In this document: one piece after another, positions 1 to 64,000 of the stretch
How positions within the stretch are numbered: position 1 is the first letter of the stretch
How the letters are laid out: the number at the start of each line of letters is the position of its first letter
Source: Azospirillum brasilense
GTDB lineage: Bacteria; Pseudomonadota; Alphaproteobacteria; Azospirillales; Azospirillaceae
Length of the DNA: 64,000 nucleotides
Direction: 5' to 3'
Assembly: GCF_001315015.1 (NCBI RefSeq)
Contig: NZ_CP012914.1
Span: 2,042,501 to 2,106,500 of the forward strand
Program-made: the position numbers and the translations under genes
The notes under the pieces: generated by a model
Databases searched by the model: none
Told to the model about the DNA's origin: nothing
Seen by the model: only the letters and a program-made list of their open reading frames with translations

Positions 1-96
1 GCCTTCCCCAAGACGCCAACCGCCAAGGTGCAGAAGGCGAAGCTTCGGGAACGCGGCGTGGCCGACACCACCTGGGACCGCACGAAGGTGACTTGA
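1..96 (+). CDS. C-terminal end of an AMP-forming acyl-CoA ligase (partial)
   Basis: Only the last 31 codons are inside the window; the reading frame is open from base 1 to the TGA at 94-96. The visible part holds PKTPTAKVQK, which matches the C-terminal P-x-T-x-[TA]-K segment of ANL-superfamily adenylating enzymes. Its lysine takes part in adenylate formation. The tail that follows (LRERGVADTTWDR) resembles CaiC-like crotonobetaine/carnitine-CoA ligases. The substrate cannot be told from this fragment. A palindromic repeat follows the stop directly, and the next gene converges on it. Confidence 0.7.
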   Translation, partial: AFPKTPTAKVQKAKLRERGVADTTWDRTKVT

Positions 97-116
97 ACGA
101 GAACCTATGCGCAATT

Positions 117-233
117 CCCTCTCCCCTCTGGGGAGAGGGTCAGGGTGAGGGGGTTGCGCGTGGCGGAACGTCCGGCACAAGCGCAACCCCCTCACCGGCC
201 CTGCGGGCCACCCTCTCCCCGGAGGGGAGAGGG
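117..233. repeat. Family 1 palindromic intergenic element, copy A
   Basis: About 117 bp fold into a long hairpin. The outer arms are CCCTCTCCCC/GGGGAGAGGG-like, the inner arms are GGGGGTTGCGC and GCGCAACCCCC, and the apex core at 160-181 is GTGGCGGAACGTCCGGCACA followed by AG. The copy at 31940-32057 has the same core with one change, but different inner-arm bases that still pair. The element lies between two convergent genes, so it could end transcription from both sides. Confidence 0.8.
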
Positions 234-245
234 CTAAAACCGCCC

Positions 246-728
246 TTACAGCGCGCCCAGCACCGCTTCGGCCGAGGACACCTCGAACTGGCCCGGCTTC
301 TCCACGGCGAGGTGAGTGACCTTGCCGTCCTTGGCGACCAGGGCGAAGCGCTGGCCGCGCAGGCCGAGGCCGTAGCCCGTGCCGTCCATCGTCAGGCCCA
401 GCGCCTGGGTCAGCGCGGCGTTGCCGTCCGGCAGCATGGTGACCTTGCCGCCGACGCCGCTCTTCTCGCCCCAGGCGCGCATCACGAAGGGGTCGTTCAC
501 GGCGAGGCAGACGATGTCGTCCACGCCCTTGGCCTTCAGGTCCTCGGCCTTCTGGACGAAGCCCGGCAGATGCTTGGCGGAGCAGGTCGGGGTGAAGGCG
601 CCCGGCACCGAGAACATCACCACCGTCTTGCCCTTGAACAGCGCGTCGGTGGTGATGTCCTGCATCCCGTTGTCGGTCAGGTGCTTCAGCGTGACGGACG
701 GGATGGCGTCGCCCACTTGAATGGTCAT
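246..728 (-). CDS. Peroxiredoxin, Prx5-like
   Basis: This 160-residue protein is a thiol peroxidase of the Prx5/AhpC-TSA superfamily, which reduces hydrogen peroxide and alkyl hydroperoxides. The active-site segment PGAFTPTCS puts the peroxidatic cysteine at residue 49. A second cysteine lies at about 74, and there is no C-terminal resolving cysteine, so the enzyme probably works as a 1-Cys form or with an external thiol. No signal peptide is visible, so it should be cytoplasmic. The gene starts 28 bp after the end of the ScsB/DsbD-like gene on the same strand, which suggests one transcript. A family 1 hairpin follows its stop codon. Confidence 0.92.
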   Translation of the reverse strand: MTIQVGDAIPSVTLKHLTDNGMQDITTDALFKGKTVVMFSVPGAFTPTCSAKHLPGFVQKAEDLKAKGVDDIVCLAVNDPFVMRAWGEKSGVGGKVTMLPDGNAALTQALGLTMDGTGYGLGLRGQRFALVAKDGKVTHLAVEKPGQFEVSSAEAVLGAL

Positions 729-756
729 GTCTCCTGAACTCCCAATTTTTTGTGTT

Positions 757-2841
757 TCAGCTTTTGATCTTGCCGGACGCCCGGTCGAGCGCGTCGAGGA
801 CGGCGCCCTCGGTCAGCAGTTCCGGAAGCGCGATGCCGTCCGGAGCCCCCGGACCATAGACGATGTTGAAGGGAATGCCATAGCGGCCGTGTCGGGCAAG
901 GTAGCGGGCAATGGCCTCGTCCGGTCGGGTCCAGTCGGCGCGCATGGCGGTCACCGCCCCGGCGTCCTCCAGCCGCTGCGCGACGGTGCCGCGGTTCAGC
1001 ACCAGCTTCTTGTTCGCCTGACAGGTGATGCACCAGTCGGCGGTGACGTCCACGAAGACGGTGCGCCCGGCGGCCACCTGCCCGCGGATGGCCGCCTCGT
1101 CGAAGGCGACCCAGCGCGCCGCTGTGCTTTCGGCCACCGGAGCCGCCCCGGCGGAAGGGCCGAAGACGGCGGGAACCGCAAAGGCCACCAGGGCGAGCAG
1201 CCCGGCCAGCGCCGCCCCGGCCCAGCGCGCCGTCTCCGCCATGCGGCGGCCCAGCCACAGCGCGGCGACCAGCCCGCCCATCAGCACGGCGACGGCCAGC
1301 GCCGGCACCTCGCCCACTTGGACGACCAGAACCGACAGCAGCCAGAGCGCGGTCAGGGCCAGCGCCCCGCCCAGCACCCGGCGCAATGCGACCATCCAGC
1401 GCCCCGGGCGCGGCAGCAGGCGCGCGGCGCGCGGGAAAGCGGCGATAAGCAGGTAAGGCAGCGCCAGCCCGACGCCGAGCGCGGCGAAGATGGCAAACAC
1501 CTCCAGCGCCCCGCGGGCCAGCGCGAAGCCCACCGCCGTCCCCAGGAAGGGCGCGGAGCAGGGCGTGGCGAGCAGCGTGGCGAAGGCGCCGGTGGCGAAC
1601 TGCCCTCCCAGCCCCTGCCCCTCCGGCCCGCCCAGCCGGTCGGCGACGGCGCGTGGCAGCGGAAGCTCGAACAGGCCCCACAGGTTGGCAGCGAACAGGG
1701 TCACCAGGATGACCATGAAGACGAGGAACAGCGGCTGCTGGAATTGGATGCCCCAGCCCACGGCACCGCCCGCCGCCTTCACCGCGACCAGCGCCCCGGC
1801 GAGAATCAGGAAGGAGGTCAGGATGCCCGCCGCCGAGGCCAGGAAGCCGGCGCGCACCGCCGCGGGTGCCCGCCCGCCATGCTGGACGATGGACAGCAGC
1901 TTCAGCGACAGCACCGGCAGCACGCAGGGCATCAGGTTCAGGATCAGCCCGCCCAGCAGGGCGACCCCCAGCATGGCCAGCAGCCCCGTCGGAGCCGCCC
2001 CGGCACTGCCGCCCAGCCCCGCCGCGGCGGTCGCCGGAGCCTCCACCGACCGGTTGCCGTCCACCACGGTCAGCGTCATCGCCCGTCCGGCGAGGTCCAG
2101 TCCGGGCGTCGGGTCGGTCGCGTCCATGCGCAGGATCGCGCGCCGGTCGCCGTCGAGGAACTGGCTCTTGGGCGCGGCGAAGGTCACCGGTGGGTCGGTC
2201 TCCACGAACACGTCGGGGGCGACCATCGGCTCGCGGGCGGTGACCTCCACCTCCAGCACGGCGCCCTGGCCACGCACCGTCGTCACGGTCAGGCCGGACG
2301 CCCGCCCGTCACCGGGCACCAGAGACTGGGCGCGGGCGATGTCGTTGGCCGACGGCCCCGGCGTCGCCGGCCCCTCAGGGATGGACAGGGACAGCGCCAC
2401 CATCTCCGGCACGCAGATGGTCGAGCAGACCAGCAGCTCCGCCTTCAGCGCGAGATCGAGCGGCTTGCCGGGCTCCGCCGGGGTGGCGGCGATGGGGAAC
2501 AGCACCTCCGCGTCGTAGCCCGCCGTCTCGAAGCCCAGCACGGTGAAGCGGTGCGGAGCCGGGTAGATCAGCTCCGTCGCCTTGAGATTCCGCGACTCCG
2601 ACCAGTCCAGCCGCGGCGCGAAACCGGCATCGCCCGGAGTGCGCCAATAGGTCTTCCAGCCGGGCTCCAGCCGGACCTCCAGCCCCAGGGGGATTTTGGC
2701 GAGATCGCCCACCCCCTGCACCGACGCGACGAGCCGCGCCTCCACCGGGCCGGACTTGACCCAGGCGCCGGTCTCCGCCCTCCCCATTCCGGGTGCGGCC
2801 AAGGCCAGGATGGCGATCAGGAATGGAACAAACCTTTTCAT
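757..2841 (-). CDS. scsB: ScsB/DsbD-family transmembrane thiol:disulfide reductase
   Basis: This 694-residue inner-membrane protein should carry electrons from cytoplasmic thioredoxin to periplasmic thiol proteins. The start is set at the ATG before MKRFVPFLIAILALAAPGM, a clear signal peptide; an upstream in-frame ATG would only add a charged tail. The periplasmic alpha domain carries a CSTIC motif (Cys 139 and 143), the C-x3-C typical of ScsB rather than DsbD. The membrane domain has paired MPCVLP and ATPCSAP segments, and the C-terminal thioredoxin domain has DWCITC. In Caulobacter the family is known to reduce a cell-envelope peroxiredoxin. The neighbouring peroxiredoxin here lacks an export signal. 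Assignment to ScsB rather than DsbD rests mainly on the C-x3-C motif. Confidence 0.88.
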   Translation of the reverse strand: MKRFVPFLIAILALAAPGMGRAETGAWVKSGPVEARLVASVQGVGDLAKIPLGLEVRLEPGWKTYWRTPGDAGFAPRLDWSESRNLKATELIYPAPHRFTVLGFETAGYDAEVLFPIAATPAEPGKPLDLALKAELLVCSTICVPEMVALSLSIPEGPATPGPSANDIARAQSLVPGDGRASGLTVTTVRGQGAVLEVEVTAREPMVAPDVFVETDPPVTFAAPKSQFLDGDRRAILRMDATDPTPGLDLAGRAMTLTVVDGNRSVEAPATAAAGLGGSAGAAPTGLLAMLGVALLGGLILNLMPCVLPVLSLKLLSIVQHGGRAPAAVRAGFLASAAGILTSFLILAGALVAVKAAGGAVGWGIQFQQPLFLVFMVILVTLFAANLWGLFELPLPRAVADRLGGPEGQGLGGQFATGAFATLLATPCSAPFLGTAVGFALARGALEVFAIFAALGVGLALPYLLIAAFPRAARLLPRPGRWMVALRRVLGGALALTALWLLSVLVVQVGEVPALAVAVLMGGLVAALWLGRRMAETARWAGAALAGLLALVAFAVPAVFGPSAGAAPVAESTAARWVAFDEAAIRGQVAAGRTVFVDVTADWCITCQANKKLVLNRGTVAQRLEDAGAVTAMRADWTRPDEAIARYLARHGRYGIPFNIVYGPGAPDGIALPELLTEGAVLDALDRASGKIKS

Positions 2842-3000
2842 CGCACCGACTGTTCTCATATCAAGACGCAGCGGGCCGCCCATCGGCCCTTGGCTGTATA
2901 TGGATGACAAAGCTTGGCCCGTGCTGTCACACTCGGGCGAAGACGGCTTCGGGCGAGCCACTCAACGGCCCGCCCGTCCCCCGACACAAGGATAGCGCCC

Positions 3001-3576
3001 ATGCCGCACCTGACCAAGTCCTCGGACTATCTGACCGGCCAGTTGCTGATCGCCATGCCGGGCATGACGGACCCGCGTTTCCAGCGGACCGTGATCTATA
3101 TGTGCGCCCACAACGAAGACGGCGCCATGGGCCTCGTCGTCAATCGCCTGTTCGGGTCGGTCACCTTCGAGGATTTGCTGGAGCAGCTCGAGATCGAAAT
3201 CCAGGAGCCGATTGCCAACATGCCCGTCCATTATGGCGGGCCCGTGGAGTCCGGGCGCGGATTCGTCCTGCATTCGACCGATTACGTGCGGGACGGCACG
3301 CTGGTGGTGGACGACGAGGTGGCGCTGACCGCGACCATCGACATCCTGCGCGCGATTTCCGAGGACCGCGGGCCGCGCCGCAACATCCTGCTGCTCGGCT
3401 ACGCCGGCTGGGGGCCGGGGCAGTTGGACGCGGAAATCCAGGCGAACGGCTGGCTGAACGTGCCCTGCGACGAGACGCTGCTGTTCGATCCCGAACTGGA
3501 CACCAAGTGGGAACGCTCGATCGCCAAGCTCGGCGTCAGCCTGTCCATGCTGTCGGCGGAGGCCGGGCACGCCTGA
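3001..3576 (+). CDS. YqgE/AlgH family protein
   Basis: The 191-residue product matches the YqgE/AlgH family (older name UPF0301) along its whole length. Visible family segments are LTGQLLIAMPGM near the N-terminus, GAMGLVVNR at about 43-51, GGPVE at about 80, and GYAGWGPGQL at about 134. The family is a cytoplasmic alpha/beta protein without an assigned reaction; a role in alginate regulation was proposed in Pseudomonas. The ATG at 3001 is preceded by AAGGA about 10 bases upstream; an earlier in-frame start would add 29 non-conserved residues. The gene is divergent from scsB, with about 160 bp between them for both promoters. Confidence 0.92.
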   Translation: MPHLTKSSDYLTGQLLIAMPGMTDPRFQRTVIYMCAHNEDGAMGLVVNRLFGSVTFEDLLEQLEIEIQEPIANMPVHYGGPVESGRGFVLHSTDYVRDGTLVVDDEVALTATIDILRAISEDRGPRRNILLLGYAGWGPGQLDAEIQANGWLNVPCDETLLFDPELDTKWERSIAKLGVSLSMLSAEAGHA

Positions 3577-3602
3577 CGGCGCCCCCTCCTGATCAAGAAT
3601 AC

Positions 3603-3630
3603 GACCCGCCGCACGGCACGCGGCGGGGTC
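3603..3630. terminator. Hairpin between convergent genes
   Basis: GACCCGCCGC and GCGGCGGGGTC form a 10-bp stem with a 7-base loop, placed 26 bp after the yqgE stop and 20 bp after the stop of the opposing small gene. The T-run is weak on either side, so it is a likely but not ideal bidirectional terminator. Confidence 0.55.
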
Positions 3631-3649
3631 TCACATCAAAAATTTCTGC

Positions 3650-3868
3650 TTACAAACCCTTGCTGGCGATCGCCAGAGCGAGGCCGCGGGCCTGCATCAG
3701 TTCGCTGCACCGTTCGACCAGTTCGTCCCCGGCGTAGACCGCCCAGCCACTCTGGAAGCCCGACGCCTCGTAGCGCAGATCGACGCGGCGCCCGTCCAGC
3801 TCGACGGCGTAAGTCCGGGAATCTTCTTTCGTCCAAGTTGCGTTCGGATAGGTGGGGTTCGACGACAT
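3650..3868 (-). CDS. Small hypothetical protein (72 aa)
   Basis: The product is a 72-residue soluble protein that I do not recognise. It begins MSSNPTYPNATW, and its centre alternates hydrophobic and charged residues (TYAVELDGRRVDLRYEASGF), as in a small beta-sheet domain. No signal peptide or membrane segment is visible. The start at 3868 is chosen because GAGG lies six bases upstream of this ATG; an ATG nine codons earlier has no such site. The gene stands alone between yqgE (convergent) and the GNAT gene (same strand). Codon use is like that of its neighbours, so it is probably real. Confidence 0.6.
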   Translation of the reverse strand: MSSNPTYPNATWTKEDSRTYAVELDGRRVDLRYEASGFQSGWAVYAGDELVERCSELMQARGLALAIASKGL

Positions 3869-3987
3869 ATCCGCCTCATGCGATGCGAAGGACATGCCGT
3901 CAGCCTGCGCCCGCTCCCTTAACCACGGGTTAAGCCGGGCGGGACAAAACCCTGGGAATTGGGGTCGGGCCACCCCGACCGGATGGG

Positions 3988-4578
3988 CTAGCCTCGCCAC
4001 TCCTCGCGCAGGATGGCGTAGAGGACATGATCCCGCCACACCCCGTCGATGCGCAGATAGCCGCGCGCATAGCCTTCGTGGGTGAAGCCGACCTTTTCCA
4101 GAAGGCCGCGGCTGGGCGCGTTGGTCGGCAGGCAGGCAGCCTCAACCCTATGCAGCCCCAACTGCCCGAAGGCGAAGTCCAGAACCAGCCGGGTCGCGCC
4201 GGACATGTAGCCGTTGCGCGCGTAGGGCTGCCCGACCCAGTAGCCGAGCGTCGCCATTTGGGCCACGCCGCGCCGCAGGTTGGTCAGCCCCAGCCCGCCA
4301 ACCAGCCGGTCGGTCGCCCGGTCGTAGACGAGGAAGCTGTAGCCCTGGTCGTCGCGCCACTCCTGTGCCTGCCGCCGCAGCCGGCGCCCGAAGGCGGCGC
4401 GGGTCAGGGCGTCCGCCGGCCAGGTCGGCTCCCAGGGGGTTAGGAAAGCGCGGGAGTCCGCCCGCAGGTCGGCCCATTCCCGCCAATCCCGCGGCAGCGG
4501 TGGGCGGATATAACAGATCGGTCCGTCGAGCCGGACCGCCGGCGGGCTGATGAGACCACTGCCGAGCAGGCGGATCAT
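3988..4578 (-). CDS. GNAT family N-acetyltransferase (RimJ-like)
   Basis: This 196-residue protein resembles RimJ/RimL-type acetyltransferases, which transfer acetyl from acetyl-CoA to the N-terminus of a ribosomal protein or to a small amine. Family segments include LVGGLGLTNLRRG, the beta4 region ATLGYWVGQPYARNGYMSGA with the acetyl-CoA binding turn, and the late motif RVEAACLPTNAPSRGLLEKVGF. The gene lies 27 bp after the M16 peptidase gene and, with thrC, forms a three-gene cluster found in many alphaproteobacteria. The true substrate is not known from sequence. Confidence 0.88.
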   Translation of the reverse strand: MIRLLGSGLISPPAVRLDGPICYIRPPLPRDWREWADLRADSRAFLTPWEPTWPADALTRAAFGRRLRRQAQEWRDDQGYSFLVYDRATDRLVGGLGLTNLRRGVAQMATLGYWVGQPYARNGYMSGATRLVLDFAFGQLGLHRVEAACLPTNAPSRGLLEKVGFTHEGYARGYLRIDGVWRDHVLYAILREEWRG

Positions 4579-4605
4579 GCTGCCCCTCCCACCCTGGCGC
4601 GTCCC

Positions 4606-5862
4606 TTAACGGAGCCGCGCGGCGATGCGGTCATATTCCTCCAGCCGTCCGATCGGGCCGAGCGCGGCCACGGTCGGGCGGCTCTCGCGCAGGCGCCGGG
4701 CGACGCGGACGATGGACTCGCGGTCGACTGCCCCGATCTTCTCGACGATCTCCTCAACCGGCACCGGACGCCCGTAGGCCAGGAGCTGCTGGCCGAGCTG
4801 CTCGCAGCGCGACATGGAGCTTTCCAGCGCCATCAGTGTCCCGGCGCGGAGCTGGGCGGCGGCGCGGGCCACCTCCTCCTCGGTCACATCCTCGGTTACC
4901 CGCATCAGCTCGTCGCAGACGACCGGGACCAGTTCCGCCACCTCGTCCTCGCCGGTGCCGGCGTAGACGCCGAACAGCCCGCCGTCGCGGTAGGCGCCGG
5001 AGAAGGTATAGATGGAATAGACCAGCCCGCGCTTCTCCCGCACCTCCTGGAAGAGGCGGGAGGACATGCCGCCGCCGAGCAGCGTGGACATCACGGAATG
5101 GGCGTAATAGTCGGGATCGTGCACCCCCACCCCGTCGAAGCCGAGGACGAGGTGCATCTGCTCCAGGTCCCGCGCCTCGCGGAAGTCGCCGCCGGCGTAG
5201 CGCGCGTCCTCGGACTCCGGCGCCGGGCGGGGGGACAGACCGTCGAAGGCCGACAGAGCCATGTCGACGAGCCGGTCGTGCTCCAGCCGCCCGGCGGCGG
5301 CCAGGACGATGCCCGGCGCGCCGTAATGGCCGTCGATGTAGTCGACCAGCGCCGGGCGCGACAGGGCGCCGACGATCTCCGCCGAGCCCAGGACGGGGCG
5401 CCCCAGCGCCTGCCCCGGATAGGCGGTGGACTGGAAATGGTCGAAGATGATGTCGTCGGGGGTGTCCGCGGACTGACCGATTTCCTGAAGCACCACCGTG
5501 CGCTCCCGGACCAGCTCCTCGCTGTCGAGGACCGAGTTCTGGAGCATGTCGGCGATGAGGTCGAGCGCCAGCGCCGTGTCGTCGTGCAGGACCTTGGCAT
5601 AATAGGCCGTCTGCTCGCGCGTCGTGTAGGCGTTGAGCTGGCCGCCGACATTCTCGATCTCCTCGGAGATGCGGAAGGCGGAGCGCCGCTCGGTCCCCTT
5701 GAACAGCATGTGCTCGACGAGATGCGCCACGCCGTTGACGCTCGCGGACTCGTTGCGCGTGCCAACCCCGACCCAGCAGCCGAGCGAGACCGACTGCACG
5801 CCGGGCATCGTGTCGGTGGCGACGCGCAGCCCGTTCGGCAGCGTGGTCACGCGGATGCTCAT
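4606..5862 (-). CDS. M16 family zinc peptidase (processing-peptidase-like)
   Basis: The 418-residue product is a pitrilysin-family (M16) metallopeptidase close to the mitochondrial processing peptidase beta subunit. The inverted zinc motif H-x-x-E-H is seen as HLVEH at residues 47-51, followed by MLFKGT, and the third zinc-ligand glutamate should lie in the RERTVVLQEI segment near 125. A second M16 domain follows, with a glycine-rich GGGMSSRLFQEVREKRGLVYS region. No signal peptide is present, which fits a cytoplasmic enzyme. Its ATG overlaps the thrC stop by four bases, so the two are translationally coupled. The partnership with thrC is common in alphaproteobacteria but unexplained. Confidence 0.93.
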   Translation of the reverse strand: MSIRVTTLPNGLRVATDTMPGVQSVSLGCWVGVGTRNESASVNGVAHLVEHMLFKGTERRSAFRISEEIENVGGQLNAYTTREQTAYYAKVLHDDTALALDLIADMLQNSVLDSEELVRERTVVLQEIGQSADTPDDIIFDHFQSTAYPGQALGRPVLGSAEIVGALSRPALVDYIDGHYGAPGIVLAAAGRLEHDRLVDMALSAFDGLSPRPAPESEDARYAGGDFREARDLEQMHLVLGFDGVGVHDPDYYAHSVMSTLLGGGMSSRLFQEVREKRGLVYSIYTFSGAYRDGGLFGVYAGTGEDEVAELVPVVCDELMRVTEDVTEEEVARAAAQLRAGTLMALESSMSRCEQLGQQLLAYGRPVPVEEIVEKIGAVDRESIVRVARRLRESRPTVAALGPIGRLEEYDRIAARLR

Positions 5863-7271
5863 GCGGCCTCCTTGGCAGCGCGGGCGCGGGCGACGACGAA
5901 CTCCTGGACCGCCGCCACGTCGTTGGGCAGCTCGGACAGCCGCTCCTCCCGCTCGTAGAGGTCGGCGAGGCGCGGCGGCAGGACCGGGCGCCGGCCGGTG
6001 GCCGTCTCCACCGCGTCGGGGAACTTGGCGGGGTGGGCGGTCGCCATCACGACCACCGGCACCGACGGATCGACCGGGGCGGTCGCCGCGGAATGGATGC
6101 CGACGGCGGTGTGCGGATCGACCTGATAGCCGCCGGTCTTCTCCCAGACCTCCTTGATGACGTCCATGGTCCGGGCATCGTCGGCGCGGCCCGCGGCGAA
6201 GATCGCGTGCGCCTCGGCCAGCTGCGCGTCGGTGACGGCGAACTTGCCCTCCGCGCGGAAGCCGTCCATGGCGGCCTGCACGGCGGCGCCGTCGCGGCCC
6301 AGCAGGTCGAACAGCAGCCGCTCGAAGTTGGAGGAGATCTGGATGTCCATGCTGGGACTCAATGTGGGCACGACCGGAGCCGCCGACATGGTGCCGCTGG
6401 CAAAAAAGCGGGCCAGGATGTCGTTGGCGTTGGAGCCCACGATCAGCCGCTCCACCGGCAGGCCCATCGCCCGCGCGCCGTAGGCGGCGTAGACGTTGCC
6501 GAAATTGCCGGTGGGCACGGTGAAGGCCACCTTGCGGTCGGGCGCGCCCAGCGCCACCGCGGCGGCGAAGTAATAGACGATCTGGGCCATGATGCGCGCC
6601 CAGTTGATCGAGTTCACCGCCGACAGGCCCATCCGGTCGCGGAAGGCCATGTCGTTGAACAGCGCCTTCACCAGATCCTGGCAGTCGTCGAAGGTGCCGT
6701 GCAGCGCGATGTTGTGCACGTTATCCGACAGGACGCTGGTCATCTGGCGGCGCTGCACCTCCGACGTGCGTCCCTTCGGGTGCAGGATGAAGATGTCCAC
6801 GTTCTGGCGGTCGCGGCACGCCTCGATGGCGGCGGAACCGGTGTCGCCCGAGGTCGCGCCGACGATGGTCACCCGCTCGCCGCGCTTGGCCAGCACATGG
6901 TCGAACAGGCGGCCGAGCAGTTGCAGCGCCACGTCCTTGAAGGCCAGCGTCGGGCCGTGGAACAGCTCCATCACCCAGGTGCGCTGGTCGAGCTGCACCA
7001 GCGGCACCACCGCGGCGTGGTCGAAGCTGGCGTAGGCGTCCGTCACGATGGCGCGGAAATCGTCCTCGGCGATGGCGCCGCCCAGGAAGGGCAGCATGAC
7101 GCGCACGGCGATCTCGCTGTAGGGAAGGCCGCGCATCGCGCGGATCTCGTCGGCCGAGAACTGCGGCCAGCTTTCCGGGACATAGAGGCCGCCGTCACGC
7201 GCGAGACCGGCCAGAAGGACTTCCTCGAAACCCAGGACCGGGGCCTGGCCCCGCGTGCTGACGTACTTCAA
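5859..7271 (-). CDS. thrC: Threonine synthase
   Basis: ThrC converts O-phospho-L-homoserine to threonine with pyridoxal phosphate. The product (470 residues) begins KYVSTRGQAPVLGFEEVLLA after the initiator, as in other alphaproteobacterial enzymes, and the PLP lysine is K112 in PTLAFKD. The SGDTGSAA phosphate-binding loop is present. I place the start at a TTG: GGAGAG lies six bases upstream of it, and conserved sequence begins exactly there, while the only upstream ATG would add 32 unconserved residues. The gene leads an operon with the M16 peptidase (4-base overlap) and the GNAT gene. Confidence 0.95.
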   Translation of the reverse strand: MKYVSTRGQAPVLGFEEVLLAGLARDGGLYVPESWPQFSADEIRAMRGLPYSEIAVRVMLPFLGGAIAEDDFRAIVTDAYASFDHAAVVPLVQLDQRTWVMELFHGPTLAFKDVALQLLGRLFDHVLAKRGERVTIVGATSGDTGSAAIEACRDRQNVDIFILHPKGRTSEVQRRQMTSVLSDNVHNIALHGTFDDCQDLVKALFNDMAFRDRMGLSAVNSINWARIMAQIVYYFAAAVALGAPDRKVAFTVPTGNFGNVYAAYGARAMGLPVERLIVGSNANDILARFFASGTMSAAPVVPTLSPSMDIQISSNFERLLFDLLGRDGAAVQAAMDGFRAEGKFAVTDAQLAEAHAIFAAGRADDARTMDVIKEVWEKTGGYQVDPHTAVGIHSAATAPVDPSVPVVVMATAHPAKFPDAVETATGRRPVLPPRLADLYEREERLSELPNDVAAVQEFVVARARAAKEAA

Positions 7272-7391
7272 CGCACACTCTCCGACGCCTGAAGGTGGCC
7301 GACGCTGTGGCGGGCCGGCGACTCTTGTGGAACGGGCATAGTTAGCGCCCTCCCACACGCCGTGCAAGCGGCGGGTTCCGGATGCGTTGCA

Positions 7392-7423
7392 AACAAAACC
7401 CCTCTCCCGCGGTGGGAGAGGGG
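7392..7423 (-). terminator. Intrinsic terminator of the GH5 gene
   Basis: On the minus strand CCCCTCTCCC, a five-base loop and GGGAGAGGGG form a perfect 10-bp stem, followed directly by TTTTGTTT. It sits 17 bp beyond the stop of the GH5 gene and separates it from thrC. The stem resembles the outer arm of the family 1 repeats. Confidence 0.85.
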
Positions 7424-7439
7424 ATTGCCAGGCTCCCGA

Positions 7440-8768
7440 TCAGGCGCCGGTGTGGACATCCAGCGGATCGTGGTGCAGCGCCGACGGATCGTGCGCGGCA
7501 TCGACCGGCGGAAGCTCCACCGTCTGAGCGGCGAGCGCGGCGTTCACCGACGCGGCGGTGCTGTGGTCCGCCACCTGCGGCTGGGTCACCGTGTGGGACA
7601 GGACGTTGATGTCGCCTTCTCCCAGCGCCTGAGCCTTTGCCGGAGCCCAGGCGGCCTTGGCCGGGCTGCCGCCGCCGTCGAACAGGCCTTCCTTGATGGC
7701 GTTGTACTTGGTCTGGTCGACCGTCTGCCAATCGTCCTTCAGGATGCCGCCGGTGTCCCCCGAGTTCGGGTTCCAGGACCAGTAGGTCCAGCTCGCCCCT
7801 TCCTTGCCGGCGCCGAGGTCGTTGGTGCCGTTGCCGTCCAGGTCGCCGTTCATGTAGTCGATCAGCTTGGCCATGTAGGCCTTGTCCTGGTCGGTCTCCA
7901 GCTTGCCGCCGAACTCGCCGACCAGCACGGGCGCCTTGTCGTCCTTCAGCAGCCAACCCCAGTTGTCGGTGTACTGGCCCGGCAGGTTGTTCGGGTAGTC
8001 GCTGGCCTTGAACCACTCCATCTCGTGGATGGACGGGCCGTAGGAGTGGACCGAATAGACCAGCTTGCCCGGATTGTCGAATTCGATCGGGCGGTCCTTG
8101 GCGCCGCGCAGGTTGCCGCCCCACCACTCCCACTGGTTCTCGTGGATCTCGACGCCTTCGACCAGCAGCAGCCAATCCTTGTTGACCGACTGGATCTCGT
8201 TGCCGATGCGCTCCGCGGCCCAGGCCCAGTCGGTGGCCTTGTCGCCGCCGCCCCAGGTCGCCTGGCCGTGCGGCTCGTTGTGCAGGTCGGCGCCGACGAC
8301 CGTGTCGTTGCCCTTGTAGCGCTCGGCCAGCATCTTCCAGTTTTCGATCATCTTCGACTCCGGGTACTTGTCGTCGTACCACAGGCCGTTCTCGTTGGCC
8401 GACGCACCGTCGCTGGAGCGGTGGTGGTCGAGGATGACCTTCATGCCGATGCGCCCGGCGTAGTCGATCACCTTGTCCATGACCTCAAGCGGGGACTTGT
8501 TCGCGAGGTCGGGATTCTTGGAGGTGTCGATGCCCGTCGCCCGGTCGGCGTCCAGAGCCGCGTCGCTCCACGGCAGGCGGATGGTGTTGAAGCCCATCTC
8601 CTTCATCTGCTCCATCATCCCCCAGTACCCGCGCATGTCCATGCCGTTGGGGTTGAAGACGAAGCCCTCGCCGCCGAACCAGTTGACGCCCGTCAGCTTG
8701 ACGTTCTGACCCGACGAATCGACGATCTGGTTGCCGTCCGTGTGCAGGAAGCCCTTGGCGATGCCCAT
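7440..8768 (-). CDS. Glycoside hydrolase family 5 (cellulase-like)
   Basis: This 442-residue protein is a GH5-type beta-1,4-glycanase. The fold markers are GVNWFGGEG at about 27-35, FNTIRLPWS, the acid/base glutamate E165 in DLHNEPHG, and the nucleophile E285 in LVGEFGG. The start at MGIAKGFLHT is preceded by GAGGG; an upstream ATG would add 31 residues with no export signal either. No N-terminal signal peptide is visible. The last 70 residues are low in complexity and rich in Ala, Pro, Val and His, which could be an uncleaved C-terminal export region, but this is a guess. The gene has its own terminator and a long AT-richer leader, and it lies between surf1/M32 and thrC, which often lie closer together in related genomes. 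Confidence 0.85.
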   Translation of the reverse strand: MGIAKGFLHTDGNQIVDSSGQNVKLTGVNWFGGEGFVFNPNGMDMRGYWGMMEQMKEMGFNTIRLPWSDAALDADRATGIDTSKNPDLANKSPLEVMDKVIDYAGRIGMKVILDHHRSSDGASANENGLWYDDKYPESKMIENWKMLAERYKGNDTVVGADLHNEPHGQATWGGGDKATDWAWAAERIGNEIQSVNKDWLLLVEGVEIHENQWEWWGGNLRGAKDRPIEFDNPGKLVYSVHSYGPSIHEMEWFKASDYPNNLPGQYTDNWGWLLKDDKAPVLVGEFGGKLETDQDKAYMAKLIDYMNGDLDGNGTNDLGAGKEGASWTYWSWNPNSGDTGGILKDDWQTVDQTKYNAIKEGLFDGGGSPAKAAWAPAKAQALGEGDINVLSHTVTQPQVADHSTAASVNAALAAQTVELPPVDAAHDPSALHHDPLDVHTGA

Positions 8769-8831
8769 TGTACTCTGCCCTCGTTGCCATTCGCGTTGGG
8801 CCGGAGGCTGGAGGTTTATGGTTAATGAAGT

Positions 8832-8862
8832 ATTGCCGGGAATGTCGCTTAATTCCGGCAAT
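8832..8862 (-). promoter_or_regulatory. Inverted repeat in the leader of the GH5 gene
   Basis: ATTGCCGG and CCGGCAAT form perfect 8-base arms around a 15-base centre, with partial extension of pairing inward. The repeat lies 64-94 bases upstream of the GH5 start, in a stretch (8769-9084) that is visibly AT-richer than its surroundings and holds no gene. It could be an operator or an mRNA hairpin. I see no convincing -35/-10 pair. Confidence 0.4.
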
Positions 8863-9084
8863 CCAAGGCATGTGTGACCATGTCCGGAAGAGCGGATTTT
8901 GAAGACATTTGAGACAATGAAGATGGGTCGAGTGCTTGCGCTGCTTTAAGGCTGTTTTTCTGATTGATCGATTGATTGCTCGGAGCAGCGCGCCGGAACG
9001 AAGGAGGGTTATGGGCCAGCCTTTTGCGCTCGGCGGATTTTGCGGATTTTTCCGCAGCAGCGAACATGCCTCGGCGAAACCCAT

Positions 9085-9171
9085 GCCCCCACCCCGGCCC
9101 TCCCCCGCTGATGCAGGGGAGGCAGAAACAGTCCCCTCTCCTGCGCAGCCGGGGAGAGTTAGGGAGGGGGC
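9085..9171. repeat. Family 2 palindromic intergenic element, copy J
   Basis: This 87-bp imperfect palindrome runs from GCCCCCACCCCGGCCCTCCC to TTAGGGAGGGGGC. It has the internal segment CCCCCGCTGATGCAGGGGAGG. Copies at 34779-34866 and 60329-60414 share the ends and the CGCTGA(C/T)GC segment. It starts ten bases after the M32 carboxypeptidase stop on that gene's strand and could act as its terminator. Confidence 0.8.
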
Positions 9172-9181
9172 AAGACTCTGC

Positions 9182-10678
<1,497 letters not shown>

Positions 10679-10689
10679 GGATGCAACTC

Positions 10690-11436
10690 CTAGGATGCCG
10701 GACGGGTCCTCCGGCGTTGGGACAGCACATAGACGACGACCAGCGTCGCGGCGAGGCTATACCAGGTGAAGGCGTATTGCCTATGGTTGTTGGGCAGCTC
10801 GACCAGCGGCTGAATCCCGTTCAACGGCGCGTTGCCGCGCGCCGGGTCGGGACTCATCTCGACCGCCAGCGGGGCGACGTTCTCCAGCTTCACGGCGGCC
10901 GCCATGGCCGGCGGGTCCAGCCGCATCCAGGACTCCGCCCCCGGCCGGTTGCCCGGCTGGAGCCAGCCGGCGGGCTGCGGCAGGCGGACCAGACCGGTGA
11001 CGGTCACCGGCCCCTCCACCCGGCTCTCCGGACGGCTGGCGGGGGTGCGCCTGTCCATGGGCAGGAAGCCGCGGTTGACCAGCACCACCCCGCCACCGTC
11101 CTCGGCCGGGCGCTGCAACGGGGTCAGCAGCTCGTAGCCCGCCTGCCCCTGCCGGGGCCGGGCCACCAGCAGCAGCTCCTTGTCGTTCAGGAAGCGCCCG
11201 GTGACGGTCACCGGGCGGAACTCCAGCGCCTCCGGATCGGCGATGGCGGCGGGCAGCGGGATGGGGGCGGCGTGCAGCCGCTGCTCCACCCGGCGGACCA
11301 GATCCTCCTTCCACGCCAGCCGCTGCATCTGCCACGTGCCCAGCCCCAGCATGACCAGCACGGCGGGCACGGTGATCAGCGTCGCCCACAGCGAGGGGCG
11401 GAAGCGGCGGGATTCGGCGGCGGCGGTCATGGTCAC
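10690..11436 (-). CDS. SURF1 family cytochrome oxidase assembly protein
   Basis: SURF1 proteins bind heme a and help insert it into subunit I of cytochrome c oxidase. The 248-residue product has the family plan: an N-terminal membrane helix (WATLITVPAVLVMLGLGTWQ), a periplasmic domain with FRPVTVTGRF and VLVNRGFLP, and a C-terminal helix after HRQYAFTWYSLA. I choose the GTG at 11434-11436: GGAGGA lies nine bases upstream, and the codon overlaps the DUF983 stop by four bases. An ATG two codons later is the alternative. It is the last clear oxidase gene of the cta cluster. Confidence 0.92.
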   Translation of the reverse strand: MTMTAAAESRRFRPSLWATLITVPAVLVMLGLGTWQMQRLAWKEDLVRRVEQRLHAAPIPLPAAIADPEALEFRPVTVTGRFLNDKELLLVARPRQGQAGYELLTPLQRPAEDGGGVVLVNRGFLPMDRRTPASRPESRVEGPVTVTGLVRLPQPAGWLQPGNRPGAESWMRLDPPAMAAAVKLENVAPLAVEMSPDPARGNAPLNGIQPLVELPNNHRQYAFTWYSLAATLVVVYVLSQRRRTRPAS

Positions 11437-11807
11437 GCGTCCGGGTCCTCCAGCTCGTTGCGGCGATGGCGGTACTGGAGCGCCACCACATAGGCCTTGG
11501 CCGGGCGCAGCATGCCGAGCGCCAACCCGAGCACGACGATGCTCCAGACGATGGCGTGCAGCCACAAAGGCCAATCCACCGTCATCGACACCCACAGCGC
11601 CAGCGGCACGACCAGGAAGCCCAGGATGAAGATCAGGAAGACCGCCGGCCCGTCGCCGCTGTCCTGCCGGGCGAGGTTCAGGTTGCACACCGAGCAGCGC
11701 TCGTTGACCGTCAGATAGCCGTCGAACAGCTTGCCCCGTCCGCAGCGCGGGCAGGCGCAGCGCAGGCCGGCGGTCAGCGGCGACGGGCTGGTGTAGTACG
11801 TACTCAA
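11433..11807 (-). CDS. DUF983 family protein
   Basis: The 124-residue product has two CxxC pairs near the N-terminus (CPRCGRGKLFDGYL and CSVCNLN), likely a zinc ribbon, then two membrane helices (VFLIFILGFLVVPLALWV and LHAIVWSIVVLGLALGML). DUF983 genes are a standing part of the alphaproteobacterial cta cluster between ctaE and surf1; their function is not established. The start is a TTG with GGAGG eight bases upstream. A longer reading from an upstream ATG would run into a hairpin element and add unconserved residues. The stop overlaps the next start. Confidence 0.85.
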   Translation of the reverse strand: MSTYYTSPSPLTAGLRCACPRCGRGKLFDGYLTVNERCSVCNLNLARQDSGDGPAVFLIFILGFLVVPLALWVSMTVDWPLWLHAIVWSIVVLGLALGMLRPAKAYVVALQYRHRRNELEDPDA

Positions 11808-11832
11808 ATCACTCGCCTCCCTCCGGGAACAG

Positions 11833-11866
11833 GAAGCCCCTCTCCCCGGTGGAGGAGAAGGGCTTC
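11833..11866 (-). other. Intercistronic hairpin between ctaE and the DUF983 gene
   Basis: GAAGCCC and GGGCTTC arms enclose CTCTCC and GGAGGAGAA segments, giving an imperfect 12-13-bp stem. It lies between the ctaE stop and the DUF983 ribosome-binding site. There is no T-run, so it may lower or stabilise mRNA downstream rather than end it. The stem resembles the outer arm of the family 1 repeats. Confidence 0.5.
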
Positions 11867-11888
11867 GCAAGGCGACAGGGGGGATCGG

Positions 11889-12767
11889 TCAGTGGCCGCT
11901 GGCGGCGCCCAGCGACCCCCACCAGTAGATCGATACGAACAGGAACAGCCAGACCACGTCCACGAAGTGCCAGTACCAGGCCGCCGCCTCGAAGCCGAAA
12001 TGGCTCCGCGGGGTGAAGTGGCCCTTCATGGTGCGGAACCAGCAGACCGCCAGGAAGATGGTCCCGATGATGACGTGGAAGCCGTGGAAGCCGGTCGCCA
12101 TGTAGAAGGTCGACGGGTAGATGCCCTGCTTGAAGCCGAAGGCGGCGTGGGCGTATTCCCAGCCCTGGAAGAAGGTGAACATCACCCCGAGCAGGACGGT
12201 CAGGCCCAGCGCGCGCGACGCCTCCTTGTTGCGGCCTTCAAGGATCGCATGGTGCGCCCAGGTGACGGTGACGCCCGACAGCAGCAGGATCAGCGTCATC
12301 ATCAGCGGCAGGTGGAAGGTCTCCAGCACCGTGATGTTCGGCGGCGGCCAGACGCCCTGCGGGTTCTCGGCGAACACCTTCGGGTAGAGCGCCGCGTCGT
12401 AGAAGGCCCAGAAGAAGGCGGCGAAGAACATCACCTCCGAGGCGATGAACAGCGCCATTCCGTAGCGCAGGCCGATCTTCACCACCGGGGTGTGCGCCTT
12501 CTCGCGCACCGCCTCCTTGATGACGTCACGCCACCAGCCGAACATCACGCCCAGGATGGACACGAAGCCGAGGGCAGCCAGCAGCCAGCCGCCGCCGTGC
12601 ATGTAGATGACCATGCCCGTCGCGAACAGACCGGCCGCGAAGGCGCCCAGCAGAGGCCACGGGCTCGGCTTCACCAGATGGTAGGGATGCGGGATGCCGG
12701 CGCCCTCGCCCGCGCCGTGCGCGGAGGCTGGGGGATGCGGCATTTGCGCGTGCGTGATGTCGGCCAT
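11889..12767 (-). CDS. ctaE: Cytochrome c oxidase subunit III
   Basis: This 292-residue, seven-helix membrane protein is subunit III of the aa3-type oxidase, which stabilises the catalytic core and supports proton uptake. Typical segments are YHLVKPSPWPLLGAFAAG at the N-terminus, RYGMALFIASEVMFFAAFFWAFY, the HAAFGFKQGIYPSTFYMATGFHGFHVIIG stretch with its conserved histidines (given here in two overlapping parts of the same helix pair), and WYWHFVDVVWLFLF at the C-terminus. It follows ctaG by 77 bp on the same strand. Confidence 0.97.
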   Translation of the reverse strand: MADITHAQMPHPPASAHGAGEGAGIPHPYHLVKPSPWPLLGAFAAGLFATGMVIYMHGGGWLLAALGFVSILGVMFGWWRDVIKEAVREKAHTPVVKIGLRYGMALFIASEVMFFAAFFWAFYDAALYPKVFAENPQGVWPPPNITVLETFHLPLMMTLILLLSGVTVTWAHHAILEGRNKEASRALGLTVLLGVMFTFFQGWEYAHAAFGFKQGIYPSTFYMATGFHGFHVIIGTIFLAVCWFRTMKGHFTPRSHFGFEAAAWYWHFVDVVWLFLFVSIYWWGSLGAASGH

Positions 12768-12844
12768 CGTCTCTTTCCAACCCCGGTTTGTTTCGCCCGA
12801 TTTCTTCGTTCAGCCCTAATTCTTTGTTCAGACTGTCTCTTTTT

Positions 12845-13468
12845 TCAGTTCGCCGCGGTCCCGGTGCCTTTCGGACCCGCGGCCTGCGTCGCGTGCTGCG
12901 CCAGCACCTGGGTCTCGTCCTTGGCGCGGAAGAAGGTGTAGGACAGGGTGATGGTGGTCACATCCTCCATCGCCGGATCGCCGGCCAGGGCCGGATCGAC
13001 GAAGAAGGCCACCGGCATGTCCACCGACTGACCGGGCTCCAGCACCTGCTCGGTGAAGCAGAAGCACTCGATCTTGTTGAAGTACTTGCCGACCTTGTCC
13101 GGCGTGACGTTGTACAGCGCGGTGCCCACGGTGGGCCGGTCGACCCGGTTGGCGGCCTGATAGGCGGCCAGCCCCATCTCGCCCAGCTTCACCGTCAGCT
13201 CCTTCTGCTCCGGCTTGAAGCGCCAGGGCAGCGACTGGTTCACGTCGGCGTTGAAGCGGACCTTGATGACGCGGTCGACCTGCCGCGCGGGCGCGGCGTC
13301 GGCCCGCTGGGTGGTGCCGCCGAAGCCGGTCACCTGGCAGAACAGCGCGTAGAGCGGCACCGAAGCGTAGGCCAGCCCGACCATCCCGAAGACGAGGCCG
13401 AACAGCCCGGCCATGAACAGGCGGTTCTTCCGCCGAAGCCCTTTGTCGCCTTCTCGCCGGTCGTTCAT
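12845..13468 (-). CDS. ctaG: Cytochrome c oxidase assembly protein CtaG (Cox11)
   Basis: CtaG/Cox11 delivers copper to the CuB site of subunit I. The 207-residue product has one N-terminal membrane helix (LFMAGLFGLVFGMVGLAYAS) followed by a periplasmic domain. The copper-binding pair lies in KIECFCF, with a further conserved cysteine in PLYALFCQVTG after the helix. Length and layout are as usual for the family. It lies between coxF and ctaE, in the order normal for alphaproteobacteria. Confidence 0.96.
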   Translation of the reverse strand: MNDRREGDKGLRRKNRLFMAGLFGLVFGMVGLAYASVPLYALFCQVTGFGGTTQRADAAPARQVDRVIKVRFNADVNQSLPWRFKPEQKELTVKLGEMGLAAYQAANRVDRPTVGTALYNVTPDKVGKYFNKIECFCFTEQVLEPGQSVDMPVAFFVDPALAGDPAMEDVTTITLSYTFFRAKDETQVLAQHATQAAGPKGTGTAAN

Positions 13469-13512
13469 GGCGCCGCTTCCTCCCTGCCGTTTGTCCGCTC
13501 GACGTCCCGTGG

Positions 13513-13647
13513 TCAGTGCCCGCCCATCCGCACGAGCGTGATGACGTAGAACATCACCACCAGCCCGATCAGCGCCGCCAGGACCGCGTAGTTGCGCCCG
13601 CGCAGCCGCTTGCGGCGTTCCTCGTAAGACTCATCCATGATCGTCAT
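13513..13647 (-). CDS. Small single-helix protein of the cta operon (CoxF-like)
   Basis: The product has only 44 residues: a short charged N-terminus ([14 protein letters not shown]) and one membrane helix ([20 protein letters not shown]). Its ATG overlaps the ctaB stop by four bases. Small proteins with this plan lie at the same place, between ctaB and ctaG, in many alphaproteobacteria and are called CoxF; their role is not settled. The identification rests on position, size and topology. Confidence 0.75.
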
Positions 13648-14573
13648 GCCCCGCCTCCGGTCGTCAGGATTCCGCTCACCAGATGCTCGCCCATCAGCAG
13701 GGCGAACAGCAGGAACAGGTAGAGGATCGAGAAGCCGAACATCTGCTTGGCCGGCTTGTCGTCGGTGGCGCGCAGCACGCGGACAGCGCACAGCACGAAG
13801 AAGGCGCCCAGCAGGCTCGACCCGATCAGATAGGCAAGACCGCCGATGCCCAGGAAGTACGGCGCCACGGCGACCGGCAGCAGGACCAGCGTGTAGGCCA
13901 GCATCTGCCGCTTGGTGGCGTCCGGGCCGGCGACCACCGGCATCATCGGCACCCCGGCGCGCGTGTAGTCGCCGTTGCGGAACAGCGCCAGCGCCCAGAA
14001 GTGCGGCGGCGTCCACAGGAAGATCAGCAGGAACAGCAGGATGGAGGGCAACTCCACACCGCCCGTCACCGCCGCCCAGCCGATCATCGGCGGGAAGGCG
14101 CCGGCGGCCCCGCCGATCACGATGTTCTGCGGCGTCCGCCGCTTCAGCCACATGGTGTAGATGAAGACGTAGAAGCCGATGGTCATCGCCAGCAGCGCCG
14201 ACGCCGCCCAGTTGACCGCCAGCCCCATCACCACGACGGACGCCGCGGCCAGGATCACCCCGAAGGCCAGCGCGTTCTCCGGCTCCACCCGCCCCGACGG
14301 GATCGGGCGGCGGACGGTGCGCGACATCACCGCGTCGATGTCGCGGTCGTACCACATGTTGATGGCGCCCGAGGCACCGGCCCCGACCGCGATGCACAGC
14401 ACCGCCACCGCCGCCAGCACGGGGTGGATGTGGCCGGGCGCCAGCACGATGCCGGCGAGCCCGGTGAACACCACGAGCGACATCACCCGCGGCTTGAGCA
14501 GTTCGATATAGTCACCCGGCGTCGATCCGGAGACCGGACCTGTCGAGACCCGTTCAATGCTCAGGTCCGTCAT
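13644..14573 (-). CDS. ctaB: Protoheme IX farnesyltransferase (heme O synthase)
   Basis: CtaB attaches a farnesyl group to heme b, giving heme O, the precursor of heme a for the oxidase. The 309-residue protein has the UbiA-family plan with about nine membrane helices. The prenyl-diphosphate binding motif is [15 protein letters not shown] near residue 85. A second polar loop has [17 protein letters not shown] with the following AGVPMMP. It lies 66 bp after ctaD and overlaps the small coxF-like gene. Confidence 0.96.
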
Positions 14574-14639
14574 TCTGCACTATCCTCCGGCCGGAGGGAG
14601 CCTCCCAGGCACCCCCGGCGTCATGGTCACAACCGATGG

Positions 14640-16319
<1,680 letters not shown>

Positions 16320-17180
16320 TTACTGGACGGACCCGGCGGACGGCAGCCCAGCAGATGGAATTTGGGCGACGTCACGCTTGGTGTCGGGGGTCCCGTAAGC
16401 GGTCTTGGCCTTCTCGACCCACTGGTTGAAGGCCTCCTTCGAGACGGCCTCGACCGCGATCGGCATGAAGGCGTGGTTCACGCCGCAGATCTCGGAACAC
16501 TGGCCGTAATAGACGCCTTCCTTCTCGATCCGCACCCAGGTCTCGTTGGCGCGGCCCGGCACGGCGTCCTTCTTCACGCCGAAGCTCGGCACCGCCCAGG
16601 AATGGATGACGTCGCCCGCGGTGACCAGCACGCGCACGGTCGTGCCGACCGGCAGGATCACGCGGTTGTCGACCTCCAGCAGGCGCTTCTGGCCGGGCTT
16701 CAGCTCCGACTCCTGAATCATGTAGCTGGAGAAGGCGATGTTGCCGTGGTCGGGATACTCGTAGTCCCAGTACCACTGCCGCCCGGTGACCTTGATGGTC
16801 ATCTCCGACTCCGGCACCCGCTCCGCCTGGTAGAGCAGCTTGAAGGAGGGCACCGCGATGACGATCAGGATGATGACCGGAATGACCGTCCAGGCGATCT
16901 CCAGCACCGTGTGGTGCGAGGTCGTGGACGGCACGGCGTTCTTCTTGGCGTTGAAGCGCAGCGCCACCCAGCCCAGCAGCCCCGCCACGAAAATGACGAT
17001 GGCGACGATGATCACCGTCAGCAGGTCGTGGAACGAGTCCATGGCGTGTTTGACCGGTGTGGCCGCCTCCTGAAGCCCCAATTGCCAGGGGTGGGGTTCG
17101 GCGGCGGAACCGGTCGCGGCAAATCCACACAAAGATGTCAGCGCCGCCAGAACGGCAGCGTTCAGGGTCTGCGTCTTCAT
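16320..17180 (-). CDS. ctaC: Cytochrome c oxidase subunit II
   Basis: Subunit II takes electrons from cytochrome c through its binuclear CuA centre. The product (286 residues) has a signal peptide ending near GSAAE, two membrane helices (LLTVIIVAIVIFVAGLLGWV and AWTVIPVIILIVIAVPSF), and a cupredoxin domain. The CuA ligands are in GQCSEICGVNHAFMP, with the upstream histidine in VIHSWAVPSFG. The aromatic patch RQWYWDYEYP is present. The ATG at 17180 has GAGGG upstream; a GTG two codons earlier is possible. It is the first gene of the cta operon. Confidence 0.97.
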   Translation of the reverse strand: MKTQTLNAAVLAALTSLCGFAATGSAAEPHPWQLGLQEAATPVKHAMDSFHDLLTVIIVAIVIFVAGLLGWVALRFNAKKNAVPSTTSHHTVLEIAWTVIPVIILIVIAVPSFKLLYQAERVPESEMTIKVTGRQWYWDYEYPDHGNIAFSSYMIQESELKPGQKRLLEVDNRVILPVGTTVRVLVTAGDVIHSWAVPSFGVKKDAVPGRANETWVRIEKEGVYYGQCSEICGVNHAFMPIAVEAVSKEAFNQWVEKAKTAYGTPDTKRDVAQIPSAGLPSAGSVQ

Positions 17181-17488
17181 CCCCACCCTCTTCGTTGCCC
17201 GCCGCCCGCGGTCGCGGACGGCGGTCGTCCCTTCCCGCCGGACCCGTCTTCGCCCCTGTTTCCCCTGGTGCGTTCCACCCCTGTCGGGCGGTTGCGCGTC
17301 CGGGCGTTGCGACGGTGCCGGTCTATGCAGGGATCGTGCCGTTTGTGGGCGGCACGGTCCCCGCAGCGCGAGCTTAACCCTGCACTGCGCTTGGGTACAA
17401 GTCAGGCGTCCCTACACGAAGGACATAGGCGCAATGCCGATTTCAAGCCCGCATCAGAACAGAAGTTGAGCTTCCGTATCGGCTTCGC

Positions 17489-17542
17489 ACTGCGACAAGC
17501 TGTCGCAGTTTGATGGTACAGCGAATTGTCTCGGAAAATCAA
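17489..17542 (-). promoter_or_regulatory. Likely cta operon promoter with a perfect dyad
   Basis: Reading the minus strand, TTGATT (17537-17542) and TACCAT (17513-17518) are 18 bases apart, a fair sigma-70 pair. Just downstream, ACTGCGACA and TGTCGCAGT form a perfect 9-bp dyad with a three-base centre (17489-17509), which would cover the start of transcription. A repressor or a redox regulator of the RegA/ActR type could bind here; this is inference. The leader to ctaC would be about 310 bases. The rest of the gene-free stretch 17187-17664 holds only a short palindrome near 17595 after the DUF3422 stop. Confidence 0.5.
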
Positions 17543-17664
17543 GTTTTTAGGCTTGCACGTCCCTGGTGTGGGACGCAAGCGACCTTGCGCGGACGGCGCC
17601 GTCCGGCCGCCGTTTGCGCTGCGGTACCCCACCACCGTGTTAGAACGGAAAAGCTCCGCGGCCG

Positions 17665-19023
17665 TCAGTGCCCGCTGGTGATGACCTTGCGGATTCGGCG
17701 CACGCCGGACCAGACGAAGGCGATGACGATGGGAATCATCAGCCCGACGAGCAGGTCGGGATCGACCTTCATCCCGAGTCCCTTCACGCCCTTCGCGGCG
17801 TAGCCGACGATGCCGACGAGGTAGTAGCTGATCGCCACCACCGACAGCCCCTCCACCGTCTCCTGCAGGCGGAGCTGCAACTGCGCCCGCTTGTCCATGG
17901 AGAGGAGAAGCTCGGCGTTCTGCCCTTCCACGGCGATCTCCACGCGGGTGCGCAGCAGGTCGCTGGCGCGGGCCACGCGCTGGGACAGCGCCTGCAGACG
18001 CGATTCCACCGCCTCGCAGGTGCGGATTGCCGGGGCGAGGCGGCGGTCCATGAACTCGCCCACCGTGGGCAGCCCCTCGATGCGGATCTCGCGCAGCTCG
18101 ACGATGCGCTTTTCCACGAGGTTGTAATAGGCCCGCGCCGCGCCGAAGCGGTAGGCGGTCTCCGCCGCGATCTGCTCGGTCTGGGCGGCCAGCAGGGTCA
18201 GCCGGTCGAGCAGTTCCCGCTCGTCGTCCAGCCCGCGCAGGGTGGCGATGCGGGTGGTCAGGTCGGCCAGATCGGCCTCGATCGGGCCGATGCGCGGCAG
18301 CACGCCGCGCGCCACCGGCAGCGCCAGCAGCGCCATCACCCGGTAGGTCTCGATCTCCAGCAGGCGCTGCACGACGCGGCCCGCCTGGTTGGCCGTCATC
18401 GCGTGGTCGGCGATCAGGATGCGCGAGAAGCCGTCGCCATGGATGCGGAAGTCGGTCCAGGCCGTCGCCGCCCGCCCGGAGATGCGCGTCCCGATGTAGC
18501 TCGGCGAGCCGAACATCGCCGCCAGCATGTTGGCCGAGGGCTCCGGCGATTCGGCGTCGAGGACGGCGACATGGACGCCGACCATCAACTCGCCCGGGAG
18601 CCCGGCCAGCCATTCCTTGGGCACCGCGTTCAGCGCCGGGTCCAGGAAGGGATCGACCAGCACGTTCGCCGGGGACACGGCGTTGGGACGGAAGACGGTC
18701 CAGGTGGAGAATTCGGTGTGCCGCTCCCACTTCAGGCGGAAGCTGCCGAAGGAGCCGCTGTAATGGGTGGCCCCGGCGGGCGGACGCGGCACGCCGGCCC
18801 AGTCGCACAGCTTCTCCAGATGCAGCCGATCGGCCTCCGACGCGCCCTCTCCCGACAGCATCGCCAGCATGGTGGCGCGCACCGGGGTGGACAGGACCTC
18901 CGGCGGGCGGGTGTGCACCTCGTTGGTCAGGGTCACACGCAGGGCGTGGTTCTTCAGGGGGTGGGCCAGGGAGCGCGCGTCTCCGTTGCCGGTGCGGCCC
19001 ATCGCCAGCGCGTCGTCGGTCAT
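17665..19023 (-). CDS. DUF3422 family protein
   Basis: The 452-residue protein belongs to the DUF3422 family, which has no known function. Visible family parts are HPLKNHALRVTLTNEVHTRPP near the N-terminus (given here as two joined conserved runs), GSFRLKWERHTEFSTWTVFR, a long helical region with many Glu and Arg residues (ELREIRIEGLPTVGEFMDRR), and two C-terminal membrane helices (LSVVAISYYLVGIVGYAAKG and LLVGLMIPIVIAFVW). This is like a CorA-type layout of helices before a C-terminal membrane hairpin. The start at 19023 is favoured because AAGGGG lies about nine bases upstream; the ATG at 19032 is too close to that site. Confidence 0.85.
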   Translation of the reverse strand: MTDDALAMGRTGNGDARSLAHPLKNHALRVTLTNEVHTRPPEVLSTPVRATMLAMLSGEGASEADRLHLEKLCDWAGVPRPPAGATHYSGSFGSFRLKWERHTEFSTWTVFRPNAVSPANVLVDPFLDPALNAVPKEWLAGLPGELMVGVHVAVLDAESPEPSANMLAAMFGSPSYIGTRISGRAATAWTDFRIHGDGFSRILIADHAMTANQAGRVVQRLLEIETYRVMALLALPVARGVLPRIGPIEADLADLTTRIATLRGLDDERELLDRLTLLAAQTEQIAAETAYRFGAARAYYNLVEKRIVELREIRIEGLPTVGEFMDRRLAPAIRTCEAVESRLQALSQRVARASDLLRTRVEIAVEGQNAELLLSMDKRAQLQLRLQETVEGLSVVAISYYLVGIVGYAAKGVKGLGMKVDPDLLVGLMIPIVIAFVWSGVRRIRKVITSGH

Positions 19024-19191
19024 CGCGGCCATTCCCCTTCAAGCCCCCTTTGCCCATGGTCGACGAGCCTTGCCGGATGGACCGCACGTCGCCACACTAT
19101 AAGTCTGATCTTAGACCACATCGCGGGTGCGGGTGCGAGAGCGCCGGTGCCGCATCGTCGTCCTACGATAGACCGATACCCCGGAGTCCCC

Positions 19192-20625
19192 ATGAGCGCG
19201 CTTGCCGTCACCGACGATCTGTTCTTCAACCGCGCCGGCCTGGACCGTTCCCGTGTCGAGGGAGTGGTGGCCGACGCGCTGCGGGGGGCGGACGACGGCG
19301 AACTGTATCTGGAATATTCGCAGAGCGAATCGCTGGGCTGGGACGACGGCAAGCTGAAGGCGGCCAGCTTCGACACCACCCAGGGCTTCGGCCTGCGCGC
19401 CATCGCCGACGAGGCGACCGGCTTCGCCCACGCCTCCAGCCTGTCCGAGGACGCCATCCGCCGCGCCGCCGCGACGGTGCGCGCCGTCCAGGCCGGGCAC
19501 GCCGGCACCTTCGCCGAGCCGCCCGCCGGCACCAACCGCGCGCTCTACATCCCGGACAACCCCCTGCCGCTGGTCCCCTTCGAGGCGAAGGTGAAGCTGC
19601 TGGCGGAGATCGACGCCTACGCCCGCGCCAAGGACCCGCGGGTGCGGCAGGTCTCCTGCTCGATCAGCGGCGAATGGCAGGCGGTGCAGATCATCCGCGC
19701 CGACGGCGTGCGCGTCGCCGACCTGCGCCCGCTGGTCCGGCTGAACGTCTCCGTCGTGGTGGCCGAGGGCGACCGCATGGAAACGGGCGGCCACGGCGGC
19801 GGCGGGCGCGTCACCTACGAGCACTACATGCAGCCGGAGACGTGGCGGGCCTTCGTGGACGAGGCGCTGCGCTCGGCGCTCGTCAACCTGTCCTCCGTTC
19901 CGGCCCCGGCGGGCGAGATGACCGTCGTGCTCGGCAACGGCTGGCCGGGCATCCTGCTGCACGAGGCCATCGGCCACGGGCTGGAGGGCGACTTCAACCG
20001 CAAGAAGACCTCGGCCTTCGCCGGGCTGATGGGCCAGCGCATCGCCGCCCCCGGCGTGACCATCGTGGACGACGGCACCATCGAGAACAGCCGCGGCTCG
20101 ATCACCGTGGACGACGAGGGCACCCCCGGCCAGTGCACGACGCTGATCGAGGACGGCATCCTGGTCGGCTACATGCAGGACCGCATGAACGCCCGGCTGA
20201 TGGGGATGCGCCCGACCGGCAACGGGCGGCGCCAGAGCTTCGCCTGCCACCCCATGCCGCGCATGACCAACACCGTGATGCGCCCCGGCGCCTACGAGCC
20301 GGAGGAGATCATCAAGTCGGTCAAGAAGGGCCTCTACGCCAAGAACTTCGGCGGCGGGCAGGTGGACATCACCAGCGGCAAGTTCGTCTTCTCCGCCAAT
20401 GAGGCCTATCTGATCGAGGACGGCAAGCTCGGCCCGGCGGTGAAGGGGGCGACGCTGATCGGCAACGGCCCGGACAGCCTGACCCGCGTGTCGATGATCG
20501 GCAACGACACGAAGCTCGACCCCGGCGTCGGCACCTGCGGCAAGGACGGCCAGGGCGTTCCCGTGGGCGTCGGCCAGCCGACCCTTCGCCTGGACGGCCT
20601 GACCGTGGGCGGCACGGCGGCCTGA
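19192..20625 (+). CDS. tldD: Metalloprotease TldD
   Basis: TldD, usually with TldE/PmbA, forms a zinc protease that degrades unfolded peptides and matures some modified peptides. The 477-residue product starts MSALAVTDDLFF and has the metal site HEAIGHGLEGD near residue 257, with the family segments YLEYSQSESLGWDDG, RQSFACHPMPRMTNT and GGGQVDITSGKFVFSANEAY. No TldE gene is in the window. The ATG is preceded by GGAG with six bases between. The gene is divergent from the DUF3422 gene, and a repeat follows its stop. Confidence 0.96.
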   Translation: MSALAVTDDLFFNRAGLDRSRVEGVVADALRGADDGELYLEYSQSESLGWDDGKLKAASFDTTQGFGLRAIADEATGFAHASSLSEDAIRRAAATVRAVQAGHAGTFAEPPAGTNRALYIPDNPLPLVPFEAKVKLLAEIDAYARAKDPRVRQVSCSISGEWQAVQIIRADGVRVADLRPLVRLNVSVVVAEGDRMETGGHGGGGRVTYEHYMQPETWRAFVDEALRSALVNLSSVPAPAGEMTVVLGNGWPGILLHEAIGHGLEGDFNRKKTSAFAGLMGQRIAAPGVTIVDDGTIENSRGSITVDDEGTPGQCTTLIEDGILVGYMQDRMNARLMGMRPTGNGRRQSFACHPMPRMTNTVMRPGAYEPEEIIKSVKKGLYAKNFGGGQVDITSGKFVFSANEAYLIEDGKLGPAVKGATLIGNGPDSLTRVSMIGNDTKLDPGVGTCGKDGQGVPVGVGQPTLRLDGLTVGGTAA

Positions 20626-20630
20626 TGCTT

Positions 20631-20765
20631 CCCTTCTCCCCCCTGGGGAGAAGGTCAGGATGAGGGGGGCGCCGAAGGCGCGCCACGCCGACTCATCCGG
20701 CGTCTTTCCTCGCCCTGCCGGGCGCATCGCCCCCTCACCCACCCCTCTCCCCAGGGGGGAGAGGG
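20631..20765. repeat. Family 1-like palindromic element, copy E
   Basis: The outer arms CCCTTCTCCCCCCTGGGGAG and CCCTCTCCCCAGGGGGGAGA, and the inner runs GATGAGGGGGGC and GCCCCCTCACCC, match the family 1 plan. The centre differs from copies A and G and has its own hairpins (GGCGCGCC and GCCCTGCCGGGC). It fills the gap between tldD and the gcvR-like gene on the same strand, just before the ribosome-binding site of the latter. Confidence 0.7.
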
Positions 20766-20788
20766 CTTCAGCATCGGAGGTTTCGCCT

Positions 20789-21313
20789 GTGTCGTCCCTT
20801 GCGCTGGTTTCGACCTTCTGCCCCGACCGTGTCGGCCTTGTCTCAGCGGTCACTGGCCATCTGTTCGGGCTGGGGGCCAACCTGCGCGACGCGACCTTCG
20901 CGGTGATGGGATCCGGGGCGGAGTTCTCGGCGGTCTGCGAACTCCCCGACGGCGTCCCCGTCGGGGAGGTGCAGGAGGGGCTGGCCAGCCTGCCCGAGCT
21001 GACCGGCGCGCAGATCAAGGTCACGCCCTTCGACTTCGATCCCAACCCCGGCCCGCTCGCCCGCATCACCCACCGGGTGGAGGTGTCGGGCGGCGACCAG
21101 CCCGGCCTGATCGCCCGTTTGTCGGAAATCTTCACTCAGTTCGAAGCGAACATCGTCCGGCTCGACGCCCAGACCCTGCCGGAGCGGGAGGGCGGGCGCT
21201 ACGTCATCCGCTTCGCCGTCTCGATCCCCCCGGAACGCGCCGGCACCTGCCTGTCCGCCATTGCCAACACCGCGGAGACGATGGGCCTGACCTGCACCGC
21301 CGAACCGCTGTAA
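20789..21313 (+). CDS. ACT-domain protein, GcvR-like
   Basis: The 174-residue protein has two ACT domains, as in GcvR, the repressor partner of the glycine cleavage regulator. The first domain begins ALVSTFCPDRVGLVSAVTGH and the second begins RITHRVEVSGGDQPGLIARL; both have the D-x-P/R-G-L turn of amino-acid-binding ACT domains. It is soluble and should act by binding an amino acid and a partner protein. The GTG start at 20789 is chosen because GGAGG lies eight bases upstream; any earlier start would lie in the repeat. No gcv genes are nearby, so the pathway assignment is only by family. Confidence 0.8.
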   Translation: MSSLALVSTFCPDRVGLVSAVTGHLFGLGANLRDATFAVMGSGAEFSAVCELPDGVPVGEVQEGLASLPELTGAQIKVTPFDFDPNPGPLARITHRVEVSGGDQPGLIARLSEIFTQFEANIVRLDAQTLPEREGGRYVIRFAVSIPPERAGTCLSAIANTAETMGLTCTAEPL

Positions 21314-21340
21314 CCCCTCTCCCGCCCCGGGAGAGGGTTT
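21312..21340 (+). terminator. Terminator of the gcvR-like gene
   Basis: The stem AACCCCTCTCCC/GGGAGAGGGTT with a GCCCC loop begins at the stop codon itself and ends in TTTCT. It is a good intrinsic terminator with one bulged base. Confidence 0.75.
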
Positions 21341-21407
21341 CTGGTTGCATTCATACGCATGAAAATGCCATGAATCGGGAACCGTACCCGATATTTTCCA
21401 CCATGGC

Positions 21408-23483
21408 GTGAATCGCGTTCTCCTCGTCCTGGCGCTGTCTTTCGCCGCCCTGCCCGCTCGGGCGGAGGGGCTTGAGGCGACCCTGTCCGACTGGGGAACC
21501 GTCGGGCTGCTTCAGACACCGACCGCGCGCGGCATGCCGGACGGCTCCGTCACCGCCGGTTTGACCGCTCTCGGGGGCCTCCATCGGCATGTCTTCGCCG
21601 GGGCGCAGCTCCTTCCCGGCCTGGAGGTCACGCTGCGCGACAGCGCCTACCCGAGCTGGCATGGCCTCAGCGAACCGGGGGTGGACGCCAAGATGCGCCT
21701 GCTGCGCGAGGGACCCTGGTGGCCGGCGCTGGCGGTCGGCGGGCGGGACGTCACCGGCAGCGGGTTGGACCTGCCGGGCAAGGGCCGTTTCGCAGGGGAG
21801 TATCTGGTCGCCTCGCGCCGCTGGTGGAACGTCGATCTCAGCCTGGGCATCGGCTGGGGCGGGCTCGGCGATCACGGACATGTCCGCAACCCGCTGCGCT
21901 TCCTCGGCGGGCGTTTCAAGCGCGACCGCGACCCGGCGAAAGCGTCGTCGCGCGGACCGGAGGCGTGGTTCACTGGGGATCGCGCGGCCCTGTTCGGCGG
22001 AGTCGAGTGGCACACACCGCTGGAGGGGCTGAGCGTCAAGCTGGAATACAGCGCCGACCGCTTCCGCGCCCAACGGCAGGACGACCCGAGCTTCCGCCCC
22101 GGTTCACCGCTGAACGCCGGATTGGCTTATCGGCCCTGGAACTGGCTGGAGCTGGGCGCCGGCGTCGAGCAGGGATCGCGCGCCATGCTGCGCCTCGCCG
22201 CCCGCTTCGACCCACGGGAGGACGAGGATACCGCCCCACGCACGCCGCCGCCCGCGGTCGGTGCCCGTCCCGCCGCGCCGGACGCCGCCCTGCCCGCCCC
22301 GGACATCGCGACGCTGGCCCGGCTTCACCGGCTGCCCGCCCGCACCGCGTTGGTCGACGGCGACCGCGCCGCTCTCTGGCTGGACCCGGCGGGTGCCGGG
22401 ACCGCTCCGCTGGCGCAAGAGGTGGGTCGCGCCGCCCGCCTGCTGGCCGACGGCACGCCGCCGGAGGTCGAATGGCTCACCGTCGTCACTGGCAACGCCG
22501 GGTTGGACGGCACGGCCGTCACGCTGTCGCGTCGCGCCGTTGAGCAGGCGGCCGGCCATCGCGGCAGCCCCGAGGAAATCTGGCGGACGGCCCGCGTGGA
22601 CCGCTCCGCCGGCCCTCCACCGGATTGGCCGGCGCGGCTCACCCTGACCGTCAACCCGACCCTGGAAGCCAGCCTGTTCGAACAGAGCGCCCCACTGGTG
22701 CAGCGGACCTACGGCGACACCGTGCTGACCGCGGAACCGTTGCGCGGGCTGGTTCTCAGCGGCGGGCTGCGGGTGAACGTCAGCCACAACCTCCACCTCC
22801 TCGACACCAACGCCATCCCGGCGGCGGAGCCGGTGCGCAGCGACCTGCCGCGCTACGCCGACCGCCTCGCCGCGGTCGAGCGGCTGTACGCGGCGTGGCT
22901 CGCCGCCCCATCTGAGAATTGGAGCACGCGCCTGTCCGTCGGTCATTTCGAGGAGATGTTCGGCGGCGTGGGTGCGGAGGCGCTGTACCGCCCCCTGACG
23001 GCGCGCTGGGCGCTCGGGCTCGACCTCAACCGCGTCTGGAAGCGTCCGCCCAACGATGCGTTGCGCCTTGCACCAGAAAACGGGCGGAACACCGGGCACG
23101 CCAGCCTCTACTGGGAAGCGCCAGGGGCCACCACCACGGGTGTGCTGCGGCTGGGCCGCTATCTCGGCGGGGATTGGGGCGGCACGCTGGAACTGATGCG
23201 CGCCTTCGACGGCGGCGTCCGCCTGTCCGCCCAGGTCACCTGGACCGAGGGGCCGGATGGCGCGCAGAGCCGCTACGGCGGGCGGTTGGAGCAGGGCATC
23301 GCGTTGACGGTGCCCTTCAGTCCCGGAGGCTCCTGGCCGCCGGACGGGCGACTGACGACCGCGGTGCGCACCCTGGGACGCGACGCGGGGCAACGGCTGC
23401 GCCAGCCATTGCCCCTGTATGACGCGTCGGTCACGGCAGGTTACGGCCGCCTGACCGGATCATGGCCGCGGCTGATGGACTGA
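21408..23483 (+). CDS. YjbH-domain outer-membrane protein
   Basis: The 691-residue product fits the YjbH/GfcD family of beta-barrel lipoprotein-like proteins linked to exopolysaccharide export. It has a signal peptide (LLVLALSFAALPARAEG), then the family opening LSDWGTVGLLQTPTARGMPDG and many amphipathic strands, such as LRVNVSHNLHLLDTNAIP and VERLYAAWLAA. A Pro/Ala-rich link lies near residues 275-295. The start is a GTG at 21408; no strong ribosome site is visible. Other genes of a YjbEFGH-type group are not next to it, so it stands alone here. Confidence 0.8.
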   Translation: MNRVLLVLALSFAALPARAEGLEATLSDWGTVGLLQTPTARGMPDGSVTAGLTALGGLHRHVFAGAQLLPGLEVTLRDSAYPSWHGLSEPGVDAKMRLLREGPWWPALAVGGRDVTGSGLDLPGKGRFAGEYLVASRRWWNVDLSLGIGWGGLGDHGHVRNPLRFLGGRFKRDRDPAKASSRGPEAWFTGDRAALFGGVEWHTPLEGLSVKLEYSADRFRAQRQDDPSFRPGSPLNAGLAYRPWNWLELGAGVEQGSRAMLRLAARFDPREDEDTAPRTPPPAVGARPAAPDAALPAPDIATLARLHRLPARTALVDGDRAALWLDPAGAGTAPLAQEVGRAARLLADGTPPEVEWLTVVTGNAGLDGTAVTLSRRAVEQAAGHRGSPEEIWRTARVDRSAGPPPDWPARLTLTVNPTLEASLFEQSAPLVQRTYGDTVLTAEPLRGLVLSGGLRVNVSHNLHLLDTNAIPAAEPVRSDLPRYADRLAAVERLYAAWLAAPSENWSTRLSVGHFEEMFGGVGAEALYRPLTARWALGLDLNRVWKRPPNDALRLAPENGRNTGHASLYWEAPGATTTGVLRLGRYLGGDWGGTLELMRAFDGGVRLSAQVTWTEGPDGAQSRYGGRLEQGIALTVPFSPGGSWPPDGRLTTAVRTLGRDAGQRLRQPLPLYDASVTAGYGRLTGSWPRLMD

Positions 23484-23517
23484 GCCGCGGCAAACTGAGA
23501 TCCGCATAGTCCGGCAA

Positions 23518-24153
23518 TCAGCGGATTTCGGAGATCGTCCCGGTCTTGGCATCGAGAAGCACGGTGCTCCAGGTGCCGTTGGCAGACTGGGCTTCCGCCA
23601 CGTAGTTCTCTCCCTGCTTGCGGAAGTCACGGACCGAGGTGAAGCCGGCGGCGCTGAAGTAGTTCAGCAGCGAGGTCTGCATCAGCTCCTTGCGGTTCTG
23701 GCCGCGCTCGGCGCGCTGGGCGGTGTTCGGGTCGACGTTCATGATGACCTGCCGGTTGCCCTGCATGGTGTTGGGCATGGTGCCGGTGGCCGAACCGGTG
23801 GTCCCCATCGCGCCGCTGTTCGGCATGCTGTTGTTCATGCTGCCGGTCGAACCGTAGGTGCCGGTGCTGCCGTAGGTGCCCGCGGCGCCGGACCCGACGG
23901 TGGATTCGGCGCTGCCGCTGGTCACGCGGTCGGGCATGCGGCCGTCCGGCATCCGGTTCCGGGTCTGATCGTTCCACGGCTCGGCCCGCTCGTTGGGCAG
24001 GCTTTCCACCTGCGGGCTGGTGGTCGGCAGACCCGACGGGCTGGAGCGCTCGTAGGGAACCTGCGGCGCGTTGTTCTGATAGGTCTGGGCCATCGCGGCG
24101 GGAGCGGCGGCCAGGGTCGCGGCGAGAACGGCGAGGGACAGTTTGGCGTTCAT
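23518..24153 (-). CDS. Secreted small protein with Gly/Ser/Thr-rich middle, PepSY-like end
   Basis: The 211-residue product has a signal peptide (LSLAVLAATLAAAPAAMAQ), a long low-complexity middle rich in Gly, Ser, Thr, Met, Asn and Pro with repeats of TYGSTG at about 92-104, and a folded C-terminus. The latter (YVAEAQSANGTWSTVLLDAK followed by TGTISEIR) resembles PepSY-like modules, which bind or inhibit peptidases. The ATG at 24153 has GAGGA upstream. It converges with the yjbH gene. The function is unknown; a periplasmic or surface role is inferred from the signal peptide. Confidence 0.75.
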   Translation of the reverse strand: MNAKLSLAVLAATLAAAPAAMAQTYQNNAPQVPYERSSPSGLPTTSPQVESLPNERAEPWNDQTRNRMPDGRMPDRVTSGSAESTVGSGAAGTYGSTGTYGSTGSMNNSMPNSGAMGTTGSATGTMPNTMQGNRQVIMNVDPNTAQRAERGQNRKELMQTSLLNYFSAAGFTSVRDFRKQGENYVAEAQSANGTWSTVLLDAKTGTISEIR

Positions 24154-24359
24154 GGCATCCTCTTCTCTCGATAGGGCGTCTCGCACCGGCGGAGCGGTGC
24201 CGCGCCTTTTCGCCCACCCGGCCGGAACCAAGCAGGCTGGCGAACCCGACAACAGCGCTCGTCGGCGGTTGTTGCGGTCAAGCCAGCGTTATCGGGACGC
24301 TCCCACCCCTTTTGGAACCGACCCTACCCAAAAAAAGCTCTTTGCGGCGCCGGCGCCGG

Positions 24360-24385
24360 GGAACCTTTCAGAGTGGAGGCGTGTT
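24360..24385 (+). promoter_or_regulatory. Possible EcfG-type (general stress) promoter
   Basis: GGAAC (24360-24364) and TGTT (24382-24385) are 17 bases apart, close to the alphaproteobacterial general stress promoter GGAAC-N16/17-CGTT, with one mismatch. It lies about 100 bases upstream of the DUF1328 gene, a type often under such control. The gene-free stretch 24154-24483 shows no other clear signal. Confidence 0.4.
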
Positions 24386-24483
24386 CTGCACAATACTGAC
24401 ACGCTCTTCACAGAGTAGGACGTTCAACAGACTGCGCACCGGACGAGCCGTCACGCGCTTTGGACCGGGCGGGGGAGGTTAGG

Positions 24484-24648
24484 ATGCTCTATTGGGCACT
24501 TGTTTTCTTCGTGATCGCGCTGATTGCCGGCGCACTCGGTTTCGGCGGGATTGCGTCAGCCTCTTCAGGCATTGCGCAAATCCTGTTCTTCCTTTTCCTG
24601 ATCCTGTTCGCAGCGAGTTTGATTCTGGGCCTGGTCAGGCGCCGCTAG
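24484..24648 (+). CDS. DUF1328 (YtjA-like) small membrane protein
   Basis: This 54-residue protein is almost wholly two membrane helices: [20 protein letters not shown] and a second helix [20 protein letters not shown] ending in VRRR. The segment [17 protein letters not shown] between them is the DUF1328 signature. The family is widespread in proteobacteria, without a known function, and is often induced by stress. The start at ATG 24484 is set by the conserved N-terminus and a GGAGG nine bases before. Confidence 0.9.
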
Positions 24649-24656
24649 ACCCAGCA

Positions 24657-24680
24657 CCCGCCCGGAACCGTCCGGGCGGG
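24657..24680 (+). terminator. Terminator of the DUF1328 gene
   Basis: CCCGCCCGGA and TCCGGGCGGG form a perfect 10-bp stem with the tetraloop ACCG, eight bases after the stop codon. CGTTTCCC follows, so the T-run is short. Confidence 0.75.
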
Positions 24681-24702
24681 CGTTTCCCGCAGCGCGCCCT
24701 TG

Positions 24703-24807
24703 CCTGGCCTCTCCCGTTTCGGAAGGCCAGGCTCGCGAGTACCCCGAAAGCCTCTCGATGTTAGCCTCGCACCTGACCGGCAACGCCCCATCCGGAGCGT
24801 TGCCGGT
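24703..24807 (+). other. Two further strong hairpins; possible small RNA or terminator pair
   Basis: CCTGGCCT/AGGCCAGG (24703-24710 and 24724-24731) and ACCGGCAACGC/GCGTTGCCGGT (24776-24786 and 24797-24807) are perfect stems of 8 and 11 bp. The second is followed by TTCTCT on the plus strand. They lie in the 200-bp gap between the DUF1328 gene and the convergent ECF sigma gene, where a terminator already exists. No coding frame is convincing. A small structured RNA is possible. Confidence 0.35.
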
Positions 24808-24849
24808 TTCTCTGTGCGCCCGCGTGAGCGGTGATGACGTTCGGACGGA

Positions 24850-25554
24850 TCAGTCCTCGTCGGTCGGGCTGTGCCCTTCCATGAGCTGGCGCAGGGCGCG
24901 GCGTCCACGCGACAGGCGCGACTTCACGGTGCCGATGGAGATACCGAGAATGTCGGCGGCCTCGCCATAGGAAATGCCCTCCAGCCCGATCAGCAGGACC
25001 ACCTCCCGCTGTTCGGTCGGCAACAGGCCGAGCGCGCGCTTGAGGTCGCGCAGTTCGAGCCGGACGAACTGCCCACCATGGGCGGCGCCGATCGCCGCCT
25101 GCCCTTCCCCGTCGATGTCCACGACCGCCTGCCGGCGGCGGATGCCGTTGATGTGCAGGTTGCGCAGGATGGTGAAGAGCCAGGCGCGCAGGTTGCTGCC
25201 GGGCCGCCAGAGATGCAGGCGCGACAGGGCGCGCTCCAGGCATTCCTGGACGAGGTCGTCGGCCAGCGTGGCGTCCCGCACCATGGCGCGGGCGAAACGG
25301 CGCAGGCGGGGAATCTCCGCCTCGATCTGCGCGATGATCGCCGGATCGGCGGCCGCCAGCGGCGCCGAGGGCGTTTCCGCCGTATCATCGGCGGCCGGAT
25401 TGTCGGCTTCGACGCCATCCTCGGCTTCGACCGCAACGTTCAACTCGTCCTCGTCCGCACGGCGGCTTCCCATCACCGGCTTGAGGGCGACGGGGTCAAG
25501 CGGCGCGGGGCTGCTTGCCGGACGGCGCAAGGAACTCGCGACGTGGTTCGCCAT
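24850..25554 (-). CDS. ECF-type RNA polymerase sigma factor
   Basis: This 234-residue sigma-70-family protein has region 2 (RFARAMVRDATLADDLVQECLERAL, here as one conserved helix pair) with the core-binding and -10 recognition part NLRAWLFTILRNLHING, and region 4 with EQREVVLLIGLEGISYGEAA and the helix-turn-helix LGISIGTVKSRLSRGRRAL. There is no region 3, so it is an ECF factor. About 75 N-terminal residues before region 2 are acidic and low in complexity. No anti-sigma gene is next to it. Which ECF group it belongs to, and whether it is the EcfG general stress factor, cannot be settled from the sequence alone. Confidence 0.88.
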   Translation of the reverse strand: MANHVASSLRRPASSPAPLDPVALKPVMGSRRADEDELNVAVEAEDGVEADNPAADDTAETPSAPLAAADPAIIAQIEAEIPRLRRFARAMVRDATLADDLVQECLERALSRLHLWRPGSNLRAWLFTILRNLHINGIRRRQAVVDIDGEGQAAIGAAHGGQFVRLELRDLKRALGLLPTEQREVVLLIGLEGISYGEAADILGISIGTVKSRLSRGRRALRQLMEGHSPTDED

Positions 25555-25860
25555 CGGTGGAACGCTGCCTCCCTATGTACCGAAAGATGTCCCGATCATT
25601 CCGGGCGCGTCTGAGAACGCCCGAACCATCGCTCCGGCCCCCGCCTTGCGCCGAATGCGCGCGGGGCGTAACCGGATTCTCCAACGACAATCGTCGGTCC
25701 ATCAGTACGTAATGGCGCGCCACAGGGGCTGCCAGTTGGGAAAAAGGCTAAGCCCCTTAACAATTTGGCGAGATTACCCCTAAATGCCATGGATCGCCCG
25801 ATTGCTCCCGTAGCATTCGCCCGGGGATGAGGTATCGTCGCCGGACATACGGGAGGCTTC
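25555..25860. other. Divergent intergenic region
   Basis: About 300 bp separate the divergent ECF sigma and lytic transglycosylase genes and should hold both promoters. A TTAACA-N17-CTAAAT pair lies on the plus strand near 25757-25785, but it is weak. I see no repeat, RNA gene or convincing coding frame. Confidence 0.5.
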
Positions 25861-27198
25861 ATGACTTTGCTTAAAAGGAAAAGGCCGGCTGGCTTTCACC
25901 AACCGACCTCAAATCTCCTTTGCGGGATAGCCATGTCTATGGCCAACGATGAATTCGCTCATTCATCCATCCGCAGGTCCGCTGCCAGCGGTTCTTCTTC
26001 TCTGTATAGGCGGCGTTTCCGTCCCTTTGCGGAAGTCTTATTTCATTGGGTTCCGCTTCCTCTCTTGGCCGGAACCATATCGCATTACGTCTTTCGTGGA
26101 CAGCCGGACGTTGGCGCTAACGCAGCGATCTTCCCGCATACGCCGAAAGACCAATCGGATTCACCAATCGGTGGAAGGCGCTTCAAGGCGGCGAAAAGCG
26201 CGGTGGCGCTGGCTGCCGGCGGGCTCATCGCGTCCTTTCTGACGGCGCTGCCGGCGGCAGCCCAGGAGCCGTCCGTCCAGCCGGCCGTGCAGACGGCAGC
26301 GGCCCCACCCCCCGTCTTCCAGAGCTCGGGCGAGCGCACGATCCGCGCACTGGAGGCGCTTGCCGGCAAGGGCAGCGCCCGGGCCCAGTACGAGCTGGCC
26401 ATGCGCTACGAGGTCGGCAAAGGCGTGAACCGGGACGAGCGGATGGCCCTCTCCCTCTATTGCCGGGCGGCCCGCCAGGACTACGCCGAGGCGGCCTACC
26501 GCGCCGGGCGCATGCACATGGCCGGGCGTGGCGCGGTGTCGAAGGACGAGGAACTCGGCCGCTCCTGGCTGCGCCGCGCCGCCCAGCTGGGCAACGAGGA
26601 CGCCGCGCAGATGGTCAAGCCGGCCAGCGCCTCAGGCAAGAGCACGGCGGGCAAGGCGCCCGACCGCTGCGAACCGCCGAGCGTGCGCTGGGGCGTGATC
26701 CGCATGCCGCCCAAGGAAATCCGCGCCATGGTCACCAAGATGGCCCCCAGCTACGGGCTCGACCCCGATCTGGTGCTGGCGGTGATCGCCGTGGAGTCCG
26801 GTTACCGTGTGGACGTGGTGTCGGAAAAGAACGCCATGGGGCTGATGCAGCTCATCCCGGAGACGGCGGAGCGCTTCGGCGTGACCAAGCCCTTCGACCC
26901 CGAGCAGAACCTGCGCGGCGGCATGAAATATCTGCGCTGGCTGCTGGCCTATTTCGACGGCAACGTGACGCTGGCGCTGGCCGGCTACAACGCGGGCGAA
27001 GGGGCGGTGGTCCAGTACAAGGGCGTTCCGCCCTACCGCGAGACGCAGGACTATGTGGTCAAGGTGCACAGCGTCTACCCGCGCCGCGTCCACCCCCACG
27101 ATTCCAGCGTGGTGCGCTCCGCCGGTCTGCCCGCCGCCAAGCAGGAAGAGGTCGCCGAGCTGAGCGTCTCGCGCTCCGGCGGCGCCTCGAAACGCTGA
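25861..27198 (+). CDS. Lytic transglycosylase with Sel1 repeats
   Basis: The product (445 residues from the ATG at 25861, which has GGGAGG four bases upstream) cleaves peptidoglycan with formation of 1,6-anhydromuramic ends. An export helix (VALAAGGLIASFLTALPAAAQ) lies at about residues 118-138, so the first 110 residues form an unusual extension, or translation starts later; an ATG at 25933 is another choice. Two Sel1-like repeats follow (ARAQYELAMRYEVGKGVNRD and the next), then the SLT domain. The catalytic glutamate is E312 in AVESGYR, with NAMGLMQLIPETA and LALAGYNAGEGAV following. Confidence 0.85.
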   Translation: MTLLKRKRPAGFHQPTSNLLCGIAMSMANDEFAHSSIRRSAASGSSSLYRRRFRPFAEVLFHWVPLPLLAGTISHYVFRGQPDVGANAAIFPHTPKDQSDSPIGGRRFKAAKSAVALAAGGLIASFLTALPAAAQEPSVQPAVQTAAAPPPVFQSSGERTIRALEALAGKGSARAQYELAMRYEVGKGVNRDERMALSLYCRAARQDYAEAAYRAGRMHMAGRGAVSKDEELGRSWLRRAAQLGNEDAAQMVKPASASGKSTAGKAPDRCEPPSVRWGVIRMPPKEIRAMVTKMAPSYGLDPDLVLAVIAVESGYRVDVVSEKNAMGLMQLIPETAERFGVTKPFDPEQNLRGGMKYLRWLLAYFDGNVTLALAGYNAGEGAVVQYKGVPPYRETQDYVVKVHSVYPRRVHPHDSSVVRSAGLPAAKQEEVAELSVSRSGGASKR

Positions 27199-27283
27199 CA
27201 CCGACCGTCTTCCGCGCTCAATTCGGCGGCCCCGCCCGGCGATTTCCCGTATGATCGGCCATTGCCGACAGCGGGGACCACCG

Positions 27284-28042
27284 ATGAGCAGCGCGGACGG
27301 GACAAACTCCGACAAGCATTACTGGCACCACTACGTCGACAGCTACCGTCAGGCCTTCCAGACGCTGGGTCCGGTGCGGATCATCCTGGAATACGGGGTG
27401 TTCCACGGCGATTCGATCCGCTGGCTGCGCTCCCAGTTCCCGGACGCCTTCATCATCGGCGCCGACATCCTGGAGCCGCAGCCGGACTGGCCGCAGGATG
27501 AGCGCATCCAGTATGTGCGGTTCGACCAGAACGACCCCGACCACATCGGGCGCAGCCTGCGGGCCAACAACATCCTGTTCGACCTCATCATCGAGGACGG
27601 CAGCCACATTCCCCAGCATCAGGCGTGGTGCCTGACCCAGTCCCTGCCCCACCTGCGCAGCGGCGGCCTGTACATCCTGGAGGACATCCACACCTCCCAC
27701 CCGGAGCACAGCCTGTACCGGGCTTATTGCACCGATTACGCCCAGCCTCCGGCCACCAGCCTCCAAGTGCTTCTCGCCCTCCAGCACATCCGGGCGACGG
27801 GGGTTCCCTTCACCGAGGCGCTGGCCGATGGCTTGGCGTCGAAGGATTTCTTCACGGCGGCGGAGGTGAAGGCGCTGCACGCGGACATCGCCGGGATCGA
27901 GTTGTACCGGCGCACCCGGCTGCCCCTGCGCTGCTACAAATGCGGCGGCAACGATTACGACTACGCGGCGATGCGCTGCCGCTGCGGCGTTGCGCTCTAC
28001 GAGACGGCGGACTCCATGTCCTTCCTGATCCGCAAGATCTGA
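27284..28042 (+). CDS. SAM-dependent methyltransferase with C-terminal zinc ribbon
   Basis: The 252-residue product resembles class I methyltransferases of the kind found with glycan or cephalosporin-hydroxylase-like enzymes. The nucleotide-binding parts are ILEYGVFHGDSIRWL (motif I, with Glu in place of the usual glycine start), IIGADILEPQ (motif II acid) and LFDLIIEDGSHIPQHQ. The C-terminus carries two cysteine pairs, CYKCGGNDYDY and CRCG, which look like a zinc ribbon. The substrate is unknown. The ATG at 27284 is chosen over one eleven codons earlier because conserved sequence begins soon after it. Confidence 0.75.
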   Translation: MSSADGTNSDKHYWHHYVDSYRQAFQTLGPVRIILEYGVFHGDSIRWLRSQFPDAFIIGADILEPQPDWPQDERIQYVRFDQNDPDHIGRSLRANNILFDLIIEDGSHIPQHQAWCLTQSLPHLRSGGLYILEDIHTSHPEHSLYRAYCTDYAQPPATSLQVLLALQHIRATGVPFTEALADGLASKDFFTAAEVKALHADIAGIELYRRTRLPLRCYKCGGNDYDYAAMRCRCGVALYETADSMSFLIRKI

Positions 28043-28078
28043 CGGGAGGCCGCCGGTGCAAGGCGCCGAAACGACGAC

Positions 28079-28098
28079 GGCCCGCCAAAAGGCGGACC
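28079..28098 (-). terminator. Terminator after the tRNA-Glu pair
   Basis: On the minus strand GGTCCGCC, a TTTT loop and GGCGGGCC form an 8-bp stem with one G-T pair, 25 bases beyond the CCA end of the second tRNA. The tail GTCGTCGTTT is only partly T-rich. It may also stop transcription from the methyltransferase gene. Confidence 0.55.
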
Positions 28099-28122
28099 GT
28101 GGATCGTTGATGCCGGAAAGGA

Positions 28123-28198
28123 TGGCGTCCCCTAGGGGATTCGAACCCCTGTTACCGCCGTGAGAGGGCGGTGTCCTAGGCCTCTAGACGAAGGGGAC
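28123..28198 (-). tRNA. tRNA-Glu (anticodon CTC), second copy
   Basis: The 76-nt sequence folds as a tRNA: acceptor GTCCCCT/AGGGGAC, anticodon stem CCGCC/GGCGG with loop CTCTCAC (anticodon CTC, reading GAG), and T arm CAGGGGTTCGAATCCCCTA-like. The discriminator is G and the CCA end is encoded. It is identical to the copy at 28237-28312 and lies 38 bp downstream of it on the same transcript. Confidence 0.97.
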
Positions 28199-28236
28199 CT
28201 TCATCGGGCGATGCTCGGTTGCCAGCCGAACGAAAG

Positions 28237-28312
28237 TGGCGTCCCCTAGGGGATTCGAACCCCTGTTACCGCCGTGAGAGGGCGGTGTCCTAGGCCTCTA
28301 GACGAAGGGGAC
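28237..28312 (-). tRNA. tRNA-Glu (anticodon CTC), first copy
   Basis: This 76-nt copy is identical to the one at 28123-28198, including the encoded CCA. It is nearer to the shared promoter at 28356-28384. The anticodon CTC reads GAG, the main glutamate codon in this GC-rich genome, which may explain the duplication. Confidence 0.97.
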
Positions 28313-28355
28313 AGTCTTTCGTCGTCTGACGACGTGGCGTCGTCGGCGTGGCGGG

Positions 28356-28384
28356 TTTTTAGCGAACCCACCCTGCCCGATCAA
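28356..28384 (-). promoter_or_regulatory. Promoter of the tRNA-Glu pair
   Basis: On the minus strand TTGATC (28379-28384) and TAAAAA (28356-28361) are exactly 17 bases apart; the predicted start is about 37 bases before the mature 5' end. The -35 box overlaps the stop codon of the threonine aldolase gene. A small GTCGTC/GACGAC repeat lies in the leader. Confidence 0.6.
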
Positions 28385-29445
28385 GCCTTTTCTGACAGAT
28401 CTTTGGCGATTTTCAGAAAAGAGTTCACGACGGCCTGCGGCGTGTCGAAGGCCGTGACCAGACGCAGCAGATCGCCCTCCCAACGGTAGAAGCGGTAACC
28501 CGCCGCCTCCAGCCCGTCGGCCACCGCGGCGGGCAGGCGCACGAAGATCTCGTTGGCCTCCACCGGATGGGCCAATTCCGCCCCCGGCAGGGCTGCGAGG
28601 CCCTGCGACAGCCGGTCGGCCATGGCGTTGGCGTGGCGGGCCAGCCGCAGCCACAGATCGTCGGCCAGCCAAGCGTCGAGCTGCGCCGACAGGAAGCGGC
28701 CCTTGGAGACCAGATGCCCCGCCCGCTTGCGCAGGAAGCCGAAATCCTCGGCCAGCGCCGGGTTGAAGAACACCACCGCCTCCGCGGCGAGGCAGCCGCC
28801 CTTGGTTCCGCCGAGCGACAGCACATCCACCCCGGCCTTCCAGGTCACTTCCGCCGGGGCGCAGCCCAGCCGGGCCAGCGCGTTGACGAAGCGGGCGCCG
28901 TCCATGTGCACCGCCATGCCGTGGGCGTGGGCGACGTCGGTCAGGGCCGCCACCTCCTGCGGGCGGTAGACCGTGCCGGCCTCCGTCGCCTGGGTCAGGC
29001 TGAGAGCGGCAGGCTGCACCCGATGCACCACGCCGATGCCCGCTCCGGCCAGCGCCGCGGTCAGGGCGGCGGGGGTCAGTTTGCCGCACTCCCCGGCCAA
29101 CGGCACCAGCTTGGCCCCACCGGTGGCCATCTCCGGGGCGCCGCACTCGTCGACGTGGATGTGGCTTTCCTGATGGCAGTAGACCGCGCCGTAGGGCGGG
29201 ACCAGGGCCGACAGGGCCAGCGCGTTGGCCGCCGTCCCGGTGGCGACCGGAAACACCGTCACCTCGGCCTCGAAGAGCGCCGACAGGCGGCGGGTGACGC
29301 CGGCGGTCAGCGGGTCCTGCCCATAGGGATCGGCGGACCCGATCGCGGCCGCGGCCAGGGCGTTGACCACCTCCGGCGCCGCGCCGGCCACATTGTCGCT
29401 GCGGAAATCGTACAGGACGGGGGTGGTCAGGATGGCGTCGGTCAT
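28381..29445 (-). CDS. Low-specificity threonine aldolase family enzyme
   Basis: The 354-residue PLP enzyme should split L-threonine or allo-threonine into glycine and acetaldehyde. Family segments are YDFRSDNVAGAAPEV at the start, GTAANALALSAL, AHIHVDE-like SHIHVDECGAPE, the metal and PLP region AVHMDGARFVNAL, and the PLP lysine in LSLGGTKGG. Its ATG overlaps the stop of the DUF6476-type gene by four bases, so the two form an operon. Enzymes of this group with VHMDGARF are usually annotated ltaA/ltaE; the stereospecificity cannot be read from sequence. Confidence 0.9.
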   Translation of the reverse strand: MTDAILTTPVLYDFRSDNVAGAAPEVVNALAAAAIGSADPYGQDPLTAGVTRRLSALFEAEVTVFPVATGTAANALALSALVPPYGAVYCHQESHIHVDECGAPEMATGGAKLVPLAGECGKLTPAALTAALAGAGIGVVHRVQPAALSLTQATEAGTVYRPQEVAALTDVAHAHGMAVHMDGARFVNALARLGCAPAEVTWKAGVDVLSLGGTKGGCLAAEAVVFFNPALAEDFGFLRKRAGHLVSKGRFLSAQLDAWLADDLWLRLARHANAMADRLSQGLAALPGAELAHPVEANEIFVRLPAAVADGLEAAGYRFYRWEGDLLRLVTAFDTPQAVVNSFLKIAKDLSEKA

Positions 29446-29768
29446 GGCGCGGCGGCTCCGGCGGTGACGGTCACGGCGACGGCGCCGGTGCGCGGGTCCA
29501 TCACATAGAGGCGGTCCGCGGCGTCCGGTATGGTGACGCGGAAGACGACGCGGTTGCCCACCGCCACCGGGTCGCCCAGGCGCGCGCCCGCCGGCAGGCC
29601 CAGCGCAACCTCCTCCGTCCGGCCGGCGGCGGCGGTTGCCCGCTCGGCATCCATGGCGGCCCGGCGCTCCGGATCGCTGATGCGCTTGTAGAGTTCGACG
29701 CCGAGGAACGCGAAGCCGGCGATGATCATCACGCCCATGATGACGATGAGTGCCTTGAGGAACTGCAC
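29442..29768 (-). CDS. Small membrane-anchored protein (DUF6476-like)
   Basis: The 108-residue product has one N-terminal membrane helix (FLKALIVIMGVMIIAGFAFL), a short charged link (VELYKRISDPERRAAMDAER) and a C-terminal periplasmic beta-rich domain ending with LYVMDPRTGAVAVTVTAG. I recognise this plan as a small alphaproteobacterial family numbered DUF6476, without known function. The start is taken as the GTG at 29768, directly before the helix; no strong ribosome site is seen. It is divergent from rluD and overlaps the threonine aldolase gene by four bases. Confidence 0.7.
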   Translation of the reverse strand: MQFLKALIVIMGVMIIAGFAFLGVELYKRISDPERRAAMDAERATAAAGRTEEVALGLPAGARLGDPVAVGNRVVFRVTIPDAADRLYVMDPRTGAVAVTVTAGAAAP

Positions 29769-29814
29769 GGTTTGGGGTCCACTCTCGCGCGAATGTGAGG
29801 AGTTTTGCCGAACG

Positions 29815-30867
29815 ATGCCCGAACGCACCGAAATCGACGACGATGAGGACGAATACACCGGAACGCAGGACGGCGAAACCGGCGAAGGCGCGCGGCAGCG
29901 CTGGACCGTTCCGGACGGTGCCGGCGGCCAGCGGCTCGACAAGGCCCTGGCGACGGGGCTTCCCGGCCTGTCGCGGTCGCGCGTGCAGGCGTTGCTGGAC
30001 CAGGGCTGCGTGCAGGACGGCAATGGACGGACGGTCACGGACCCGTCGGTGAAGGTCAAGCCCGGACAAACTTTCGACGTTTTCATCCCCGAAGCTGAAC
30101 CTGCACAGCCCGAGGCCCAGGACATACCCCTGGACGTGGTCTATGAGGATGAGGACGTGTTGGTGATCGACAAGCCCGCGGGCATGGTGGTCCACCCCGC
30201 CGCCGGCAATCCGGACGGCACACTGGTCAACGCCCTGCTCGCCCATTGCGGCGACAGCCTGTCGGGGATCGGCGGCGTGCGGCGTCCGGGCATCGTCCAC
30301 CGGCTCGACAAGGACACCAGCGGCCTGATGGTCGTCGCCAAGAACGACCGCGCGCACCACGCGCTGACCGAGCAGTTCTCCGGCCGCACGCTCAGCCGCA
30401 CCTATCAGGCGCTCGTCTGGGGCGTCCCCTCCCCCCGCGAGGGGCGGATCGAGGGCAACATCGGGCGCAGCAGCACCGACCGCAAGAAGATGGCCGTGGT
30501 CACCGGCGGCGGGAAGCACGCGGCCACCCGCTACCGCGTCGTCCGCTCCTTCGGCGCCGCGCTGGCGCTGGTCGAATGCACCCTGGAAACCGGGCGCACC
30601 CACCAGATCCGCGTCCACATGGCGCATATCGGCCACCCCATCGTGGGCGACCCGCTCTACGGCAAGGGGCGTGCCGGCCGCGCCGGCGGCAAGCACGCCT
30701 CAGCCCTGCCGGAACCCCATCGCGAGCGGTTTGTTGGCTTTCCACGGCAGGCGTTGCACGCCGTGGGATTGACCTTCCGCCATCCCGCAACAGGGGAGAC
30801 GGTGCGCTTCCAGGCGCCTCTACCCACGGATATTAAAGATTTGTCAGATTTCTTAGAATCCCTGTAA
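29815..30867 (+). CDS. rluD: 23S rRNA pseudouridine synthase RluD-like
   Basis: The 350-residue product should make pseudouridine in helix 69 of 23S rRNA. An S4-like RNA-binding domain (GGQRLDKALATGLPGLSRSRVQ, conserved in its first half) precedes the catalytic domain, where D165 lies in GIVHRLDKDTSG. The segment ETGRTHQIRVHMAHIGHPIVG is also typical (two joined conserved runs). About 30 acidic residues precede the S4 domain. The gene order rluD-rpoH is common in alphaproteobacteria. RluC is the nearest alternative, but size and context favour RluD. Confidence 0.9.
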   Translation: MPERTEIDDDEDEYTGTQDGETGEGARQRWTVPDGAGGQRLDKALATGLPGLSRSRVQALLDQGCVQDGNGRTVTDPSVKVKPGQTFDVFIPEAEPAQPEAQDIPLDVVYEDEDVLVIDKPAGMVVHPAAGNPDGTLVNALLAHCGDSLSGIGGVRRPGIVHRLDKDTSGLMVVAKNDRAHHALTEQFSGRTLSRTYQALVWGVPSPREGRIEGNIGRSSTDRKKMAVVTGGGKHAATRYRVVRSFGAALALVECTLETGRTHQIRVHMAHIGHPIVGDPLYGKGRAGRAGGKHASALPEPHRERFVGFPRQALHAVGLTFRHPATGETVRFQAPLPTDIKDLSDFLESL

Positions 30868-31050
30868 TCCACTATACCCGCGCGCAGAAGTCGGTTATTC
30901 TTCGCGTCAACAGCCACCAGCGCTCACGCTTGCATCCGGGACCATCCCCGGCGGATCGAACGGGCAAGCGGACGGCGAGGCGGCGCAGAACAGTGAACGG
31001 CCGTGTGCCCGTGAGAAGGCACGAAGAACAGCCGTCGGAGAGGGTCCAAC

Positions 31051-31935
31051 ATGGCGACGATATCCAGCGTTCCGGTCATCAGTTCCGAAAGCAACCTCTC
31101 GCGCTATCTCCAGGAAATCCGCAAGTTCCCCATGCTCGCGGCGGAGGAGGAGTACATGCTGGCCAAGCGCTGGCAGGAGATCGAGGATTCGGACGCCGCG
31201 CACAAGCTGGTGACCAGCCATCTGCGGCTCGTTGCGAAGATCGCCATGGGCTACCGCGGCTACGGCCTGCCGCTGTCGGAGCTGATCTCCGAGGGCAACG
31301 TCGGCATGATGCAGGCGGTGAAGCGCTTCGACCCCGACCGCGGCTTCCGGCTGGCGACCTACGCCATGTGGTGGATTCGCGCCGCCATCCAGGAATACAT
31401 CCTGCACAGCTGGTCGCTGGTGAAGATGGGCACCACGGCGGCCCAGAAGAAGCTGTTCTTCAACCTGCGCCGCCTGAAGGGCCAGATGCAGGCCATCGAG
31501 GAGGGCGACATGTCGCCCGAGCAGGTGCGCCACGTCGCCACGACCCTCGACGTGCCGGAGCAGGACGTCGTCAACATGAACCGCCGCCTCAGCGCGCCCG
31601 ACCATTCGCTGAACGCGCCGCTGCGCGCCGACAGCGAAGGCGAGTGGCAGGACTGGCTGGTCGACGAGACGGCGAACCAGGAAATCTCCCTCGCCGAGAA
31701 CGAGGAGCTGGGCAAGCGGCGCAAGCTGCTGACCGCCGCCATGGAGAACCTGAACGAGCGCGAACGCGACATCCTGGTGGAGCGCCGCCTGCGCGACAAC
31801 CCGACCACGCTGGAGGATCTGTCGCAGAAGTACGGCATCAGCCGCGAGCGCGTCCGCCAGATCGAAGTGCGCGCCTTTGAAAAGCTCCAGAAGGCCATCC
31901 GCAACGCCGCGGTGGAGCAGAAGCTGGCTGGGTGA
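31051..31935 (+). CDS. rpoH: Heat-shock sigma factor RpoH (sigma-32)
   Basis: The 294-residue sigma factor has region 2 with SHLRLVAKIAMGYRGYGLPL and RFDPDRGFRLATYAMWWIRA, the RpoH box QKKLFFNLR at 132-140, and region 4 with TLEDLSQKYGISRERVRQIE. It directs transcription of chaperone and protease genes on heat stress. The ATG at 31051 follows GGAGAGGGTCC, a good ribosome site. The 180-bp gap upstream holds a possible TTCTTA-N17-TATACC promoter. Azospirilla are known to carry several rpoH genes, so this may be one of a set. Confidence 0.97.
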   Translation: MATISSVPVISSESNLSRYLQEIRKFPMLAAEEEYMLAKRWQEIEDSDAAHKLVTSHLRLVAKIAMGYRGYGLPLSELISEGNVGMMQAVKRFDPDRGFRLATYAMWWIRAAIQEYILHSWSLVKMGTTAAQKKLFFNLRRLKGQMQAIEEGDMSPEQVRHVATTLDVPEQDVVNMNRRLSAPDHSLNAPLRADSEGEWQDWLVDETANQEISLAENEELGKRRKLLTAAMENLNERERDILVERRLRDNPTTLEDLSQKYGISRERVRQIEVRAFEKLQKAIRNAAVEQKLAG

Positions 31936-31939
31936 TTAA

Positions 31940-32057
31940 CCCTCTCCCCTCTGGGGAGAGGGTGGCCCGAAGGGCCGGTGAGGGGGATGGGCGTGGCGGT
32001 ACGTCCGGCACAAGCACATCCCCCTCACCCTAACCCTCTCCCCGGAGGGGAGAGGGG
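31940..32057. repeat. Family 1 palindromic intergenic element, copy G
   Basis: The element has the same outer arms as copy A (CCCTCTCCCC/GGGGAGAGGGG). Its core at 31993-32014 differs from that of copy A by one base. The inner arms are GGGGGATG and CATCCCCC, where copy A has GGGGGTTGCGC and GCGCAACCCCC. The GGCCCGAAGGGCC side hairpin is on the left here and on the right in copy A. It sits between the convergent rpoH and 175-residue membrane protein genes. Confidence 0.8.
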
Positions 32058-32079
32058 ACATTGTATGAAGTCGCCGCCC

Positions 32080-32607
32080 TCACACCCCCGCGGGCTCGGC
32101 CAGCTGGTCGTGCTCGTCCGGCGACAGGCCGCCGGCCTCGTCGAACAGGTCGCCGGCGACCTCCGGCCCCCATTCCTGGACCAGCCCGACCTTCACGTCC
32201 TTCAGCGCGCTGACCCGCTTCTCGGCGCGCATCACCTCGAAATTCGCCACCATTGGCGGGATCCCGAAATAAAGCGCCCAGCCGATCGCCGCCGACCCGT
32301 ACATGATCAGCCAGGCCAGCGGGTCCATGAAGATCTTCCCCACGGCGCCGATGGTGTGGTTGTGCTTCCACAGCTCGATGGCGTAGGGCATGCAGCCGCA
32401 GAAATTCAGCCCGCCGACGGTGATCGGCGCCGATTTCTCCGGGTCGCGGTCGGTGACGTAGGCGACGATGGTCGGGATCATGCCGATGCCGAACAGGATC
32501 GAGGTGGCCAGCACCACCAGACCCGCCGGGATGATCAGCAGGATCAGCGTCAGCATGCTGCCCTTGCGCTTCTTTTTCTTCCCGCCGCTCTTGCCGCCGC
32601 GCGCCAT
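32080..32607 (-). CDS. Small membrane protein next to the pseudokinase gene, unknown function
   Basis: I do not recognise this 175-residue protein. It opens with a basic stretch (GGKKKKRKG), then a long hydrophobic segment (LTLILLIIPAGLVVLATSIL and on to about residue 50), a short loop with NFCGCMPYA, a second hydrophobic segment (PLAWLIMYGSAAIGWALYFG) and an acidic cytoplasmic tail of about 55 residues (DLFDEAGGLSPDEHDQ). It begins 33 bp after the stop of the pseudokinase gene on the same strand, so the two are probably cotranscribed and may work together at the membrane. Confidence 0.75.
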   Translation of the reverse strand: MARGGKSGGKKKKRKGSMLTLILLIIPAGLVVLATSILFGIGMIPTIVAYVTDRDPEKSAPITVGGLNFCGCMPYAIELWKHNHTIGAVGKIFMDPLAWLIMYGSAAIGWALYFGIPPMVANFEVMRAEKRVSALKDVKVGLVQEWGPEVAGDLFDEAGGLSPDEHDQLAEPAGV

Positions 32608-32640
32608 GGGTGCACCCGATCCTTGGTTTGAAGGCCGCCG

Positions 32641-34683
32641 TCAGAAGGCGAAGAAGAGGATGATGCCGCCGACCAGAATCGTGGACAGCAGGCTCGACAC
32701 GATGGCCGCCACCTGCCGTCCGGAGGATTCGATGATGCTGTTCCGGTCGCCGATGCTCTGCCGCAGCTTGTTGATCTCGGCGTCGGCCTCGCGGTAGGCG
32801 ATCTGGCCGGCCTCGAACTCCAGCTTGTCGCGGCGCAACGCCTCCGGATCGTCGACGATCTTCAGCAGATCGCCGAGGCGCCCGTTGTGGGCCGCGGAGT
32901 CGGCCTGCTTGCGCACGTTGTCCTGGTGCGGCCGGCTGTGAAAGCGGCGGAAGGCCGGGTCGAGCAGCGACACCACCCAGGCGGCGAGGTGCGACAGCGA
33001 GTCGGTGCCGGTGCGCGCCTGGACGTCGGCCAGGATGGTCAGCATGGCGATCACCCGGCGCATCGGCTCGATGCTGGAGCCGAGCTGGGTGTAGAGCATC
33101 TCGTCGGTCCGCCGGTGCCGCACCGCCAGGAAGGCGGCGATGTGGCGGTCGATGGGGTCCTTGTGCCGCTCGCTGCCCGCCCCCGTCCAGTCGAGCGCGC
33201 GCAGCAGTTCCGCCGGGGTGGTCGGCATCTGCTTGGCGACGAGCGGGCTGATGCAGGGCATGGTCGGGTTCATCTCGTACAGGACGCGCTCCACCCCCAG
33301 ACCGTGGCCCGTGCGGTCCAGCAAACCGCGGACCTGATCAAAGTTCTGCACCATCGGCACGAACTCCGGCTTGAAGTCGCTCTGCACGCTCACCCAGAAC
33401 ATGGGAAGCTGGTTGGCCAGGACTTCCGCCGACGGCTGCGGCGACTCGCCGCGCAGGAAGGCGTCGGCCAGCATGGTGCCGATGCCGTCGGGCATCATCG
33501 CCTTGCCGCGGTAGCGGATGGGCGCGCCGGGGTCCAGCGCCATGCAGACGCGGGCGACCAGCCGTTCGGCCATGCTGCCGCCCTTGCCGGTGGTCGAGGC
33601 GGTCTGCACCGCGTTCGCCACCGCCTCCGCCCGCGCGTCGTCGCCCATGGAGCGGCGCAGCCACTTGTCCAGCTCGCCGCCCTCGATGACCGTGGCCGCC
33701 GGCGCCACATGGCGGGCGAAGGCGCGGGCCAGCGTGCGGCAATGCCAGTAATCCTGCCCCTGGAACTCCAGCGGTCGGGCGGCGCGGCGCGGCACCTGCG
33801 GCTGCTTCGGGCTGAGACGCCGCCCGGCGACCCAGAGGTCGAGGTCCTGAAGCGTCCAGCGCTGCTTGGGATCGTCCACCAGCAGGCCGCGGATCACCTC
33901 GCTGATGGCCAGCGGCAGGCGCATCTGGCCGACCAGCGCCGGGTAGGACCCGCGCTCGATCTTGGCCTGGAGGATCGCCTCGTCCTCCGCCGCCCCCACC
34001 GGGTTGCGTCCCAGCAGCAGGAGCAGCAGCGTGACGCCCAGCGAGTAGAGGTCGTCGGCCATGGTGCCGGTGCCGCGCCCGGCGGGCGAGGCCATGCCGC
34101 GTTCCACCGTCTCCAGCAGGACCGACTGGCCGTAGCCGGGCGGGGTGGACAGGCATTCGCCCAGCATCAGGCTGCTGGAGGCCAGATCGCGGTAGTAGAG
34201 GTTGGTCGGGCGGATCGCGCCATGGACCACGCCGCGGCTCGACAGCTCCTTCAGCGCCGCGACCAGCGGATGGATGATCTGGCGGGTCAGATGGTCTTCG
34301 GGGATCGGGTCCGCGGCCTCGGTCAGGCTGTTCATCAGCCGCTTGCCCGCCGGACGCTCGAAGATCATGCAGAGGCGGCGCCCCTGGCTCGCCGGCCAAT
34401 CCACCATCCCCCAGTCGAGGAGGCGCATGTGGGCCTGGTTGTCGAGGCTGGCGATGGTCGCGGCGATGTCGGTGCGGGCCAGCGTGGCGCCGTGGCCGAT
34501 GATGGCGAAGGCTTCGGACCGCTTGTCACGCAGCGGCTTGGCCGTGTAGGCGTTGCCGCCGATGGCGTTGAGCGCGGCGAGCGGCGCGCTGGGGTGGATT
34601 TCGTACCGCTCGGCCAGCTTGACCGGCTCGGCGTTCGCCATCATCCGATCCGCGGCGGCTGCGGTCATGGCATCGGATGGCAT
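32641..34683 (-). CDS. Tail-anchored pseudokinase-like protein
   Basis: The 680-residue product has a Ser/Thr kinase-like fold at about 25-290, but the catalytic signatures are degraded. The catalytic loop reads HGAIRPTN (154-161) where active kinases have HRDLKPxN, so the proton-acceptor aspartate is absent; LMLGE stands where DFG is expected (172-176); no glycine-rich loop is clear, although K49 in AYTAK may match the ATP lysine. DDLYSLGVTLL (210-220) confirms the kinase fold. About 350 further residues have no recognised domain, and the protein ends in one helix (LLSTILVGGIILFFAF), a C-terminal anchor with the bulk in the cytoplasm. A signalling scaffold role is inferred. Confidence 0.8.
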   Translation of the reverse strand: MPSDAMTAAAADRMMANAEPVKLAERYEIHPSAPLAALNAIGGNAYTAKPLRDKRSEAFAIIGHGATLARTDIAATIASLDNQAHMRLLDWGMVDWPASQGRRLCMIFERPAGKRLMNSLTEAADPIPEDHLTRQIIHPLVAALKELSSRGVVHGAIRPTNLYYRDLASSSLMLGECLSTPPGYGQSVLLETVERGMASPAGRGTGTMADDLYSLGVTLLLLLLGRNPVGAAEDEAILQAKIERGSYPALVGQMRLPLAISEVIRGLLVDDPKQRWTLQDLDLWVAGRRLSPKQPQVPRRAARPLEFQGQDYWHCRTLARAFARHVAPAATVIEGGELDKWLRRSMGDDARAEAVANAVQTASTTGKGGSMAERLVARVCMALDPGAPIRYRGKAMMPDGIGTMLADAFLRGESPQPSAEVLANQLPMFWVSVQSDFKPEFVPMVQNFDQVRGLLDRTGHGLGVERVLYEMNPTMPCISPLVAKQMPTTPAELLRALDWTGAGSERHKDPIDRHIAAFLAVRHRRTDEMLYTQLGSSIEPMRRVIAMLTILADVQARTGTDSLSHLAAWVVSLLDPAFRRFHSRPHQDNVRKQADSAAHNGRLGDLLKIVDDPEALRRDKLEFEAGQIAYREADAEINKLRQSIGDRNSIIESSGRQVAAIVSSLLSTILVGGIILFFAF

Positions 34684-34778
34684 GGCGTTCGAATCCCCGG
34701 AGCCTGCGAGCGTGTGCCAGCCTTAGTCGCTCGAAAAGGGCAAACAAATTGTTAACGCGGGGAAAGTGGTCGCATCGG

Positions 34779-34866
34779 GCCCCCTCCCCGGCCCTCCCCC
34801 GCTGACGCGGGAGAGGGAGATCAGTCCTCTCTCCCACCGAAGGTGGGGGAGGGTTAGGGAGGGGGC
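34779..34866. repeat. Family 2 palindromic intergenic element, copy H
   Basis: This 88-bp element has the same ends and CCCCCGCTGACGCGGGAGAG centre as copies J and I. It lies 20 bp after the purA stop, within the 203-bp gap before the pseudokinase gene on the same strand. GGGCCCCC and GGGGGCCC extend its outer arms. Confidence 0.8.
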
Positions 34867-34886
34867 CCGGGGCCTAAACCTTCACA

Positions 34887-36179
<1,293 letters not shown>

Positions 36180-36229
36180 GTGTGTCTCCGCAAAAAAAGA
36201 AGGCAGAAAGAAAACGTTGCCCATGCAAA

Positions 36230-36255
36230 GGCGCCCCCGCGGCGCGGGGGACGCC
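36230..36255 (-). terminator. Hairpin between hisZ and purA
   Basis: On the minus strand GGCGTCCCCCGC and GCGGGGGCGCC form an 11-bp stem with a short loop, followed by TTTGC. It lies 14 bases after the hisZ stop and about 50 bases before the purA start, so purA probably has its own transcript or is attenuated. Confidence 0.6.
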
Positions 36256-36268
36256 CCATCGTGAAGTC

Positions 36269-37432
36269 TCAAGTCAGCGGCGTGACCGTGCCGCCGTCCA
36301 GACGGTGACCGCAGTCCAGCCGCCGGGCCTCCGCCGCCGCGTCCGCCACGGGGGCCAGCCCCGCCACGGTGACCCAACCCTCGGCGCGCAGCTTGCCCGC
36401 CGCGGCCCAGGAGGTGCCATGCGGCACATAAACGCGCTTGGCCGGCTCCGGCGCCGGAACGGCGCGCAGGAGCGTGTCCATGTAGAGGGTGAAGCCGGTC
36501 CCCGGCTCGCCCTCCTCCTCCACGCCCGGACGCACCCCGGCGCGGTAGCGGCCCCCCGCCCCCAGCTCGCCGCGCACGTCGCGCGCGAACAGGGTGAAGC
36601 TGAGGCCGGTCTGGTATTCGAAGCCGCGGTGCTCCACCAGATCGACGGTGATCGTCAGATCGGGGCGCGCGGCGCGCAGCAGACGCAGGGCGTCGGTCAG
36701 GCGGCGCCGGTCCTTTTCCGCCGTTTCCGGCAGCGGCAGCGCCGACAGCACCTCCATGGCGCGCTCCGCCGGGCCGGAAGCCGCCATCAGCGTTTGCAGC
36801 AGCGAGGCCGCCGGACCGCCGACCGCGCTCACCGCCGCGGCGTCCTTCTTGTCCAGCGCCTCGCGCAGGCGGGCCGTTTCCTCCTCGCCGAGACCCAGGC
36901 CGCGGCAGACCCGCGCCACCATGGTCGGCACGCAGAGGTCCACCGACAGGTGCCGCACCCCCACCCCTTCCAGGGCGTGGGCGGCGAGCAGGATCACCTC
37001 GGCGTCCGCCTCGGCCTCCAGCGGGCCGATCAGCTCGACGCCGACCTGGGTGATCTGCCGCTCGGGACGGAGCTGCGAGCCCTTCACGCGCAGCACCGGC
37101 CCGGCGTAGCACAGCCGCACCGGGCGGGCGCCGTTCTTCAGGCGGGTGGTGGCGATGCGCACGATCTGCGGGGTGATGTCGGCGCGCACGGCCATCATGC
37201 GCTGCGACAGCGGGTCCATCAGCCGGAAGGTCTGCTTCGCCATGGCGGCGCCGGAGCCGGACAGCAGATTGTCCTCGAACTCGACGAGCGGCGGCTCGAC
37301 GCGCTCGTAGCCGTGGGCGGTGAAGTCCGCCAGCAGGCGCGCCACCGCCGCCGCTTCGTGCGCCGCTTCGGGCGGCAGCACGTCGTGCAGGCCGGCGGGC
37401 AACAGGGCGGAGCTCAGGGAATCAGCGGGCAT
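36269..37432 (-). CDS. hisZ: ATP phosphoribosyltransferase regulatory subunit HisZ
   Basis: HisZ is a catalytically inactive relative of histidyl-tRNA synthetase that activates the short form of HisG in the first step of histidine synthesis. The 387-residue product has [13 protein letters not shown] near its start, the class II motif 2-like region [21 protein letters not shown] (joined conserved runs), and the late GAGGRYR motif. It lacks an anticodon-binding domain, as HisZ does. It implies a short HisG elsewhere in the genome. The ATG at 37432 is chosen by conservation; one 14 codons upstream lacks a ribosome site. Confidence 0.93.
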
Positions 37433-37724
37433 GGCCTGCGTCGTCTCGTCGAATGGGTGGCAAACCGTCGGCATGGCGAGAGCCCGCACGTCCTGTGGGC
37501 ATGCGGTGCTCGGGCATACGGAGCGGGTCAATACCCCACCCCCCTTCCTCATGCAAACGGAAAAGCCCCGCGGCCCATGCCCGTCTCCCCTGCGCCGACG
37601 ACAGGCGCCCGTCCGGCATGATTCGAAACATGAATGCATTCCAATCGAATCTTTGTTGAGTTTGATGCGAAACCTCCGGCATCCTGTGTACGAACCGTGC
37701 CGGCAGCAGCGGGGGAACGACGCC

Positions 37725-39434
37725 ATGGCACGCCCGTCCGCCAGTTACGAAGTGCAGATCTACGCCCAGGACCACTGGGTCCTGGAGGGCCGCTTCGACA
37801 CCGAGGCGGAGGCGCTGGTCTTCGGCCGCAAGACGCTGTCCGGCGGCAGGATCGAGGGCATGCGGGTGGTGCGCGACTGGCGGCGCCCGGACGGACGCCA
37901 CGTCGAGACGGAAGTCCATGTGGAGTTCCGTCAGGTCTCCCGCATGGTGGCCGCCTCCCCCATCGACGAGACGCCGGCGCTCTGCCTCACGCTCGACCAC
38001 TGCTACGGCGTGCAGAGCCGCATGGCGATGAACCGCGTGCTGCGCAATTACGTGGAGCGCGCGGTGGTTACCCCGACCGAGGTGCTGCACAACCACGCGG
38101 AACTGGCCCGGCTTCTAAACACCGACAACCTCGTGCCCACCGCGGTCGGGCGGGTCGCCGCACTCCAGGCGGAGAAGGCCGGGACGGACGGGCGCGGGCG
38201 GCGCGACGCGCTGAACCGGCTGATGCACGAACTGACCGACCGGGCGCGCGCCGCCGCCGCGCGCAAGGACCTGCCGCCCATCGCCGCCACCGGCTTCCGC
38301 CCCATGTTCGACCGGCTGGATTCGAGCCTGCCGGCGGAGGAGCGCGACTTCCTCGCCCGCGTCGTGCTGTCGCGCGAGCTGGTGCAGATGCGCAACTGGC
38401 TGGCCAAGCTGGACTTCCTGGGGGAGCTGGCTCGGGAGGACGGAGGTGCGGTTGACCGGCCGCTGGTTCTGCTCGACGGCGTGATTGCCGACGTTCTGGG
38501 CGCCCCCTCCGTCGCGCAGGAGCTTCTCGGCGCCCAGGGCAGCCTGGCGGAGGCGCTGTGCAATCTGATCGACCTGTCGCGGGGCCGCCTGTCCCCGGCC
38601 AAGCGGGCGGAGGGCGACCGCGCCGTCCAGCTCAACGAGCTTCTCGCCTTCCATGACCTCGACCAGACGCGGCTGGTCATCCTGGATCTGGTGCGCCGGC
38701 AGTTGAAGGGCACGCAGCCGCTCTATCGCTCCGACCCGTCGTTGGAGATGGAGGCCTTCCAGGAGATCCTGAAGCGCACGCTCGGCCCCGACGGGCCGGC
38801 CGGGGGCGGCCCGATGGCGGAGGCGCTGGTCCTGCGCTACCTGCGCTTCCTGGAGGGCGGCGGGGCGCCGGGCCGCAAGCAGGCCATCACGGAGGTGGCC
38901 AGCCGCATCCCCGACGCGCGGGACCGGGTGCGCTTCCTGCTCGCGCTGGCCGACTCCGACCTCGGCCATGGGCATGCCGGGGACATCGCCCGGCTGCTGC
39001 ACGCGCTGACTGGCACCCCGGCGGGCTATGGCCGCTTCATCCACCCCCGCCTGCCGCCCCGCGACAATCTGGAAACGCTGACCCTGCTCTACTGCCAAGC
39101 CGCCGACTCGGCGCTTCCGGAGGAGGCGCGAACCCGCCTGACCGGTGACCTCGACGCGCTTCTGGTGGCCTACATCACCGAGGAGCGGGTGGTCGAGCGG
39201 CTGGACGATCCTGGCGATTCCCTGCGGCTGCGCGCGAACCGTCTGCTGCAGGTCTGCGCGCCGGGCATCCTGCGCAGCCGGCGGGCCCTGGAGATGGTCC
39301 GGCGCCGCGTGGTCGAGCATCTCCGCCAACCGCAGTTCGACCGGAAATACGTGGAGGATCTGCCCGACGCGGCGCAGCAGCAGCGCGCCCTAAGGGAGTT
39401 CTACCGCATGTTGGGAGACGCCGGCTTCGTGTGA
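37725..39434 (+). CDS. Large protein of unknown function (569 aa)
   Basis: I cannot assign this protein. It begins YEVQIYAQDHWVLEGRFDTE, a small alpha/beta module of about 70 residues, and then becomes strongly helical and rich in Arg, Leu, Ala and Glu, with runs such as RRQLKGTQPLYRSDPSLEME and VEHLRQPQFDRKYVEDLPDA. There is no signal peptide, membrane segment or known catalytic motif. The ATG at 37725 is preceded by GGGGGAACGACGCC. The helical body would suit a scaffold or regulator. It lies 290 bp from hisZ (divergent) and 110 bp from trkH (same strand). Codon use is like that of its neighbours. Confidence 0.75.
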   Translation: MARPSASYEVQIYAQDHWVLEGRFDTEAEALVFGRKTLSGGRIEGMRVVRDWRRPDGRHVETEVHVEFRQVSRMVAASPIDETPALCLTLDHCYGVQSRMAMNRVLRNYVERAVVTPTEVLHNHAELARLLNTDNLVPTAVGRVAALQAEKAGTDGRGRRDALNRLMHELTDRARAAAARKDLPPIAATGFRPMFDRLDSSLPAEERDFLARVVLSRELVQMRNWLAKLDFLGELAREDGGAVDRPLVLLDGVIADVLGAPSVAQELLGAQGSLAEALCNLIDLSRGRLSPAKRAEGDRAVQLNELLAFHDLDQTRLVILDLVRRQLKGTQPLYRSDPSLEMEAFQEILKRTLGPDGPAGGGPMAEALVLRYLRFLEGGGAPGRKQAITEVASRIPDARDRVRFLLALADSDLGHGHAGDIARLLHALTGTPAGYGRFIHPRLPPRDNLETLTLLYCQAADSALPEEARTRLTGDLDALLVAYITEERVVERLDDPGDSLRLRANRLLQVCAPGILRSRRALEMVRRRVVEHLRQPQFDRKYVEDLPDAAQQQRALREFYRMLGDAGFV

Positions 39435-39546
39435 ACCGCCGCTTGGAAGCGGATGGACAGCACCCGCCCCTTTGGATAATCAGCGCATCACATCGGGACA
39501 AGACGGGGCGCCGCCATCGGCCCCCGCGGCGACGAAGGGCACAGCC

Positions 39547-41022
39547 TTGGGCAATGGCGTCGGCAATGGAATTGCGCTGGGACCGGTCTTCCACATCATC
39601 GGGATTCTTTTGACCATCCTCGGGCTCGGCATGCTGGTGCCGGCCTTGGCCGATGCCGCCGTGGGCAACCGCGACTGGATGGCCTTTGTCGGCTCCAGCG
39701 CGGCGACGCTGGCGGTCAGCGGCGGCATGGTCCTGGCGACGTCGAGCAAGGAGCACACACGCTTCACCGTAAAGCAGCATTTCCTGCTGACCACGCTGTC
39801 CTGGTGCGTCCTGGCCGCCTTCGGCGCCCTGCCCTTCATGATCTCGGCCGCCCGCCTGCCCTTCACCGACGCCTATTACGAGGCGATGTCGGGCCTTTCC
39901 ACCACCGGCGGAACGGTGATCGTCGGGCTGGACGACGCCCCGCCGGGGGTCCTGCTGTGGCGGTCCTTGCTCAACTGGTTCGGCGGGGTCGGCATCATCG
40001 TCATGGCCATCGCGGTGCTGCCCATCCTGCGGGTCGGCGGCATGCAATTGTTCCGCACCGAGTCCTCCGACAAGGGCGACAAGCCCTTCGCCACGGTGCA
40101 GGACACCGCCGGCGCCATCGCCATGATCTATCTGGCGCTGACCGTCCTGTCGGCCGTGGCCTATCATCTGGCCGGCATGACGTGGTTCGACGCGATCAAC
40201 CACGCCATGGCGTCCGTCGCCACCGGCGGCTTCTCGACCAAGGACGCCTCGCTCGGCTGGTTCGATTCCCACGCGGTGCTGTGGGTGGCGACCTTTTCGA
40301 TGATCTGCGGGGCCTTGCCGCTGACCTGGTACATCCGCCTGCTGCGCGGCCAGCGCAACGCGCCGCTCTCCGGCGACAGCCAGGTGAACGCGCTGCTGGC
40401 GATCCTGCTGGTGGCCGGCGTCGCCATGACCCTGTGGGCCTTCACCGTGGTCGGCCTGCCCTTCCCGGATGCGCTCAGCCATTCGGCGGTGAACGTCACC
40501 TCGATCATCACCGGGACCGGATTCGTCTCCACCGACTATTCGACCTGGGGCAGCTTCGCCGTCGTCGCCTTTTTCTTCTTCTACTTCATCGGCGGCTGCA
40601 CCGGATCGACGGCGGGGTCGATCAAGGTCTTCCGCTGGCAGGTGCTGGCGCTGTCGATGCTGAACCAGATGCAGCGGATGCTGAAGCCGAACCGCGTGCT
40701 GGTCCCGCTCTATCAGGGCAAGGTGCTGGACGAGGATGTGGTCGGCTCCGTCATCAACCTCGCCTTCGCCTTCATGGCGGCCTTCGGCATCCTGTCGCTC
40801 CTGGTCGCCGCGATGGGCGTTGACTATCTGAGCGCGGCCAGCGCCGTCGCCTCGGCACTGGCCAACGCCGGACCGGGGCTGGGGCCGGTGGTCGGCCCGG
40901 CGGGCACCATGGCCCCCCTGCCCGACGCCGCGAAATGGGTGCTGAGCTTCGCCATGCTGCTGGGCCGGCTGGAGGTCTTCACCGTGCTGGTGCTGATCCT
41001 GCCGAGCTTCTGGCGGGATTGA
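39547..41022 (+). CDS. trkH: Potassium uptake protein TrkH
   Basis: The 491-residue, about ten-helix protein is the membrane subunit of a Trk-type K+ uptake system; it needs TrkA, which is not in the window. The four pore loops are visible as SGLSTTGGTV, SVATGGFSTKD, SIITGTGFVSTDY and ANAGPGLGPV. The segment GGCTGSTAGSIKVFRW is also typical. The start is uncertain: the TTG at 39547 has AAGGG seven bases upstream and gives the usual length, while a TTG at 39472 would add 25 low-complexity residues. Confidence 0.93.
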   Translation: MGNGVGNGIALGPVFHIIGILLTILGLGMLVPALADAAVGNRDWMAFVGSSAATLAVSGGMVLATSSKEHTRFTVKQHFLLTTLSWCVLAAFGALPFMISAARLPFTDAYYEAMSGLSTTGGTVIVGLDDAPPGVLLWRSLLNWFGGVGIIVMAIAVLPILRVGGMQLFRTESSDKGDKPFATVQDTAGAIAMIYLALTVLSAVAYHLAGMTWFDAINHAMASVATGGFSTKDASLGWFDSHAVLWVATFSMICGALPLTWYIRLLRGQRNAPLSGDSQVNALLAILLVAGVAMTLWAFTVVGLPFPDALSHSAVNVTSIITGTGFVSTDYSTWGSFAVVAFFFFYFIGGCTGSTAGSIKVFRWQVLALSMLNQMQRMLKPNRVLVPLYQGKVLDEDVVGSVINLAFAFMAAFGILSLLVAAMGVDYLSAASAVASALANAGPGLGPVVGPAGTMAPLPDAAKWVLSFAMLLGRLEVFTVLVLILPSFWRD

Positions 41023-41035
41023 GCGGGCCATGAAA

Positions 41036-41067
41036 AAGGCCGCGCCGAAGTGGCGCGGCCTTCCTTT
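41036..41067. terminator. Strong bidirectional terminator between trkH and serC
   Basis: AAGGCCGCGCC and GGCGCGGCCTT form a perfect 11-bp stem with loop GAAGT. CCTTTT follows on the plus strand, and AAAAA precedes on the left, giving a T-run for the minus strand. It serves both convergent genes. Confidence 0.9.
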
Positions 41068-41083
41068 TGCGGCCTTGTATGAA

Positions 41084-42244
41084 TCAGCGCCCGAAGGTCT
41101 CCGCCTTGACCGTGGCGAAGGCCCAGTCGAGCCAGGGCAGGACCGCCTCCATATCCTCGTTCTCCACCGTGGCGCCGCCCCACAGGCGCAGGCCCGGAGG
41201 GGCGTCGCGGTAGGAACCGGCGTCGAAGGCGGCCTCTTCCTGCTCCAGAAGTGCTGAGAGCTTCTTGGCGAAGTCCGCCTGGGCCTCCGGCGTCAGGGCG
41301 GTCACCTCGGGGTCGGTGAAGCGCAGGCAGATCGAGGTGCAGGAGCGCGTCGCCGGATCGTCCCCCAGGAAGCCGGCCCAGGTCGAGGCCGCCACCCACT
41401 CCGAGACGATGCGCAGGTTCTGCTCCGACCGGCGGATGAGCTGGGTCAGCCCGCCGACCGACAGCGACCAGCGCAGCCCGTCGATGGCGTCCTCCACACA
41501 GAGCATGGACGGCGTGTTGATGGTGTCACCGACGAAGATGCCCTCGATCAGCTTGCCGCCACTGGTCAGGCGGAAAATCTTGGGCAGCGGGCGGTCGGGC
41601 TGGAAGCTCTCCAGCCGCGCCACGGCGCGCGGGCTGAGCACCAGCATGCCATGCGCGGCCTCGCCGCCCAGCACCTTCTGCCAGGACCAGGTGGCGACGT
41701 CGATCTTGCTCCAGGGAATGTCCATGGCGAAGGCGGCGGAGGTCGCGTCGCAGATCGACAAGCCCTGGCGGTCCGCCGGAATCCAGTCGCCGTCCGGCAC
41801 CCGCACGCCCGACGTCGTGCCGTTCCAGGTGAACACCACGTCGCGGCTGAAATCGGCCTGCGACAGGTCCGGCAGTTCGCCGTAGGGGGCCTGGATGGTC
41901 CGCACATCGGACAGGCGGAGCTGCTTGGTGACGTCGGTCACCCACTCCTTGCCGAAGCTCTCCCAGGCCATCATGTCGACGCCGCGCTCACCCAGCAGGT
42001 TCCACAGCGCCATCTCCACCGCCCCGGTGTCGGAGGCCGGAACGATGCCGATGCGGTAGTCGCCGGGAATCGCCAGCACGGCGCGGGTGAGGTCGATGAC
42101 CTCCTTCAGCTTCGCCTTGCCCGGCTTCGAGCGGTGGGAGCGGCCGAGCAGCGCGCCGTCCAGGGCGTCCAGCGACCAGCCGGGCCGCTTGGCGCAGGGG
42201 CCGGAGGAAAACAGCGGGTTCGACGGCCGGCGGGCGGGCTTCAT
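41084..42244 (-). CDS. serC: Phosphoserine aminotransferase
   Basis: SerC converts 3-phosphohydroxypyruvate to phosphoserine with glutamate, in serine synthesis. The 386-residue product starts [20 protein letters not shown], as in the alphaproteobacterial and archaeal-like SerC type rather than the E. coli type. The PLP lysine is K190 in [13 protein letters not shown]. Other parts are [16 protein letters not shown] and [15 protein letters not shown]. The start has GGGGAG ten bases upstream, inside a hairpin that could hide it. No serA gene follows; the next gene converges. Confidence 0.95.
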
Positions 42245-42254
42245 GGACACTCTA

Positions 42255-42300
42255 CTCCCCGAAACATGGGATTGCGGTATGGCCGGGGACGATAGGAGGT
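42255..42300 (-). promoter_or_regulatory. Possible serC leader hairpin hiding the ribosome-binding site
   Basis: In the minus-strand leader TCCCCG (42284-42289) can pair with CGGGGA (42256-42261), which includes the GGGGAG ribosome site of serC. An ACCTCC (42295-42300) further up could compete for the same GGAG. A serC leader RNA is known in alphaproteobacteria, but I cannot confirm a match to it by eye. Confidence 0.35.
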
Positions 42301-42317
42301 GCACGGAGGCCCGTCAA

Positions 42318-43454
42318 TCAGCCGCTCACGCGCAGCAGCGTCGCCTGGATGTGGCGGATGCCCGCCGCGTCGCAGATGTAATAGCAGACCGCCACCCGCC
42401 CGTCCGCCAGCACGGTCGCCCAGGGATAGCCGACGTCGGGCGACGGGGCGTCGTCGCGGATCACCACTTCCGGTGCGCTTTCCAGCGTCTCCCGCCGGCT
42501 GTCCCAGACGCGGGCGCGCACGCCGTAGGGCTGGTGGCGGTAACCGTAGACGACGAGCAGCCGCCCGTCCGGCAGCGGACAGGCGTCGTAGGGATGCCCG
42601 ATGACCGCGCTCTCGATCCACGGTGCCCAGCTTTCCCCGAGATCGCGGGAAACCGAGGTGGCGAGGCGGTCGCCCAACCCGGTGGTGCGATGGAAGGCGA
42701 CCAACTGTCCGTCCGCGGTCAGGTGCAGGGCGGTCTCGCAGAAACCGGCCCGCCCCGCGGGGTCGCGCGCGATGGTGCTGCGCAGAGCCCAGCTTTCCCC
42801 GCAATCACGCGAGGCGAACAGGTAGCTGGTGTAGGGGCCGCCGGTGTAGGTCGCCATCAGCAGCGTGCCGTCCGGTGCCTCCACCGCCCGCCCGCGCACG
42901 GCCCCGCCCAGCATCGGGCGCAGGCCGGGCAGGATCGGGCCCTGGTCCGGCAATTCCGGCAGGTAGCGGTGGTCCGACCAGCGCCGCCCGCCGTCGTCGC
43001 TGACCCGGGTGCTGCCGCCCCAGAACAGGAAGAAGGTGCCCGACGTTTCGGCGTTGCCCAGCAGGTGGACGCCCTTCTCGCGCAGCCGCAGGCCGTGGCG
43101 CGCCGACATCGGGTACCAGCCGAAGCTGCCCAGGACGATCCGCCCCGAACGCAGGGCCAGCAGGCTGGGGTCCTGGTCGCCGGCCTCCGGATCGGTGGGC
43201 AGCGGCTGCGGCGCGCCCTCAGGCTCGAAATCCGGGGTGAAGCGCTGGATCACGAGGTGGGAGCGCGAGTCCACATGGTCGACGCTGGTGAAGTCGCCGC
43301 TGCCCTCCGCCGTCTCCCCGTGCAGCCAACGATGGTCGCGGGCGCGCCGGAAGGCCACCAGCACCCGCCCATCGGCCAACGTCGCCGCGGACGGGAAGGA
43401 CGCGTAGAAGCGCCGGTCGCTGTAGACGATGCGATGGGAAAGACTGTCGAGCAT
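42318..43454 (-). CDS. BNR/Asp-box propeller protein (sialidase-like)
   Basis: The 378-residue product is a six-bladed-propeller protein like exo-alpha-sialidases. Asp-box repeats (S-x-D-x-G-x-x-W) are visible as RVSDDGGRRWSD, FASRDCGESWAL and SVSRDLGESWAP. An early VLVAFRRARDHRW resembles the arginine region of sialidases, but a full catalytic set cannot be confirmed by eye. There is no signal peptide, so it should act in the cytoplasm or be exported otherwise. It lies 73 bp before serC on the same strand and is divergent from the radical SAM gene, with 138 bp between. The start at ATG 43454 excludes an unconserved upstream extension. Confidence 0.75.
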   Translation of the reverse strand: MLDSLSHRIVYSDRRFYASFPSAATLADGRVLVAFRRARDHRWLHGETAEGSGDFTSVDHVDSRSHLVIQRFTPDFEPEGAPQPLPTDPEAGDQDPSLLALRSGRIVLGSFGWYPMSARHGLRLREKGVHLLGNAETSGTFFLFWGGSTRVSDDGGRRWSDHRYLPELPDQGPILPGLRPMLGGAVRGRAVEAPDGTLLMATYTGGPYTSYLFASRDCGESWALRSTIARDPAGRAGFCETALHLTADGQLVAFHRTTGLGDRLATSVSRDLGESWAPWIESAVIGHPYDACPLPDGRLLVVYGYRHQPYGVRARVWDSRRETLESAPEVVIRDDAPSPDVGYPWATVLADGRVAVCYYICDAAGIRHIQATLLRVSG

Positions 43455-43592
43455 GCCCCTGGAATCCACCTTGCGCCCACGGCATTGGGGGCGCGCAGCC
43501 AATGTCCGGTTGCCGGAATGAAGGATTCCTTTACGGTGAGCGTGATCCCTTGGTAGTCACACCGCTTTCCGCAGCCCTGTCCGGCGAAGGTC

Positions 43593-44609
43593 ATGACCGA
43601 CGTGAGCACCGAAACGGCCGCCACCGCGAACATCCCCTACGGCCGCCACCGCGACCGCAACGACCTGTCGCGGGTGCTGCCGCTGACCACGCCCTTCTCG
43701 CTGCTGATCGATCCGTCGAATGGCTGCAACTTCCGCTGCGTCTTTTGCGCCACCGGCAACCCCGACCTGCTGAAGGAAATCGGCCGGCCGCGCGGCGCCA
43801 TGAAGTTCGACCTGTTCCGCAAGATCGCCGACGACATCGCCGAATTCGACGCGCCGATCAAATCCGTCCACCTCTACAAGGACGGCGAGCCGCTGGTGAA
43901 CACGCGGATCGAACACATGGTCCATCGTCTGAAGTCGCAGGGCCTTGCCCGCCATGTCGAGATGACCAGCAACGGCTCCCTGCTGACGCCGGAGCGGGCG
44001 GACGCCCTCCTGGCCGCCGGGCTGGACGCCATGCGCGTCTCCGTCTACGGGGCCAGCGACGCCATGTACAAGCGGGTAACCCGGCGCTTCGACCGCTTCC
44101 GGACCATCGTGGACAACGTGGCCTATCTTTACCGCCGCAAGACCGAGCTGGGCCGCGATTTCCATCTCCACTGCAAGATCATCAACGTGGAGTTGACGGA
44201 GGAGGAGCGGCAGAGCTTCATCGACACTTTCACGCCGATCGCCGACAGCCTGTTCGTCCATCCCCTGCATGGCGAAGCGCTGGCCGAGGAGAGCGCCTTC
44301 GCCGCCGCCCCCGACACGGCCCGCAAGGTGTGCTCCGAGCCCTTCCTGAAGCTGGCCATCAACTTCAACGGCGAAGTGTCGGTGTGCTGCGCCGACTGGC
44401 GCATGGGGACCATCGTCGGCAACGTCGCCGAGGAGTCGCTGCGCGACATCTGGAACGGCGAGCGGCTGCGCGATTTCCGGCTGAAGCATCTGGAAGGCCG
44501 GCGCGACGAGATCGAAGCCTGCCGCGGCTGCTCCTACGTCCAGACCCTGCCCGCCGACAACAATCTGGACGGCTTCGCCGCGGACCTCATCGCCAAATAC
44601 CGGGCTTGA
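43593..44609 (+). CDS. Radical SAM/SPASM domain protein
   Basis: The 338-residue protein has the radical SAM cluster motif CNFRCVFC (Cys 45, 49, 52), followed by the SAM-binding region (VHLYKDGEPLVN and EMTSNGSLLT). The C-terminal SPASM part has further cysteines in KVCSEPF, SVCCADWRMG and ACRGCSYVQ, likely ligands of extra Fe-S clusters. NVAEESLRDIWNGERLRDFR (conserved W-N-x-x-x-L-R) is typical of SPASM enzymes. Members modify peptides or sugars; the substrate is not known. No small precursor peptide gene is seen beside it. Confidence 0.88.
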   Translation: MTDVSTETAATANIPYGRHRDRNDLSRVLPLTTPFSLLIDPSNGCNFRCVFCATGNPDLLKEIGRPRGAMKFDLFRKIADDIAEFDAPIKSVHLYKDGEPLVNTRIEHMVHRLKSQGLARHVEMTSNGSLLTPERADALLAAGLDAMRVSVYGASDAMYKRVTRRFDRFRTIVDNVAYLYRRKTELGRDFHLHCKIINVELTEEERQSFIDTFTPIADSLFVHPLHGEALAEESAFAAAPDTARKVCSEPFLKLAINFNGEVSVCCADWRMGTIVGNVAEESLRDIWNGERLRDFRLKHLEGRRDEIEACRGCSYVQTLPADNNLDGFAADLIAKYRA

Positions 44610-44628
44610 GCGCCCGCAAAGGCCCGCC

Positions 44629-46020
44629 TCAGGGCCAGCGCTTCGCGCGCAGCGGTACCGCGCCGGAGCCTTCCCTCGTCACCGTCCCGGAGTCCTGAGA
44701 ATCCGCTTCCCGAGGGGCCGTTTCGAGCGCTCCCACCTCCAGGGGCCGGTCGGACAGCAGATCCTTGATCGGCACACCGAGCATTTCCTCCTGGTTCCGT
44801 TCCGCCTGCTCCAGCAGCTGGGCCGTGCGGTCCTGCCAGGGCAGCTCCAGCCCGCCCAGCCCGCGCACGGAACCACGCAGGCCGATGCCCAGCGCCTTCA
44901 TCAGGTCGAACAGCGTGGCCTCGCTGAGGTCGCGGGTGACGACCCAGGCGTTGTGCGTGGTGTGGGCCACCCAATGGGCGTCGCGAAGCTGCTCCAGGAT
45001 GCCGTCGATCAGCACCGTGCCAACCGGCACGCGTCCGACCAGCGTCCGCCGCCGCAGGCCGACGCCGAGCCGCGAACCCTCAAGAAGCTCGTGCAGGACG
45101 GCCAGCGCCAGCCCCAGCCGCTGGGCGGGCAGCAGCCCCTCCGGCCCGCCGCGGGTGATCTTGCCGGCCCGCCATTCGGGCAGCGAGGCGGTGATGACCG
45201 CGCCGAACAGCACGGTGGACCAGGCGATGTAGAGCCAGAAGAGGAAGATCGGCACGGTCGCCAGCGCGCCGTAGATGGTCTGGTAGGCGGGGAACTCCTT
45301 CATGTACATGGCGAAGCCCGCCTTGGACGTCTCCAGCAGCAGCGAGGCGACCGCCCCGCCGCAGGCGGCGTCCATCCAGCCGACGTCCCGGTTCGGGATG
45401 ATGACGTAGAGCAGCGTGCAGCCGACCAGCTGCAGCATGAAGGGCAGGATCGCCCCGATCCCCACCAGCGGGTCGGCGAAGCCCTCCAGATGGGCGAACT
45501 GCAGCACCGCCCACAGCGTGCTGGACAGCGACAGGCTGGCGCCGGCGAACAGCGGGCTCAGAGACACCACCGCCCAGAAGGACAGGATGCGGGTAACGTA
45601 GGAGCGCGGCTCCCGCACCCGCCAGACGGTGGCGAAGGACCCTTCGATGGTCCAGATCAGCAGAACGGCGGACATCGCCAGCCCGATGATGCCGAACACC
45701 GGCATCTGCCCGGCGTTGGCCATGAAGGCCGCCAAGTACTGGAGAATGGCGTCGCTGTTCTCCGGCACGAGATTTTTGAACAGCAGCGTCTGGATGCGCG
45801 ACTGCAGAGCATTGAAGGCGGGAAAGGCGGAAAAGATCGCGAAGCCGATGGTCATCAGCGGCACCAGCGCCAGCAGCGAAGTGTAGGTCAGCGAGGCCGC
45901 CGTCTGGAAGCAATTGTCGTTGTAGAAGCGCATGGAGGAATAGGCGATGAAGCCGCCGATTTCCCGAACGCGCACAAAGGGGTTCCACGCCCCTTTCGAC
46001 GTGCCTTCGGTTTCAGCCAC
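44629..46020 (-). CDS. YihY/BrkB family inner-membrane protein
   Basis: The 463-residue product has six membrane helices in its first 300 residues, with the family opening FYNDNCFQTAASLTYTSLLA and later GFGVPIF-like ALATVPIFLFWLYIAWSTVL. The family was once called ribonuclease BN, which is wrong; its function is not settled. About 170 cytoplasmic residues follow, with a winged-helix-like stretch (LEQLRDAHWVAHTTHNAWVV), longer than in the simplest members. The start is a GTG with GGAGG six bases upstream. It is divergent from fabI. Confidence 0.88.
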   Translation of the reverse strand: MAETEGTSKGAWNPFVRVREIGGFIAYSSMRFYNDNCFQTAASLTYTSLLALVPLMTIGFAIFSAFPAFNALQSRIQTLLFKNLVPENSDAILQYLAAFMANAGQMPVFGIIGLAMSAVLLIWTIEGSFATVWRVREPRSYVTRILSFWAVVSLSPLFAGASLSLSSTLWAVLQFAHLEGFADPLVGIGAILPFMLQLVGCTLLYVIIPNRDVGWMDAACGGAVASLLLETSKAGFAMYMKEFPAYQTIYGALATVPIFLFWLYIAWSTVLFGAVITASLPEWRAGKITRGGPEGLLPAQRLGLALAVLHELLEGSRLGVGLRRRTLVGRVPVGTVLIDGILEQLRDAHWVAHTTHNAWVVTRDLSEATLFDLMKALGIGLRGSVRGLGGLELPWQDRTAQLLEQAERNQEEMLGVPIKDLLSDRPLEVGALETAPREADSQDSGTVTREGSGAVPLRAKRWP

Positions 46021-46040
46021 AGGACGCCTCCCGCCTTGGT

Positions 46041-46068
46041 TTGACCGGGCCGGTCTTTCGTGTAGGAT
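46041..46068 (+). promoter_or_regulatory. Promoter of fabI
   Basis: TTGACC (46041-46046) and TAGGAT (46063-46068) are 16 bases apart, a good sigma-70 pair. The start would be near 46076, about 36 bases before the fabI ATG. Confidence 0.6.
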
Positions 46069-46111
46069 GCGGCCCACTTTTCAAAGCATACTCTGGATGC
46101 ACGAGGTACGG

Positions 46112-46960
46112 ATGTCCAACCCGAAGCCGCTCATGGACGGCAAGCGCGGCCTGATCATGGGCGTGGCGAACGATCGGTCGATCGCCTGGGGAATTGCCTC
46201 CACGTTGGCGCAGCATGGCGCCGAGCTGGCCTTCACCTATCAGGGTGACGCGCTGCTGAAGCGTGTGAAGCCGCTGGCCGAGCAGGTCAACGCCCCGCTG
46301 CTGCTGCCCTGCGACGTCACCGACGAGGCCAGCGTCGACGCGACCTTCGCCGCCATCGAGAAGGAATGGGGCAAGCTGGACTTCCTGGTTCATGCGATCG
46401 CTTTTTCCGACAAGAACGAGCTGGACGGCCTCTATCTCGACACGACGCGGGCCAACTTCCTGCGCACGATGGACATCTCCTGCTACTCCTTCACCGCGGT
46501 GGCCCAGCGCGCCGTCCCGCTGATGAAGGACGGCGGCAGCCTCCTCACCCTCTCCTACTACGGCGCCGAGCGCGTGATGCCCCACTACAACGTGATGGGT
46601 GTCGCCAAGGCCGCGCTGGAGGCGAGCGTGCGTTACCTGGCGGTCGATTTGGGCGGTCGGGACATCCGCGTCAATGCCATCTCCGCCGGTCCCATCAAGA
46701 CGCTGGCCGCCAGCGGCATCGGCGACTTCCGCTACATTCTGAAGTGGAACGAGCTGAACGCCCCGCTGAAGCGCAACGTCACCATCGGCGAGGTCGGCGG
46801 CGCCGGCCTGTTCCTGCTGAGCGACCTCGGTACCGGCGTGACCGGCGAGGTGATGCATGTCGACTCCGGCTATCACACGGTCGGCATGGTGGCGGTGGAC
46901 GCCGCCGCCGAGGTGTCGCAGCTCCTCGGGTCGCTGGGCGGCGCGGCCAAGCCCGCCTGA
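46112..46960 (+). CDS. fabI: Enoyl-[acyl-carrier-protein] reductase FabI
   Basis: FabI reduces enoyl-ACP with NADH in the last step of each fatty acid elongation cycle. The 282-residue product is a short-chain dehydrogenase with the nucleotide site GLIMGVANDRSIAWGIA and the catalytic Tyr-x6-Lys in HYNVMGVAKAAL. The segment LSYYGAERVMPHYN is characteristic of FabI, the triclosan target. The ATG at 46112 has GAGG five bases before it and a promoter upstream. A hairpin follows the stop. Confidence 0.97.
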   Translation: MSNPKPLMDGKRGLIMGVANDRSIAWGIASTLAQHGAELAFTYQGDALLKRVKPLAEQVNAPLLLPCDVTDEASVDATFAAIEKEWGKLDFLVHAIAFSDKNELDGLYLDTTRANFLRTMDISCYSFTAVAQRAVPLMKDGGSLLTLSYYGAERVMPHYNVMGVAKAALEASVRYLAVDLGGRDIRVNAISAGPIKTLAASGIGDFRYILKWNELNAPLKRNVTIGEVGGAGLFLLSDLGTGVTGEVMHVDSGYHTVGMVAVDAAAEVSQLLGSLGGAAKPA

Positions 46961-46980
46961 TCCCAAGCCTGAAAGTCAAC

Positions 46981-47015
46981 GGCGGGCGCGTCCGGTTCGT
47001 TCCGGAACGCCCGCC
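46981..47015 (+). terminator. Hairpin after fabI
   Basis: GGCGGGCG and CGCCCGCC enclose a second stem TCCGG/CCGGA. The T-run is missing, so termination may be partial. It lies 20 bases after the fabI stop. Confidence 0.55.
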
Positions 47016-47134
47016 GGAAACGCCCTTACCCCATTTGAGACATTTTTTACCGACCATCGTATTACCTACTTTTGCGCACCGCAGCAGACCGCTATTCTTC
47101 ACGCCTACGGAAGGTTGCGGAAGGTGACGGTCGG

Positions 47135-48298
47135 ATGCGTGCACGGCGGCAATCGGATTCGGTGTCCCCGATTCTGGAGCAAATTCTCTACGGCGGCTCC
47201 AGCGTCTCGATGAATTTGATCACCATCACCCGTGACATCCCCGAAGAGAACCGCCTGTTCCGTGCCCGTGGGTTGAACAAGGCCATCCTGTTCAAGTATC
47301 CGAATTTCGACGAAGACGCCGACGACTACGCCAATCCCATCGCCGACGAGGACGAGGATGGCGACGCCGCGTCGCGCCCGGTCGAAACCGGCATCTACAT
47401 TCCGCACAGCGTCGAACACACCGAAGCGGGCGGCCTTGCCATCTATCTGCGCGCCCGCAACAGCAACCTCCTGCTGGCGGAACAGTTCGGCATCGGCGAG
47501 GCCAACAGCGAAGCCGCGGCCGCGGACCTGCGCACCCTCACCCTGATCGACAGCGTGCCCTCACTGGACGCCTTCCTGCTGAAGGCCTGTTTCGAAGGCG
47601 AAAAGGTTCCGGTGGACAAGCGCCACTGGGCGATCAGCGATACCGAGGACCAGCAGCTCCGCCGCCTGATCCGGGCGCGCATCGAACCCATCGTGCGCAA
47701 GGCCATCGACGGCGGCGGCAACGGCGCCCAGAGCATCGAACGCTTCCTGGAGGCGATCTGGAATCCCGAACTTGAGGAGGCCGGTCTGTTCGTCTCGGCC
47801 TTCGGCATCGACCGCAGCGAAGCGGACCAGATCTTCAGCGCCTGGAAGGGCACGACCTTCTACGAGTACCAGCTCCGCCGCATCGCGCCGCGGGCGCGGA
47901 TCATCCTGAACTGGCTAAAGTCGCGGGAGTGCATCCCGGTCGATATCCGCATGCACAAGCCCTATGAGACCCAGCTTCTGATGCACATCGAAAAGGTGGG
48001 CAAGCTGCTGGAAACCACGCTGCTGGACATCCGGCGGATCCTCGCGGATTACGAGACGAGCTTTTCCGCCTTCATGGCCGGCCAGCCGGAACCCTTCCGC
48101 GACTATCTGCGCAAGATCCGCTCCCATTACTGGCTGCTCGGCTACTGCGTCTCCGCCTTGACCAGCGTGTCCCACCTGGACGCCCGCTGCATGAAGAACA
48201 ACCCGCAGCGCAAGCTCTACTTCGAAGCCACGCACAAGCTGCTGCGCCAGTTCGAGGTCGCGCTCGACCGCCGGCGTGAGCAGAAGGGAGCGTTCTAA
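47135..48298 (+). CDS. Protein of unknown function (387 aa)
   Basis: I do not recognise this protein. The first 100 residues hold an acidic link (FDEDADDYANPIADEDEDGD), and the rest is mainly helical, with ERFLEAIWNPELEEAGLFVS, YEYQLRRIAPRARIILNWLK and a C-terminal bundle (YLRKIRSHYWLLGYCVSALT). There is no signal peptide or membrane helix and no familiar catalytic motif. The ATG at 47135 has GGAAGG about 12 bases upstream; a later ATG at 47210 (MNLITITRD) is possible. It sits between fabI and aroC. An AT-rich stretch near 47035-47075, with TTGAGA and TATTAC 19 bases apart, may be its promoter. Confidence 0.75.
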   Translation: MRARRQSDSVSPILEQILYGGSSVSMNLITITRDIPEENRLFRARGLNKAILFKYPNFDEDADDYANPIADEDEDGDAASRPVETGIYIPHSVEHTEAGGLAIYLRARNSNLLLAEQFGIGEANSEAAAADLRTLTLIDSVPSLDAFLLKACFEGEKVPVDKRHWAISDTEDQQLRRLIRARIEPIVRKAIDGGGNGAQSIERFLEAIWNPELEEAGLFVSAFGIDRSEADQIFSAWKGTTFYEYQLRRIAPRARIILNWLKSRECIPVDIRMHKPYETQLLMHIEKVGKLLETTLLDIRRILADYETSFSAFMAGQPEPFRDYLRKIRSHYWLLGYCVSALTSVSHLDARCMKNNPQRKLYFEATHKLLRQFEVALDRRREQKGAF

Positions 48299-48394
48299 GC
48301 CCCCTTGCGCTTGACGTACCGGCCGAAACGCCGCAAGAAACGCGCTCGACCGCAAAACCTGCGGTAACATCGTGTCGCATCGGGAGTCCTCGCC

Positions 48395-49471
48395 ATGGCC
48401 GGCAACAGCTTCGGAACGCTTTTCCGCTTCACCACCTGGGGTGAGAGCCATGGGCCGGCGATCGGCGTGGTGGTGGACGGCTGCCCGTCGCTGCTCTCCC
48501 TGACCGAGGCGGACATCCAGCCCTGGCTCGACAAGCGCCGCCCCGGCCAGTCGCGCTACACCACCCAGCGGCAGGAGCCGGATCAGGTCAGGATCCTGTC
48601 GGGCGTGTTCGAAGGGCAGACCACCGGCACGCCGGTCTCGCTGATGATCGAGAACACCGACCAGCGGTCCAAGGACTACAGCGAGATCGCCGCCAAGTTC
48701 CGGCCCGGCCACGCCGACTACACCTATTGGAAGAAGTACGGCATCCGCGATTACCGCGGCGGCGGGCGCTCCTCGGCGCGCGAGACGGCCTGCCGTGTGG
48801 CGGCGGGTGCCGTGGCGCGCAAGGTGCTGGGCGATGGCGTGACCGTCCGCGGCGCGCTGGTGCAGATGGGTCCGCACAAGGTGGATCGCAGCCGCTGGGA
48901 TTGGGCGGAGGTCGACAACAATCCCTTCTTCTGCCCCGACCCGCAGGCCGCCGCCGAATGGGCCGATTATCTGGACGGCATCCGCAAGAGCGGCTCGTCG
49001 ATCGGCGCGGTGGTCGAGGTCGTGGCCTCCGGCCTGCCCGCCGGGCTCGGCGACCCGCTCTACGACAAGCTGGACGGCGATCTCGCCCGCGCCATGATGA
49101 CCATCAACGCCGTCAAGGGCGTGGAGATCGGCAACGGCTTCGAGGCCGCCACCCTGACCGGCGAGCAGAACGCCGACGAGATGCGCGCCGGACCCGACGG
49201 CGAACCGGAGTTCCGCTCCAACCTCGCCGGCGGCATCCTGGGCGGCATCTCCACCGGACAGGACGTCGTGGTGCGCTTCGCCGTGAAGCCGACCAGTTCC
49301 ATCCTCACCCCGCGCCAGACGGTCGATCTGCAGGGCAAGGACACCGACATCCTGACCAAGGGCCGCCACGACCCCTGCGTCGGCATCCGCGCGGTCCCGG
49401 TCGGCGAGGCGATGATGGCCTGCGTTCTGGCCGACCATCTGCTGCGCCACCGCGCCTACGCGCGGGGCTGA
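48395..49471 (+). CDS. aroC: Chorismate synthase
   Basis: AroC forms chorismate from 5-enolpyruvylshikimate 3-phosphate with reduced FMN, the last step of the shared aromatic pathway. The 358-residue product has all three signatures: [16 protein letters not shown] near the N-terminus, [20 protein letters not shown], and [17 protein letters not shown] at the C-terminus. The ATG at 48395 has GGGAG upstream and yields the usual start [20 protein letters not shown]. The IalB-like gene follows after five bases. Confidence 0.98.
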
Positions 49472-49476
49472 GCCCG

Positions 49477-50046
49477 ATGCGGGGACGCAGGACGGCGGCG
49501 TGGCGTGGCGGCGTGATGGCGGGCTTTCTGCTGGTCGCCGCCCTTCCCGCCGCCACCCAGGCCCAATCCCAGACCCCGGCCTACCGCGAGCATGCGGAGA
49601 CCTTCAAGGACTGGCGCCTCTACTGCCAGATCTGGAGCGAACCGCGGCGCGTCGAATGCGAACTGCTTTCCCGCCCCGGCAGCGACCGGCGGTCGCGCCT
49701 CGTCTGGCTGCGTTCCAGCGAGCGCTGGCTGGAGGGGATGCGCTTCCGGCTGGACGAGCAGACGATGGACCTGTCGAAGATCGTCCGCGTCTGGGTGGAC
49801 CGGGCGCTGTTCCGTCCCGAATACCCGTGCGAACGCTTCGAATGGGAAACCAACACCTGCGCGGTGGTCGATCCGGAGACCAACGCCAAGCTGGTCGAGC
49901 GGCTGACTCCCGGCAAGGAGGTTTCCGCCGTCGGCTCCGCCCCGGCGGGCGGCAAGGCGGAGGTGCGCTTCTCCCTGACCGGCTTCAAGACGGCGCTGGA
50001 GCGCATGGAGGAGATCCGCCGCGAGGCGGGCATACGCTGGAAATAA
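49477..50046 (+). CDS. IalB-like periplasmic protein
   Basis: The 189-residue product has a signal peptide (VMAGFLLVAALPAATQAQ) and a domain like invasion-associated locus B: FKDWRLYCQIW and RRVECELLSR carry the first cysteine pair, and YPCERFEWETNTC the second. IalB-type proteins are small periplasmic proteins of alphaproteobacteria; in Bartonella one aids invasion, while in free-living bacteria the role is unknown. The gene starts five bases after aroC, so it is cotranscribed with it. It converges with the receiver gene that follows. Confidence 0.7.
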   Translation: MRGRRTAAWRGGVMAGFLLVAALPAATQAQSQTPAYREHAETFKDWRLYCQIWSEPRRVECELLSRPGSDRRSRLVWLRSSERWLEGMRFRLDEQTMDLSKIVRVWVDRALFRPEYPCERFEWETNTCAVVDPETNAKLVERLTPGKEVSAVGSAPAGGKAEVRFSLTGFKTALERMEEIRREAGIRWK

Positions 50047-50055
50047 CGGCGGCGC

Positions 50056-51150
50056 TCAGGCCGGGTCGCCCTCGCTCTCCGGCTTGGCGTACTTTCTCTT
50101 GGCACGGTCCAGCGAGGCGAGAAGCTGCTGGCCCATCGCCCCGCCGTCGCCGCTGATCCGCCCGGCCATCACCGCCTTGATGGCGTCCACATGGGCCTTC
50201 AGCAGCAGGCGCTCGTTGCCGGTGACGGCCGGGAAGCCGCCCTGCGTCGCCTCGTAGAGCGACTTGGCGATGCGGGTGATCAGCGGATAGCCGAAGATGC
50301 CGCCCTGCCCGCGCATCTCGTGGGCGGAGCGGTTGATCTGCGCCATCAGCGCCGGGACCGCAGCGGAGTCCCCGCCCAGCCGATCGACGCGGCGGGCCAA
50401 CTCGTCCACCTCTCCGGCGATCCAGGTCGTGTAATCGCCCGCCCGGTTCTGGATCTCCGCCTCCGCCGCCGCCAGCACCTCGTCGGACAGCGTCGGCACC
50501 GGGTCCTTCGGCGCGATGCCCATCTTGGCGCCCAGCCGGTTGGGCAGATCGAAATGGACGACCGGAAAGCGGTCGATGCCCGCCGTCTTGGAGGCACTGT
50601 GCACCACCAGGATTTCCCTGGGGCCGGTCATCCGGCAATCCATCGCCACCGGGCGTTGCGTCCGCCGCCGGTCCGGTCCGAAGTACCCCTTGGCGAGCAC
50701 GAAGCGCCGCGGCCGGGCGATGGCTGCCAGCAGGCGGCTGGCGATGATGGCCGCCGAAAAGGGCTTGGCGATGAAGTCGGTGGCGCCCAGGTCGCGCGCC
50801 TGCTCCACATAATGGCGGTCGGCGGCGCCGGACAGCATCAGCACGGGCAGGAAGCGGTCCGGCGATTTCGGGCTGCAGCGCAGCCAGCGCAACAGCATCA
50901 GCCCGTCCACCTCCGGCATCACCAGATCGGTGATGATGACGTCCACCGGCGCCGTGCCGGGCGGCAGGGCGGCCCGCCGCTCCTCCAGGAAGCGGATGGC
51001 TTCCGCGCCTCCGGCCTCGGCATGCACCGCGCCAACCCCGATGGTGCGCAGGGTCGCGGTCAGCACGTTGCGGATGAAGGCGCTGTCCTCGACCACCAGA
51101 ACCGAGAGGAGGCCGAGCTTGGGCGCGCCTTTGCCACCCGGATCGTTCAT
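50056..51150 (-). CDS. Response regulator receiver protein with C-terminal Hpt-like domain
   Basis: The 364-residue protein starts with a receiver domain (LSVLVVEDSAFIRNVL, phospho-acceptor D75 in ITDLVMPEVDG, K129 in FIAKPFS). A middle part with no known domain follows, and the C-terminus has a helical Hpt-like segment with H277 in RSAHEMRGQGGIFG. It could therefore pass phosphate between partners, or act as its own sink. There is no output DNA-binding domain. No histidine kinase is next to it. An unconserved upstream extension to another ATG was rejected. Confidence 0.82.
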   Translation of the reverse strand: MNDPGGKGAPKLGLLSVLVVEDSAFIRNVLTATLRTIGVGAVHAEAGGAEAIRFLEERRAALPPGTAPVDVIITDLVMPEVDGLMLLRWLRCSPKSPDRFLPVLMLSGAADRHYVEQARDLGATDFIAKPFSAAIIASRLLAAIARPRRFVLAKGYFGPDRRRTQRPVAMDCRMTGPREILVVHSASKTAGIDRFPVVHFDLPNRLGAKMGIAPKDPVPTLSDEVLAAAEAEIQNRAGDYTTWIAGEVDELARRVDRLGGDSAAVPALMAQINRSAHEMRGQGGIFGYPLITRIAKSLYEATQGGFPAVTGNERLLLKAHVDAIKAVMAGRISGDGGAMGQQLLASLDRAKRKYAKPESEGDPA

Positions 51151-51368
51151 CGACGGAACCACTGCATTGCAAAGGGATGCAGTCTTCGCACGGGCAATGG
51201 CCGCTTGGCGAGACACAACTTGGGAAAGGCTGGGTTGCAACTCCCCGGCGAAGCGCCCTGCCGCCCTGACCGGAGGTGGGGCTTTGCGAAGCGCCGCCGC
51301 CCGGCTACCCTGTCGGTCAAAACAGCATCGACCACAACGACGCCAACACACCGGAGGAGAGCACCGCG

Positions 51369-51941
51369 ATGCCGCAGCCCGATCACGTCATGGCCCTGCC
51401 CGTTCCCGAGACGCCCGACCTCGACCCGGACATGGCCGCGCTCTTCGCCAAGTGCGAGGAGAAGCTGGGCTTCGTCCCCAACGTGCTGCGCGCCTACAGC
51501 CTGCGCCCGAAGAAGCTGCGCACCTTCGCCCAGCTCTACAACGAACTGATGGTCGGCGAGAGCGGCCTGTCCAAGCTGGAGCGCGAGATGATCGCCGTGG
51601 TCGTGTCCTCGGCCAACCATTGCTATTACTGCCTCGTCGCCCACGGGCAGGCTGTGCGCAAGCTGTCCGGCGATCCGGAGCTGGGCGAGATGCTCGCCTT
51701 CAACTATCGGGCCGCTAAGCTGGAGCCGCGCCAGCGCGCCATGCTCGATTTCGCGTGGAAGCTGACCAAGGAGCCCTGGACCATGGGCGAGCCGGACCGG
51801 CAGGGGCTGCGCGACGCCGGCTTCGGCGAAGAGGACATCTTCGACATCGCCGACACCGCCGCCTTCTACAACATGTCGAACCGCGTCGCCTCGGCGGTGG
51901 ACATGATGCCGAACCGCGACTACCACAAGCAGGACCGCTAA
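51369..51941 (+). CDS. AhpD-like peroxidase-related protein (CMD family)
   Basis: The 190-residue product belongs to the carboxymuconolactone-decarboxylase/AhpD superfamily. The redox motif CYYCLVAHG (C-x-x-C plus the following histidine) is present. The start PETPDLDPDMAALFAKCEEK and GFVPNVLRAYSLRP are typical of the uncharacterised peroxidase-related subfamily. It probably reduces peroxides through a thiol relay, with an unknown partner. The ATG at 51369 has GGAGGAG nine bases before it. SppA follows after 57 bp on the same strand. Confidence 0.9.
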   Translation: MPQPDHVMALPVPETPDLDPDMAALFAKCEEKLGFVPNVLRAYSLRPKKLRTFAQLYNELMVGESGLSKLEREMIAVVVSSANHCYYCLVAHGQAVRKLSGDPELGEMLAFNYRAAKLEPRQRAMLDFAWKLTKEPWTMGEPDRQGLRDAGFGEEDIFDIADTAAFYNMSNRVASAVDMMPNRDYHKQDR

Positions 51942-51998
51942 ACGCTGGACCGCCATACGCTGGACCGCTGACGCCGTGCAACCACTGGAGCCGCCCGG

Positions 51999-53750
51999 AT
52001 GCTGAGGTTCTTTGTCCGCCTGTTCGCCCTCATCGGCTTCCTCGTGGTGGCCGCCGTGGTCACCGGGGTCGTGCTGGCGGTCCGGCACGAGCCCTCCCTG
52101 CCTGAGACCGTGGTGCTGGAGTTGGACCTCCGCGACCCGCTGGCGGAAGGGAGCGTGGACCGGCTGGGCAGCTTCCTCGGCCACGAGACGACCTTCCAGG
52201 AGGTGCTCGACGCGCTGGAGCGTGGGCGCACCGACCCGCGGGTGAAGGGCGTGCTCGCCCGCTTCGGCGGCGACGGCGCCAGCTTCGCCCAGGTGCAGGA
52301 ACTGCGGGCGGCGGTGGAGCGGTTCCGCGCGTCGGGCCGCTTCGCCATCGCCTTCGCCGAATCCTACGGCGACACCGGGGCAGGCAACCGCTCCTACCTG
52401 CTGGCCAGCGCCTTCGACGAGGTGTGGATGCAGCCGTTGGGGCTGCTCGGCCTGACCGGCCTGTCCGCCCAGATCCCCTTCGCCCGCGGCGCGCTGGACA
52501 AGCTGGACATCCAGCCGCAGGTCTTCCAGCGCGAGGAGTACAAGAGCCTCGCCGACAGCGTCATGCGGACGGACTTCACGCCCGCCCACCGCGAGATGAT
52601 GGAGTCGCTGCTCGGCGACCTGACCAACCAGATCGTCGACGGGGTGGCGGTGAGCCGTCGCCTCCCCCCCGCCGCCGTCAAGGCGGCGATGGACCGCGCC
52701 CCCCTGATCGACCGCGAGGCGGTGGACGCCAAGCTGGTCGACCGTCTGGGCTACGCCGACGAGGCGCGGGAGGAGGCGCTGCGCCGCGCCGGGGCGGCGC
52801 CCGGCGCCGACACCATGGAGGCGGCGGACTATCTGGGAATCGCCGGCCCGCCCAACCGCAGCGGCCCGACCATCGCGCTGATCCATGCCACCGGCACCAT
52901 CACCGGCGGCGACAGCGGCAAGCCCGGCTTGGGCGAGGTCACCGCCGGATCGGAGACGATCGTGTCGGCCATCGAGGACGCGGTGGACGATCCCGACGTC
53001 AAGGCCATCCTGTTCCGCATCGACAGCGGCGGCGGCAGCGTGACCGCGTCCGAAACGATCCGCCGCGCCCTGGTCAAGGCCCGCCAGTCGGGCAAGCCGG
53101 TGATCGCCACCATGGGCGGCACGGCGGCGTCCGGCGGCTATTGGATCGCGCTGGCCGCCGACCGGATCGTCGCCTCCCCCGCCACCGTGACCGGCTCCAT
53201 CGGCGTGGTCGCCGGCAAGATGTCGGTCGCCGGCCTGTCGGAGCGGCTGGGCGTGCATTGGGGCGTCCTCGACACCGCGCCAAACGCCGGCCTGTGGTCG
53301 CCCTTCCGCCCCTTCGGCCCCGCCGGGGAGGAGCGGCTGAACGCCATCATCGACAGCAGCTATTCCACCTTCCTGTCCCGCGTCGCGGAGGCGCGGCACC
53401 TCACCCCGGAACAGGCGCGGGACGCCGCCAAGGGCCGCGTGTGGACAGGCGCCCAGGCCAAGAACCTTGGGCTGATCGACGAGTTGGGCGGGGTCGCCAC
53501 CGCGCTGACGCTCGCCAAGCAGGCGGCGAAGCTGGCGCCGGACGATCCGGTTACCGTGACCGGCTATCCGCGCCCAAAGCCGCTGATTCGAGAAATCCTC
53601 GACATCGCCTCGGGCAAGGGCGATCTGGTGGAGGCCGTGGCGGTGCTGGCTGGGCTGCGCCCGGCGCTGGCCGAACTGGCCCCGCTGGTCAAGGCGGCCC
53701 GCAACGGCGCGGTGGAGGCGCGGATGCCGCCGCTGGGCCTCGAACGGTAG
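51999..53750 (+). CDS. sppA: Signal peptide peptidase SppA, 67K type
   Basis: SppA is a membrane-bound serine protease that degrades cleaved signal peptides. The 583-residue product is the long, two-domain type: an N-terminal anchor (LFALIGFLVVAAVVTGVVLA), a first domain with the catalytic lysine K182 in REEYKSLAD, and a second with the serine S378 in GGTAASGGYW. The segment FRIDSGGGSVTASE is the usual substrate-binding part. A hairpin follows the stop. Confidence 0.95.
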   Translation: MLRFFVRLFALIGFLVVAAVVTGVVLAVRHEPSLPETVVLELDLRDPLAEGSVDRLGSFLGHETTFQEVLDALERGRTDPRVKGVLARFGGDGASFAQVQELRAAVERFRASGRFAIAFAESYGDTGAGNRSYLLASAFDEVWMQPLGLLGLTGLSAQIPFARGALDKLDIQPQVFQREEYKSLADSVMRTDFTPAHREMMESLLGDLTNQIVDGVAVSRRLPPAAVKAAMDRAPLIDREAVDAKLVDRLGYADEAREEALRRAGAAPGADTMEAADYLGIAGPPNRSGPTIALIHATGTITGGDSGKPGLGEVTAGSETIVSAIEDAVDDPDVKAILFRIDSGGGSVTASETIRRALVKARQSGKPVIATMGGTAASGGYWIALAADRIVASPATVTGSIGVVAGKMSVAGLSERLGVHWGVLDTAPNAGLWSPFRPFGPAGEERLNAIIDSSYSTFLSRVAEARHLTPEQARDAAKGRVWTGAQAKNLGLIDELGGVATALTLAKQAAKLAPDDPVTVTGYPRPKPLIREILDIASGKGDLVEAVAVLAGLRPALAELAPLVKAARNGAVEARMPPLGLER

Positions 53751-53768
53751 AGTACTCGGATAAAATCC

Positions 53769-53793
53769 AGGCCGGCGGAACGACCGCCGGCCT
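53769..53793. terminator. Hairpin between sppA and the small gene at 53835
   Basis: AGGCCGGCGG and CCGCCGGCCT form a perfect 10-bp stem with loop AACGA. On the minus strand it is followed by GGATTTTATCC, so it fits best as terminator of the small gene that converges on sppA. Confidence 0.7.
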
Positions 53794-53834
53794 GCAGAAG
53801 AGTGGCTGCGTTGCGTCGTGACGAAGGGGCGTCG

Positions 53835-54080
53835 TCAATGGCGCGTCGCAAGCCCCACCGAGCAGAGCATCATCAACGGACCTGCGCTGGTCCTGTTTTC
53901 ACTTTCCAAGTAACTCTGAAATCCCGGCGAGCAAACCAGCCGCGCGATTTCGTCCTTTGAAAAGACCGGCAGGAAGGGATTGTTCGACAGCTCCTCGTAA
54001 GCAGCCCTGGCCACTACTCTCAGGTTAAGCGGAATCGCCGCGATATATCGGTCGAGAGCACATTCGTCCTCGCGCTCCAT
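53835..54080 (-). CDS. Small hypothetical protein (81 aa) in an AT-richer region
   Basis: The 81-residue product (MEREDECALDRYIAAIPLNL and on) has a helical N-terminal half (LRVVARAAYEELSNNPFLPV) and a C-terminal part with two cysteines and an MMLC stretch. I do not recognise a family. The start at 54080 is chosen because AGGAG lies eight bases upstream. Base composition is clearly lower in GC than in flanking genes, which may mean transfer or relaxed selection. It is probably expressed, given the good ribosome site and a terminator. Confidence 0.55.
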   Translation of the reverse strand: MEREDECALDRYIAAIPLNLRVVARAAYEELSNNPFLPVFSKDEIARLVCSPGFQSYLESENRTSAGPLMMLCSVGLATRH

Positions 54081-54303
54081 CTGGCGCACTCCTTTCCTAC
54101 GTTTCTCATGATTAGTGGCTACGGATTAAAGATTGCGCAAAGCGCCAATCGCGTAAAGCGACATAAGCAAACGAGGCAACAGATCCTGCACAGTGTTGTG
54201 CCCGTATCACATCATACGTTCTGGGTAAGCTGTGCGCTGGTAGCAAATCCCATCGATTTTTATCTTTCGCCCCCGTCATGAAGCGCGGCGTTCGGAGAAA
54301 GGA

Positions 54304-54435
54304 ATGAGACACCAGGACACATTGAATTCACGCAATCCCACTCAGGACATTGAAAGGAAATGGATATGGAAAATCACTGCACATTCGAAAGTCTCGATTG
54401 AGCGATCCACCGAAGCTGAAATCGAAAATTATTAA
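54304..54435 (+). CDS. Possible very small protein (43 aa)
   Basis: An ATG with GGAG six bases upstream opens a 43-codon frame: MRHQDTLNSRNPTQDIERKW, then IWKITAHSKVS and an acidic end TEAEIENY. It has no known relative that I recognise and no membrane segment. The strong ribosome site is the main support; chance is not excluded. Confidence 0.25.
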   Translation: MRHQDTLNSRNPTQDIERKWIWKITAHSKVSIERSTEAEIENY

Positions 54436-54555
54436 GCGCATCATCAAAAATCCATTGGTCATATGCGTAACGTCAAGGACAGAACACACCCCGCTCCACG
54501 CCTGATCTTGCGAATGCCGGTGCGATGCAGCTCCTCAAGGGATGGATTGTCCGGA

Positions 54556-54584
54556 TTGACTGGCATGGGTGCTTCCTATATAGC
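54556..54584 (+). promoter_or_regulatory. Promoter of the CheB-CheR/hybrid kinase operon
   Basis: TTGACT (54556-54561) and TATAGC (54579-54584) are 17 bases apart, the clearest sigma-70 pair in the window. The predicted start is near 54592, leaving a leader of about 134 bases before the GTG at 54726. Confidence 0.65.
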
Positions 54585-54725
54585 CCCTAAACCATTCGCC
54601 GTTTCAAAACCGCCGGCGCGCACGGAAAAGGAAAGGCACCGTGCGAGCGAGGGTTTGAATGTCACGGTCAGACGGCAAATAATTCAGTAGGCCGTCCTTT
54701 TACTCCCGCAGACCTGAAGTGCTCC

Positions 54726-57700
54726 GTGGAACCAGAAGACAACGATCACCCCATTGCCGACGCCACCACGACGCCCGACGAGGGTGAGGAAACGGTGTCC
54801 GTCTATGGTCCCTATCCGGAAGGCCGGGATCGGGTCTGTTGCATCGTCGGCATCGGCGCCTCCGCCGGCGGGTTGGAAGCGCTCCAACGCTTCTTCGACA
54901 ATGTGCCCGGTGAGAGCGACCTCGCCTATGTCGTGGTCCAGCACCTGTCGCCGGTTCACAAGAGCCTGATGGTCGATCTTCTGGCCAAGCACACCGCCAT
55001 GTCGGTGGTGCAGGCCGCGGACGGCATGGCGGTGGAGCGCAACACCGTCTATCTGCTCCCGCCCGCGAAGCATCTGTCCATCGAGGACGGACGGTTGATC
55101 CTGACGGCCAAGGACGCCGCCGGGGGCATGAGCCTGCCCATCGACATCTTCTTCACCGCTCTCGCCAAGGACCAGGGGCCGCGGGCGCTGGGCGTGGTGC
55201 TGTCCGGCACCGGCTCGGACGGCACACGCGGCCTGCTGGCGATCAAATCGGCGGGCGGCTTCGCCGCCGCGCAGGACCCTGAATCGGCGCAGTTCGACGG
55301 CATGCCGCGCAGCGCGATCGCCACCGGGCAGGTGGACGTCGTGAAGACGGCGGACAAGCTGCCGGGCTGCCTGATCGAACACGCCGGCCGGGTGCTGTCC
55401 CGCAACCTGCCCGTCCCGGCCAAGCCGCAGGAGCGTGACAACGACCCTCTGGCGCAGATCGTTGCGGCCATCCGCTCGGTCACCGGGGTGGATTTCTCGC
55501 ACTACAAGCTGGCGACCCTGCTGCGCCGGATCGAGCGGCGGATGCACACCGCCGGCCTCGATTCGATGAGCGACTACGCCGCCCTGCTCCGCCGCAACAG
55601 CGCCGAGACGGTCAGCCTCTACAAGGAGATGCTGATCGGCGTTACGCGATTCTTCCGCGACGAGGGCGCCTTCGCGTCGCTTGCCGACAAGGTGATCCCA
55701 ACCCTGCTGGCCAAGCGCAGCCCCACCGACATGGTGCGCGTCTGGGTCTGCGGCTGCGCCACGGGCGAGGAGGCCTATTCCATCGCCATCCTCTTCGCCG
55801 AGGCGCAGGAACGGATGGGACGGTCCTTTGACGTCAAGATCTTCGCCACCGACATCGACCAGGACAGCATCGAAATCGCCAGCCTGGGCGAATACCCGCG
55901 CTCCATCGCGGAGGACGTGTCGCACGACCGGCTGACCCGCTACTTCTCCGCCCGCGGCGACCATTATCTGGTGTCGCGCGACATCCGCCGCATGGTGGTC
56001 TTCGCCGCCCACAACATCATGCGCGATCCGCCCTTCACCAAGATCGATCTGGTGAGCTGCCGGAACCTGCTGATCTACATGGACTCGCCGCTGCAGCGGA
56101 AGGTGCTCAGCCTGTTCCAGTACGCGCTGCGGCAAAGCGGCTTCCTGTTCCTGGGCACCAGCGAGACGCTGGGCGACCTGTCGGCGGAATTCCACGTCCT
56201 GGACAGCCGGAACAAGCTGTTCCAGAGCCTGCGCACCGGGACCCACCGGCTGTCGCGGTTGCTCGTCCCCACCGTCGCTTCGCCGGTGCACCGCCACGGC
56301 GACGAGACCATGTCGCAGGCGCAGGAGGAAGGGGCCGCTATCGACGAGGCGATCTCGACCCTGATGCGGGCCTATGTGCCGCCCAGCCTGCTGGTCAACG
56401 AGCAGATGAACATCATGCACGTGTTCGGCGAGGCGTCGGCCATCCTGAAGGTGCCGCCGGGCGAGGCGACGCTGAACGTGCTGAAGCTGCTGCCCTCCTC
56501 GGTCTCCATGGTGGTGGGGACCGCGCTGACGCGGGCCTTCCGCTCCGGCGAGGAATTCGCCCTGTCGAACATCCCGGTGAAGGACCGCGAGGGTTTGCCC
56601 GCCGTCAGCCTGCGCGTGAAACCCTTCGTCGCCCGCAAGACCGGCCGGCGCTTCGCGCTGATCGTGCTCGACCCCAGCGCCCCGGCGCTGGCCTTGCCGG
56701 ACAGCGATTTCGACTTCGACACCGACACCGCGGAGCGCATCCGCGGGCTGGAGCAGGAGCTGGTTTCCCGCGGCGAGAATCTCCAGGCCACCATCGAGGA
56801 GCTGGAGACCGCCAACGAGGAACTCCAGGCGACCAACGAGGAGCTTCTTGCCTCCAACGAAGAGTTGCAAAGCACCAACGAAGAGTTGCAGTCCGTCAAT
56901 GAGGAGTTGTACTCCGTCAACGCCGAGTATCAGGCGAAGGTGGAGGAGCTGACGGAGGTCACCAACGACCTGGACAACCTGCTGCGCTCGACCGAAATCG
57001 GCACGGTGTTCCTGGACAGCGGCATGGTGATCCGGCGCTTCACCCCGGCGGCGGCGCGCTTCATCAACATCATCCCGCGCGACGTCGGGCGCTCGATCTC
57101 GCACCTGTCGACCAACATCGAGTATCCGGATTTCCTCAAGGACATCGAACGGGTCTTCCACAACCACAATCCGGTGGAACGCCACGTCCCGGTGCGCGGC
57201 GACCGCTGGATCCAGACGCGGATCCTTCCGTACCTGACCGAGAAGAACCATGTGGCCGGTGTGGTCGTCACCTTCGTGGACGTCACCGCCGCCAAGGCCG
57301 CGGAGCACAGGCTCCAGACGGTCCTGGACAGCCTGCCCGAGCATGTGGCGGTCATCGATTCCAATGGCGCCATCACCATGGTCAACCACGCCTGGCGCAT
57401 GTTCGGCGAGAAGAACGGCGCCCCTGCGCTGGACCGCTGCGGGCCGGGAACCAATTATCTTGATGTCTGCAGCGCCGAGGACGGAACCGAAGGCGAGGAC
57501 ATCGCCCGTGCCGTGAACGACGGGCTGCGCCGGATCCTGTCCGGCGACATCGAGCAGTTCACCATCGAATACCCTTGTCATTCCGACACGGAGGAGCGCT
57601 GGTTCATGATGCACGCCTGCCGTCTGGCCGGATTGTCAGGGGGAGCGGTGGTCAGCCACATCGACATCACCAACCGGAAACTGATGGAACTGCGCGCGAG

Positions 57701-57773
57701 CGGACGGCGGAACGGCCTGAAGAAATCCGGACCATTCATTGCCAAGGACCCGGCGGCCGGAGGCGCGGCGTGA
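54726..57773 (+). CDS. CheB-CheR-PAS fusion sensory protein
   Basis: The 1015-residue protein joins a CheB methylesterase domain with its catalytic triad intact (S46 in [11 protein letters not shown]73 in VVQHLSP, D165 in GTGSDGTRG), a CheR methyltransferase domain at about 230-500 ([42 protein letters not shown]), a long coiled coil at about 680-750 (repeats of ATNEEL and STNEEL), and two PAS-like domains. It lacks a kinase core. The start is a GTG with a weak ribosome site. The following hybrid kinase overlaps it by four bases, so it is likely the signalling partner. The targets of methylation are not known; no chemoreceptor gene is near. Confidence 0.92.
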
Positions 57774-60316
57774 ACGGATTCCGCAACGAACGGCTTCGCA
57801 AGCGCGCGGAACAGGCCCTCAATTCGGGCGGCTTCGAAGGGGCGGAGGTCTCGGCGACCACGCTCAAGGAAGTCTTGCACGAGCTGTACGTCCATCAGGC
57901 CGAGCTGGAAATCCAGAACGAGGAACTGCGCACCGCCCAGCAGGCGCTGGAAGCCTCGCGCATCCAGTATCTCCAACTCTTCCAGTCGGTGCCGCTGGCC
58001 TGCTTCACCATCAACGCGGCGGGCATCATCTGCGAGGCCAACGTCGCCGCGGAGCGGCAGTTCGGCCTGCCGCTCCGCCGGCTGAAGGGTCGCCCGCTCA
58101 CGCTGATGGTGGAGTCGCTGGACCATGGCCGCCTGTTCACGGCGCTGGCCCGGCTGCGCGACTCCGGGCAATGGACGCGCCAGGAATACGCCTTCGTCGG
58201 TGCCCACAGCGCCATCGACGGGCTGACGGACGCCCGGGTCATCGAGCTGGAGGCCGGACCGGACGGTGTCGACAAGGGCGACGTCCTGCTGACCATCACC
58301 GACGTGACGGAGCGCAACGCCTGGGTCGGCGAGCTTCAGAACGCCCGCGACGAGGCGGAGCGCACCCGCGCCGCCTACCACCACATCCTTCAGGCGGTGG
58401 CCGACGGGATCTGCGGCCTGGACGCGCGCGGCGCCGTGACCTTCGTGAACGCCGCGGCACAGTCGATGACCGGTTTCGGCGCCAGCGAGCTGGTCGGCCG
58501 CTCCTTCACCGCGCTGATCGGCGGCGACGCGGAGGAGGAGAGCCGGCGCGCCTTGACGCTGTCGCTGGCCGACGGGCTGGTCCGGCAGGTGTCGAACGGG
58601 CGTTTGCGGCGCCAGGGCGCCGTCGATTTCGTGGCCGAGTTGACCGTCTCTCCGATTCTCCAGAACGGGGCGATCACCGGGGCGGTGGTGGCCTTCCGCG
58701 ACGTGACCGCCCGCCGCGCCGCGGAACAGGCGCTGGCGGAGAGCGAGCGGCGGCACCGCACGCTGGTCCAATCCCTGTCCGAAGGGCTGGTGATGCGCTC
58801 GGTGGACGGCACGGTGATGGTCGCCAACGCCATGGCGGAACGGTTGATGACCGGGCCGACGGGCGTGCTGCTCGATCCCTGCGCCCACCCGCTTGAAAGC
58901 CGCAAGCCGGGCGATCGGACGGGCCGGGCGGCGCGGCGGCGCTTCATCGGCGCCGACGGCGCCCGGCTGACCGGACTGCCACCCGCCGCCAAGGCGGTGG
59001 ACAGCGGGAAGCCGGTGGTCGAGCAAATCGTCGGCATCGCCGAGGGCGACGAGGCGGCGGCCCCCACCCGCTGGCTGCGCGTCTCCAGCCACCCGGTGCC
59101 GGGCGCCGACGGACGGCCCGAGGCGGTGGTGTCCAGCGTCACCGACATCTCCGCCATCAAGTCGATGGAGCGCGATCTGAACGTTGCGCTGGACGCCAAG
59201 GAACGCTTCATGGCGGCGGCCAGCCACGACCTGCGCCAGCCGGCCCAGGCTCTGACCCTGCTGTCCGGCCTGCTGCTGAAGGAACCGATCCCCGAGGACG
59301 CGCGGCGCATCGCCACCCAACTCCGCGACACCGTGGCCTCGCTTGGCGGGCTGCTCGACTGCCTGCTGGACATTTCCAAGCTGGAGGCCGGCCTCGTCAC
59401 CCCGCACAGCGCTCCGGTCGAGGTGGGAACGATCATGGAGCGGCTCCACGGGGAGTTCCGGGCGGTCGCCGCCTCCTCCGGGCTGGCGCTGCGCACCGTG
59501 CCGGTGCGGCTGGGCGTCTGCACCGACGGCGGCCTGCTGGAGCGGGTGCTGCGCAACCTGCTGACCAACGCCATCCGCTACACGCGGCAGGGCCGGGTTC
59601 TGTTCGGGGCGCGGCGGCGCAACGGAGCCCTGCGGTTCGAGGTGTGGGACACCGGCATCGGCATTCCGGAAAACCAGCTCGACCGCATCTTCCAGGACTT
59701 CTACCAGATCGGCAACGCCGCCCGCGACCGGCGGGAGGGGCTGGGCATGGGGCTCAGCATCGCGCGGCGCCTCGTCCACATGCTGGGCGGCACCATCGAA
59801 GTGACCTCGACATCGGGCAAAGGCTCCTGTTTCGCCGTCACCCTGCCGCAGGCGGCGATTCTCGACCAGCGGCACTGCGGCGATTCACCGGACGACTCCG
59901 CCGCGAGAATTGGCGAGGCGGACGGCGACGCCTCCGTCCTGCTGGTCGAGGACGACGCGGTGATCCGCATGGCGCTGGCCCTGATGCTGGACGGCTGGGG
60001 CTACCGGGTGACCGAGGCCGGTTCGGTGGCGGAAGCTCTGGAGCTGGTGGACGGCGCGCTGATGCCCGATCTGGTGCTCACCGACTACCGCCTGCCGGAC
60101 GGCGACACCGGGCTGATGCTGATGGACACGCTGCGCCGCCGCTTCGGACCCGACCTGCCGGGAGTGCTGCTGACCGGCGACACCTCCTCCGAACGGCTGC
60201 GCGAGGCCGCCGGTGCGCAATGCGCCCTGCTGCACAAGCCCATTCAGCCCGACGACCTGCGCCGCACCGTGCGCGCCAGCCTGGAACACCGTGACGTGGA
60301 GACGGAAACGACGTAG
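57770..60316 (+). CDS. Hybrid histidine kinase with PAS domains and receiver
   Basis: The 848-residue protein has an N-terminal helix region (VLHELYVHQAELEIQNEELR), three PAS-type domains (about 65-190, 205-320, 335-460), a HisKA domain with H486 in AASHDLRQPAQAL, an ATPase domain (NLLTNAIRYTRQG, WDTGIGIPENQLDRIF, GLGMGLSIARRLV) and a C-terminal receiver with D772 in LTDYRLPDG. No membrane segment is visible, so it senses a cytoplasmic signal. The start is the GTG that overlaps the stop of the CheB-CheR gene, with GGAGG six bases before it. The H-D-L-R-Q-P box marks a kinase group often found with CheB-CheR fusions. Confidence 0.93.
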   Translation: MNGFRNERLRKRAEQALNSGGFEGAEVSATTLKEVLHELYVHQAELEIQNEELRTAQQALEASRIQYLQLFQSVPLACFTINAAGIICEANVAAERQFGLPLRRLKGRPLTLMVESLDHGRLFTALARLRDSGQWTRQEYAFVGAHSAIDGLTDARVIELEAGPDGVDKGDVLLTITDVTERNAWVGELQNARDEAERTRAAYHHILQAVADGICGLDARGAVTFVNAAAQSMTGFGASELVGRSFTALIGGDAEEESRRALTLSLADGLVRQVSNGRLRRQGAVDFVAELTVSPILQNGAITGAVVAFRDVTARRAAEQALAESERRHRTLVQSLSEGLVMRSVDGTVMVANAMAERLMTGPTGVLLDPCAHPLESRKPGDRTGRAARRRFIGADGARLTGLPPAAKAVDSGKPVVEQIVGIAEGDEAAAPTRWLRVSSHPVPGADGRPEAVVSSVTDISAIKSMERDLNVALDAKERFMAAASHDLRQPAQALTLLSGLLLKEPIPEDARRIATQLRDTVASLGGLLDCLLDISKLEAGLVTPHSAPVEVGTIMERLHGEFRAVAASSGLALRTVPVRLGVCTDGGLLERVLRNLLTNAIRYTRQGRVLFGARRRNGALRFEVWDTGIGIPENQLDRIFQDFYQIGNAARDRREGLGMGLSIARRLVHMLGGTIEVTSTSGKGSCFAVTLPQAAILDQRHCGDSPDDSAARIGEADGDASVLLVEDDAVIRMALALMLDGWGYRVTEAGSVAEALELVDGALMPDLVLTDYRLPDGDTGLMLMDTLRRRFGPDLPGVLLTGDTSSERLREAAGAQCALLHKPIQPDDLRRTVRASLEHRDVETETT

Positions 60317-60328
60317 TCGCTGCCCCTT

Positions 60329-60414
60329 GCCCCCTCCCCGGCCCTCCCCCGCTGACGCAGGGGAGGGAGATCGGTCCCCTCCACCTCGAAGAGGGGGAGG
60401 GTTAGGGAGGGGGC
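60329..60414. repeat. Family 2 palindromic intergenic element, copy I
   Basis: This 86-bp copy shares its ends (GCCCCCTCCCCGGCCCTCCC and GTTAGGGAGGGGGC) and the CGCTGACGCAGGGGAGGGAG part with copies J and H. It sits between the convergent hybrid kinase gene and the small gene at 60428. Confidence 0.8.
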
Positions 60415-60427
60415 AACGTCAACAGCT

Positions 60428-60640
60428 TTACGGACGCTCCAGATCGGCCTGGGTGGCGCGCTTCAGGTGGTTCAGCCGCTCCTCGGCCTCGTTGCGGGCG
60501 TAGGGGCCCTCCACATCCATGCCGAAGCTCACATAGAAACCATCGGCCTGGGCGATGTGGGTTCCGACGGGCAGATACTCGTCGGTGGCCTCGTCGTTGC
60601 CGATGATCGCGCCGTTCCGGATTTCCACGATGTGCGCCAT
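60428..60640 (-). CDS. Small hypothetical protein (70 aa)
   Basis: The 70-residue soluble product (MAHIVEIRNGAIIGNDEATD and on, with ADGFYVSFGMDVEGPYARNE) is unknown to me. It looks like a small beta-rich domain with a helical, charged end (AEERLNHLKRATQADLERP). GGAG lies six bases before the ATG. It follows fetB by 68 bp on the same strand, and a perfect palindrome lies in that gap. It may belong to the fetAB transcript or have its own operator. Confidence 0.65.
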   Translation of the reverse strand: MAHIVEIRNGAIIGNDEATDEYLPVGTHIAQADGFYVSFGMDVEGPYARNEAEERLNHLKRATQADLERP

Positions 60641-60664
60641 GACCCGCTCCCCCACCGTCGTTGG

Positions 60665-60683
60665 TGAACACCATCGGTGTTCA
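60665..60683 (-). promoter_or_regulatory. Perfect palindrome upstream of the 70-residue protein gene
   Basis: TGAACACC and GGTGTTCA are perfect 8-base arms around ATC, 25 bases upstream of the small gene and 26 bases after the fetB stop. There is no T-run, so an operator for a dimeric repressor is more likely than a terminator. Confidence 0.45.
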
Positions 60684-60708
60684 ACGGCGGCGGTCCCGTC
60701 CGGGTTCC

Positions 60709-61512
60709 TTACGCTTGCTTCCGCCGCACCAGCCGGTCGAGCCGCAGCCGGTGCCGCCGGTCGCTGAGCCGCCGCACCGTCGCCAGCGAGGCCGCCAGCA
60801 CGCCCAGCCCGGTCGCGCCGGAGATCAGGAACATGATGAGGATCTGGTACTTCACCGCCTCCCCCGGATCGACGCCGGAAAGAATCTGGCCGGTCATCAT
60901 GCCGGGCAGGGCCACAACCCCCATGGCCGCCATGCTGTTGATCGTCGGCATCAGCGCGGTGCGCAGCGCATGGCGCAGGATGGGCCGCAGGGCCGTCCAA
61001 CGGGTATGGCCGAGCGCGAGCTGCGCCTCGATGGCCGCCCGCTCCCGCGCCGCCGTCGCGGTCAGCGTGTGGAGGGCCAGCCCGACCCCGCTCATCGCGT
61101 TGCCCAGCACCATGCCCAGCATCGGAATGGCGTAGCGCGCGTCCCACCATGGATCGGGCCGCACCGCGGTGGACAGGCCGAGCAGCAGGACGATCCCCGC
61201 CGCCGTCCCCATCGCCCCGGTGCCAATGCCGTAGGACCACCAGCCGGTCAGCCGCCGCTCCTGCCGGGCCATCGTCTCCTGGCCGGCGAACAGCAGCATG
61301 ACCAGCGCCGCCCCCAGGGTCAGCCAGGGCGACTCCAGGGCGAACAGCCGGGTCAGCACCAGCCCGACCAAGGACAGCTGGACCACCATCCGCAGTGCCG
61401 CCACCAGCAGCGGCCGCGCCAGCCCCAGGTCCAGCGCCATGGACAGTCCGCCGTTGACCAGCAGGAGCAACGCCGCCACGGCGAGGTCGGTGTAATGCAG
61501 GGTCACCAGCAT
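60709..61512 (-). CDS. fetB: FetB-type ABC exporter permease (UPF0014)
   Basis: The 267-residue, seven-helix protein fits the FetB/YbbM family, the permease of an exporter that lowers cytoplasmic iron and guards against peroxide in E. coli. Visible parts are TDLAVAALLLLVNGGLSMAL at the N-terminus, the conserved IPMLGMVLGNAMSGVGLAL, LGHTRWTALRPILRHALRTA, and ALPGMMTGQILSGVDPGEAV. The stop of fetA lies four bases upstream, so the two form an operon. The function is transferred by family. Confidence 0.9.
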   Translation of the reverse strand: MLVTLHYTDLAVAALLLLVNGGLSMALDLGLARPLLVAALRMVVQLSLVGLVLTRLFALESPWLTLGAALVMLLFAGQETMARQERRLTGWWSYGIGTGAMGTAAGIVLLLGLSTAVRPDPWWDARYAIPMLGMVLGNAMSGVGLALHTLTATAARERAAIEAQLALGHTRWTALRPILRHALRTALMPTINSMAAMGVVALPGMMTGQILSGVDPGEAVKYQILIMFLISGATGLGVLAASLATVRRLSDRRHRLRLDRLVRRKQA

Positions 61513-61516
61513 CGCC

Positions 61517-62107
61517 CTACCCCTCCGTCACCACGCCATCCGCAACGTGCAGGTGCCGCCGGGCCATCCGGGCGGCCTGCTCCGGCGCGTGGGTGACGAT
61601 CAGCAGCCCGGCCCCGCGGGCCAACTCGGCGCGCAGCAGCCCCTCCACCCGCTCCGTCGCCTCGGCGTCCAGCGGTCCGGTCGGCTCGTCGAGCAGAAGC
61701 ACCTCCGGCCCCTGAACCAGCGCGCGGACCAGCGCCAGCCGTTGCCGCTCCCCCGTGGACAGGCGGGCGACCGGCCAGTTCATCACCTCTTCCGGCAGGC
61801 CCAGCGCCCCGGCGAGCGCCGCGGCGCGGTCCGGCTGGGAGAAGTGGGCGCTCACCCGATCCTCCCACCAGCCCGACTCGGCGGCAACGTAGGTCACCCG
61901 GCGGCGCCAGAGCGGCGCGGGCATGCCTTCCCGAAGATCGCCGTTCAGCCGCACCTCCCCGGTCGACGGGTCGAGGTCGGCCACGGCGCGCAACAGCACG
62001 GATTTCCCCGAGCCGGATTTCCCCTGAACGGCGACGCACTCGCCGGCCTCCACCTGGAAACTGGCGGGCTTCAGCACGGTCGTGGACAGGTTGCGCACGC
62101 TCAGCAT
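61517..62107 (-). CDS. fetA: FetA-type ABC transporter ATP-binding protein
   Basis: The 196-residue ATPase has a Walker A loop GKSGSGKSVLLRAVADL, a signature LSTGERQRLALVRAL, a Walker B VLLLDEPTGPLD, and the switch histidine in LIVTHAPEQ. It is shorter than most ABC ATPases, as FetA/YbbL proteins are. With fetB it should form an exporter of iron or a related substrate. It is divergent from the MFS gene. The C-terminal end is ARRHLHVADGVVTEG. Confidence 0.9.
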   Translation of the reverse strand: MLSVRNLSTTVLKPASFQVEAGECVAVQGKSGSGKSVLLRAVADLDPSTGEVRLNGDLREGMPAPLWRRRVTYVAAESGWWEDRVSAHFSQPDRAAALAGALGLPEEVMNWPVARLSTGERQRLALVRALVQGPEVLLLDEPTGPLDAEATERVEGLLRAELARGAGLLIVTHAPEQAARMARRHLHVADGVVTEG

Positions 62108-62172
62108 GGCGGGGTACGGCGACTATTCCGGAAGGTGGAAGGGGAGATTACCAGCCATTCATGGCGGAGTCC

Positions 62173-62200
62173 TTGCGCGGAACGTCTCGGGGGCTATGGT
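62173..62200 (+). promoter_or_regulatory. Possible promoter of the MFS gene
   Basis: TTGCGC (62173-62178) and TATGGT (62195-62200) are 16 bases apart, on the plus strand and about 36 bases before the MFS ATG. It is a fair sigma-70 match (four of six in each box). Confidence 0.45.
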
Positions 62201-62235
62201 ACGCCCCACCGCTCATTCCGGCCTGAACCGAGACC

Positions 62236-63777
62236 ATGACCGACGCCTCCAACGACCACGCCGTCTTCACCCACCGCGAAATCATGCGGGTGTTCAGCGG
62301 GGTGGCGCTCGCCATGCTGATGGCGGCGATGGACCAGACCATCGTCGCGACGGCCCTGCCGACCATGGCCCACGACCTGGGAAGCCTGGAGAACCTGCCC
62401 TGGGTGGTCACCGCCTATCTGCTGGCCTCGACCTCGACCACGCCGATCTACGGCAAGCTGAGCGACCTCTACGGGCGCAAGCGGGTGCTCCAGGTGGCGA
62501 TCTTCCTGTTCCTGGTCGGGTCGGTGCTGTGCGCGCTGGCGCAGAGCATGGGGCAGCTCATCCTGTTCCGCGGCATCCAGGGGCTGGGCGGCGGCGGCCT
62601 GATGGCGCTGGCCTTCACCATCATCGGCGACGTGGTGGCCCCGCGGGAGCGCGGGCGCTACCAGGGTTACATCGGCGGCATCTTCGCCCTGTCCAGCGTG
62701 GCCGGGCCGCTGCTGGGCGGCATCTTCACGGAGCGGCTGAGCTGGCACTGGATCTTCCTCATCAACCTGCCGCTGGGGGCGGCGGCGCTGCTGATGACCA
62801 GCCGGGCGCTCGACCGCCTGCCGGCGGGACGGGCGAAGCCGACCATCGACTATCTCGGGGCGGCGCTGCTGATGGGCACGGTGACCTCGCTGCTGTTCGT
62901 GGTGTCGCGCGCCGGCGTCGCCCTGCCCTGGACCTCCCCGACGATCCTCGGCCTGTGCGTGCTGGGCCTCATGATGCTCGGGGTCTTCCTGTGGCACGAG
63001 CGGCGGGTGGAGGAACCGATCCTGCCGCTCCACCTGTTCCGGGAGCCGGTGGTGGCGGTCGCCAACCCGGTGGTGGCGGTGTCGGCCATGGTGCTGTTCG
63101 CCGGCATCGTCTATCTGCCGCTGCGCTCGCAGCTCGTCGCCGGGACCAGCGCCACGACGTCGGGCTTCCTGCTGCTGCCGATGGTTCTGGGCATGGTGCT
63201 GGGCGCCGGGGGCGGCGGTCGGCTGATTTCCAAATCCGGCCGCTACAAGGTCTTCCCGCTGGCCGGGCTGGCGCTGGCGGCGGTGATGTATCTGGCGCTC
63301 GGCCTGTCGCCGACGGTTTCGGAGAGCGGGCTGTGGTCCACGCTGATCCTGGTGCCGCTGGGCATCGGGCTGGGTCTGGTCATGCCGGTGATGACGGTCG
63401 CCGTGCAGAACGCGGTGGACCGGCGCGACCTCGGCGCGGCCACGGCCTCGGTCGGCTTCTTCCGCTCGCTCGGCGGGTCGGTCGGCGTGGCGGTCTTCGG
63501 CGCGGTCTTCGCCGCCGACGTCGAGGCCCGGCTGAACGCCGCCGGCCTGCCCGGCATCAGCGGGCGCGAGGTGATGGAGCGCGGCCCGTCCGCCCTGGCC
63601 AATCTGGCCCCCGCCGCCCGTTCCACCGCCCAGTCGGTGTTCGAGCACGGCTTCTCCACGCTGTTCCTGCTGGCCGCCGGGCTGGCCGTGGTGTCCTTCG
63701 TGCTGACCCTGTTCCTGAAGGAGCTTCCCCTGCGCTCCGCCGCCGACGCCGCCAAAGCCGGGGCGGAGGTGGCCTAA
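62236..63777 (+). CDS. MFS transporter, DHA2 (EmrB/QacA-like) family
   Basis: The 513-residue protein has about fourteen membrane helices and the drug/H+ antiporter marks of the DHA2 group: the early DQTIVATALPTMAHDLG motif, the loop GKLSDLYGRKRVLQ (motif A) and the motif C region GGIFALSSVAGPLLGGIFTE, then WHWIFLINLPLG. Such transporters export drugs or other toxic small molecules. No EmrA-type membrane fusion gene is beside it. No regulator gene is next to it either; the divergent neighbours are fetA and fetB. Confidence 0.93.
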   Translation: MTDASNDHAVFTHREIMRVFSGVALAMLMAAMDQTIVATALPTMAHDLGSLENLPWVVTAYLLASTSTTPIYGKLSDLYGRKRVLQVAIFLFLVGSVLCALAQSMGQLILFRGIQGLGGGGLMALAFTIIGDVVAPRERGRYQGYIGGIFALSSVAGPLLGGIFTERLSWHWIFLINLPLGAAALLMTSRALDRLPAGRAKPTIDYLGAALLMGTVTSLLFVVSRAGVALPWTSPTILGLCVLGLMMLGVFLWHERRVEEPILPLHLFREPVVAVANPVVAVSAMVLFAGIVYLPLRSQLVAGTSATTSGFLLLPMVLGMVLGAGGGGRLISKSGRYKVFPLAGLALAAVMYLALGLSPTVSESGLWSTLILVPLGIGLGLVMPVMTVAVQNAVDRRDLGAATASVGFFRSLGGSVGVAVFGAVFAADVEARLNAAGLPGISGREVMERGPSALANLAPAARSTAQSVFEHGFSTLFLLAAGLAVVSFVLTLFLKELPLRSAADAAKAGAEVA

Positions 63778-63793
63778 GGGTTGTGGGGGTCGC

Positions 63794-64000
63794 CTACGCC
63801 TTGTCCTCGCTGGGGAAGTGCCGCCCCTCCCCCAGCTTGTCCTCGATGTAGAGCATGTTGACCAGCACCAGCATCACCACCGCGAAGGGCGTCGCCAGGA
63901 ACATGCCCATCAGCCCGAACAGCACGCCCCCGGCCGCGATGGCCGCGATGGTGATGACCGGAGGCAGGTCCACCACCTTCTTCTGCATCAGCGGCATGAC
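63794..64000 (-). CDS. C-terminal end of an AI-2E family transporter (partial)
   Basis: The last 68 codons of a gene that runs off the window are visible. The segment PLMQKKVVDLPPVITIAAIA, then GLMGMFLATPFAVVMLVLVN and MLYIEDKLGE match the C-terminus of AI-2E/PerM family membrane proteins. Members export small molecules or ions, and the AI-2 function holds only for some. The stop lies 16 bp after the stop of the convergent MFS gene. Confidence 0.85.
   Translation of the reverse strand, partial: VMPLMQKKVVDLPPVITIAAIAAGGVLFGLMGMFLATPFAVVMLVLVNMLYIEDKLGEGRHFPSEDKA

Follow-up and report, generated by a model that had tools for sequence, protein, structure and literature searches.

A candidate non-phosphorylating pseudokinase paired with a small membrane protein in Azospirillum and other Alphaproteobacteria

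According to the usual rule, a pseudokinase has lost at least one of three catalytic residues, i.e., the beta3 lysine, the HRD aspartate, and the DFG aspartate; a scaffold is the default guess for the role of any such protein. Bacterial pseudokinases have hardly been studied, and a 2025 review describes seven families of them (PMC12599244). EssB/YukC, which lie in a type VIIb secretion neighbourhood, are membrane-tethered cytoplasmic pseudokinases with degraded motifs and an extracellular domain beyond the membrane helix, and act as non-catalytic scaffolds with membrane partners (PMC12599244). The GLW pseudokinases are mainly proteobacterial, have GLW in place of HRD, a hydrophobic (poly-Leu/Trp) beta3 residue, and a C-terminal transmembrane region (PMC12599244). 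DLHK pseudokinases, also proteobacterial, combine a degraded ATP-binding motif with a catalytic-loop arginine (Hrdlrpas in P. aeruginosa); they keep the HRD aspartate, lack transmembrane regions, and are often linked to helicase domains. ActPs1, ActPs2, and ActPs3 are predominantly actinobacterial, ActPs2 having a beta3 arginine and an HRD asparagine, and ActPs3 a complete loss of the motifs and an activation-loop deletion (PMC12599244). In mycobacteria, MviN/ActPs3 ties a pseudokinase with a recruiter role to a membrane function, the kinase fold being built into the MviN membrane protein.

The locus considered in the present work belongs to an Azospirillum brasilense-group genome, with named relatives showing 98-99% identity, and lies in a window of 64,000 nucleotides, i.e., the whole stretch of DNA analysed, to which all the coordinates refer. 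It consists of two ORFs on the minus strand: the first codes for a 680-residue protein (34683..32641), the second, 3' of it, for a 175-residue protein (32607..32080), and the stop of the former and the start of the latter are separated by 33 bp. These coordinates and the gap confirm what the first-pass annotation of this DNA had reported. Upstream of the pair, on the same strand, there are hisZ and purA (34887..36179, minus strand, PF00709), while rpoH (31051..31935, plus strand, recognised from its sigma-70 domains) lies downstream in convergent orientation; these neighbours are given as context, with no functional claim attached. None of the nine neighbouring genes checked codes for a phosphatase or an FHA protein, in agreement with the earlier statement that no such gene lies beside the pair. 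In Azospirillum thermophilum, the equivalent genes appear in RefSeq in identical order as "serine/threonine protein kinase" (DEW08_RS23880) followed by "hypothetical protein". GC-rich palindromic stretches occur on both sides of the pair (31938-32060 and 34770-34872); the first one includes CCCTCACCCTAACCCTCTCCCC, which has three occurrences in the window (allowing at most three mismatches) and none in shuffled sequences. A scan for sigma-70 promoters found none, which is uninformative. Between hisZ and trkH, the window also harbors a gene for a 561-residue protein (37749-39434, plus strand) without any Pfam match; A. thermophilum also has a gene for a hypothetical protein close to the corresponding position.

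The kinase-like domain of the 680-residue protein spans approximately residues 20-290 (33814..34626, minus strand). Its Pfam Pkinase (PF00069) score is marginal (31.9 bits, where the cut-off is 31.7); the same match was obtained for 17 out of 20 diverse family members, and the family profile matches solved kinase structures, including MK2, titin, and CaMK, with an E value of 4e-13. The assignment of the kinase fold thus rests on sequence profiles. The motifs were read from an alignment of 75 homologues from diverse families; in the 680-residue protein, DDLYSLGVTLL corresponds to residues 210-220 and the degenerate catalytic loop HGAIRPTN to residues 154-161 (34201..34224, minus strand). At the position of the beta3 lysine, about which the first-pass annotation was silent, the protein has Ile62; lysine is replaced in 74 sequences (by V, I, or L in 70) and retained in one. 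The catalytic aspartate had been described as lost, and the HRD position, Ala156 in this protein, is indeed replaced in 73 out of 75 sequences, mostly by A, G, S, N, or R. No sequence has both residues, and 72 lack both. Family-wide, the loop reads H-[RG]-[AGSN]-I-R-P-x-N, with H at position 154 in 65 sequences, R or G at 155, and mostly A, G, S, or N at 156; arginine takes the place of the catalytic-loop lysine in 63 sequences, none of the 75 has a lysine there, and the metal-ligand Asn161 is conserved in 71. The DFG motif is replaced by GECL (residues 175-178; 34150..34161, minus strand) and, across the homologues, by [ED]-C-x. The earlier claim that it had been lost holds for F and G, but not for the acidic metal-ligand position (Glu176 here), which is E in 34 sequences and D in 30, with P or Q in the remaining 11; since an acidic residue is mostly kept, the motif is degraded rather than erased. 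As for the possibility that the catalytic residues had simply shifted, the aspartate and the lysine are truly lost, whereas the metal-ligand Asp/Glu and Asn are mostly kept and stand in register. The combination of lost Lys and Asp with retained Asn and acidic residue occurs in 58 out of 75 homologues. The set of beta3 Lys, HRD Asp, and DFG Asp that characterizes a canonical Hanks-type Ser/Thr kinase is not present and, given the loss of the first two across the 75 homologues, the 680-residue protein counts, by its sequence, as a pseudokinase under the standard rule of three motifs. Two homologues (L104 and L105) have an aspartate at the HRD position (HGD) and lack the beta3 lysine; they may represent intermediate stages on the way to losing catalysis.

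The kinase-like domain is followed by a C-terminal domain covering approximately residues 296-600 (32884..33798, minus strand), for which no Pfam family exceeded the threshold in the window protein or in 20 diverse members. An uncharacterized region of about 350 residues had been proposed at first reading, and this proposal stands: in a phylum-wide sample, the profile of the domain retrieved full-length members of the pseudokinase family, all from Alphaproteobacteria, with the single exception of one marginal partial hit (3.8e-5). Probing the PDB with the same profile gave only weak matches to designed Armadillo repeats, a hint of a helical-repeat fold. The domain is predicted, from a low-confidence model, to be mostly helical, and this pseudokinase family would be the only one from which it is known. 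Its most conserved stretch is GxGxERxLYxxNPxxPCxS (residues 461-479; 33247..33303, minus strand), in which Tyr469 and Cys477 are invariant (75/75) and Glu465 and Arg466 nearly so; a second patch, DRHIAAF (DRHxAAF in the family; residues 512-518; 33130..33150, minus strand), retains Asp512 and His514 in 73 out of 75 sequences. In the kinase-like domain, Asp211 (74/75), Arg275 (75/75), and Arg70 (70/75) are similarly constrained. That both the fold residues and the C-terminal patch are so strongly constrained shows a working protein and argues against decay.

A long helix, predicted from the secondary structure of a low-confidence model at residues 613-645 (32749..32847, minus strand), precedes a C-terminal membrane anchor at residues 656-679 (32647..32718, minus strand). 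The membrane helix previously noticed there was confirmed, with a hydropathy of 2.39 over residues 658-676, and in the homologues only a few residues follow it. The protein is presumably tail-anchored with its bulk in the cytoplasm, as suggested by the kinase fold and by the fact that its one strong membrane helix lies at the end of the chain. The AlphaFold models of the two proteins of the pair, built from Azospirillum-only alignments, had mean pLDDT values of 47.8 and 59.7, respectively, and were rejected as evidence because their confidence was too low; a Foldseek search with the low-confidence pseudokinase model gave nothing significant, the best match (PEAK3, E 0.4) being treated as noise.

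The 175-residue partner has a basic N-terminus and at least two clear membrane helices, the clearest at residues 21-39 (32491..32547, minus strand; hydropathy 2.74) and the second at residues 98-116 (32260..32316, minus strand; hydropathy 1.40), with weaker hydrophobic stretches between them. No Pfam family matched the window protein. Conserved Pro, Asn, and Trp-Gly positions emerge from the alignment of 66 partner sequences, the latter within an EWG motif (residues 145-147; 32167..32175, minus strand; Trp146 in 64 and Gly147 in 65 out of 66). Of the features initially attributed to it, this protein keeps its membrane nature and its basic start; the CxC loop is conserved in Azospirillum, with Cys in only 15 (first) and 5 (second) of the 66 family-wide sequences, and there is little conservation in the acidic tail.

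The reading that we favour, and hold to be fairly probable, is that the two proteins form a complex at the cytoplasmic membrane in which a non-phosphorylating pseudokinase serves as a scaffold or switch. The 680-residue protein would contribute a kinase fold without phosphate transfer, joined to the helical domain and held by its C-terminal anchor, with most of its mass in the cytoplasm; the small membrane protein would be its dedicated partner, whose basic N-terminus and long C-terminal helix with EWG, if cytoplasmic, could hold the pseudokinase in direct contact. The kinase fold might still bind a metal or a nucleotide through Asn161 and the Glu/Asp at position 176, and may act as a docking platform or a conformational switch, while the GxGxERxLY...PCxS stretch and the DRH patch might bind an effector or ligand; both the switch and its ligand are conjecture. 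The loss of the beta3 Lys and of the HRD Asp argues against phosphotransfer; against a non-catalytic reading stand the two homologues in which the HRD Asp survives and the one that retains the Lys. The first-pass annotation had spoken of a membrane-bound, nucleotide-sensing or scaffold unit: a tail-anchored pseudokinase linked to a small membrane protein is what the data support, with the scaffold as the best reading and nucleotide sensing as a putative, possible function. A broader proposal, which we put forward tentatively, is that the pair represents an undescribed, class-wide alphaproteobacterial core for membrane signalling or assembly, in which the kinase fold would read a nucleotide or perform a non-kinase reaction and relay the outcome through the helical domain to the partner.

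The main rival of the scaffold or switch reading is an atypical enzymatic activity, either of a repurposed kinase fold or of the Cys/His/Asp/Glu/Arg patch of the helical domain. Kinase folds are known to have been repurposed, for AMPylation in SelO and for glutamylation in SidJ. The retained metal-ligand positions (Asn161 and the acidic residue at 176) leave room for unusual catalysis, the catalytic-loop Arg and Arg70 could hold phosphates, and the invariant or nearly invariant residues of the two C-terminal patches would suit an active site; moreover, other bacterial pseudokinases do have new activities (PMC12599244). On the other hand, the 72 homologues devoid of both Lys and Asp show no obvious substitute for them, the acidic position is not universal, and the conserved residues may be structural. 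We regard such an enzyme as unlikely.

The phylogenetic distribution of the two genes was analyzed by profile searches on 385 alphaproteobacterial genomes. The pseudokinase was found in 131 of them and the partner, with a clear match, in 132 (135 before three very weak matches were discounted). Both are present in 130 of the 133 genomes having either; the two partner-only genomes are incomplete assemblies (84% and 75%), and in the sole pseudokinase-only genome a weak partner ORF is directly adjacent. The Fisher p value for this co-occurrence, about 3e-100, ignores shared ancestry and is to be read as descriptive only. Full-length pseudokinase homologues occur in all 37 Azospirillum genomes sampled, the partner in 82 out of 82 genomes of the order, and the carriers include genomes of less than 2 Mb. 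The partner lies directly downstream, on the same strand, of 131 out of 146 pseudokinase gene matches, several of the other 15 being fragments or located at contig ends, and in some genomes the stop and start codons of the two genes overlap. The pair is thus a near-obligate unit, in line with the initial suggestion that the two genes belong together and contrary to the alternative that they are rarely found together; such a strict pairing with one small membrane protein offers an immediately testable partner. No full-length pseudokinase was retrieved outside Alphaproteobacteria in the phylum sample, plasmid searches for named non-Azospirillum members returned Azospirillum matches only, and no phage record matched. 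Four genomes harbor a pseudokinase paralogue without an adjacent partner (second copies L169 and L171, and those of G315 and G215), and the genomes G050 and G227, both from one family, harbor three extra partner copies each (L153-L158) with no pseudokinase beside them, whose neighbours form differing contexts and give no functional clue.

The genomic context was compared at 71 loci, some of them cut by contig ends: in 43 of them purA precedes the pair in the same orientation, as does hisZ in 37, and rpoH follows in convergent orientation in 35. The recurrence of these genes around the pair means that its position is conserved in general and would fit two independent genes kept together only by a conserved hisZ-purA/rpoH neighbourhood. 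This explanation is improbable, because the two genes also neighbour each other at loci whose retrieved sequence showed no purA/rpoH context (for example L101, L176, and L182), genomes in which they lie apart (G298 and G382) still retain both, and the pair duplicates as a unit: in two genomes it is tandemly duplicated and, for both genes, the closest sequence to each copy is its counterpart. The distances among the proteins track those of purA (r 0.59), which suits vertical descent with lineage loss. Furthermore, the distances of the pseudokinase and of the partner correlate beyond the purA control (partial r 0.42, against a maximum of 0.32 in 1000 label shuffles); since label shuffling destroys the phylogenetic structure, this mirror-tree value is only suggestive.

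Allosteric control of another kinase is a common role of eukaryotic pseudokinases, and the protein might likewise control a canonical Ser/Thr kinase in its own cell. The genome of the window does possess two canonical Pkinase genes elsewhere (G000:C1:397013-397771 and G000:C2:877133-877792). However, in 10 out of 20 carrier genomes tested no further gene matches Pkinase (E<=1e-4, a threshold at which weaker kinases could be missed), so that in half of these carriers the pseudokinase is the only detectable Hanks-fold gene; it is not simply an activator of a partner kinase, and allosteric control, quite improbable as an explanation, was probably not the ancestral role common to the family. A normal, active Ser/Thr kinase with catalytic residues only seemingly shifted would agree with the RefSeq name, the marginal Pfam match, and the acidic DFG-Asp position, yet it is very improbable, since the HRD Asp and the beta3 Lys are missing in register family-wide and the alignment largely contradicts it. 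A pseudokinase found in approximately one third of the sampled Alphaproteobacteria is nonetheless named as an active kinase in RefSeq.

The literature search found nothing on the pair, in accordance with the earlier impression that no function had been described and, judging from Pfam, the literature, and the descriptions of the seven reviewed families, the pair appears to match no described family. Compared by the descriptions in the review, the 680-residue protein fails a defining feature of each of the seven families, none of which has these features (PMC12599244). These seven leave 35 of the 42 bacterial STK families cited in the review, which are told apart by family-specific residue patterns, and the protein may already sit within that classification without a description as a pseudokinase. 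ActPs1, ActPs2, and ActPs3 differ from a protein confined to Alphaproteobacteria in the phylum sample, with V, I, or L at beta3 and Asn161 kept; CP1 pseudokinases are linked to a COG3899 ATPase and have no transmembrane region, while here no Pfam ATPase lies C-terminally and a membrane helix is present; DYD pseudokinases (actinobacteria/firmicutes) have a beta3 Arg and DYD for DFG, where this family has V/I/L and [ED]-C-x. The phage-defence kinases PD-T4-6 and MAD6 match in the kinase region alone (MAD6 with 36.6 bits against a cut-off of 460), and the neighbours of the pair are housekeeping genes.

The DLHK group shares the catalytic-loop Arg and the degraded ATP-binding motif, and differs in its HRD Asp, found in 2 out of 75 homologues here, and in lacking the C-terminal membrane helix. 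MviN/ActPs3 likewise ties a pseudokinase to a membrane function; the 680-residue protein joins its kinase fold to another domain, and its membrane partner is a protein in its own right. With the GLW family, it has in common a proteobacterial distribution, the lost HRD, the hydrophobic beta3 residue, and the C-terminal transmembrane region; in place of the GLW motif it mostly retains H at position 154, and its V/I/L at beta3 contrasts with the reported poly-Leu/Trp. The pair represents a clean system for asking what is left for a bacterial kinase fold to do after the loss of phosphorylation. The scaffold or switch outline finds an analogy in EssB/YukC, likewise a membrane-tethered cytoplasmic pseudokinase with degraded motifs and membrane partners. 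Unlike EssB/YukC, the 680-residue protein carries its anchor at the extreme C-terminus, where a few residues but no extracellular domain follow the helix, with a separate helical domain of about 350 residues in between, and housekeeping rather than secretion genes beside it. According to this comparison, the best reading is that the pair would resemble EssB/YukC in outline while standing outside that family.
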